From Deltaproteobacteria bacterium (GTDB lineage Bacteria > Desulfobacterota > Syntrophia > Syntrophales > JAIPED01): DNA of 43,220 nt. The position numbers and the translations under genes are program-made. Shown here piece after piece: positions 1 to 43,220 of this stretch. The notes below the pieces were generated by a model, which was not told the origin of the DNA, did not search any database, and saw nothing but the letters and a program-made list of their open reading frames with translations. The stretch's first letter is position 1. Every line of letters starts with the position of its first letter. Location: the NCBI GenBank assembly GCA_021737325.1, contig JAIPED010000008.1, positions 1 to 43,220 on the forward strand, given 5' to 3'.

Positions 1-627
1 GAAGAAATGCCCCTCTCCTTTGCCATCAATTATTTGAACAAGTATTCCTACCATCGTTTTCCTGTGTTGAATAAGGATTCGCATTTGATCGGGATAATTA
101 CCGGGAGGGATAATCTGGTGGTTTTGTTGCGTGAGTTGAACAAAGAGGTGCAGGAGTTGGAAAAAAAGGTGAACATTGAATCGGAAAAGAAGCCCGGTCA
201 GGAACGCAACGAGTTTGTGGTTCAGCAGTTTGATTTTGAGAATGCGGGCAAGGCTTCTTTTGCCATAAAAAAGGCGCTTCAAGCCAAGGGGATTCCCGCT
301 GGCACCATCAGGAGAGTTGCCGTGGCGGCTTATGAACTAGAGATAAACATTGCTATTCATTCCCATGGTGGAAAGATCCTTTTTACCCTTGATGAGGGTA
401 GCGTTACCATTGTTGCCAAGGATAACGGGCCGGGGATTGAAGATGTTGAGCGCGCTCTGGGTGAGGGGTTTTCCACCGCTAACGATTGGATCCGTTCGTT
501 GGGTTTTGGTGCGGGCATGGGACTTCCCAACACCAAGAGAGTTTCCGACGAGTTTAAAATTTCTTCCAATCTGGGCGAAGGTACGGTGGTTATTTCCACC
601 GTATATTTAGAAAAATATGGAGCTTAG
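1..627 (+). CDS. CBS domain + anti-sigma-type HATPase protein (5' truncated by window edge)
   Basis: ORF in frame from base 1; N-terminal CBS-like 'YHRFPVLNKDSHLIGIITGRD'; C-terminal HATPase motifs 'VAAYELEINIAIHS', 'DNGPGIED', 'GFGAGMGLPNTKR'. Confidence 0.8.
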   Translation, partial: EEMPLSFAINYLNKYSYHRFPVLNKDSHLIGIITGRDNLVVLLRELNKEVQELEKKVNIESEKKPGQERNEFVVQQFDFENAGKASFAIKKALQAKGIPAGTIRRVAVAAYELEINIAIHSHGGKILFTLDEGSVTIVAKDNGPGIEDVERALGEGFSTANDWIRSLGFGAGMGLPNTKRVSDEFKISSNLGEGTVVISTVYLEKYGA

Positions 628-629
628 TC

Positions 630-1889
630 ATGGCAATTGATATCGGGAAGATAGGGAACAATATGGATAAACGAGAATTGATTCACCAACGGAATATTGA
701 GATAAACTGTTATGAAATCGCGGAGAATATGCTTCTTGTGGAAGGCACGCTCAGCGATGAGCGATTGTTTGACTCCCTCGTTTATTCTGCCAATCGTAGG
801 CATCCTGCGGGTTTCATCCATACGATGAAGGTGGCGATGGAAATATCACTTCCCACGATGGAGATCGTCGCAATTACAACTACCATGCCGGTTGTGCCAA
901 TGGCTGAATGCGTCTTGACTGCTAAGATTGTGGAACAACTAAAAGGCAGGAGAATAACAAGTGGTTTTACCAGGAATGTTAGGGAACTCATTGGGGGGAC
1001 AAAGGGATGCTTGCACACGCTAAACCTAATAATGGCAATGGCTTCCGCAAGCGTTCAGGGTTCTTGGTCGTTTTACAGCAGGATTAGGGGTGATGACAAA
1101 CCGCTTCCACCACTAAATGACGAGGAGAGCATAATTGATAGTTGCTGGATGTGGCGTAGCGACGGGATGTTGGTTGATAGATACCGTAGGGCAAAACAAA
1201 GGTTCGCTAACCCCTTTATAGTCACTATTGATGGTCCCGCTGGCTCGGGTAAAAGCACGGTAAGTAAAATGTTGGCTCGTAAGCTTGGGTTTGCCTGTCT
1301 GGATACGGGGGGGATTTATCGCGCCTTGGCGCTAAAAGTAATTCGTTCAAGTGTAGAAGATTGCGACCACGAAGCGATAAGGCATTTGTGTTCGACGACC
1401 AAGATAGAAATTCGCGGGGCAGGCGAGACGATGCAGGTGTTTCTTGATGGTGAAGATGTTTCCGAAGCAATAAGAAGCGAAGCTGTTAGTAGCATGGCAT
1501 CAAGGGTGAGCTCCCTTTCATTCGTGAGGGAAGCGCTTATGGAAATACAGCGCGGGGTAGTGAAAAACGGAGCCCAAGGAATCATCGCCGAAGGCAGGGA
1601 TATGGGTAGCGTTGTTTTCCCCCAGGCCACGCTAAAATTTTTTCTGGAAGCGGCTGTTAGCAAAAGGGCGGAACGCCGTTACCAAGAATTGCGGGAGAGG
1701 GATGAGTTTGCGGATAGGGAGGAAACTATCGCCGCTATCATTGAACGCGACCGGAGGGATACCACCAGGGAGGTTGCGCCCCTGGTAGTTCCCCAGGGGG
1801 CGATAATTATTGATACATCGTTACTGACGGTAGCAGAGGTGGCGGGAGTGATAGAGGCAAAAGTTAAGGCAAAGATCGCTGGTGAATAA
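630..1889 (+). CDS. cmk: DUF2889-like domain fused to cytidylate kinase
   Basis: N-terminal ~190 aa resembles DUF2889 ('HPAGFIHTMKVAMEI', 'IGGTKGCLHTLNLI'); C-terminal CMK with P-loop 'TIDGPAGSGKST', 'LDTGGIYRAL', 'AEGRDMGSVVFP'. Start may be 663. Confidence 0.85.
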   Translation: MAIDIGKIGNNMDKRELIHQRNIEINCYEIAENMLLVEGTLSDERLFDSLVYSANRRHPAGFIHTMKVAMEISLPTMEIVAITTTMPVVPMAECVLTAKIVEQLKGRRITSGFTRNVRELIGGTKGCLHTLNLIMAMASASVQGSWSFYSRIRGDDKPLPPLNDEESIIDSCWMWRSDGMLVDRYRRAKQRFANPFIVTIDGPAGSGKSTVSKMLARKLGFACLDTGGIYRALALKVIRSSVEDCDHEAIRHLCSTTKIEIRGAGETMQVFLDGEDVSEAIRSEAVSSMASRVSSLSFVREALMEIQRGVVKNGAQGIIAEGRDMGSVVFPQATLKFFLEAAVSKRAERRYQELRERDEFADREETIAAIIERDRRDTTREVAPLVVPQGAIIIDTSLLTVAEVAGVIEAKVKAKIAGE

Positions 1890-1987
1890 ATGCTTTTAGG
1901 CTTTTTCGCGGGTGGTTGCTGTTTCTTGCGTTTGGCTTGACGCTTGTGTTAGCGGCGGGCGCAACAAGGGATGAGGAAGGATGTAAG

Positions 1988-2365
1988 GTGAAGTTAAGAA
2001 GACTGGTAGAGATATTGGATGCGGTAGTTTTTACCGGCGAAGAAAATATGGATCGGGAAGCAACATGCGCTTTTGCCTCAGATCTCATGAGCGATGTGCT
2101 GGCGCTTGCCACTGCCAATAGCGTTTTGCTTACGGGGTTGACCACACCTCAAGTTGTTCGCACTGCCGATGTTTTGGATATCTCCGCGATTGTTTTGGTG
2201 CGGGGGAAAAAACCGCCACAGGAAACGATCGCGCTGGCGAGGGAATTGGGAATACCGCTTATTGGCACTTCCTACATCATGTTTGAAACCGCTGGTAGAT
2301 TGTTTGCAGGAGGGATGGTTGGATCCATCAGCAAGGTTGTTAACCGGGAAGGAGAAAGAAAATGA
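1988..2365 (+). CDS. DRTGG domain-containing protein (first copy)
   Basis: ORF track 1916..2365; in-frame GTG at 1988 is a better start; 'SDLMSDVLALA...VLLTGLTTPQVVRTADVLDISAIVLVRGKKPP' typical of DRTGG proteins in hydrogenase clusters. Confidence 0.75.
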   Translation: MKLRRLVEILDAVVFTGEENMDREATCAFASDLMSDVLALATANSVLLTGLTTPQVVRTADVLDISAIVLVRGKKPPQETIALARELGIPLIGTSYIMFETAGRLFAGGMVGSISKVVNREGERK

Positions 2366-2700
2366 CCCTGGCGGAGATGATGAAATCGCTAAACCTGAGC
2401 GTTGTTTGCGGGGATAAATTTTTAGAGCGTGATGTTACGGGCGGATTTTCAGGGGACTTGCTGAGTGATGTCATCGCCGGAGCGCCAGAAAAAAGCGTCT
2501 GGATAACCCGCCAAATCCATCCCAACATCATCGCTGTTGCTTCCTTGCGCGATGTTGCAGGGATAGTTATTGTTGCTGGTGGTGTCCCAGCAACAGATAC
2601 CCTCCAAAAAGCCTTGGAGGCGGATGTTCCCATTTTGCTTTCCCCCTACGGAGCCTTTGAAACGGCGGGGAAGATCTATGCCTTGCTGGGAGGAAAGTAG
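2362..2700 (+). CDS. DRTGG domain-containing protein (second copy)
   Basis: ATGA overlap with previous gene; paralogous: 'GGFSGDLLSDVIAGAPEKSVWITRQIHPNIIAVASLRDVAGIVIVAGGVP'. Confidence 0.8.
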   Translation: MTLAEMMKSLNLSVVCGDKFLERDVTGGFSGDLLSDVIAGAPEKSVWITRQIHPNIIAVASLRDVAGIVIVAGGVPATDTLQKALEADVPILLSPYGAFETAGKIYALLGGK

Positions 2701-2789
2701 CCCGAAGGTTTTTGATGAGCGTTGTCGCATGGCCTTGGCGCGACATTCCTCTGGAGATATTGCGGCGGTAATGCTGCATTGTACATGCT

Positions 2790-3536
2790 ATGCGAGAATT
2801 TATCTGCGATTTCCATATTCATACCTGTTTGTCCCCCTGTGCGTCTTTAGATATGAGTCCCCGTACAATCGTTGCCACTTCCCTTGCTAAAGGGATTGAT
2901 ATAATTGCAATTACTGATCACAATTCCATGGATAACATTCCCCATGTTGTCGCATGTGCCCAAGGAACGCCCTTAACGGTTTTGGCGGGAATGGAAATAA
3001 CGACTGCAGAAGAAGTGCATATAATCGCCCTTTTCGCTAGTGTTACGGATATTATGCCTTTGCAACAACTCGTTAATGATAACCTTTCCGGTATTAACGA
3101 CGAAGAAAGATTTGGAGTACAGGTAATAGTAAATTCCGCCGATGAGGTTGAAGGCTTTAACGAGAGATTGCTCATCGGCGCAACAAGTTTGGCATTAAAT
3201 GATGTTGTTTTGGCGATCAAACGCTTCGGGGGAATTGCTATCGCCTCCCATATAGACCGTCACGCTTTCTCCGTGATTTCACAACTGGGGTTTGTTAATG
3301 AATCCATGGGGTTTAATGCAGTTGAAGTGGTTACTCTTACTGATGAAGCGGCAAAAAAAATCCTTCCCTGTGGTACTCCTATTATCCGTTCTTCCGATGC
3401 GCACCAGCCTGAGGATATCGGGAAAAGGACGACAACTTTTTTGTTAGCGAAAGGGGATTTTAACGAGTTGAAGTTGGCTTTGGCTTCCCGATGTGGTTCT
3501 GTTGCGGGTGCCTTGTTGCAAGGAAGGGAAAAATGA
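2790..3536 (+). CDS. PHP domain metal-dependent phosphoesterase
   Basis: 'DFHIHTCLSPCA', 'AITDHNSMDN', 'IASHIDRHAFS', 'SSDAHQPEDIG' are PHP motifs. Confidence 0.85.
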   Translation: MREFICDFHIHTCLSPCASLDMSPRTIVATSLAKGIDIIAITDHNSMDNIPHVVACAQGTPLTVLAGMEITTAEEVHIIALFASVTDIMPLQQLVNDNLSGINDEERFGVQVIVNSADEVEGFNERLLIGATSLALNDVVLAIKRFGGIAIASHIDRHAFSVISQLGFVNESMGFNAVEVVTLTDEAAKKILPCGTPIIRSSDAHQPEDIGKRTTTFLLAKGDFNELKLALASRCGSVAGALLQGREK

Positions 3537-4087
3537 GAGAAATTGCCGATCATATTCTGGATATTGCAGAAAACTCGCTCCGCGCCGGGGCCAACGATAT
3601 CGTCATTACGGTTGAAGAGGAGACCAACACCAACAAGCTACGCATCACAATTGTTGATAACGGTATGGGCATGGATGAAGAACAACTAAAAAAGATTTTT
3701 GATCCGTTTTACACAACAAAAAGCGAGCGGAAACGAAAATTTGGTCTTGGTTTACCATTGCTTATGCAGATGGCGCAGGAAAGTGGCGGGGGTGTTCAAG
3801 TAAACTCGCAAAAAGGTAAGGGGACAACCGTTATTGCCGAATTTGGCTTGAGGCACATTGACAGGCAACCATTGGGAGATATTGCGGGAACATTCGTAAC
3901 CCTGCTCCTTACCAGTCCTCTGACATCATTGACCTATATTCACCGTTGTGGCAAAAAAGCCTTTGAAATAAGCACTTCCGAGATTAAGAAACAGATTGAC
4001 GAAGCATTAATGACTGATGTAGCCGTGCTCGCGGCGGTAAGAGAGATTATCGTTGGCGGCATCAAAGATTTGGCTTCTCAGGCATAG
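3533..4087 (+). CDS. ATP-binding protein, histidine kinase-like ATPase
   Basis: Start at 3533 overlaps PHP stop (ATGA); 'DIAENSLRAGAND', 'DNGMGMDEEQL', 'GLGLPLLMQMAQ' (N, G1 and G2 boxes). Confidence 0.85.
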   Translation: MREIADHILDIAENSLRAGANDIVITVEEETNTNKLRITIVDNGMGMDEEQLKKIFDPFYTTKSERKRKFGLGLPLLMQMAQESGGGVQVNSQKGKGTTVIAEFGLRHIDRQPLGDIAGTFVTLLLTSPLTSLTYIHRCGKKAFEISTSEIKKQIDEALMTDVAVLAAVREIIVGGIKDLASQA

Positions 4088-4210
4088 TTACCCACTGTTT
4101 TGATAGAGCGGGGGGGCTTGTGCTTGTAGGTTTTCTGGTAAAAATTAGGTTCAGAAAGTTACTCATGGACCTGCAAATAAGACAATAAAGATGAAAGGGA
4201 GAATGCTATA

Positions 4211-4696
4211 ATGAAGGCGGAACTTCTCAAGGAGTTTTCCCACGCTCAAGTGTCCCAGCTTGATACCATCATTGCCAGGCACAAGGGAAAGCCGGGATGT
4301 TTGATTCCGGTGTTGGAAGAGGCTCAAGTGGTTTTGGAATGCTTGCCGGCGGCGGTTCAACGCTACATCGCGAAGAATCTTGGGTTACCAGTTAGTCAGG
4401 TTTATGGCGTAGTAACCTTCTATTCGTTTTTCACGATGAAGCCCCGAGGTAGGAATGTGGTGCGCGTGTGTTTGGGAACCGCCTGCTATGTCCGGGGTGG
4501 GAAGGCGATAGCCGAGGGAATTGAAAAAATGTTTGGTTTGCAAGAGGGTGAAACATCCATCGATAGAAGGTTTACCTACGAAAGCGTTCGTTGTCTGGGT
4601 GCCTGCGGTTTGGGGCCGGTGGTGGTTGTCAATGATGATGTACACGGGAGAGTGAAACCGGCACAAGTTAAAGAACTCCTTGAGCAATATAAATAA
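4211..4696 (+). CDS. NuoE-like [2Fe-2S] subunit (HndA/HydC family)
   Basis: 'GKPGCLIPVLEEAQ', 'YGVVTFYSFF', 'CLGTACYVRGG', 'CLGACGLGPVVVVN'. Confidence 0.9.
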   Translation: MKAELLKEFSHAQVSQLDTIIARHKGKPGCLIPVLEEAQVVLECLPAAVQRYIAKNLGLPVSQVYGVVTFYSFFTMKPRGRNVVRVCLGTACYVRGGKAIAEGIEKMFGLQEGETSIDRRFTYESVRCLGACGLGPVVVVNDDVHGRVKPAQVKELLEQYK

Positions 4697-4715
4697 GCTG
4701 AAGACGAGGTGTGAT

Positions 4716-5099
4716 ATGGCAAAAATAACGATAGCGGATTTGAAAAAGATAAAGGAAAAAGTGCTTTCCGAAACCGCTCTGCGCCAAGGAGATAAACGGG
4801 TTAGGGTAACCGTTCACATGGGAACATGTGGCATTGCTTCTGGTGCCAAGTTGGTTTTAGACTCCTTGATGGAGGAGATTGGTGAGGCGAAGATTGGTGA
4901 TGTTACCGTTACTACCTCTGGTTGTATGGGACTTTGTAGCCGTGAGCCCTTGGTAACCGTAGAAGTTGTTGGAGAAGAGCCGATTAAGTACGAATTTGTC
5001 AATCCCTCTAAAATGAAGCAGATATTTAAGCGTCACATACTTTTAGGTGAGGTGCAAACACCCTTTGTGTTGGCTAAAGGTCAAGAAATCGTAAAATAG
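4716..5099 (+). CDS. [2Fe-2S] thioredoxin-like ferredoxin subunit (HndB-like)
   Basis: In-frame ATG at 4716; 'VHMGTCGIASGAKLV', 'TTSGCMGLCSREPLVTVE'. Confidence 0.85.
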   Translation: MAKITIADLKKIKEKVLSETALRQGDKRVRVTVHMGTCGIASGAKLVLDSLMEEIGEAKIGDVTVTTSGCMGLCSREPLVTVEVVGEEPIKYEFVNPSKMKQIFKRHILLGEVQTPFVLAKGQEIVK

Positions 5100-5144
5100 C
5101 AAATTATGGTTGATGATCAATTCTCAACCTTGAGGAGGATATGG

Positions 5145-8100
5145 ATGAAAGCATTGCGTGCACACATTCTTCTGTGCGGAGGCACTGGTTGCCACGCTTC
5201 AGGGAGTATTGCTGTAAAAACCGCCTTAGAGGCGGAGTTGGTAAAAAGGAAGCTCACCGAGGAAGTAAAAATTGTCGAAACTGGCTGTCAGGGTTTTTGC
5301 GCCATGGGGCCGATAGCGGTTATTTACCCCGAAGGTGTTATCTACATGCAGATAAAGCCTGCGGATATTCCCGAATTAGTTGAAGAGCACTTGGTAAAAG
5401 GCAGGGTTTTACAGCGCCTGCTGTATCAAGATCCAACATCGGAAAAAACCATTCCCACGATGCAGGAAATCCCGTTTTTCGCTCTGCAGGAGTTGCGAGT
5501 TTTGCGTAACCGTGGGTTGATAGACCCCGAGAAGATTGAGGAATATATCGCTCGTGATGGCTATGCGGGGATGGCAAAGGCCCTCACTGAAATGACGCCA
5601 GCACAGATCGTAGAGGATGTATTAGCCTCTGGTTTGCGCGGGCGCGGTGGCGCGGGCTTTCCCACAGGGCTAAAATGGAAATTTGCCGCCGCTTCCAAGG
5701 GTGATGTCAAGTATGTCATTTGTAACGCTGACGAAGGCGACCCGGGAGCTTTCATGGATAGGAGCGTTTTAGAAGCCGATCCCCATGCGGTACTGGAGGG
5801 TATGGTCATTGCGGCGCGGGCGATTGGTTCGCACCATGGCTATATCTACTGCCGCGCTGAATATCCCTTAGCGATAGAAAGGCTTTCCATTGCGATTAAG
5901 CAGGCGAAGGAAATGGGTCTGCTTGGCGAGAACATTCTGGGAACGGGGTTCAATTTTGAATTGGAAATATACCAAGGGGCAGGGGCGTTTGTTTGCGGTG
6001 AAGAGACGGCGCTGATGACCTCCATTGAGGGTAAACGGGGAATGCCGCGTCCGCGTCCTCCCTTCCCAGCGGTTGCGGGGTTGTGGCAGAAACCCAGCAT
6101 TCTTAACAATGTTGAAACCTTTGCCAATGTTGGGCAACTTATATTGCGGGGCTCACAGTGGTTTGCCTCTGTAGGAACTGAGAAAAGCAAAGGAACGAAG
6201 GTTTTCGCACTTACTGGTGATGTTAACAATGTTGGCTTGGTGGAAGTTCCCATGGGAACCAAACTGGGTACGATAGTTTACGATATCGGTGGTGGTATTC
6301 CTAAAGGAAAGAAGTTTAAAGCGGCGCAGTTGGGTGGACCTTCGGGTGGTTGCATTCCCGTGCAGCACCTAAACGCTGCGGTGGATTACGAAAAGGTGGC
6401 TGAGCTTGGCGCGATCATGGGTTCAGGTGGCTTGATCATAATGAATGAAGACACCTGTGCGGTTGACATGGCTCGCTTCTTCATGGACTTTTGTAAGGAT
6501 GAATCCTGCGGCAAGTGTACCCCCTGCCGCGAGGGCACGAAGAGGATGCTGGAGATACTTACCAACATTACGCAGGGCAGGGGTAAGGAAGGCGATATAG
6601 AACTGCTGGAAGATATGGCGGCGGTTATCAAAGAGGCTTCTTTGTGTGGTTTAGGGCAGACGGCTCCTAATCCTGTGTTAAGCACCATCAGGTATTTTCG
6701 CCATGAGTACGAAGCGCACATCCGCGATCATCACTGCGAAGCGGCGGTATGTTCAGCGCTGTTTAAGTCTCCCTGCCAACATACCTGTCCAATAGAAATG
6801 GATATTCCCGCCTACATAGCGTTAATTCGCGCCGAGAGGTTTGCAGACGCTTATAAGGTTCTGCTAAAGACAAACCCCTTCCCTTCTGTTTGCGGTCGCG
6901 TTTGCGATCACAAGTGCCAGAGCAAGTGTCGTCGTGGAAAAACGGACGAGGCGGTGGCGATCAAGTTTTTGAAGCGCTTTATTACCGATAACGCTGTTCA
7001 CCCGCCGGTTAAAAAGGTGGAAGTTACCCGCCAGGAGAAAATTGCGGTGGTTGGTGCTGGTCCTGCTGGGCTTACCTGTGCCAAGGATTTGGCTTTGCGC
7101 GGTTATGCGGTTACCGTTTATGAAGAATTGCCTGAAGCGGGCGGAATGCTCCGCTGGGCGATACCTTCCTACCGTTTGCCACGGGATATCATACAGAAGG
7201 AGATCGACGATATCCGCGCCTTGGGGGTGGATATCGTTTGTAGCGCCCGTGTTGGTAAGGATGTTCCCTTCTCCAAATTGGAAAAGGAATTTGCGAAGAT
7301 CTATCTCGCGCCCGGCGCCCATCGTTCTCAACCAATGGGTGTTGAGGGCGAAAACCTGCAAGGGGTTTATGGGGGTGTTGAATTCCTACGGGAAGTAAAT
7401 CTCAACGAACAGGCGTGGCTAACAGGTGTTAAGAGCGTTGGCAAATCCGTTGCCGTCGTTGGTGGTGGCAACTCTGCCATTGATGCGGCGCGTGTCGCCA
7501 AGCGTTTGGGAGCGGATGTTACCATCCTCTATCGCCGTCTGAAGCAAGATATGCCCGCCGCTATGGAAGAAATCCATGCTGCCGAAGAAGAAGGCATCAA
7601 GATAGAACTGCTTGTCGCTCCGCTGAAGATCGTTGGTAACGGCGGCAAGGTTGCGCAAATAGTTTGCGAGCGGATGGAGCTGGGTGATTTTGATAACTCT
7701 GGGAGAAAGCGCCCTGTACCGATAAAGAGTTCAGAGTTTTCCTTAGCGGTAGATACGGTAATATCGGCGATTGGTCAGGTGCCGGATATGAGCTTTGTTC
7801 CGCAGGATAGCGGTATATCCGTTAACAGGTGGACTTGCTTTGACCTTGCTAAAGGAACGAAATCGCAAACGACCAACGAAAGATACTACGCTGGTGGTGA
7901 TGCGGTAACCGGTCCAGATACCGTTATTGCCGCAATCGGCGCAGGACACAAAGCCGCCTCCGAAATAGATGCGGCGATTCGTCTTGCAAATGGCGAACCC
8001 GCTTATGAGGCACCAGTTGACGATAATATCGATATTCCCTTCGTTCTTGACGAGGAGACGATAGAGAGCCCGCAAACTAAGATGGTTGAGCTTGCGGTTG

Positions 8101-8201
8101 CCGAACGCGGAACCAATTTTGCCGAGGTGGAGTTGGGTTATACGAAAGAGCTCGCTATTGCGGAAGCCTGCCGTTGCCTACGGTGCGATGTGGAACTATA
8201 A
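5145..8201 (+). CDS. NuoF-like NADH/FMN subunit fused to GltD-like FAD/NAD(P) oxidoreductase
   Basis: ATG 5145 after TGAGGAGG; N-terminal 2Fe-2S 'CGGTGCHASGS..GCQGFCAMGP'; NuoF 'GLRGRGGAGFPTGLKW', 'ESCGKCTPCREG'; C-terminal GltD 'GRVCDHKCQSKCRRG', 'VVGAGPAGLTCAKDLA', 'VVGGGNSAIDAARVAKRLGA'. Confidence 0.9.
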   Translation: MKALRAHILLCGGTGCHASGSIAVKTALEAELVKRKLTEEVKIVETGCQGFCAMGPIAVIYPEGVIYMQIKPADIPELVEEHLVKGRVLQRLLYQDPTSEKTIPTMQEIPFFALQELRVLRNRGLIDPEKIEEYIARDGYAGMAKALTEMTPAQIVEDVLASGLRGRGGAGFPTGLKWKFAAASKGDVKYVICNADEGDPGAFMDRSVLEADPHAVLEGMVIAARAIGSHHGYIYCRAEYPLAIERLSIAIKQAKEMGLLGENILGTGFNFELEIYQGAGAFVCGEETALMTSIEGKRGMPRPRPPFPAVAGLWQKPSILNNVETFANVGQLILRGSQWFASVGTEKSKGTKVFALTGDVNNVGLVEVPMGTKLGTIVYDIGGGIPKGKKFKAAQLGGPSGGCIPVQHLNAAVDYEKVAELGAIMGSGGLIIMNEDTCAVDMARFFMDFCKDESCGKCTPCREGTKRMLEILTNITQGRGKEGDIELLEDMAAVIKEASLCGLGQTAPNPVLSTIRYFRHEYEAHIRDHHCEAAVCSALFKSPCQHTCPIEMDIPAYIALIRAERFADAYKVLLKTNPFPSVCGRVCDHKCQSKCRRGKTDEAVAIKFLKRFITDNAVHPPVKKVEVTRQEKIAVVGAGPAGLTCAKDLALRGYAVTVYEELPEAGGMLRWAIPSYRLPRDIIQKEIDDIRALGVDIVCSARVGKDVPFSKLEKEFAKIYLAPGAHRSQPMGVEGENLQGVYGGVEFLREVNLNEQAWLTGVKSVGKSVAVVGGGNSAIDAARVAKRLGADVTILYRRLKQDMPAAMEEIHAAEEEGIKIELLVAPLKIVGNGGKVAQIVCERMELGDFDNSGRKRPVPIKSSEFSLAVDTVISAIGQVPDMSFVPQDSGISVNRWTCFDLAKGTKSQTTNERYYAGGDAVTGPDTVIAAIGAGHKAASEIDAAIRLANGEPAYEAPVDDNIDIPFVLDEETIESPQTKMVELAVAERGTNFAEVELGYTKELAIAEACRCLRCDVEL

Positions 8202-8299
8202 CAAAAAACGGACTTGCTAGGGGGAAGCGATAAGCGAGAATCCCGTGGCAAGCGAATACGAATATAAAAATTCGTCTTACAGGATTAGGGAGGTTGTAT

Positions 8300-10999
8300 A
8301 TGGCAAACGAACTGAAGGTTACCATTGATGGAATGGAGTTTTCTGCTCAACCAGGGCAGACCATCTTGGAAGTGGCGAGGGCGAACGGAGTTTTTATCCC
8401 AACGCTGTGCCATCTACAAGGTACGACCAATGTTGGTGCTTGTCGCGTATGCGTTGTGGAAGTGGAAAACGCTCGCTCGTTAGTCGCTTCTTGCGCGATG
8501 CCCGTCAGTGATGGGATGGTGGTGAAGACCGATACGCCCAAGGTCAAATCCGCGCAAAGAATGGTTGTAGAGTTGCTTTGGGCTTCAGGGGATCATAATT
8601 GTCTCACCTGCGAAAAAAACGGCGATTGCACCCTTCAAGATCTGGTTTACCACTTTGAGATTGAAAAGCCGCGATTCCCGATGACATCGCCAGGCGTGTT
8701 ACAGGATGATACCAACGAGATGATTTTTCGTGATTTGAATAAATGTATCCTCTGCGGTCGTTGTGTGCGTGCCTGCAACGAGGTTCAGGTTAATGAGATT
8801 CTTGATTTTGCTCAGCGAGGTAGCAAGGCTAAAGTTGGTCCTGCATTTGGGATGAATTATATTGACTCCGATTGTTATTTTTGCGGCGAGTGTGCCGATG
8901 TTTGTCCAACGGGGGCAATCACCTTCAAGGCTGCCCGCTTTGCGGGGCGTCCGTGGGAAACGCGCAAGGTTGCTACCACCTGCACCTACTGCGGTGTTGG
9001 TTGCCAGATCTCGTTGCACACCCACAAAGGCAAGGTCGTCAAGGTTTCCGGCAAGGAGTTACACCGCCAGCCGAACTTTGGTTCGCTCTGCGTCAAGGGT
9101 AGGTTTGGTTTTGAGTTTATCCACGACCCCTCCCGCTTGACCAAACCTTTAATCAGAAGGGAAAAGGGCGGCGCATTGGAGGAGGCATCATGGGATGAAG
9201 CCTACTCTTTCAGCGGTAAAAAATATCAAGAAGTCATTAAATCGGGTAGCTCAGCGGTAGCGGGGTTAGCCTCGGCAAGATGCACCAACGAAGAAAATTA
9301 TCTTTTTCAAAAGTTTATCCGTGCAGGGGCAGGCACTAACAATGTCGATCACTGCGCCCGTCTCTGACACTCCGTTACGGTGGCAGGTCTTGCCGCCGCA
9401 TTTGGCAGTGGAGCAATGACTAATTCCATTGAAGAGTTTGAAGTGGCAGATGTGATTCTGGCTACGGGAACGAACACCACCGAGAATCATCCGGTGATAG
9501 CTTCAAGGATAAAACGCGCTGTGAAGAGTGGTAAAACCAAGTTGATCGTGGTTGATCCTCGCAAAATTGATCTGGTTAAATACGCAGCCATTTGGCTTCG
9601 CCAAAGACCAGGCACCGATGTTGCCGTTTTTAACGGGATGATGCGCTATATTATCAAAGAGAATCTTCATGCCAAGGAGTATGTGGAAACACGCACCGAA
9701 AACTTTGAGGCGTTGCAGGCTTGTCTGGAAAAGTACACCCCCGAATATGTGGAAAAGATCAGCGGAGTGCCTGCCTCTGATTTGATCAAAGCGGCGCGAA
9801 TGTATGCCGAGGCTCCTAAGGGATCAATCGCTTATTGTATGGGGATAACCCAGCATACAACAGGTGCGGATAATGTTAAAACCATCGCCAATTTAGCAAT
9901 GCTCTGTGGCAATGTTGGGATTGAAGGTGGTGGGGTTAATCCACTACGGGGGCAGAATAATGTTCAAGGTGCTTGCGATATGGGGTGTCTGCCCAATGTC
10001 TATACGGGATACCAGCAGGTCGCAAATGCTGACGCCCGGGCGAAGTTTGCAAAAGCATGGGGTAGGGAGCTTTCTGATAAACCCGGACTTACCATCATGG
10101 AGATGATGGAGGGTGCGCACAAGGGTGAGATAAAGGCGATGTTCATCATGGGGGAAAACCCGATGGTTTCTGACCCTGACCTTGACCATGTTGGAGCTTC
10201 GCTCAAAAAGTTGGATTTGTTGGTTGTGCAGGATATCTTTTTAACCGAGACGGCACAGCTTGCGGATGTGGTATTGCCCGCAGCATCATTTGCGGAAAAG
10301 GATGGTACCTTCTCCAATACAGAGCGGCGGGTGCAAATGGTTCGCAAGGCGGTTAATCCTCCTGGTTTGGCTAAGCCGGATTGGCAAATTCTGGCGGAGA
10401 TGTCCACGGCTTGTGGCTATCCGCAGAGCTACAATAGTGCTGAAGAAATTTTTACCGAAATTGCAACGCTTACGCCTAGCTATGCGGGGATTACATACCA
10501 GAGGATTAAAAATGTGGGGATCCAGTGGCCATGCCCCAACGCAGAGCATCAGGGCACCAAATTTCTTCATAAAGATAGCTTCTCTCGTGGCAAGGGGTTA
10601 TTCCACGCCATTGGTTTCATTGAGCCAGCGGAGCTTCCCGACGAGGAGTATCCTTTCTGTTTAACAACCGGCAGGGTGCTTTACCACTATCACACGGGCA
10701 CGATGTCGCGGCGCTCCAAAGGCCTGGTGCAAAGATATCCCGAGTCGCTGGTGGAGATTAACGAGGTTGATGCCAATAAGCTAAATGTTCTGGATGGCGA
10801 TATGCTTATGTTGAACTCCCGCCGTGGGACTGTATCGGCGAAGGCATGGATAACCGACAGGGTAGCTCCGGGTGTGGTGTTTATGAATTTTCATTTTGAC
10901 GAAGCGCTCGTGAACAAAATTACGAATCCCGCGCTCGATCCAGTGGGGAAGATTCCTGAATACAAAGTCTGCGCGGTGAGTGTTCAGCGCGCTGGTTAA
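8300..10999 (+). CDS. Formate dehydrogenase catalytic subunit with NuoG-like N-terminal FeS domains; selenocysteine-containing (TGA 9365-9367 read through)
   Basis: ORFs 8294..9367 and 9380..10999 are in the same frame. Reading through TGA gives '[30 protein letters not shown]', the FDH active-site context. NuoG-like N-terminus and a molybdopterin oxidoreductase body. Confidence 0.93.
9365..9397 (+). promoter_or_regulatory. Bacterial SECIS element downstream of the UGA(Sec) codon
   Basis: UGA at 9365-9367; hairpin GGTGGCA-GGTCT-TGCCGCC at 9379-9397 (7 bp stem including one wobble, loop GGUCU), 11 nt after the UGA; the loop resembles my recollection of the E. coli fdhF SECIS. Confidence 0.85.
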
Positions 11000-11022
11000 A
11001 TCTAACAATTTTTGAGTTAAGC

Positions 11023-11057
11023 AACAGAACGGCTCGCGTTAGGCGAGTCGTTCTGTT
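11023..11057 (+). terminator. Long hairpin downstream of the FDH gene (terminator-like, weak T tract)
   Basis: AACAGAACGGCTCGC-GTTAG-GCGAGTCGTTCTGTT, 15 bp stem with one G.T wobble. Confidence 0.6.
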
Positions 11058-11086
11058 AGTAAGCCAAATCTTTGAGGAGGGGATAG

Positions 11087-12103
11087 ATGAACAGGAAGAA
11101 ATTGCTGAAGGATAAGGTAGAGCACCTCGATTTTACCTCATTCGATGCCACCCCGATAATTGATTCCATGAGGAAGATGTCTTTTTCTGCCCGAGATTTG
11201 GCAAGAGCCGCCGATATTTTTGAACGAATGCTGTCGGACAAAAAATGCTCCATAGTTCTTAGTATTGCTGGCAGTACGGGGGCTGCAGGATGTCTTAAGC
11301 TTTACGCCGATATGATAAAATACAATATGGTGGACGCGGTTGTCGCTACTGGTGCGGCAATTGTGGATATGGATTTTTTCGAGGCTCTGGGTTTTAAGCA
11401 CTACCAAGGTTCTCCGCATGTTGACGATAATGCCCTCCGTGCTCTTTACATTGACCGTATCTATGACACCTACATTGACGAGAACGATTTGCAAAGGTGC
11501 GATAAGACGATAACAAAAATAGCTGATCAACTTCCTCCAGGAAACTATTCTTCACGAGGGTTCATCCATGAGATGGGAAGGTTTCTTACAACGAAGGCGA
11601 AGAAAAAGGATTCTCTGGTGCAATTGGCATTTGAAAATGATGTGCCCATTTTCTGCCCCGCCTTTTCCGATTCCAGCGCCGGTTTTGGCTTAGTACTCCA
11701 CCAGCATAACCATCCCCACAAGTGTGTTTCCATTGATTCCGTAAAGGATTTTAGAGAGCTTACCGATATTAAAATAGCCGCGAAGACTACGGGGCTATTG
11801 ATCATTGGCGGTGGGGTGCCGAAGAATTTTGTCCAAGATACCGTCATTTGTGCGGAGATTCTGGGTGTTGATGTCCCTATGCACAAATATGCGGTACAGA
11901 TAACAGTTGCCGATGTCCGCGATGGCGCATGTTCAAGCTCTACCCTCAAAGAAGCATCGTCATGGGGAAAAGTGGAAACATCTTTCGAACAAATGGTTTA
12001 TGCCGAGGCGACAACAGTCTTGCCGCTAATGGCGAGCTATGTTTACCACAAAGGTTCTTGGAAGAACCGCGAGCGGCGCTATTTTTCGCGTCTCTTTGCA
12101 TAG
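11087..12103 (+). CDS. Deoxyhypusine synthase-like family protein
   Basis: 'SIAGSTGAAGCLKLYADMIKYNMVDAVVATGA' , 'IIGGGVPKNF' (retains a Lys in the DHS GGG-x-x-K context), 'SSSTLKEASSWGKV'. Confidence 0.8.
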   Translation: MNRKKLLKDKVEHLDFTSFDATPIIDSMRKMSFSARDLARAADIFERMLSDKKCSIVLSIAGSTGAAGCLKLYADMIKYNMVDAVVATGAAIVDMDFFEALGFKHYQGSPHVDDNALRALYIDRIYDTYIDENDLQRCDKTITKIADQLPPGNYSSRGFIHEMGRFLTTKAKKKDSLVQLAFENDVPIFCPAFSDSSAGFGLVLHQHNHPHKCVSIDSVKDFRELTDIKIAAKTTGLLIIGGGVPKNFVQDTVICAEILGVDVPMHKYAVQITVADVRDGACSSSTLKEASSWGKVETSFEQMVYAEATTVLPLMASYVYHKGSWKNRERRYFSRLFA

Positions 12104-12265
12104 TCATACCTCGTATTGCTTTAGCGCAAGCGGCAAAATGCCATGGACACCTTCGCAATGTGGCTATGGCTGTTATTCTGCTGAAATTACTTTCGCCTTT
12201 TGAAGCCTATCCACGGGGTAAAATCGCCTTTACTATGCCAACTATTTCTTTTAGTAGCCAGTGCC

Positions 12266-13159
12266 ATGGAAAAGTTGCTGGAAGGTTTCTTAAATTATTT
12301 AATCGTTGAACGCGGCGTCTCACCGAACACTATAGAGGCTTATGACCGTGATCTCCGCCGCCATCTCTTTTTTTTAGCAGAGCGGAAGAATGTGGTCGTT
12401 GTTCCTGAAGACATTAGCCCTGCAGATATCGTTGCGTTTCTTTCTTTTTTGAGGGATTTGGGGTTACAACCAAAATCAATAAACAGAGCCTTGGCGGCGA
12501 TGCGGAGTTTTTACAATTTTTTGGTGCGTGAAGAGAAAATATTGATAAATCCGCTGACCAATATCGATACCGCGAAGCTTTGGTTGCGTATTCCCGATGC
12601 CCTTTCTCCGGGGGAGATAAAAGCAATCCTCAGGGTTGTTGATGGCGTTACAGCACAAGGCATTAGGGATTCAGCTATGTTGGAGGTTCTTTATGCTTCC
12701 GGACTTCGTGTTTCTGAACTAGTGGCGCTGACAATGAACAACATCAACTGGCAGGCGGGCTATTTAATAACCATGGGTAAGGGTAGTAAAGAACGAATTG
12801 TTCCACTTGGAGAAATGGCATTGGACTCCCTTCAAGAATATCTGCAAAAGGCAAGGCCGTCGTTGATGTGCAACAAGGCGAATGAAGGTTTGTTTTTAAC
12901 CAAGCGTGGTTCGACGATGACACGACAGATGTTCTGGAAAATAGTTAAGAAGTATTCATTACGAGCGGGTATCGTTAAAAAAGTTTATCCACACACTTTT
13001 AGGCATTCCTTCGCTTCCCACCTATTGGCGGGAGGGGCGGATTTACGGTCTTTGCAAACGATGTTGGGGCATTCAAGCATTGCTACCACCCAGATATACA
13101 CCCATATCGATAAAGAGCAACTGCGCGAAGTCCACAAAAAATATCACCCAAGAGGTTAG
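12266..13159 (+). CDS. xerD: Tyrosine recombinase XerC/XerD
   Basis: In-frame ATG 12266; 'LYASGLRVSELVAL', 'HTFRHSFASHLLAGGADLRSLQTMLGHSSIATTQIYTH'. Confidence 0.85.
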   Translation: MEKLLEGFLNYLIVERGVSPNTIEAYDRDLRRHLFFLAERKNVVVVPEDISPADIVAFLSFLRDLGLQPKSINRALAAMRSFYNFLVREEKILINPLTNIDTAKLWLRIPDALSPGEIKAILRVVDGVTAQGIRDSAMLEVLYASGLRVSELVALTMNNINWQAGYLITMGKGSKERIVPLGEMALDSLQEYLQKARPSLMCNKANEGLFLTKRGSTMTRQMFWKIVKKYSLRAGIVKKVYPHTFRHSFASHLLAGGADLRSLQTMLGHSSIATTQIYTHIDKEQLREVHKKYHPRG

Positions 13160-13161
13160 GC

Positions 13162-13812
13162 ATGTTTTTGTACCGTCGCGATAATAACCTTTATTTTTCC
13201 AAGGTAACGCTCGTTATTGTTGCCTTGGCGGCGTTTGCGGCGGGGTTGCTTTTTGCTCCGTATCTGCAACGGGCGGTGGGGACAAAATCGTTAGAGAGCA
13301 AGCCTGCGGGGATGAATAATGAAGCGGTTAAACACGCATCTCCTACAGATGTTACGGTAAAAAAAGAAACTCCTTCCAAAAGGGCGATGGCTCTTCAGGA
13401 AGAAACCGTTGCCCGCAAAGGTGCGGGCAGGAAGTCGAAGGATGTAATAAACAGAGAAGCAGAGGAAGCCATTCGGAAAAGGGAATACGCCACTGCCGTT
13501 GGATTATATAAGGCTTTACTGGAAAAAGATCCGCACAATGCCTACCTCTATCGCTATCATCTCGGCAAAACCTATCGTTTGATGGAAGAGTATGGCAAAG
13601 AAATGATTTCTTATCGCCTCTCATTAAGGCTAAATCCCGATAACGATGATGCATATGTGGCGCAGGGCGAAGGATTTGAGCGCGATAGGATATATAAAGA
13701 GGCGATATCCTCGTACAAAAAAGCTTTGGAAGTGAATCCCCATTCCGAAATAGCAAAAGCAAGGTTGGAAGATTTGGCAGCGAAGGTTGCCAATGTAGCG
13801 GAGGCTCAATGA
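13162..13812 (+). CDS. TPR-repeat protein with N-terminal membrane anchor
   Basis: N-terminal TM 'VTLVIVALAAFAAGLLFAPYL'; TPR-like 'AVGLYKALLEKDPHNAYLYRYHLGKTYRLMEEY'. Confidence 0.7.
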   Translation: MFLYRRDNNLYFSKVTLVIVALAAFAAGLLFAPYLQRAVGTKSLESKPAGMNNEAVKHASPTDVTVKKETPSKRAMALQEETVARKGAGRKSKDVINREAEEAIRKREYATAVGLYKALLEKDPHNAYLYRYHLGKTYRLMEEYGKEMISYRLSLRLNPDNDDAYVAQGEGFERDRIYKEAISSYKKALEVNPHSEIAKARLEDLAAKVANVAEAQ

Positions 13813-14639
13813 GAGAGATAAAAATTGGCAATGTATCAATTGGTGGTGGTGGTTTGACGCTTTTTGCGGGCCCCTGCGTTATTGAGGATGCCCATCTAAC
13901 CATGGATATTGCGGTAATTCTCAAAGAAATAACAACAAAAGCAGGAGTACCTTTTGTCTTCAAGGCATCATACGACAAGGCGAACAGAACTTCTCTCTGC
14001 TCGTTCCGTGGACCTGGGATAAAGGAAGGGCTAAAGATACTCGCTGCCATCCGCGCCAAAATTGATGTTCCCATCTTAACCGATGTGCATCGCTTTGAGG
14101 ACATTCCCGCTGTTAGCGAGGTGTGCGATATTGTACAAATTCCCGCTTTTTTATGTCGGCAGACCGATTTTGTACTGGATGTTGCCCGATATGCCAAAGT
14201 TATTAACATCAAAAAAGGACAATTTCTTGCCCCTGCCGATGTGGAAAAGATAATTGAAAAGGTGGAATCAACGGGGAATAAAAACATTGTCATTACCGAA
14301 CGCGGTGCTTCGTTTGGCTACAACAACCTGGTAACGGATATCCGCGCCTTACCCTTAATGCGCGCTTTTGGTTACCCCGTTGTTTTTGATGGTACGCATT
14401 CGGTGCAACTACCGGCGGCTTGCGGAAATGTTTCGGGTGGAGATAGAACAATGGTGCCGTATCTTTGCCGTGCCGCGGTTGCGGCAGGTGTTGATGGTGT
14501 TTTTTTAGAAACGCATCCCGAGCCCTCCAAGGCGCTTTGCGATGGAGCGAACTCCATTCAATTAGATAACATTTATCGCCTGCTGACATCGCTAAAGATG
14601 ATTGATAAAATTGCCAAAGAGGTTATTGCTAATGGATGA
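13809..14639 (+). CDS. kdsA: 3-deoxy-8-phosphooctulonate synthase
   Basis: 'LFAGPCVIED', 'FKASYDKANRTS', 'LTDVHRFEDIPAVSEVCDIVQIPAFLCRQTD', 'DGTHSVQLP'. Confidence 0.95.
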   Translation: MREIKIGNVSIGGGGLTLFAGPCVIEDAHLTMDIAVILKEITTKAGVPFVFKASYDKANRTSLCSFRGPGIKEGLKILAAIRAKIDVPILTDVHRFEDIPAVSEVCDIVQIPAFLCRQTDFVLDVARYAKVINIKKGQFLAPADVEKIIEKVESTGNKNIVITERGASFGYNNLVTDIRALPLMRAFGYPVVFDGTHSVQLPAACGNVSGGDRTMVPYLCRAAVAAGVDGVFLETHPEPSKALCDGANSIQLDNIYRLLTSLKMIDKIAKEVIANG

Positions 14640-15165
14640 AAGCATTAGGAGCAAAATAGCAAAAATTACCACCTTGGTTCTGGATGTTGACGGCGTTTTA
14701 ACCGATGGGAAGATAATCGTTGCCGACAACGGGATGGAAACCAAAAATTTTTGCGTCCGAGACGGTCATGGTTTGCGTCTGCTTGGCCGAAGCGGGGTGG
14801 AAATAATGTTGCTTACCGGTCGTTATTCCGAGCTTGTAAGCTTTCGGGCGCGAGATCTAGAAATAAAAGAGGTGCACCAAAAAATTTTTAACAAGCTGGA
14901 GACCTTTATTGAGATAGCGGCGCGTAAAAACATTTCGCTAACGGAGGTCGCTTTTATTGGCGACGATGTCATTGATGTTCCTTTGCTTCGTCGGGTGGGG
15001 TTTTCCGCCGCGCCTAACGACGCGATAGACGAGGTTAAGGCGGTTGTTGATTATGTCGCCTCTAAAAATGGTGGCAATGGTGCCGTGCGAGAAATCTGTG
15101 AGATGATTCTTAAAGGGAAAAACCTCTGGGGAGAAGTTATTGCTCGCTACGATCTTAAGGAGTAG
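14632..15165 (+). CDS. kdsC: KDO-8-phosphate phosphatase
   Basis: ATG 14632; HAD motif 'LVLDVDGVLTDGKI', 'FCVRDGHGLRLL', 'FIGDDVIDVPLLRRVG'. Confidence 0.92.
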   Translation: MDESIRSKIAKITTLVLDVDGVLTDGKIIVADNGMETKNFCVRDGHGLRLLGRSGVEIMLLTGRYSELVSFRARDLEIKEVHQKIFNKLETFIEIAARKNISLTEVAFIGDDVIDVPLLRRVGFSAAPNDAIDEVKAVVDYVASKNGGNGAVREICEMILKGKNLWGEVIARYDLKE

Positions 15166-15190
15166 GGTTTTTCGTGGATGATGAGGGACA

Positions 15191-15733
15191 ATGAAAAAGC
15201 TCACAGCGATTATGACCGTCGCGCTTCTTCTCTTGTTATCAATCGCCGTGTACATTTATAAAAGAGATACTACGGAATTGGTATTGGGCGATGCCATTTC
15301 CCAGTTGAGTGAGGATACTGATTTAGCCCTGCAATCCGCCAATATCCGCGAGATTGACAATCAGGGTAATCGTTGGCGATTGACAGCAAAAAGCATTCTT
15401 TATGACCTGGGAAAGGAAACCGCCGTGCTTAGCGATCTCCACTTGGAGCTTTCTCCCGTTAAAGGCGAACCATTAAAAATTGAAAGCAACAAGGGACTCC
15501 TGGATTCGCGAGCAAAGACGATGCTCTTTTGGCAGGAGGTGCAAGCAACATCGGTAACGGGAGCGCGACTGAAAACCCCACAGTTGCTCTATGACGGAGC
15601 AAAGCTAACCAGTAATTCTGCCGTTAGCGTAATGTCTCAGGGAGTGAAGCTTTCCGGCAAAGGCTTGGAGTTTTTTCTCGGAGAACGCGATTTCAAAATT
15701 ATTTCTGATGTCAGGGCGGAGTTAGGGGAATGA
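15191..15733 (+). CDS. lptC: LPS export protein LptC
   Basis: N-terminal TM; position kdsC-lptC-lptA-lptB; 'TAKSILYDLGKETAVLSDLHLEL'. Confidence 0.8.
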   Translation: MKKLTAIMTVALLLLLSIAVYIYKRDTTELVLGDAISQLSEDTDLALQSANIREIDNQGNRWRLTAKSILYDLGKETAVLSDLHLELSPVKGEPLKIESNKGLLDSRAKTMLFWQEVQATSVTGARLKTPQLLYDGAKLTSNSAVSVMSQGVKLSGKGLEFFLGERDFKIISDVRAELGE

Positions 15734-16242
15734 AAAATAAAAACAGCTTGATCCTTTTTGTCCTTCTATTTTTACTTCTGGATGTAGGGTGTGCCTATGC
15801 CCAAGAAGGGATGATCCCTGCCAAAATTCATATCCTGGCCGATAAGCTGATTGGCAACTACAACGACCAAGAGGTTGAATTCATTGATAATGTTGTTTGT
15901 AAACAGGGAGAGCGTGTTTTTGTCGGAGATTCGTTAAAGGTTTTTTATCGCAATTCTACACTAAACAGTTCTAAAGAGTTGGATAGGATCGAAGCCTATC
16001 ATAATGCTCGAGTGTTCCATGGAACGAAGGTGTTATCCGGAGATAAGCTGGTATTTTATGCTGAAGAGCAAAGGGTTGTTGCCACTGGTGAGCCTACCAT
16101 TTGGGATGGGAAAAACTATGTTCGCGGTAGCCGTATTATTTTTTATCTAGAAACTGGTGAAGGGATTGTTGAGGGCAACAGCACGAAAAGAGTTTCCGCG
16201 GAAATATATCCGTCGGGTAATTCTAGCGGAGTTGGACGATGA
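15730..16242 (+). CDS. lptA: LPS transport periplasmic protein LptA (OstA-like)
   Basis: Signal peptide; 'IHILADKLIGNYNDQEVEFIDNVVCKQGERVFVGDSLKVFY'; synteny. Confidence 0.85.
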   Translation: MKNKNSLILFVLLFLLLDVGCAYAQEGMIPAKIHILADKLIGNYNDQEVEFIDNVVCKQGERVFVGDSLKVFYRNSTLNSSKELDRIEAYHNARVFHGTKVLSGDKLVFYAEEQRVVATGEPTIWDGKNYVRGSRIIFYLETGEGIVEGNSTKRVSAEIYPSGNSSGVGR

Positions 16243-16985
16243 GTTTATTGGTGGATAACATATTTAAATCGTACTTTAGCCGCAGAGTGGTCAATGGGGT
16301 GTCTCTGCATGTTTCCCCTGGTGAAGTTATTGGCTTGCTTGGGCCTAACGGTGCGGGAAAAACGACGACATTCTACATCATCGTTGGCTTAGTGCGGCAT
16401 GAAGGTGGGCGCATTTTTGTTGATTCCCAAGATGTTTCCACAGAACCGATGTACAAACGCGCCCGCCTAGGGATAAGCTATTTGCCGCAAGAAGCATCTA
16501 TTTTCCGAAAACTAACCGTGGAAGAAAACATCATGGCGATATTGGAAACGCTGGAGATTAGCGCTGACGAGCGCCGGGAGAGGTTAGAAGCGTTGCTACG
16601 AGACTTGGATACCGTTCATATTCGCAAGAGCAAGGGCTTTTCGCTTTCTGGCGGTGAACGGCGGCGAGTAGAAATTACCCGTGCATTGGTAACTTCGCCC
16701 CGATATTTTCTGCTTGACGAGCCGTTTGCCGGTATAGACCCGTTGGCAATTGAAGATATCAAGGTGATCATTGGCAAATTAAAGAAAAAAAACATTGGGG
16801 TCATCATTTCCGACCACAATGTACGCGACACGCTTGCCGTTTGCGATAGGGCATACATCATCAACGAAGGAACGGTTCTTGCGGAGGGTACCCCCGAGAT
16901 CATAACCAACAACCGTCTGGCGCGGGAGATTTATTTTGGCGATTGCTTGGCCCAGGAAGTCGCTCCGCTACTTAAGAAGGGTTAG
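16239..16985 (+). CDS. lptB: LPS export ABC transporter ATP-binding protein LptB
   Basis: Walker A 'GPNGAGKTT', signature 'LSGGERRRVEI', 'LLDEPFAGIDP'. Confidence 0.95.
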   Translation: MSLLVDNIFKSYFSRRVVNGVSLHVSPGEVIGLLGPNGAGKTTTFYIIVGLVRHEGGRIFVDSQDVSTEPMYKRARLGISYLPQEASIFRKLTVEENIMAILETLEISADERRERLEALLRDLDTVHIRKSKGFSLSGGERRRVEITRALVTSPRYFLLDEPFAGIDPLAIEDIKVIIGKLKKKNIGVIISDHNVRDTLAVCDRAYIINEGTVLAEGTPEIITNNRLAREIYFGDCLAQEVAPLLKKG

Positions 16986-16988
16986 TAT

Positions 16989-18440
16989 ATGGCTATAGAG
17001 CTAAAGCAGAGTCTGAAACTTTCTCAACAACTGGTGATGACACCGCAGTTGCAACAGGCGATAAAAATGTTGCAGGTAACCAGAATGGAGTTGACCGACC
17101 TCATTGAGCAAGCGCTGGAAGAAAACCCCCTCCTAGAAGTTGAAGAAATTGGCGATGATGCAAGCAAGGAAATAGCTGAAAGCGATCTGTTGGTGTTGGA
17201 TTCTGTTGAACCCAAAACCCCAGTATCTCAGGAATTGACAGGGACGGGTGATGGTAAAGATGAATTTGATTGGGGAAACTATCTAGAAGATTATTCTACC
17301 GCCCCGCAGCAACGGCAGGGCGATGATGAAGTATCCTGGGATAATTTTCTCACGAAGCCGGAGACGCTGATTGACCATTTAATGTGGCAGCTAAAAATGT
17401 CTCAGGCTGGCGAAGAGGAGTTTTTGGCGGCGGAGTTTATTATTAAGAGCCTTGATGATGATGGTTATCTGAAAATTTCTTTAGCAGAAATAGCGAGGGA
17501 ACTCTCCTGTGATTTATCCCTTGTTGAAGTTGCCCTATCAAGGGTGCAGGATTTTGATCCTGCGGGCGTTGCGGCGCAGGATCTTCAAGAGTGTTTATTG
17601 CTACAGGCAAAATCATTGGGCAGCACCTATTTGGTGCATGAAATAATAATCAATCATTTAAAAGATTTGGAGCTGAGAAACTATTCGTTGTTGGCAAAAA
17701 AGCTGAAGGTTACCGAAGACGAAATGATGATGGCAGTTAAGATCATTCGGGCGATGAACCCCAAGCCAGGAAGCGGTTATGGTGAAGAATCCCGCACGCA
17801 GTCAATAACCCCCGATGTTTTCATCGTTGCCACCGATGATGGCTACCGAGTCATCCTCAACGAGGAGGGAATTCCGCGGTTGTGCATTAGCAACCTGTAT
17901 CAGGAAATAATTTCCCACACCGAGGACAAAACCGAAAAGAACAACAATCGCCGCTACATTAACGAGAGAATGCAATCGGCAAAATGGTTGTTAAAATCGC
18001 TAGAGCAGAGGCAGACGACGATACGTCTAGTTGCAGAAAGTATCATCAGATTTCAGCGGGATTTTTTTGATAAAGGTGCCGATTGCATGAAGCCTTTAAT
18101 TTTGCGCGATGTTGCCGAGGATATTAACATGCACGAATCAACCGTGAGCCGTGTCGTTTCTAACAAATACGCTTCAACTCCCCGCGGAACATTTATCCTG
18201 AAATACTTTTTCAGCAATTCTTTGAGCACTTCCGCGGGAGAGGAGATTGCGACTGCTGCGGTAAAAGAGGAGATAAAAAAAATATTGCTTAGCGAAAATC
18301 AGGATAAGCCTTACAACGATATCAAGATAGCACGGATGTTACAGGCACAGGGAATACAAGTGGCACGAAGGACGGTTGCCAAATACCGCGAGGCGCTGAA
18401 CATCCTTCCCTCTTCTAAGAGGAAAAGGTTTCGTGAGTAG
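16989..18440 (+). CDS. rpoN: RNA polymerase sigma-54 factor
   Basis: 'QSLKLSQQLVMTPQLQQAIKMLQ', RpoN box 'VARRTVAKYREALNI'. Confidence 0.95.
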   Translation: MAIELKQSLKLSQQLVMTPQLQQAIKMLQVTRMELTDLIEQALEENPLLEVEEIGDDASKEIAESDLLVLDSVEPKTPVSQELTGTGDGKDEFDWGNYLEDYSTAPQQRQGDDEVSWDNFLTKPETLIDHLMWQLKMSQAGEEEFLAAEFIIKSLDDDGYLKISLAEIARELSCDLSLVEVALSRVQDFDPAGVAAQDLQECLLLQAKSLGSTYLVHEIIINHLKDLELRNYSLLAKKLKVTEDEMMMAVKIIRAMNPKPGSGYGEESRTQSITPDVFIVATDDGYRVILNEEGIPRLCISNLYQEIISHTEDKTEKNNNRRYINERMQSAKWLLKSLEQRQTTIRLVAESIIRFQRDFFDKGADCMKPLILRDVAEDINMHESTVSRVVSNKYASTPRGTFILKYFFSNSLSTSAGEEIATAAVKEEIKKILLSENQDKPYNDIKIARMLQAQGIQVARRTVAKYREALNILPSSKRKRFRE

Positions 18441-18482
18441 CGTTAATATTTTTACCGAATAAAAGTATCTGAGGAGGGAAAA

Positions 18483-18836
18483 ATGAAAGTTTCGGTTACC
18501 TGTAGAGGAATTTTGGAAAATGAAGCTGTTAGTCGAGATTACATTGAAGAAAAACTCCTAAAGTTCAAAAAGTATTTTGATAAGCCGGTGGAGGCGCATG
18601 TTGTTGTTGCGCTGGAAAAATTTCGGCACAACACCGAAATAACGATGGCTGTGGGGCGGTATTCTTTTTTTGCGATGGCCGAGGCGAAAAATTCTCGCGC
18701 CGCTTTTGACGAAGCTGTTGATAAACTAGAAAGACAAATTAAAAAGAGAATGGAAAAGGATCGCGAATCGAAAGATAGCATCAGAACAGTAGATGAAACG
18801 AAGGATGTTACTGAAGACGAAACTGTTGAAGAATAG
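18483..18836 (+). CDS. hpf: Ribosome hibernation promoting factor (short form)
   Basis: Directly downstream of rpoN; 'YIEEKLLKFKKYFDKPVEAHVVVALEKFRHNTEITM'. Confidence 0.88.
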   Translation: MKVSVTCRGILENEAVSRDYIEEKLLKFKKYFDKPVEAHVVVALEKFRHNTEITMAVGRYSFFAMAEAKNSRAAFDEAVDKLERQIKKRMEKDRESKDSIRTVDETKDVTEDETVEE

Positions 18837-18958
18837 AGCTGTGGCGGGCGTTTTTTAGCCGTACTGCTGGGAAAAAGAAATCAAGTACCTATGGCAAAGC
18901 GAGCTGTGCCTTAATCTTTTTCAGGATTTCTAAAAATAAGAAGAGGGAGAAACTATCA

Positions 18959-19123
18959 ATGGAGAACTCCGGCAATATCATCTATTTTCTCGGCTTTATC
19001 GGCGCGGCAGTTTATTTCATCGGTCAGGCGACAACCTTCTGGTTGGGCGTGCTCGGTTTCCTTAAGGCCTTGGTCTGGCCTGCTTTTCTTATCTATTTAG
19101 CCCTGAAATCTCTGGGGGCCTAA
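18959..19123 (+). CDS. Small membrane protein (54 aa), absent from the ORF track
   Basis: ATG 18959 after AAGAGGGAG; MENSGNIIYFLGFIGAAVYFIGQATTFWLGVLGFLKALVWPAFLIYLALKSLGA*. Confidence 0.65.
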   Translation: MENSGNIIYFLGFIGAAVYFIGQATTFWLGVLGFLKALVWPAFLIYLALKSLGA

Positions 19124-19228
19124 CAAAGCGCTCAATGAATGGTAATGCTTGGTAACGGCAAGGGTGGCAAAGATAGTAAAAAGAACCACAGGCAACAAAC
19201 CAACGAACCAAAGCGTGGGTTTCATCTC

Positions 19229-19684
19229 ATGAAAAGAATTGTCATCATTTTTCACTCGCAAACGGGAAAGACGGCACGGTTGGCGGAGGCTCTTGCCGAA
19301 GGGGCACAAAGTATTGAGGGAGTGCAGGTTAGAATAAAAAGGGCGCAGGAAGCGACAGCGGAGGATTTGCTCTGGGCGGATGGCATCGCGTTAGCAACAC
19401 CAGAGAATTTCGGCTACATGTCGGGTATGCTCAAAGACTTTTTTGATAGGACCTTTTACGCGGTGGGCGAGAGCCTTGGCCGTAAACCTTATGTCCTTGT
19501 TATCAGCGCGGGCAATGATGGCACGGGCGCACAAAAAGCGGTGGAGAGAATCTTGCTAGGTTGGAGACTCCGACCAGTTGCCGATGTTGTCATCAGTAGG
19601 GGAGAACCCACGGAAGAATCACTGGCAACTTGTTTTGAAGTAGGCGCAACCCTGGCGGCAGGTTGTGCGTTAGGTATTTTTTAG
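19229..19684 (+). CDS. Flavodoxin/NAD(P)H-dependent oxidoreductase-like protein
   Basis: ATG 19229; 'IIFHSQTGKTARLAEALAEGA', 'LATPENFGYMSGMLKDFFDRT'. Confidence 0.85.
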   Translation: MKRIVIIFHSQTGKTARLAEALAEGAQSIEGVQVRIKRAQEATAEDLLWADGIALATPENFGYMSGMLKDFFDRTFYAVGESLGRKPYVLVISAGNDGTGAQKAVERILLGWRLRPVADVVISRGEPTEESLATCFEVGATLAAGCALGIF

Positions 19685-19865
19685 CGAGAAACATACACTA
19701 GCTTCTTCGTTTATTCCCAGCGCTCAAAGCGACTACAATGTGCGCACCGCGTTGCGTATTTTCAAGATAAAACCCAATTATCGCGGAATGTTTTTATGGA
19801 AAATGGGGTTTTTCTATAGTAGGCGGCGCACCGCTCAGACAACCTTGAAAGGAGATTTTATAGCA

Positions 19866-21008
19866 ATGAATTTTGAATTATCCGAAGAACTAAAGATGCT
19901 CAAGGAGATGGCTTACAAATTTGCCAAGACGGAAATAGCTCCCGTCTCACTGGAATGTGACCATCACGAAAAGTACACCCCTGAAATCAGAAAAAAGGCG
20001 GCGGAAAACGGCTTGGTTGGCGCCTGGCTCCCGGAGGAGTATGGTGGTGCGGGAGTGGGCATTCTCGGAAACAGCATTATCACTGAAGAGCTTTCCAAGG
20101 TGGATATGGGAATAGGACTCAACATTGTTGCCGCTCCTTTCGGCTGTGAATCCATTTTTCAGTACGGTTCGGAAGAGCTAAAGCAAAAATATTTACCACC
20201 TGTTTGCGCAGGGGATTGGGTTTCCGCAGGCGCTTACACCGAGCCCAACGCTGGGACCGATGCGAGCGGCTACAAAACCCGCGCCGTCAAGGATGGTAGC
20301 GATTATGTAATCAATGGCAACAAGATGTTTATTACCAACGGTACCGTCTGTGATTTTATGGTTACCGCCTGTATTACCAACCCAGAAGAAAAGAAGCATA
20401 ACAGCTTTAGCCTAATAGTTGTTGATGCCGCAACAAAGGGTGTTACTCGTAATAAAATCCATGGCAAGATGGGCATTCGCTCCAGTGATACCGCCGAGAT
20501 AGCCTTAGAAGATGTTCGTGCCCCTCAATCCAACCTCATCGGTAAGGAGGGGAGGGGTTTTGTTCAACTGATGCACTTTTTTGATACCACGCGTATCATG
20601 GTTTCCGCACAGGGCTTGGGGCTTTCGCAAGCTTGCTTAGAAACATCCATTCGCTATTGCAAAGAAAGAACAGCCTTTGGCGCTCCCATTGGCTCCTTCC
20701 AGCTTTCGCAAAAGAAGCTCAGCGAAATGGCTATTCAAATTGAAGCGCTCCGCAACTTGGTTTACAAATCGGCATGGCTTATTGATCAAGGAACACCCGA
20801 TTACACCCTGGCGGCGATGACCAAATTTTATTCGGGGCAGACGGCGGTCTTTTGTGCCAATGCGGCGGTAGAGTTGCACGGCGGTTACGGTTACATTGAC
20901 GAATATGATGTACAAAAATGGTACCGTGATGCGAAAATTCTGGAGCTTTATGAAGGAACAAAAGAGGCGGAGATTCTTACCATCGGCAGAGCACTAATGG
21001 CCAAGTAA
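19866..21008 (+). CDS. Acyl-CoA dehydrogenase
   Basis: ATG 19866; 'GAWLPEEYGGAG', 'AYTEPNAGTDASG', 'CKERTAFGAPIGSFQ', 'ELHGGYGYIDEYDVQKWYRDAKILELYEGT'. Confidence 0.95.
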   Translation: MNFELSEELKMLKEMAYKFAKTEIAPVSLECDHHEKYTPEIRKKAAENGLVGAWLPEEYGGAGVGILGNSIITEELSKVDMGIGLNIVAAPFGCESIFQYGSEELKQKYLPPVCAGDWVSAGAYTEPNAGTDASGYKTRAVKDGSDYVINGNKMFITNGTVCDFMVTACITNPEEKKHNSFSLIVVDAATKGVTRNKIHGKMGIRSSDTAEIALEDVRAPQSNLIGKEGRGFVQLMHFFDTTRIMVSAQGLGLSQACLETSIRYCKERTAFGAPIGSFQLSQKKLSEMAIQIEALRNLVYKSAWLIDQGTPDYTLAAMTKFYSGQTAVFCANAAVELHGGYGYIDEYDVQKWYRDAKILELYEGTKEAEILTIGRALMAK

Positions 21009-21013
21009 CCAAT

Positions 21014-21050
21014 AACGGGGATATCAATTCTGGTATCCCCGTTTTATTTT
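21014..21050 (+). terminator. Rho-independent terminator
   Basis: AACGGGGATATC...GTATCCCCGTTTTATTTT. Confidence 0.8.
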
Positions 21051-21072
21051 CAGTAATGGAGGAAAATTGACG

Positions 21073-22326
21073 ATGAAGGAAGTGGTTATTGTTTCCGCAT
21101 GTCGCACGGCGGTGGGGGGGTTTGGCGGCTCGCTACGAGATCTGCACCTAACCCAAATCGGTGCGACAGTAATGAAGGAAGCAGTTGTTCGTGCGGGAAT
21201 TGATGCAGGGATGCTTGATGATGTTCGTTTTGGTTGCTGTCGTGAGCCTTCGAACGCGCTTAATTCTACCCGTGTTGCGGCTTTGTTGGCAGGTATTCCG
21301 GAAGAGGTAACAGCCGTAACCGTTAACCGTGTTTGTATTTCAGGTATGGAAGCGGTTGTTTCGGGTATGGCGATGATCCAGGCGGGCATGGGCGATATAG
21401 TTCTTGTTGGTGGTATGGAACACATGTCGGGTATTTCGTATTCCGTGCCCACGGCGCGGTGGGGTTGTCGCTTCCAAGATCAGGTGTTTGTTGATGATGT
21501 TGTTCATTCTCTCCACGCTGGTTCCCACATTTTACCGGGGGTGGAAAATGGTCCGATCAAGGATGGGGAAATTGTGGAGCGGTTTCGTGGCAAGCCTTAC
21601 ATTATGGGGATAACCGCGGAGCTCATTGCTTATAAGCACGGGCTTTCCCGCGAGGAAATTGATGAGGTGGCGCTTCGTAGCCATAACAACGCGGAGCGGG
21701 CGACGACAAATGGGGATTTCGGGGAAGAGATAGTCCCCGTGGTTTTACCTCCCAAGAAAAAAGGCGGCGAACCAGGACTGTTTAATAAAGATGAACATTT
21801 CCGCCCAGGACTAACGATGGCGGATTTGGCGAAACTTCCTTCGGCTTTTGTGGCGAAGGTGGGCAAGGTTACCGCGGGTAATTCTTCGGGTGTCAACGAT
21901 GGCGCCAGCGCAATGGTCATCATGTCCGCCGATAAGGCTAAGGAACTGGGCATAAAGCCCATTGCCAGAATCAAGGCGGTTGGTCGTGGTGGGTGCCATC
22001 CCTCCGTAATGGGGTTAAGCCCCGTTCCTGCGGTGGCAGATTTGCTGAAAAAATCAGGGCTAAAACTGGCGGATTTTGAATTATTGGAGCTTAACGAAGC
22101 GTTTGCCGCCCAGTATCTCGGTTGCGAACGCGAACTAGGATTGAATCGCGAGATAACTAATGTAAATGGTTCGGGCGTTGGTTTAGGACACCCCGTGGGC
22201 TCAACGGGATGCCGCATCATGGTAACCCTGCTACATGCGATGAAGCATCGTGGCAAGGGCTTAGGCATGGCGACACTCTGCGGCGGTGGCGGTGTTTCCC
22301 TCGCAACGGCGATTGAAATGGTTTAA
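21073..22326 (+). CDS. Acetyl-CoA C-acetyltransferase (thiolase)
   Basis: 'NRVCISGMEAV' (active-site Cys), 'ELNEAFAAQ', 'NVNGSGVGLGHPVGSTGCRI', 'ATLCGGGGVSLA'. Confidence 0.95.
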   Translation: MKEVVIVSACRTAVGGFGGSLRDLHLTQIGATVMKEAVVRAGIDAGMLDDVRFGCCREPSNALNSTRVAALLAGIPEEVTAVTVNRVCISGMEAVVSGMAMIQAGMGDIVLVGGMEHMSGISYSVPTARWGCRFQDQVFVDDVVHSLHAGSHILPGVENGPIKDGEIVERFRGKPYIMGITAELIAYKHGLSREEIDEVALRSHNNAERATTNGDFGEEIVPVVLPPKKKGGEPGLFNKDEHFRPGLTMADLAKLPSAFVAKVGKVTAGNSSGVNDGASAMVIMSADKAKELGIKPIARIKAVGRGGCHPSVMGLSPVPAVADLLKKSGLKLADFELLELNEAFAAQYLGCERELGLNREITNVNGSGVGLGHPVGSTGCRIMVTLLHAMKHRGKGLGMATLCGGGGVSLATAIEMV

Positions 22327-22343
22327 CGCTCAAGTAGTATAAC

Positions 22344-22380
22344 AAGCGGGGGCGCGAAAATTATCGTTGCCCCCGTTTTT
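22344..22380. terminator. Bidirectional terminator between the convergent thiolase and symporter genes
   Basis: GCGGGGGC...GCCCCCG followed by TTTTT. Confidence 0.75.
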
Positions 22381-22381
22381 A

Positions 22382-24145
22382 TTAATGACGCGGTCGTTTT
22401 TGAGAGAAGGCCAGAAAAGCCAAAAACATAACGCCACCTAAAACGAAAAAATGCCAAAGCCAGCGCGGTAAACCGAACAAAAACTCCCCACCGTTTCCTC
22501 CCCAGTGCCAAAAATCGCATCCCCAAAAGAGAATAGCCCCAAATATAACCCACCAGAGAGGGCTTATTGTCTCTGAAAAAGATTCTTGCGCGACTGCAAC
22601 GCTTCGCTTGTTGTGGTCATTCCCGCGAAAGCGGGAATCCAGAGGTGTTTGAAATGTTTCAGTTATTTTCTTTAATCGAGGAGCCTTTTCTTCCGTTGGT
22701 GTTTGATGAACGAGTTGCGCAAGGGTCTTTGAAATATTACCAAACCGCCAGCTTGTTGCCTGCGTAGTAAACAGGCTTCCCAGAATTGTTGCCCCAAAAC
22801 CAACGGATAAAATAAAAAAGATATCGGGAATGCCCGACGGTAAGAGGTTCATAACCCCCAAAAAAGTTACGGAAACTCCCAATGCCAGCCCGATTAAAGC
22901 ACCCAATGCCGTCGTTCGCTTCCATAACAACCCCAGAAAAACGGCAGGCGCACAGCTGGCAAACCCTTGAAAAGAGAGTTTGTTTAAAAAGCCCAGGATG
23001 GTCAGCGGTGGGTGGAGGGAGATAACAAAGGCGCTAAGCGAAATTGCTACGATGACAATTCTGTTATGAAGAAGCTGGTGGTTGCGGTCGGCCAAGAAAT
23101 CCTGGACGATGATGGAGGAGAGGCTCAATAACTGCGAAGAGAGCGTGGACATTAGCGCGGCTAAAGCGCCAACAATAATCAGCGTGGAGAGAATTGGTGA
23201 GGGGATGAACTTGGCTATTGCCATCATTACTTCATCGCTTCCGCTTGCGGACATTGTTGGCAAGATGCCCACCGCCATGACTCCGATAGCCACCGTCATA
23301 AAGAATAACAAGGTCGTCGCCAGCGGGTAGAAGCACATCGCGTTTAATATCGCCTTATCATCCTTGGCGCTGTAAAAACGCTGAAATATTTGAGGAAAAA
23401 GCGGTACAGAGAAGAACCATAACAAAATATAACCAATATGTACGGAAAAGCTGATGGATCCGTTGCTGCCTGCACGGTTAAAGTGGGTAGCCGAAAGGGA
23501 GAAAACCCGTTCCTGTATGGCGACAAAGCCTCCGCCAGCATTCACGACGATAAAAAAAGCCAGGGAGACACAAATAAGGATGAAAAACCCTTGAAAGACA
23601 TCCGTCCAAGCAACGCTACGCATTCCACCGCTTGCCGTGTAAAGCGTAACTACAGCTAAAACGACAAAGCATCCAAGTTCATAGGGAAGTCCCGCAAAGT
23701 GGTGCAAAATTTTTCCGGCAAACATTCCTTGTAATGCCAAATACGGTATCATGAAGATGACAAGACAAGCGGAAAAAGCCTTTTTTAGTAAGAGAGACTG
23801 ATAACGATCATGGATGAAATCAGCGGGGGTTATGTAACCTCGTGCCGCTGCGAATTTTCTTAGCGGTAACCCGATGATGACAAAGGATAGCGCCATGAAT
23901 CCTGTTCCAAAGGCCATTAAGGGATAAAAGGCATATCCTAGGCGATATCCCGCGCCCGAAAAGCCAAAGATGGTAAAGGCCGAGAAGTTGGTTGCCGCCA
24001 AGGAGACGAAAAACACAAACGGTGAGAGCCTCCTATCCGCGAGGAAAAAGCCTTCTTGTCCACGGGAATGGAGGCGCCTTGCCCAAAAAGCGATAATCAA
24101 ATTGACGGAAAAATAAGCAACAATAACGACTGTGAATAAAGACAT
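22382..24145 (-). CDS. Sodium:solute symporter family protein
   Basis: Multi-TM; 'FFLADRRLSPFVFFVSLAATNFSAFTIFGFSGAGYRLGYAF', 'ASGGMRSVAWTDVFQGF'; likely start MSLFTVVIV at 24145. Confidence 0.88.
   Translation of the reverse strand: MSLFTVVIVAYFSVNLIIAFWARRLHSRGQEGFFLADRRLSPFVFFVSLAATNFSAFTIFGFSGAGYRLGYAFYPLMAFGTGFMALSFVIIGLPLRKFAAARGYITPADFIHDRYQSLLLKKAFSACLVIFMIPYLALQGMFAGKILHHFAGLPYELGCFVVLAVVTLYTASGGMRSVAWTDVFQGFFILICVSLAFFIVVNAGGGFVAIQERVFSLSATHFNRAGSNGSISFSVHIGYILLWFFSVPLFPQIFQRFYSAKDDKAILNAMCFYPLATTLLFFMTVAIGVMAVGILPTMSASGSDEVMMAIAKFIPSPILSTLIIVGALAALMSTLSSQLLSLSSIIVQDFLADRNHQLLHNRIVIVAISLSAFVISLHPPLTILGFLNKLSFQGFASCAPAVFLGLLWKRTTALGALIGLALGVSVTFLGVMNLLPSGIPDIFFILSVGFGATILGSLFTTQATSWRFGNISKTLAQLVHQTPTEEKAPRLKKITETFQTPLDSRFRGNDHNKRSVAVAQESFSETISPLWWVIFGAILFWGCDFWHWGGNGGEFLFGLPRWLWHFFVLGGVMFLAFLAFSQKRPRH
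22619..22638. repeat. Palindromic dispersed repeat inside the symporter CDS
   Basis: ATTCCCGC-GAAA-GCGGGAAT; translates as 'TPLDSRFRGNDHNK' on minus and 'GHSRESGNPEV' on plus. Confidence 0.8.
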
Positions 24146-24748
24146 AAGCCATCCCCTTTGTGGTGGGCTGGGATGGCTAGAAGAGCCTGACATAGCCTGC
24201 GAACGCGACGGCTACAACAACCGTGCGCCGCTTGTCAATTTTTGGGATGGACCGCTAGCTATCTTCACGAGTTTATCTGCTGCGAGGTTACTTATTATGT
24301 TCCAGATCCCGAATTGCCAGCACGGGGTGTGAAGAGTGAAGCCCGTGCTATACTTGACCAGCCTCTGACGAAAGAAGAGCAGAAATTGTCATATAAGACG
24401 ACCGCCCAACCTATTCCTCCAATCAGTAACGAAAGAAGGAGCTTGTCTGGTGGTTAAAATAATCAAAATATTTCAAGCACATCTGGATGCATCATTCTAT
24501 TGCATTTTGTTTTTTGCGGTTGCCCGCTGAGCCTGCACTCGTGGAAACGGGTGCGGGAATGACGGTCGGAAGCAAAGAGGTACAGTTGTGCAAGAGTCTT
24601 ATATATCTATGACCTTGGCGATTGCGGGGGACATGCGGTTCATTTAGCGAAGCAGACATTTTCTCTTGGCTATAACAACAAAAAGCCTCTTTGTTGACTT
24701 GCCAAAACTCCAATGATAGGCGCGCCACCACACTACGAGGAGCTGAAT

Positions 24749-26020
24749 ATGCTAGACATTAGGGTTATCAGACAAAACATAGATGCGGTGCTGGAAAGAA
24801 TGGCGTTGCGAGGGCAGGATATTGATTTTGCCGAGCTTTTTGCCGCAGATGACAAGCGTAAGGAAATACTACTTTCTTTGGAAGCGTTGCGCAAAGAACG
24901 AAACACGGTTTCCAAAGAGGTCGGTGAGCGCAAAAAAAACAAACAATCTGCCGATGACATAATTGGCAAAATGGGTTTTGTTGGCGAAGAAATCAGGAGA
25001 TACGAAGAAGATTTGCGTCTTGCCGAGGAGCAAATTAGCTCTTTCATGTTAAGCATCCCTAACATCCCGCATAGCTCGGTGGTTAAAGGAACTAGCGCTG
25101 AGGAAAACCCCGTGGTCAAAAGCTGGGGCGAGAAGCCATTGCTTAATTTTGCCCCGAAGCCCCATTGGGAAATTGGCGAATCGCTTAACATCCTGGATTT
25201 TGCCCGCGGGGCGAAGATCGCGGGGGCGAGATTTACCCTTTATCGCGGCGCAGGTGCTTTGCTGGAAAGGGCTTTGATAAATTTTATGCTGGATCTGCAT
25301 ACCAAGGAACATGGCTATACGGAGATACTGCCGCCTTTTATGGCAAACAGCGATTCCCTGCGTGGAACGGGGCAACTGCCAAAATTCGCGGAAGATTTGT
25401 TCAAGGTGGAGAAAACCGATTATTACCTCATCCCCACGGCGGAGGTTCCCGTTACCAATATGCATCGTGAGGAAATCTTGGCGGAAAAGGATTTACCCCT
25501 TTGCTATGTGGCGTATTCTCCCTGCTTTCGTGCGGAGGCGGGTTCATACGGCAAGGATACCCGCGGATTGATTCGCCAGCACCAGTTTAATAAGGTGGAG
25601 TTGGTAAAATTTGCCAAACCCGAAACATCCTACGATGAGTTAGAAAAATTGACGCTGAATGCGGAGAGTGTCTTGCAACGGTTGGGCATTCATTACCGTG
25701 TTGTTTCTCTCTGCGGTGGCGATTTGGGGTTTTCTTCCGCAAAAACCTATGACATTGAGGTGTGGCTACCTGGGCAAAATTTGTATCGCGAGATCTCTTC
25801 TTGTAGCAACTTCGATGATTTCCAAGCGCGGCGTGCGAGCATTCGTTATAAACGGGATGATAACCAAAAGGTGGAATTTGTGCATACCCTTAACGGCTCT
25901 GGTTTGGCGATCGGGAGAACGGTGGTTGCGGTTTTAGAGAATTATCAGCAAGCCGACGGTACTGTTGTTATCCCCGAGGCGTTGGTTCCCTATGTAGGCG
26001 GGCTCAAGAAGATTGGTTGA
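24749..26020 (+). CDS. serS: Seryl-tRNA synthetase
   Basis: ATG 24749 after ACGAGGAG; '[14 protein letters not shown]', '[27 protein letters not shown]', '[15 protein letters not shown]', '[19 protein letters not shown]'. Confidence 0.97.
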
Positions 26021-26025
26021 TATTA

Positions 26026-26072
26026 CCCCGCCCCAAGGGGGATTGCGTTCCCCTTGGCGGCGGGTGTTTTTT
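26026..26072 (+). terminator. Rho-independent terminator after serS
   Basis: CCCGCCCCAAGGGGGA-TTGCG-TTCCCCTTGGCGGCGGG TGTTTTTT. Confidence 0.85.
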
Positions 26073-26123
26073 GATAGCACCTCTTTATAATTAGGTAGTT
26101 ATTGCCTAGAGATTTTTTTCTGC

Positions 26124-26216
26124 GGAGGGATGGCTGAGTGGCTAAAAGCGACGGTCTTGAAAACCGTTGTGTCCACACCATGGGCACCGGGGGTTCGAAT
26201 CCCCCTCCCTCCGCCA
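26124..26216 (+). tRNA. tRNA-Ser (anticodon UGA), CCA encoded
   Basis: GGAGGGA...TCCCTCC acceptor; anticodon loop CTTGAAA; long variable arm; T-loop GGTTCGAATCC; 3' GCCA. Confidence 0.95.
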
Positions 26217-26454
26217 AATTGTAATTCAAAGATGTTTCAAGACATACAAAAAGCCCTGATTGTTCAAGGTTTTTTTTGTATTCTGGTTTTCAAGGCAATT
26301 CAATAAAATCCTGTAACATCCTTCGTTTTTTGGGGTATATTTATGGTGTTTATACCCCCAAAAAAGTTGGATACCCTAAAAAATGATTTTGTCGCCGCGA
26401 TTGCTAATGAAGATGTGTTGGTGATCAAAATATCGCCGCCGTTGGAGGACGCTA

Positions 26455-26690
26455 TGCCAAAAAGGATTATTCCCTTTTCTGATGCCAAGATTAAGAACGC
26501 CAGGCCTAAGGAAAAGGATTACAAGCTCGCCGATGGCGGCGGGCTTTATCTCCTATCAACTCAAGCAATGGACATTCTGAAGGAATTGTAGCCGTTAACG
26601 GGCAATGGCAAATATGTGTTTCCTTCCACGCGCTCATCTTCCCGCTGCGAGGCGACGGCAATCCGGAGGCTGGTTGGTCGGATTCTATGT
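26455..26690 (+). pseudogene. P4-type tyrosine integrase remnant (arm-binding N-terminus joined to C-terminal fragment; internal deletion and stop)
   Basis: 'MPKRIIPFSDAKIKNARPKEKDYKLADGGGLYLL' (DUF4102-like) directly followed by 'STQAMDILKEL*PLTGNGKYVFPSTRSS...' (C-terminal catalytic-domain phrase); lies just downstream of tRNA-Ser. Confidence 0.8.
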
Positions 26691-26821
26691 GTTCACAACA
26701 GATTGCCAAGATGGAAATCGCAAAGAAGCGCGATAGAGAGCGCGATGCGGCGACTATAGTGAATTTGCGTCGTTATGCATATTAAACCACGACTCATTAC
26801 CATGTGACCCACATGCATAAA

Positions 26822-28024
26822 TTATGTATAAAAAGCGAGCTGATCAAGTGTGAGAATTGTCTGTAAGGCACGGGTTATTGTGTAGCTCTCCTGACTTGCT
26901 GCGCCATGACTAACGGCATGACGAGAGCTTGCAACTCCTGTTTGTGTGCTAGGGTTAAAATCCGCAAAGGTATGCTCCCTTAAATATCGACCAAACGCTG
27001 TAGGAAACAGTAATGTGTTAGAACCTCCTGCCTTATGTTCTGCGGACGATTCAGCGAATTCTAGTAGTTTTTTTATCTTTGCGCCCTGGCCATTATTCAC
27101 TGTTCGGTAAGCTTCATTAAGGATACCTTCTATCTCAGTAAGCAAAATCTTTATTACTGAGATGGGCTCATTGTTATTAAATGCATTTATAGCGGCTTTC
27201 AATAAGTCGGCCTTTGCGCCAAAGTGAGGTTTTCCTAGCCATCTCTCTAAGATTCTATTTATTCGAGGAGAATCGAATTTATTAATTATTTTTTCTTCTA
27301 TCTCTGCCATATCAAAGCCTGCTTCGGAGTGCCTTAGAATATCCTTAAACTCGCCACTAATAATTTCTACAAAAGGGAACCACCCTGAGTCGAGAAGCCG
27401 ATCAAATGTTGGGGTTTCGCCTATTGTCTCATAAAGGTGCTTATAACGCATTTGGCGGTATAACATTCCAAGTGTTTTATTAAAGCCATCAAGATCAAAT
27501 TTACCCTCTGGGTTCATATCAAATGCAAAACCGAAACGCCAATCTTGCCGAAAAACACATAGAACTCTGTCTTTAGCACTAATATCAACACGGGGGAAAC
27601 TCATGCCGGTGACATCAGCGATATCATTTTCAAAAATAACCGTACCGGCTTTCATTGACCTTTTGACAGTGCACAATAGGCTCACAGCTGCGGTATCTAG
27701 CCAGAGTTCAGCAGAGCTATCAGGCTTAAGAATCAATAGAACCGTATCCACTCTTCGTAGATTTACGGCAGTACCTGCTTGTAGGGCCATATGATTAACA
27801 ACATCGGCAAGTCCTTCTACAAGTCGATGAAATAATGGTTCATCAGATGTAATCGCCATTCTATTCCAAATTTTAATCGTATCTCCGCCTTTCCCAGGCT
27901 CTGCTGAAAACCCCGATATATCTTGAACATTTGTAAAACGAATAGGCTCGCCGATATTGCGAACATCGATACTATGATGCTCTCGTTGATTTGCTACTTT
28001 ATTTTTTTGATTCGTCACATGCAT
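26822..28024 (-). CDS. Hypothetical protein with C-terminal HEPN-like RxxxxH motif
   Basis: 400 aa ORF; C-terminal 'ASSRHAVSHGAASQESYTITRALQTILTLDQLAF' resembles HEPN/abortive-infection-like domains. Confidence 0.6.
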   Translation of the reverse strand: MHVTNQKNKVANQREHHSIDVRNIGEPIRFTNVQDISGFSAEPGKGGDTIKIWNRMAITSDEPLFHRLVEGLADVVNHMALQAGTAVNLRRVDTVLLILKPDSSAELWLDTAAVSLLCTVKRSMKAGTVIFENDIADVTGMSFPRVDISAKDRVLCVFRQDWRFGFAFDMNPEGKFDLDGFNKTLGMLYRQMRYKHLYETIGETPTFDRLLDSGWFPFVEIISGEFKDILRHSEAGFDMAEIEEKIINKFDSPRINRILERWLGKPHFGAKADLLKAAINAFNNNEPISVIKILLTEIEGILNEAYRTVNNGQGAKIKKLLEFAESSAEHKAGGSNTLLFPTAFGRYLREHTFADFNPSTQTGVASSRHAVSHGAASQESYTITRALQTILTLDQLAFYT

Positions 28025-28053
28025 TTTCCTTGTGCGCCGAACATCACCTTATT

Positions 28054-28145
28054 GATGCCTAACATACATTTTTATCTTTATTCCGTACTTCAGCGTTGTG
28101 CTATGAAAAAATGTGATGCCTGTCAAACAAGGTGGCGAAAAAATT
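28054..28145 (+). repeat. Left arm of a ~92 bp inverted repeat flanking the IntI-like pseudogene
   Basis: Manual alignment to the reverse complement of 29609-29700: 9 mismatches, no gaps. Confidence 0.9.
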
Positions 28146-29474
28146 GAATTTCTCCTTGCGCAGGCAAGTGTAATTCGGCATAATGATGACTGTCTATTAG
28201 CCTACATAGGCGTGATAAATTATGTAAGCAACCATCTAAGCAAGTTTCAAAGCTATCTTGTCTCCAAATCGTTCGTTAATGAGAAAAATGCGCCTTATTA
28301 TACAAGGTGGGTCTATTCCTGCTATGCTTTTACCAATCAACCTCTATCCAAAGTTTTAACTCAGGCACAGAAGCGAGACTTTTTGAAGCATTTTGCAAAA
28401 ACTCATGAAGACTGGCAGGTAAAGCAAGCTGAGACAGCGCTCAGGTTATATGACTATTATCTTTCATTGTTGCAGATGCCTGTAGATGGACAATTTTTAA
28501 AGGATAAGGAAAAATGGAGTGTTGTTGTAACTAATGCAAAGAATGCCATGAGATTAAAGCATATGTCATACAGCACATATATCTGATGTGGCTACGGTCG
28601 TTTTACGGATTTGCTTCCGACAAGGATCCTGACAAATTAACGATTTCTGGTATGCAACACTTCTTAAGTTATCTTGCCGTAGAGCGTAAGGTTTCCTCAT
28701 CTACTTAAAACCAGGCTCTTAATGCGCTTATATTTGTTTATCGTCATGTTCTTGATAAATACATCGGAGATAATGAATTGAATGCCGTAAGGACGATTTA
28801 TAAAAGGCGGCTCCCTGTTGTCCTTACCACAAGAGAGGTTCACTCTGTATTTGACAAACTGCTCGGCATTCATCGTTTGATGGCAATGCTCACTTATGGG
28901 TGCGGTCTGAGACTTTAGGAATGCCTCAGTCTGAGAATAAAGGATGTTGATATTGAACGGGGGATTTTAATTGTCACAGATCCGGCAAAGGCGATAAAGA
29001 CCGTCGCACTGTGCTCCCAGAGTCGTTAAAGGATAGTCTGACTCGACATATTGCTGAGACACAAGGTTACTTTATGATGTTGATAGAAAAAAAGGCATCA
29101 GTTGCGTTTATCTGCCTAACGCTCTTGAGAAAAAATATCCGAATGCCGGAAAAGAATGGGGATGGTTTTGGTCGTTTCCATCAAGGTCAATTTCTGTTGA
29201 TCCTCGCACTCATGCTGTCCGCCGTCATCATATGCACCCAGCTTCGCTTCAAGAGGCATTTAAATCAGCTTCAGCAGAAGCAGGAATCGCAAAGCAGTCA
29301 TCAATTAATACACTTAGACACAGTTTCGCAACACATCTGCTATAAAATGGATATGACATTAGGACAATGCAGGAGCTTCTCGGCCACAGCAACCTACAGA
29401 CGACCATGATTTACACCCATGTGGTAACAAAGAATATTTTAGGTTTAGGAGTGAAAAGTCCGTTGGATAAGTAG
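28113..29474 (+). pseudogene. Degenerate integron-type (IntI-like) tyrosine recombinase
   Basis: Broken frames give 'IYKRRLPVVLTTREVHSVFDKL', 'LTYGCGLRL*ECLSLRIKDVDIERG', '[103 protein letters not shown]'; at least three in-frame stops plus frameshifts. Confidence 0.88.
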
Positions 29475-29608
29475 AATAGAGGGCTTTGCGGGGGGAAGGG
29501 GCGGCTTTCAGGGTTATTTGATGTCCAAACATTCACCACTGACTAACAATTTCCCATAGAGGGGGTCTATTTGCTAGCTGCCTAATTTTGATAAAAAAAG
29601 TTGGGCGG

Positions 29609-29700
29609 AATTTTTTCGCCACTTCGTTTGACAGGCATCACATTTTTTCATAGCACGGCGCTGAAATGCGGAATAGAGATAAAAATTTATGTTAGGAATC
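29609..29700 (-). repeat. Right arm of the ~92 bp inverted repeat
   Basis: Reverse complement matches 28054-28145 (about 83/92 by eye). Confidence 0.9.
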
Positions 29701-29719
29701 GAAAAAGAAAGGACATGAT

Positions 29720-30640
29720 ATGCAGCGTTACTGGGTAATGGCCCCCGTTGAGTCGAAGCCATCAGGTCTATTCGACGCAGTTTGGCAGTTCGACCGCGAC
29801 AAGAATGTGATATCCATCGGTTGGAGCCAACTTGGCGATGTCACTGGCATGACCAGAGAAGAACTGGCCCTGTCCGTTTCATCAGCGTACCCGGACAAGC
29901 CTTCGCAAACCAAAGGGCTATACACGAACATGTTGTGGGCGTTCTACCACGAGATGCTTCCTGGTGACTATGTGATCGCACGAAGAGGACGGAAGACGCT
30001 TGCCGGCGTGGGCAGGATTACCGGTCCCGCCGCATACGCGCCGGGTCGGAATTCAAATGTCGAGCATCCCGGATTCATAGATGTTGCTTGGCAAGACCAA
30101 CCCCGCGACAAGACATTCCCGACCATTGTATTCCCCATGCACACATTAGCGGAATTTTCGGAGGATCAATTCCGAAGCGTTGTTGAGGGTGGTGGCCCAC
30201 CAATTACCCCACCGAAGGGCGAACCAGAGATCGAAGACCCGAGCGAGTTCGTTTTGGAGAAGTATCTGGAGGATTTCATCGTCAGTAACTTTGCGGCGAT
30301 TTTCAAAGGACACTTGCGGGTATTTGAGGATTCGGAGGGGAACGACGGTCAGCAGTACGCAACCGATGTTGGTCCCATCGACATACTGGCAATTGATGCA
30401 AAGTCCAACGCATTCGTTGTAATTGAGTTAAAGAAGGGAAGGTCCTCCGACAGAGTTGTCGGGCAGATTCTGCGTTATATGGGATGGGTAAAAAGGAATC
30501 TGTGTTCTGATGGACAGATGGTGAAAGGACTGATCATTTGTCGAGATCACGATTCGAAACTGACCTATGCCTTGGAAATGACCAACAACATCGATGTGCG
30601 GTATTACAATGTTTCATTCAAATTGAGAGAGAATCCCTAA
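29720..30640 (+). CDS. EVE-like/NucS-like (DUF91, PD-(D/E)XK) nuclease protein
   Basis: N-terminal 'MQRYWVMAP...ISIGWSQLGD...MLPGDYVIARRGRKTLAGVGRITG'; C-terminal 'GPIDILAIDAKSNAFVVIELKKGRSSDRVVGQILRYMGWV'. Confidence 0.75.
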   Translation: MQRYWVMAPVESKPSGLFDAVWQFDRDKNVISIGWSQLGDVTGMTREELALSVSSAYPDKPSQTKGLYTNMLWAFYHEMLPGDYVIARRGRKTLAGVGRITGPAAYAPGRNSNVEHPGFIDVAWQDQPRDKTFPTIVFPMHTLAEFSEDQFRSVVEGGGPPITPPKGEPEIEDPSEFVLEKYLEDFIVSNFAAIFKGHLRVFEDSEGNDGQQYATDVGPIDILAIDAKSNAFVVIELKKGRSSDRVVGQILRYMGWVKRNLCSDGQMVKGLIICRDHDSKLTYALEMTNNIDVRYYNVSFKLRENP

Positions 30641-30860
30641 CCCGAAGCGGCTCACGCTCGATGTTCAGCGGAAAGATACAAGAAGGCTCTGCTACTAGTT
30701 TAGCGCAAGACGGCTTGGTCAAGAAGGTAGATATCAAATGTACGACATTTACGAGGGTCGAAAGCGGTGTCTGTAAATGAACCGAGGGTGCAAATGATGG
30801 CAAAAATCGCCAAATTGTTGGTAGTCGCTATTGAAGGTTTGCTAGATTAAAATAAATTAG

Positions 30861-30938
30861 GGAGATGGAGTTCTCCTTTAACCGTTATGATGGTTGTCAT
30901 AACTGATAACTCCTGTATGTTAACTAAAAGGAGTTATC
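30861..30938 (+). promoter_or_regulatory. Three-hairpin structured leader with SD sequestration upstream of the antiporter
   Basis: Hairpins GGAGA/TCTCC (30861-30876), GTTATGA/TCATAAC (30884-30903), GATAACTCC/GGAGTTATC (30905-30938); the last contains the SD of the gene starting at 30940. Confidence 0.6.
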
Positions 30939-30939
30939 T

Positions 30940-32142
30940 ATGGAACACATTTATTTTATTGCTTCTCTGTGGTTATCACTTGCCGTTCTCTCTGCGATTG
31001 TCGCGTATCACCTCCGAATTTCGATAGCGTTAGTTGAAATCTGCGTCGGAATTATCGCCGGTGCCATTGCGACAAATTATTTTGGCGCAAATTCCCTCGG
31101 AAACAATCTTGAATGGCTAAAATTTTTAGCTTCAGCCGGTGCCATATTTCTCACTTTTCTCGCGGGTGCCGAGCTTGATCCGAAAGTAATAAAGGTAAAA
31201 TGGAAAGAAGTATTGATCGTGGGTACGGTGGGTTTTGCGGCTCCCTTTTTAGGATGCGCCGCAATTGCCTATTATTTGCTTGGTTGGAGTACGCAAGCGA
31301 GTCTTTTGGCTGGGGTAGCGCTTTCAACGACCTCAATGGCTGTTGTATATGCTGTCATGTTGGAAACGGGATTTAATAAGACAGAATTCGGAAAAGGCAT
31401 ACTTGCTTCATGTTTTATCAATGATTTGGGAACGGTAATAGTACTGGGATTGTTGTTTGCGCCGTTTACTTACAAGACATTAGTATTTGTTGTCGTTACA
31501 GTGGCGCTGGTGTTTTCACTACCACCTTTGACCTCTTTCTTTACAAAAATGTACGGGAACAGAACTGCCGCGATTCGTGTAAAGTGGATATCGTTTATTT
31601 TGTTTGCGATGGGCGCTTTGGCTATCTGGTCGGGAAGTGAAGCGGTTCTGCCGGCGTATATTGCGGGAATGGTGCTTGCCGAATTCTCATCGCAAAATCA
31701 TGCTTGGATAAGGCGTTTGCGTTCTTTAACAGTTGGGCTTCTTACACCGTTTTATTTTATCCGAGCAGGTTCATTTGTTTCGTTGCCTGCGTTATTTTCC
31801 GCACCATTGATTTTTGTGGTTCTTCTGTTGGGTAAAGTAGGAACGAAAATCTTCGGCCTGTATCCGATAATTGGTCTGTTTCGCCAAGAATCAAAGGAGC
31901 GCTGGTATTATACTTTGATGATGTCTACTGGACTTACATTCGGCACGATTTCCGCCCTATACGGATTTTCACACGGCATAGTAACGGAATTTCAATATTC
32001 TTTTTTGGTGATGGTTGTAATTGGCAGTGCGGTTATTCCAACAGCCATTGCCAATTTTAAATTTTTACCCAAGCACTTATTGCCCGTAGGTGCGGAAGCA
32101 AAAAGAAAAGCGTCTCCACCTGATGGATTAAGTGAGGAATAG
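30940..32142 (+). CDS. Cation:proton antiporter (CPA2/KefB-like membrane domain)
   Basis: Multi-TM; 'FLAGAELDPKVIKVKWKEVL', 'GVALSTTSMAVVYAVMLETG', 'ILASCFINDLGTVIVLG'. Confidence 0.88.
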   Translation: MEHIYFIASLWLSLAVLSAIVAYHLRISIALVEICVGIIAGAIATNYFGANSLGNNLEWLKFLASAGAIFLTFLAGAELDPKVIKVKWKEVLIVGTVGFAAPFLGCAAIAYYLLGWSTQASLLAGVALSTTSMAVVYAVMLETGFNKTEFGKGILASCFINDLGTVIVLGLLFAPFTYKTLVFVVVTVALVFSLPPLTSFFTKMYGNRTAAIRVKWISFILFAMGALAIWSGSEAVLPAYIAGMVLAEFSSQNHAWIRRLRSLTVGLLTPFYFIRAGSFVSLPALFSAPLIFVVLLLGKVGTKIFGLYPIIGLFRQESKERWYYTLMMSTGLTFGTISALYGFSHGIVTEFQYSFLVMVVIGSAVIPTAIANFKFLPKHLLPVGAEAKRKASPPDGLSEE

Positions 32143-32202
32143 GCAGGGATATGATTTATTACCAAATAGGCAGGTATTTATTGCCCAGAGATTTTTTGCT
32201 GC

Positions 32203-32295
32203 GGAGGAATGGTTGGGTGGCTAAAAGCGGCGGTCTTGAAAATCGTTGTGTCCACACCATGGACATCGGGGTTTCAAGTCCCCCTCCCTCCGTCA
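32203..32295 (+). pseudogene. Degenerate duplicate of tRNA-Ser(UGA)
   Basis: Colinear with tRNA 26124-26216 but mutated: GGAGGAA acceptor, GGTTGGGTGG D arm, T arm TTTCAAGTC, 3' GTCA; upstream leader also similar ('ATTGCCYAGAGATTTTTT'). Confidence 0.9.
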
Positions 32296-32403
32296 GTTAG
32301 GAGGTTTATTTATCGGCTCGCCAGCCGCCTTTTTGAGCCGCAAAGCTTAAACAAGGGGGATGCACTTGATATCCTCCACCCCGCCAAAAATTAAGGAGAG
32401 AAG

Positions 32404-32868
32404 ATGGAACGAACTCTAAGAAATATGGCTTTTTGGTCTTTTCAGGTAATTAATACAATAACAGCATGTCTAATGACATTTATCCCTAAGCAGTTTCATG
32501 AGAGCTTGTTTAAGAATCCTGAAGCGGTATATAAAGCACTAGGTTTTTCGGCCATTGCTGTTGAGATGGTTCATAATATAATAAGAGGTCAAGGCGCTGT
32601 TCTTCTTGCGGTTTCTCTTTTTTCGTGGATAGAGGGGAAAAAATCACGATCTGTCTATCTGCTTATCTCGATAATTTGTACTCTTTCTGTTTATGCACAG
32701 ATCATGACATTGCATCAGCATTTGAAAACGGCAGAAATTGTAAACGCAATTGGAAATTTTGGAAGCATGTATGTAATTATCATCGTTACGGCTGTTGTCG
32801 GCATCTTAAGTCTCGTTGTGTATCTCAAGTGGGGCAAAAGTGCTCTATATGTTGAAAAAAAACGCTGA
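32404..32868 (+). CDS. Hypothetical membrane protein
   Basis: 154 aa, several hydrophobic segments, RBS AAGGAGAAG before the ATG. Confidence 0.6.
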   Translation: MERTLRNMAFWSFQVINTITACLMTFIPKQFHESLFKNPEAVYKALGFSAIAVEMVHNIIRGQGAVLLAVSLFSWIEGKKSRSVYLLISIICTLSVYAQIMTLHQHLKTAEIVNAIGNFGSMYVIIIVTAVVGILSLVVYLKWGKSALYVEKKR

Positions 32869-33022
32869 CAAGGCACTAAAACCGATCGCTGTTGCTCCGG
32901 CTTAGTGGAGCCTTTGCACCGAGCAGTTGCCTCACAAACGGTAGTTTATTCGGACGGCCTGCCGGCAAGCCGCTCCCGTTGGCCTTTTCCATTCCAAACG
33001 CTGCATTGCTGGTAATTGATGA

Positions 33023-33325
<303 letters not shown>

Positions 33326-33524
33326 TCCGGCTGCTTTTGCGCCTTGCTATCCCAGTCGAAGGTAGCACTCTGTGGTCCACCCAGATGCCAACCCTACGCT
33401 TTTTGGTTCCCCGTCGGCTTTTGCCCACCAGGCGGCCCCTCAACTCCGATGAAACTGGCATTAGACACCTCAAAATGCTACGGCACTATGCCTCAGCGTT
33501 TCAAAGGAAAGGTACGATGCTGCC

Positions 33525-34052
33525 ATGAATATACGAAAAAAGTGCAAAATAGACTCCTCTCTGAAAGAAGAGGTTTCTTTTGGATCCAATACCAATGCAT
33601 TCGTGTATTACGAATTAGTGATCGAGTCAGTAATCATGGCATATATGGCGCTTGAAGCATTCCTAAATGAACACATACCAGAGGATTATGAATGCTGGTC
33701 TAATAGACGGAGTGAAAGAATATTAGAGGCCTCAAACAACGAGAAAATAGAGCGACATTTTACTAACGAAGAAAAGATTACGATAATTTTACCAGAGGTT
33801 CTTTGTGTAGAATCACCTAAAGGTAGGTCAAAAGCATGGGAAAATTATAAAAAGCTACATAATCTGAGAAATCGTCTTGTACATATGAAAACACTGGATA
33901 GGCGGTCGTCAGGTCCAGAAACAGAGACTATATGGGACAGCTTGTTAAAGGTTGAGGCACCACATCGATTGTCAAAATCAATAATTGATTATTTTATAAA
34001 GAGAATGCCAAATCCCCCCGAGTGGTACAATAAATGCCCGATAAGGGCATAA
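33525..34052 (+). CDS. Hypothetical protein
   Basis: 175 aa ORF; helical, with 'ENYKKLHNLRNRLVHMKT' resembling HEPN-like 'RNxxxH' context. Confidence 0.5.
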   Translation: MNIRKKCKIDSSLKEEVSFGSNTNAFVYYELVIESVIMAYMALEAFLNEHIPEDYECWSNRRSERILEASNNEKIERHFTNEEKITIILPEVLCVESPKGRSKAWENYKKLHNLRNRLVHMKTLDRRSSGPETETIWDSLLKVEAPHRLSKSIIDYFIKRMPNPPEWYNKCPIRA

Positions 34053-34154
34053 CCATCGGTTGCACTGGATTGCTTCACCGCACTTCCATGGCAACTTGTC
34101 AGCCTAACTTGTTCCAAACAACCGGTGAGAATGGTCATTGGGTGAAAGGAAGAT

Positions 34155-34283
34155 ATGAGACTCGGAACACTAAAGCTAATTGACTTACGGGAATACTGGA
34201 AGCACGAGGCCATCGACTTCACGAAGTGGTTGAGCGAACCTAAAAATATAGCCATTCTGAGCGATGAAAATAGTCCATCTTAA
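34155..34283 (+). pseudogene. Truncated DUF4268-type protein N-terminus
   Basis: 42 aa: 'MRLGTLKLIDLREYWKHEAIDFTKWLSEPKNIAILSDENSPS*', like the start of DUF4268/PDDEXK proteins. Confidence 0.55.
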
Positions 34284-34289
34284 CTCCCT

Positions 34290-35372
34290 ATGAATAATAC
34301 AACGAAAAGTTTAGAAAAACTGGGATTTGGCGAATGGTTGCAGGGAACAGTTGCCCCTGAAAGCCTGGAACGATTTGCCCTAGCAAGGGTCGTTGCAGTT
34401 CATAAAGAGAGCTACACCATAAGCAACGGTGAGGTTGATGTTTTCGCAGAGTTGGTAGGTAAAATGCTCTTTAGCGCTTCATCCCCGACTGACTATCCGT
34501 CAACGGGTGATTGGGTTTTGGTTAATTTTTACGATGAAAATACATTCGCCGTCATTCACGAAGTATTACCCCGGAAGTCGCTGTTAAAAAGAAAAACTCC
34601 CGGCAAAAAAGTTGATTTCCAGTTAATTGCCGCCAATATTGATGTCGCATTGATTGTTCAGTCCCTCAATGAAGACTTTAATCTTCGGCGGCTCGAACGC
34701 TATCTTGTCATGGTTAACGATGCCAATATCCAGCCAATTGTACTGCTAAGCAAGAGCGATCTGCTGATTAGCGAGGAAATTACGGAAAGAATTGCCGAAA
34801 TTCACGCAATTATGCCGAGCTTGTCGGTACTACCATTCAGCAACGATACCGAATCTGGGCTGGAGGGTTTGCGCGCAATCATGAAGGCGGGATGGACTTA
34901 TTGCCTGTTGGGTTCTTCGGGGGTTGGCAAAACGACGCTAATCAACAAGCTGTTAGGTGAAGCAAAATTCAAAACGAAGGAAGTCAGCAGGAAGGAAAGT
35001 AGAGGAAGGCACTCTACAACACACCGACAACTTATTCTGTTGGATTCTGGGGCAATGATGGTGGATACGCCGGGCATGCGTGAGCTGGGTAATTTTTCTG
35101 TTGATAGTGGGATGGATGAGACCTTTTCCGAAATAAAATTTCTCTCGGAGCAGTGCCGTTTTAACAATTGCACTCATACCAACGAAAAGGGCTGCGCGGT
35201 ATTAGATGCCGTGGAGAAGGGGCAACTCTCTGCGGAGAGATACCGCAACTACATCAAGATGAACAAGGAATCCGCCTACAATGAGATGTCATATCTCGAA
35301 AAAAGGAAAAAAGAGCAGCAGTTTGGCAAATTTTGTAAGACGGTGATGAAGCAACAAAAAAACCAAAAATAG
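34290..35372 (+). CDS. rsgA: Ribosome small subunit-dependent GTPase A
   Basis: 'LSKSDLL', 'GSSGVGKTTLINKLLG', 'GRHSTTHRQL', 'DTPGMRELG', Zn motif 'CRFNNCTHTNEKGC'. Confidence 0.92.
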   Translation: MNNTTKSLEKLGFGEWLQGTVAPESLERFALARVVAVHKESYTISNGEVDVFAELVGKMLFSASSPTDYPSTGDWVLVNFYDENTFAVIHEVLPRKSLLKRKTPGKKVDFQLIAANIDVALIVQSLNEDFNLRRLERYLVMVNDANIQPIVLLSKSDLLISEEITERIAEIHAIMPSLSVLPFSNDTESGLEGLRAIMKAGWTYCLLGSSGVGKTTLINKLLGEAKFKTKEVSRKESRGRHSTTHRQLILLDSGAMMVDTPGMRELGNFSVDSGMDETFSEIKFLSEQCRFNNCTHTNEKGCAVLDAVEKGQLSAERYRNYIKMNKESAYNEMSYLEKRKKEQQFGKFCKTVMKQQKNQK

Positions 35373-35466
35373 CGCGGCAGAGGCCTTTGTAGAACTCATC
35401 CATCAAATAGCTGCTGGTATTCTGACCCATGCGCAGGAGAAGAAAAAAGCAACAAGGGAGATATTA

Positions 35467-37569
35467 ATGTCAGTACAGACGCATCAGCAGACCGCCAATT
35501 TTATCTGGAATATTTGTAATCTGCTTCGTGGACCATATAAACGCAACGAATACCGCAAGGTTATTCTCCCTTTGACCATATTGCGTCGCTTTGATTGCAT
35601 TCTTGAGCCGACTAAAAACGAAGTGCTTATAGAGTTCGCCAAACTCAAGGGAAAATCAGAGAACATAATCAGCGCACAATTGAGAACAATAACTGGTGTT
35701 CCCTTTTATAACCTTTCCCCGCTGACATTCAAACAATTGCTGGATGATCCGAATCAGATAGCGCCGAACCTGAACAGCTATATCAATTTATTCTCTCCTA
35801 ATGTGCGGCAGATATTTGAAAAGCTGGAATTCAGTACGCAAGTATCCAAGATGAACGAGAAGAATCTGCTGTTCCATGTGGTCAAAAAATTCGCTTCTAC
35901 TGAAGTCGATTTGTCTCAGACCAATATCGACAACTTGCAGATGGGCTATGTGTTTGAAGAGCTGATAAGAATAGGCGCGGAGCAATCGAACGAAGAGGCG
36001 GGGGAGCACTTTACCCCGCGTGAAGTTATTAAGCTTATGGTTAATCTGTTACTATCTCCTGAAACAGACCTGCACAAAAGCCATGTCGTAAAAACAATCT
36101 ACGACCCAGCCTGCGGCACTGGCGGTATGCTTTCCGTGGCCGAAAACTATATCCGCAAATTGAATACCCAAGCCCAGCCGCATTTGTTTGGTCAGGACTG
36201 GAATGACGAAGCCTACGGCATTTGCCGTGCCGATATGCTGATCAAGGGTGAAGACTCCGATAATATCAAGCCGAACTGCACTTTTGAGGAAGATGGTTTT
36301 CCTCAAGCAAAATTTGATTACATGTTGGCCAATCCGCCCTTTGGCGTAGAATGGAAGCAGCAGCAAAAATCCATTGAAAATGAAGCCAAGACCCTGGGTT
36401 ACGATGGCCGCTTTGGCGCGGGCACGCCCCGTATCAACGACGGTTCGTTGCTGTTTCTTCAGCACATGATTTCCAAGATGCGTAGCTTTGCGGAGGGCGG
36501 AAGCCGTATCGGGATTGTCTTCAATGGTTCGCCGCTCTTTACCGGCGATGCGGGAAGCGGGGAATCCAATATCCGCCAATGGATTATTGAGAATGACTGG
36601 TTAGAAGCGATTGTTGCCCTGCCGGATCAGCTTTTTTATAATACGGGCATTGCTACCTATATTTGGATTGTTACCAACCGTAAAGAAAAACGCCGCACGG
36701 GCAAGATTCAGCTAATAGATGGGCGAGAGTTTTTTGTAAAAATGCGCAAGAGTCTGGGAAACAAGCGTAACCAGATTGGCGATGGCGAAGAAAACAGACC
36801 AGATCAGATTGCTGAACTGAGTAGGATTTATGGTAACTTTACCCACGACGAAACGCGGACTATTGAGGTCGATGGCATTAAGAAACGGGTAATCGTCAGT
36901 AAAATATTTGATAATAATGACTTCGGCTACAACAAGATCACGGTGGAGCGCCCCTTGCGCCTAAATTTTCAGGCTAGCGACGAACGCATTGCCCTTTTGG
37001 ACGACCTGCGCGCCTTTCAGAAAATTGCCGAAAGCGACAAGAAAAACGAAACCATGCGCCAGCAGGCAATTGAAGACGGAAGCAAACGCCAAGCGGAGAT
37101 CCGAACCATGCTCCATGATTTACAGCAGGCAACGGCGGGGAAACTGTTCAAGGACCGCATCACTTTTTTAAAAGAACTGAAAGCCATCGACCCGAAGTCG
37201 GGCATGCGTCTGTCGTCGCCCGAGCTGAAAGCCATTCTGGAAGCCTTGAGCGCAAAGGACGAGACCGCCACAATCTGCCGCGACGCCAAGGGCAATGCTG
37301 AAGCCGATGCCGATTTGCGCGATACCGAGAATGTGCCGCTTAAGGAAAGTATTGAGGGATACTTCCAACGAGAAGTCCTTCCCCATGTTCCCGATGCCTG
37401 GATTGACCACAGCAAAACAAAGGTCGGCTACGAGATTCCGCTCAACCGTCATTTCTACCGCTACGAACCGTCGAGAACTCTTGAGACAATAACCGCCGAA
37501 GTCAAAAAACTGGAAGGCGAGATTGTGGCAATGCTAGCTGAGATAACCGGCAGCGGAGGGAAAACATGA
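35467..37569 (+). CDS. hsdM: Type I restriction-modification system methyltransferase subunit
   Basis: 'EHFTPREVIKLMVNLL', 'DPACGTGGML', 'MLANPPFGVEW'. Confidence 0.95.
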   Translation: MSVQTHQQTANFIWNICNLLRGPYKRNEYRKVILPLTILRRFDCILEPTKNEVLIEFAKLKGKSENIISAQLRTITGVPFYNLSPLTFKQLLDDPNQIAPNLNSYINLFSPNVRQIFEKLEFSTQVSKMNEKNLLFHVVKKFASTEVDLSQTNIDNLQMGYVFEELIRIGAEQSNEEAGEHFTPREVIKLMVNLLLSPETDLHKSHVVKTIYDPACGTGGMLSVAENYIRKLNTQAQPHLFGQDWNDEAYGICRADMLIKGEDSDNIKPNCTFEEDGFPQAKFDYMLANPPFGVEWKQQQKSIENEAKTLGYDGRFGAGTPRINDGSLLFLQHMISKMRSFAEGGSRIGIVFNGSPLFTGDAGSGESNIRQWIIENDWLEAIVALPDQLFYNTGIATYIWIVTNRKEKRRTGKIQLIDGREFFVKMRKSLGNKRNQIGDGEENRPDQIAELSRIYGNFTHDETRTIEVDGIKKRVIVSKIFDNNDFGYNKITVERPLRLNFQASDERIALLDDLRAFQKIAESDKKNETMRQQAIEDGSKRQAEIRTMLHDLQQATAGKLFKDRITFLKELKAIDPKSGMRLSSPELKAILEALSAKDETATICRDAKGNAEADADLRDTENVPLKESIEGYFQREVLPHVPDAWIDHSKTKVGYEIPLNRHFYRYEPSRTLETITAEVKKLEGEIVAMLAEITGSGGKT

Positions 37570-37979
37570 ATCCGCAGATTTCGCAGATGAACGCAGATAA
37601 GAGGGATCCTGAAACTTATGCCATCATTGGAGCGGCAATGGCTGTTCATAATGAATTGGGTCATGGTTTTCTTGAAGCGGTATATCAAGAGGCATTAGCA
37701 ATTGAATTTGAACGGCTAAAAATACCTTTTGTGAAAGAAACAAAAATTGAAGTGAACTATAGAGGAAAAATCTTATCAGCGAGTTATAGGGCAGATTTTA
37801 TCTGTTTTAATACAATACTCGTCGAACTTAAAGCATTGCAAAAGCTAACCGGCATCGAAGAAGCCCAAGTAATTAATTATTTAAAGGCAACAGGATTAAG
37901 TAAGGCGCTGCTGATCAATTTTGGCGAGTCTCAATTAAAATATAAACGACTTGTTTTTAATCTGCGAGAATCTGTGTAA
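37566..37979 (+). CDS. GxxExxY family protein
   Basis: 'YAIIGAAMAVHNELGHGFLEAVYQEALAIEFERLKIPF'; ATGA overlap with hsdM; N-terminus 'NPQISQMNADK' is repeat-derived. Confidence 0.9.
   Translation: MNPQISQMNADKRDPETYAIIGAAMAVHNELGHGFLEAVYQEALAIEFERLKIPFVKETKIEVNYRGKILSASYRADFICFNTILVELKALQKLTGIEEAQVINYLKATGLSKALLINFGESQLKYKRLVFNLRESV
37572..37608 (+). repeat. Dispersed 'CCGCAGAT..ACGCAGATAAGAGG' repeat, copy 1
   Basis: Direct match to 38007-38043 (32/37 by eye). Confidence 0.85.
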
Positions 37980-38006
37980 TCTGCGGATAAGGCAAATGCG
38001 AGTAAT

Positions 38007-38043
38007 CCGCAGATGGCACAGATAAACGCAGATAAGAGGAATC
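38007..38043 (+). repeat. Dispersed 'CCGCAGAT..ACGCAGATAAGAGG' repeat, copy 2
   Basis: Direct match to 37572-37608; preceded by inverse unit ATCTGCGGAT at 37979-37988. Confidence 0.85.
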
Positions 38044-38047
38044 AATA

Positions 38048-39397
38048 ATGAAAAATAAACCCTATCCAAAATACAAACCCTCCGGCGTGGAGTGGCTGGG
38101 CGATGTGCCGGAGCATTGGGAAGTAACACTGGTTAAGTTTGTTTGTCGTTTTGCATACGGTGATTCACTTCCAGCAGAAGACCGTGAAGATGGTGCCTAC
38201 CATGTGTATGGCTCCAATGGCGCGGTTGGAACTCATTACAAACCAAATACTTTAGCCCCTGTCATAGTTGTAGGGCGTAAAGGCTCTTATGGAAAATTAA
38301 ATTTTTCCCCCGGCCCCATTTTTGCTATTGATACCACATATTTTATTGATAGAAGGTTTACGCAGAATTCTTTGGAGTGGCTTAAATATTCTCTGCTTCC
38401 CCTAAAACTTGACATAGGTTCAAAGGACTCAGCCGTGCCAGGGTTGGCCCGTGAAGATGCCTATGTAAATAAATTTCCTCTTCCCCCTCTCGCCGAACAG
38501 CAAGCCATCGCCGCTTTTCTCGACCGCGAGACCGGGCGTATTGACGCGCTCATTGCCAAAAAAGAGCGGCTTCTGGAATTGCTGGCCGAACAGCGCACGG
38601 CACTGATTTCCGAGTCAGTTACCGGAAAAAACTTGGTTGCGATATTGAAGATTAATCCGCAGATAACGCAGAAAAACGCAGATAAAAACGAAAACCATCT
38701 GCGAAAATCTGCGAAATCTGCGGATAAAATATCTTACAAACCCTCTGGCGTGGAATGGCTGGGCGCTGTGCCGGAGCATTGGGAAGCTTTGCCGCTCAAG
38801 CGTATAGTTGCAATTCCTGTTACAGATGGTCCGCATGAAACCCCAGAAATATTGGATGAAGGAATTCCATTCGTTTCAGCAGAATCAATACGAAACAACA
38901 AAATTGACTTTAATAAGAAACGGGGGTTCATATCTGAATCTGAACATCGTAGGTTCTGCTTAAAATATCACCCGAAACGCGATGATATTTACATGATTAA
39001 ATCGGGAGCAACGACTGGCAATTTGGCAATAGTTGACACAGATGAAGAATTCAGCATTTGGTCACCACTTGCAGTTATCAGGGTTCATAGAGAAAAAGCA
39101 GATGCTATTTTTGTACTTGCTGCAATGAATTCGAAGGAATTTCAAACATCGGTGCAATTGTTCTGGAGTTTCGGAACCCAACAGAACATTGGCATGAATG
39201 TGATTGAAAACTTACTCATCCCTCTCCCCCCTCTTCCTGAACAGCAAGCCATTGCCGCTTTTCTTGACCGCGAGACAGCCAAGATTGATGCTCTTTCCGC
39301 CAAGGTTACGACCATGATTGAACGACTGCAAGAATACCGTACGGCGCTAATAAGCTCGGCGGTAACCGGCAAGATTGATGTTAGGAGTGCCGTATGA
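38048..39397 (+). CDS. hsdS: Type I restriction-modification system specificity subunit
   Basis: Two target recognition modules, each starting 'YKPSGVEWLGxVPEHWE' and ending 'PLPPLxEQQAIAAFLDRET..IDAL'. Confidence 0.95.
   Translation: MKNKPYPKYKPSGVEWLGDVPEHWEVTLVKFVCRFAYGDSLPAEDREDGAYHVYGSNGAVGTHYKPNTLAPVIVVGRKGSYGKLNFSPGPIFAIDTTYFIDRRFTQNSLEWLKYSLLPLKLDIGSKDSAVPGLAREDAYVNKFPLPPLAEQQAIAAFLDRETGRIDALIAKKERLLELLAEQRTALISESVTGKNLVAILKINPQITQKNADKNENHLRKSAKSADKISYKPSGVEWLGAVPEHWEALPLKRIVAIPVTDGPHETPEILDEGIPFVSAESIRNNKIDFNKKRGFISESEHRRFCLKYHPKRDDIYMIKSGATTGNLAIVDTDEEFSIWSPLAVIRVHREKADAIFVLAAMNSKEFQTSVQLFWSFGTQQNIGMNVIENLLIPLPPLPEQQAIAAFLDRETAKIDALSAKVTTMIERLQEYRTALISSAVTGKIDVRSAV
38655..38725. 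repeat. Palindromic repeat unit embedded in frame in hsdS
   Basis: ATCCGCAGAT...ATCTGCGGAT ends; translated as 'NPQITQKNADKNENHLRKSAKSADK'. Confidence 0.88.
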
Positions 39398-40419
39398 ACC
39401 CCGCCCCTTTCTCTGCGTCCTCCGCGCCTCCGCGTGAGTACTCCACATCTAAAGGCGAAATGGTCATATACCAGACCGCAGACGGCTCCATTACAACGGA
39501 AGTGCGCATGGAAGCTGAAACCTTGTGGCTATCTGAACAACAAATTGCCATGGTTTTTGAGCGGGACAGGACCGTCATTGGTCGTCATATTAAAAACATC
39601 ATCCAGACTGGCGAATTGGAAGAAAAAAGCAATGTGCAAAAAATGCACATTGCAAATTCGGACAAGCAGGTCTCTTTTTACAATCTTGATATGATCCTTT
39701 CGGTTGGTTACCGTGTCAACTCCAAACGCGGCGCCCAGTTTCGTATCTGGGCCAATCGTATTCTTAAAGAACACCTGGTTCAAGGCTATACCATTAACCA
39801 GAAGCGGCTTCAGGAACAGCGGCATCAGTTTTCCCGCCTTCAGGAGTCGATTCAGTTGTTGGAACGAAGCCTTATGGAGCAGGCGGTAACGGTGGATTCC
39901 GCCCGAAACATTGTCCGTGTTTTAGCTGAATTTTCTAAAGGTCTTGAAATTCTTGACGATTACGACAATGAAAAACTAGAGCAAAACGGCAAGACAATGA
40001 AACCTGCGCTTGTTATCGATACGGCCGAGTTTTCCTCGGTTGTTGAAGCCCTGCGCCGCGATTTTGATTCCGCTATTTTTGCACAACCCAAGGATGCCAG
40101 CTTTGAAAGCTCTGTTCGTCAAATCTACCAAAGCTTTGCTGGTAACGAGCTATACCCTTCCATTGAACACAAGGCAGCAATGCTCTTGTATTTTGTGGTA
40201 AAAAACCACTCCTTTGTCGATGGCAACAAGCGCATCGCCGCCGCGCTCTTCCTATATTTCCTTGATAAAAATTCATTGCTTTTTGGCGCAAATGGACAAC
40301 GAAGAATCAGCGACGAGGGACTTGCGGCCCTGACTTTGTTGATCGCCGTATCCAAGCCTGAAGAAAAAAACACCATGGTCAACATTGTCATTACCGTGTT
40401 GAATCGGAGCAATCAATGA
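39394..40419 (+). CDS. RhuM-like N-terminus fused to Fic/DOC domain
   Basis: 'LWLSEQQIAMVFERDRTVIGRHIKNI', 'GYRVNSKRGAQFRIWANRILKEHLVQGY'; Fic motif 'HSFVDGNKRIAAALF'. Native start may be 39460. Confidence 0.9.
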   Translation: MNPAPFSASSAPPREYSTSKGEMVIYQTADGSITTEVRMEAETLWLSEQQIAMVFERDRTVIGRHIKNIIQTGELEEKSNVQKMHIANSDKQVSFYNLDMILSVGYRVNSKRGAQFRIWANRILKEHLVQGYTINQKRLQEQRHQFSRLQESIQLLERSLMEQAVTVDSARNIVRVLAEFSKGLEILDDYDNEKLEQNGKTMKPALVIDTAEFSSVVEALRRDFDSAIFAQPKDASFESSVRQIYQSFAGNELYPSIEHKAAMLLYFVVKNHSFVDGNKRIAAALFLYFLDKNSLLFGANGQRRISDEGLAALTLLIAVSKPEEKNTMVNIVITVLNRSNQ

Positions 40420-43220
40420 AAGCAACTACTGAAAAAGCCTTTGAAGCCTATATCCAAGAAACGCTTGAACGCGGCGGCTGGATTTCCGGTTCAAATCAGG
40501 AATGGGATAAACAGCGCGCCTTGTTTCCTAATCAGGTAATTTCCTTTATTCAGGATACCCAAAGCGACCTTTGGGCGCAGATGGAAAAGCTTCATGGACA
40601 GGAACTGGCGATAAAGCTCATTGAAACTTTGCTAAAAGAGCGGGATGCTAAAGGAACTTTGCACATCATTCGCCACGGCTTCAAGTTTTATGGGAAAACA
40701 TTTAAGCTCGCCTACTTCAAACCCGCTCATGGGTTGGTCAAAGAAACTCTGGAACTCTTTGCCAAAAACAAGATCCACGCCACGCGGCAGGTCGCCTGTC
40801 ATCCTGCTGATTCCCGCACTGTTGATATGGTTCTTTCCCTCAATGGCATTCCCCTGGCAACCATAGAGCTAAAGAATCCGGCAACTGGCCAAAATTGTAA
40901 ACATGCCATCGCACAGTACAAGAGCGATCGCGATCCCCGTGCGCCTCTTTTTCAGTTTGTTAAGGGTGCGGTGGTACATTTCGCCGTTGATCCAGACGAA
41001 GTCTATATGGCGACCCGCCTCAATAAAGAAAAGACCTTTTTTCTGCCTTTCAACCGCGGCAGTGCTCCTGGTGAGATTGAATGCGGTAAAGGCAATCCCC
41101 AGCACCCGTCAGGACATCGCACCGGCTACTTGTGGGAAGAGGTGCTGGAGCGAGAGAGCTTTTTAGATATTATTGGCAGTTTTGTCTTCCTGGAAACCCG
41201 CGAAGAGACCATTGACGATGGAACGGGCGGGCGAAAGAAAGTTACCAAAGAAACGATGGTTTTCCCTCGGTATCATCAACTGGATGCGGTGCGAAATCTG
41301 GTACGGACTGCCCGCAAGGAACAAGCGGGAAATAATTATCTGATTCAACATTCTGCTGGCAGTGGGAAAACTAACAGTATTTCTTGGCTTTCTCATCGCT
41401 TATCCAGCCTGCATACCGCAGCGGATACGAAGGTATTTGATTGTGTGGTTGTTATCACCGACCGCCGTGTTTTGGACAAGCAATTGCAGGATGCCATTTA
41501 TCAGATTGAACATGCACAGGGTGTTGTTAAGGCGATTGATGAAAACTCGCGGCAACTCTCGGAAGCTCTGATTGATGGAACCAAAATCGTTATTACCACC
41601 CTGCAAAAGTTCCCCTTTATCCTGAGCGGCCTCTTGCATATGGCCAGAGCAGATACTTCCGATAATCCCGATGAGAACCCCATTACCAAGGCTAAGGAAT
41701 GGCAAGAGGCCATTGCCGCAAGAAAATATGCGGTCATTGTTGATGAAGCACATTCCAGCCAGACTGGAGAAACCGCCCGTGAGCTTAAACGCATTTTGGG
41801 GGCGGGGACTGAACAAGGAACAGGAGAAAGCGAACTAGATTGGGAAGACGGTTTGAATGAGGTCATGGAATCCAGGGGCAGACAAAAAAACTTAAGCTTC
41901 TTTGCCTTTACCGCAACCCCCAAGGGGAAGACCTTGGAATTGTTTGGCCGCAAGGGAGCAAGCGGAAAACCAGAAGCCTTTCATACCTATTCGCTGAAAC
42001 AGGCAATTGAAGAGGAGTTTATCCTGGATGTTCTGCGCTATTACACCACCTACAAAACTTATTTTAAGCTGGTGAAAAAATTTGCAGATGATCCGTCTAT
42101 GCCTAAAAAAAAGGCACAGAAGAAACTGGGCAAATTTATAGTTTTGCATCCCCACAACATTGAACAAAAAACGGAAATCATAGTGGAGCACTTTCGTGAA
42201 CATGTAAAACACAAACTTGGCGGCAGGGCAAAAGCGATGGTCGTAACGGGATCACGCCTACATGCTGTTCGCTATATGCTCTCTTTCCAGCGATATATTA
42301 AAGAAAATCAATATTCCGATATCCGCCCGTTAGTTGCCTTTTCTGGTACGCTAAAAGACCCCGATGTGGCAAAAGAATACACCGAACCTTCGCTGAACAT
42401 TGATATAGTTACTGGCAAGCCTATAGCGGAATCCCAACTACCCGATAGATTTGCTTCATCCGATTATCAGGTTTTATTGGTAGCGAATAAGTATCAGACT
42501 GGATTCGATCAGCCTTTATTATGTGCCATGTATGTGGATAAACGACTCGACGGGGTCCAAGCGGTGCAGACACTTTCGCGTTCGAATCGGACAAGTGCGG
42601 GAAAAGAACCCCCGTTTGTTCTGGATTTTGTTAATAAAGCTGAAGATATCTATAAAGCCTTTAAGCCCTATTATAATGTAACGACCCTTGAAGAACCGTC
42701 CGACCCCAATCACCTAGAATTGCTGAAGCATCAGCTCAATGCGTTTCAGGTTTATCTGTGGTCTGAAGTTGGTGGTTTCTGCCATATTTTTTATCTTCCC
42801 CAGCACAAGCAAAACCCCTCCGACCATGCCCGCATGGAAAAAATGGTGGCGCCTGCGGTTGACCGCTTCCGCGCCCTTGATGACGAGAATAAAAAAATAT
42901 TTTATGAAAAAATTACCGCTTACACAAACTTCTATTCCTTTATAAGCCAGATTATTCCCTATTCGGATAAAGAACTGGAAATGCTGTATAGCTTTGGGCG
43001 CCACTTAATTCCCCACCTAGATTTGGGCGAAGATGGGGTAAATCCTCAGCCGGAAAAGGAAGTTGCCCTCCAGTATTATCGCATTGAAAAGGTAATGTCC
43101 GGTGCTATCGTTATGGAAAGCGGGGAGCAATACGGTGTTAAACCGCCAACGGCAGTGGGAACGGGGAAATCGCAGGATGAAGACAAGCCCCTTTCCGCAA
43201 TCATTCAAGCTTTGAATGGC
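40416..43220 (+). CDS. hsdR: Type I restriction endonuclease subunit R (3' truncated by window)
   Basis: Open frame to the window end (absent from the track for lack of a stop); 'IQHSAGSGKTNSI', 'IVDEAHSSQTGETARELK', 'FFAFTATPKGKTLELFG'. Confidence 0.93.
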   Translation, partial: MKATTEKAFEAYIQETLERGGWISGSNQEWDKQRALFPNQVISFIQDTQSDLWAQMEKLHGQELAIKLIETLLKERDAKGTLHIIRHGFKFYGKTFKLAYFKPAHGLVKETLELFAKNKIHATRQVACHPADSRTVDMVLSLNGIPLATIELKNPATGQNCKHAIAQYKSDRDPRAPLFQFVKGAVVHFAVDPDEVYMATRLNKEKTFFLPFNRGSAPGEIECGKGNPQHPSGHRTGYLWEEVLERESFLDIIGSFVFLETREETIDDGTGGRKKVTKETMVFPRYHQLDAVRNLVRTARKEQAGNNYLIQHSAGSGKTNSISWLSHRLSSLHTAADTKVFDCVVVITDRRVLDKQLQDAIYQIEHAQGVVKAIDENSRQLSEALIDGTKIVITTLQKFPFILSGLLHMARADTSDNPDENPITKAKEWQEAIAARKYAVIVDEAHSSQTGETARELKRILGAGTEQGTGESELDWEDGLNEVMESRGRQKNLSFFAFTATPKGKTLELFGRKGASGKPEAFHTYSLKQAIEEEFILDVLRYYTTYKTYFKLVKKFADDPSMPKKKAQKKLGKFIVLHPHNIEQKTEIIVEHFREHVKHKLGGRAKAMVVTGSRLHAVRYMLSFQRYIKENQYSDIRPLVAFSGTLKDPDVAKEYTEPSLNIDIVTGKPIAESQLPDRFASSDYQVLLVANKYQTGFDQPLLCAMYVDKRLDGVQAVQTLSRSNRTSAGKEPPFVLDFVNKAEDIYKAFKPYYNVTTLEEPSDPNHLELLKHQLNAFQVYLWSEVGGFCHIFYLPQHKQNPSDHARMEKMVAPAVDRFRALDDENKKIFYEKITAYTNFYSFISQIIPYSDKELEMLYSFGRHLIPHLDLGEDGVNPQPEKEVALQYYRIEKVMSGAIVMESGEQYGVKPPTAVGTGKSQDEDKPLSAIIQALNG

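Follow-up and report, generated by a model that had tools for sequence, protein, structure and literature searches.

What does the leader RNA in front of a cation/proton antiporter gene sense, and why should such a gene be under its control? This question is raised by a locus in a 43,220-nucleotide stretch of DNA from a Deltaproteobacteria bacterium (contig JAIPED010000008.1), hereafter the window. The original prediction placed a switch-like leader at 30861-30942, and all the sequence elements that it described are found at their positions in the leader 30852-30945; its start has to be shifted, as the aptamer match begins slightly upstream at 30852. The minimum free energy (MFE) fold of the leader consists of exactly the three tandem hairpins that had been foreseen before the start codon (-29.8 kcal/mol, z = -3.1), and this stability is matched by 1 of 200 dinucleotide shuffles. 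All leader elements lie on the + strand. Hairpin 1 is the P1 stem of the Rfam alignment, with its 5′ strand GGAG (30861..30864) paired to CTCC (30873-30876); one P1 pair shows two-sided changes among 14 homologous leaders. Its loop holds the pseudoknot 5′ strand GGAGTT (30867..30872), the exact complement of AACTCC (30908-30913), with which it would pair when fluoride is bound, judging from the riboswitch class discussed below. Hairpin 2 is the 8-bp P3 hairpin (30884..30903; 30884-30891 with 30896-30903), found in both the MFE fold and the Rfam alignment. Hairpin 3 is a perfect 10-bp stem, one pair longer than first noted, between the switching strand GATAACTCCT (30905..30914) and the Shine-Dalgarno (SD) arm AGGAGTTATC (30929..30938). 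It has a stability of -13.6 kcal/mol, and an equally long perfect stem was absent from all 500 dinucleotide-shuffled versions of the leader (mean 5.7). As expected, it buries the SD GGAG (30930-30933), which is located 6 nt before the ATG at 30940 and has an unpaired probability below 0.001 in the free leader; the gap between the end of the hairpin and the start codon is 1 nt. The repeated GTTAT (30884-30888 and 30933-30937) and ATAAC (30899-30903 and 30906-30910) segments are also present at two sites each. A weak sigma-70-like site at 30894-30921 falls within the aptamer; it does not exceed chance expectation and was discarded.

It is evident from the Rfam search that the leader contains a fluoride riboswitch aptamer. 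RF01734 (crcB motif) matches 30852..30922 with 50.3 bits (cmscan; gathering score 34) over the whole model (1-64), with E-values of 3.8e-11 over the window and 3.7e-13 on the 411-bp region 30650-31060. The alignment is full-length without a broken pair, both the P1 and P3 stems are present, and this is the sole match to RF01734 in the source genome. GGAGTT and AACTCC, already recognized as exact alternative partners, form the defining six-bp pseudoknot of the aptamer (30867-30872 with 30908-30913). Mapping by hand from the 4ENC aptamer numbering, we take A30906-U30914 to be the linchpin pair A40-U48; both bases are present and are invariant in the 14 leaders. The linchpin pair A40-U48 and a six-bp pseudoknot are known features of the fluoride riboswitch (PMC11077080). 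Judged by its sequence, the leader RNA is a newly found member of this known class, an assignment that we make with high confidence, and with the whole model aligned at such a score the idea that it is perhaps unrelated to known classes has to be given up.

One strand, 30905-30914, serves in both folds: it contains all of the pseudoknot 3′ strand together with the two linchpin bases, and in hairpin 3 it acts as the anti-SD arm. The proposal that mutually exclusive folds control access to the SD is borne out by an alignment of 14 short-spacer leaders of homologous genes, in which both folds are conserved while some of their base pairs have changed on both sides. In the fluoride-bound (ON) fold, comprising P1, P3 and the pseudoknot, 168 of 168 cells are paired and two pairs show two-sided changes; the pseudoknot itself is kept in 14/14 leaders (84/84 cells). 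In the OFF fold, comprising P1, P3 and the SD stem, 98.7% of cells are paired, and pairing falls to 39-56% in slid controls. Four OFF-fold pairs have changed on both sides, giving 11 such cells, a level reached by 0 of 500 shuffles, where most of the leaders belong to a single order-level group and their relatedness is not removed by the shuffling. For instance, the fourth pair of the SD stem is A-U or G-C in five leaders each and G-U in four. Since the homologous leaders covary in both folds, the original prediction comes through the covariation half of the test that had been set for it.

The leader is very probably a fluoride riboswitch of the crcB/RF01734 class whose expression platform acts on translation. 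By analogy with its class, fluoride would be the ligand, and the riboswitch would act in the ON direction on translation. In the absence of fluoride, GATAACTCCT would pair with AGGAGTTATC, so that the SD is buried and the antiporter remains untranslated. In its presence (as a Mg2+-F complex), AACTCC would be kept in the pseudoknot with GGAGTT, and A30906 and U30914 would make the linchpin pair; the pseudoknot locked by fluoride would then block the SD hairpin and turn antiporter translation on. Two observations fit this scheme less well. The top (end) pseudoknot pair is U-A in the window, whereas the aptamer of PMC11077080 has a wobble there that is important for switching. Furthermore, when the pseudoknot strands are held aside in ViennaRNA, which considers nested folds only and leaves the pseudoknot unscored, 11 kcal/mol of competing structure is removed, but the SD still pairs with the coding sequence (its first two bases are about 0.15-0.16 unpaired). 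Because the nested model pairs the SD weakly with the coding sequence, we infer SD release rather than compute it.

Control of transcription termination by the fluoride aptamer, in place of translation, is very unlikely. Although terminators follow the aptamer in other antiporter-linked homologues (L150, L151, L041 and L050), only 17 nt separate the aptamer match from the ATG in the window, no U-tract follows hairpin 3, which stops just short of the start codon, and a search of the + strand from the aptamer to the start found no site resembling an intrinsic terminator. A Li+/Na+ or pH riboswitch, or an RNA thermometer, as first supposed from the cation/proton antiporter gene downstream and in keeping with the control of nhaA by Li+ riboswitches (PMC9646797), is scarcely credible and is rejected on the Rfam result, since the proposed Infernal check found no match at E<=10 to nhaA-I, nhaA-II, DUF1646 (Na+-I) or thermometer families in 30650-31060, as against 3.7e-13 for RF01734, and the 10-bp SD stem probably exceeds typical thermometer stability; what stands of that supposition is the switch-like leader before an antiporter gene.

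Among 74 leaders linked to homologous CPA genes, one aptamer is combined with three platform designs. The SD-hairpin design of the window is shared by L106, L016 and others, and an intrinsic terminator re-using the pseudoknot strand is found in L150, L151 and L041. In the third design, an SD-proximal GGAGGACTCC-like sequence shows complementarity over 7-10 bp to the P1 loop and the P1 3′ strand. This design is present in 26 of the 74 leaders at a shuffle P<=0.05, with about 4 expected (e.g., L031, L035, L084, L089 and L146), which raises the possibility that P1-loop complementarity is a second way of coupling the fluoride aptamer to translation. The corresponding pairing of the SD to the P1 loop in the window is of 6 bp (P = 0.17), and this design does not apply there. 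The nearest homologue, L031, has the P1-loop design (10 bp), and the platform seems to have switched several times within the clade. At one locus (L109), an nhaA-I (Li+/Na+) riboswitch above the gathering score is located at 4423-4479, just downstream of the CPA gene under fluoride riboswitch control, placing two ion riboswitches in neighbouring units. In relatives from the same order as the window, most fluoride riboswitches precede a protein of about 500 amino acids with a dynamin-like GTPase N-terminus (L003-L005, L008-L014, L018, L019, L023, L024, L027, L028 and others); PF00350 is present in the members tested (L011, L018, L029, L056 and L098), and we found no paper in the open-licence literature on a link between fluoride riboswitches and dynamins.

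The gene downstream of the leader (30940..32142, + strand) encodes a CPA2-type cation/proton antiporter of 400 amino acids with an ND motif and no TrkA domain. PF00999 is the only Pfam family that it matches (E = 4.6e-32; 111.7 vs 26.2 bits), with no match to PF02537 (Fluc) or PF00654 (CLC). It is below the cut-off of TIGR00932 and scores 45 vs 804 bits against the KefB/KefC equivalog, and a second (C-terminal KTN/TrkA) domain is absent. An AF2 model built from 44 homologues has a pLDDT of 86, and the nearest solved structures by both sequence and fold are NapA and KefC. Family members from about 24 phylum-level groups are 59-79% identical to the window protein, with ALSTTS, N161-D162 (N in at least 90%), E234, R259, R261, K299, K303 and STGLTFG invariant.

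The linkage of this family to the fluoride riboswitch extends across phyla. Among 80 CPA loci drawn from GTDB genomes blind to riboswitch presence, 57 are preceded on the same strand, at a distance of at most 450 nt, by an RF01734 match that exceeds the gathering score, and clear sub-threshold aptamers at L036 and L090 bring the linked loci to 59 of 80. In this unbiased set of loci, about 74% of the clade is thus linked to the riboswitch; the corresponding proportions are about 15% for Flucs and about 30% for CLC-Fs (PMC11139923). At four other loci (L045, L047, L048 and L098) the aptamer is further upstream, with an intervening gene in three of them (Usp, enolase, dynamin-like). In a phylum sample of 395 genomes, taking an antiporter match of at least 200 bits as presence (CPA+), the riboswitch is found in 54 of 58 CPA+ genomes vs 104 of 337 CPA- genomes (P = 5e-20; genomes not independent). 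The antiporter may mitigate fluoride toxicity, either by F- export or by lessening pH-driven trapping, a view that we hold with lower confidence than the identity of the RNA.

How the antiporter acts under fluoride stress can be read in three ways. It could serve general pH or sodium homeostasis, which is the reading of reviews and a real, if less than probable, possibility: among the gene classes associated with the riboswitch, Na+/H+ antiporters rank next in frequency to the exporters and have been tied to pH homeostasis (PMC11139923). Taken alone, however, this reading does not explain why Fluc and CLC are scarce in CPA+ genomes. In the phylum sample, where genomes are not phylogenetically independent and metagenome-assembled genomes (MAGs) are incomplete, Fluc is present in 10 of 58 CPA+ vs 165 of 337 CPA- genomes (P = 5.8e-6, Fisher's exact test). 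Neither Fluc nor any CLC is found in 29/58 CPA+ vs 75/337 CPA- genomes (P = 3.4e-5), or, among riboswitch-containing genomes, in 26/54 vs 14/104 (P = 4.8e-6), the genomes again not being independent. The source genome (1.49 Mb, 89% complete) likewise has no Fluc and no CLC, and contains one other PF00999 gene. CLC-F is inseparable from other CLCs by profile, and therefore PF00654 together with the signature motifs GNNLI/GMGLI of CLC-F (PMC11139923) was used. Nineteen of the 48 CPA+ genomes without Fluc have a CLC match (18 over the cut-off); the readable motifs conform to the usual G[KR]EGP pattern, with no GNNLI/GMGLI signature among them, and no CLC-F was found near riboswitches by a regex search.

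These distributions bear on a second reading, in which the CPA2 family itself exports fluoride and would stand as a third kind of exporter next to Fluc and CLC-F; we regard this as possible but doubtful. Its support lies in the riboswitch linkage, the rarity of Fluc and CLC among CPA+ genomes, their absence from the source genome, and the lack of the CLC-F signature in readable CLCs. It also draws on one genus in which the riboswitch stands before the CPA gene in two genomes (G087 and G123) and before an operon with a Fluc-like protein in a third (G235); in a fourth (G395) it is followed by an operon whose last product is an MFS-like protein, the Fluc-like and MFS-like proteins being named from sequence, not by profile. 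In G123, which has a riboswitch-controlled CPA gene and lacks Fluc, a CLC match (C1:945821-946269; L130, L132) is broken by five stop codons. Against an exporter, some CPA+ genomes have Fluc, in several cases adjoining the CPA gene (G234, G305, G420 and G267), 14 genomes with the riboswitch have no Fluc, CLC or CPA, and the fold and binding-site Asp match the cation antiporters NapA and KefC. Because of these counter-examples, the non-independent genomes and the incomplete MAGs, replacement of the exporters by the CPA2 antiporter is suggested only. The bolder proposal that the CPA2 clade under riboswitch control constitutes a third family, so far unrecognised, of exporters of fluoride (or of antiporters coupled to it), replacing Fluc/CLC-F in many bacteria and moved between phyla with its riboswitch, is speculative and rather unlikely; we found no paper on a CPA fluoride exporter in the open-licence literature.

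The third reading, tentative like the exporter, is a Kef-like antiporter of the K+(Na+)/H+ kind: by admitting protons it would reduce the trans-membrane pH difference and so lessen the weak-acid trapping of HF/F-. Protective acidification of the Kef type is established for electrophiles, and the annotated proteins most closely related to the window protein include KefB/KefC, although this 400-amino-acid protein lacks the TrkA/KTN domain of Kef. The entry of HF is pH-driven (PMC11139923).

The riboswitch and antiporter gene lie inside a 6.1-kb segment between two copies of tRNA-Ser(TGA) on the + strand, located at 26093..26216 and 32172..32295 (ARAGORN). The copies form a 124-nt direct repeat of 89% identity, the second with a weaker tRNA score, and the repeat looks like the border of an island or duplication; no integrase was identified for the segment. 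The window antiporter groups with those of Omnitrophota and Elusimicrobiota and not with its own-order orthologues, and the riboswitch and gene were likely acquired as a unit. The gene upstream of the leader (29720-30640) matches the PADLOC candidate PDC-S02 (E = 2.5e-55) with a PD-(D/E)XK/NucS-like C-terminus, and a type I methyltransferase gene begins at 35467.

As an RNA, the leader is a further example of a fluoride riboswitch; its platform, which sequesters the SD, is well resolved and belongs to a variant that has received less study than the terminator type. Of greater importance is the association with the gene. In reviews, Na+/H+ antiporters linked to the riboswitch are regarded as aids to pH control, and it is an old annotation puzzle why antiporters sit under fluoride control. 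With a clade so frequently linked to the riboswitch and tending to occur where Fluc is missing, this puzzle becomes directly testable, and the antiporter family may be an unrecognised part of bacterial fluoride survival.

Compared with other members of RF01734, the leader is alike in score, P1, P3, the six-bp pseudoknot and the linchpin bases, and is likewise located just upstream of a riboswitch-associated gene class. It also shares their architecture in that the pseudoknot 3′ strand is common to the expression platform, as is one strand in terminator-type members (PMC11077080). The best-studied members, from B. cereus and T. petrophila, end in an intrinsic terminator, whereas that of the window overlaps an SD-sequestering hairpin. 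The Li+ riboswitches nhaA-I and nhaA-II and the Na+-I (DUF1646) riboswitch likewise control cation/proton antiporter genes, but they match the leader in neither sequence nor structure and differ in ligand class. The antiporter shares the CPA fold of the Na+/H+ antiporter NapA (phmmer E = 4e-13, Foldseek E = 3.4e-11) and the K+/H+ antiporter KefC (1.2e-9 and 1.2e-8, respectively) at only 22-24% identity; it differs from NapA in having ND in place of DD, from Kef in being without the regulatory domain, and from both NapA and KefC in being under fluoride riboswitch control. Fluc (CrcB) and CLC-F, absent from the source genome, belong to unrelated protein families, but they are controlled by the same riboswitch class, and Fluc adjoins the CPA gene in some genomes.
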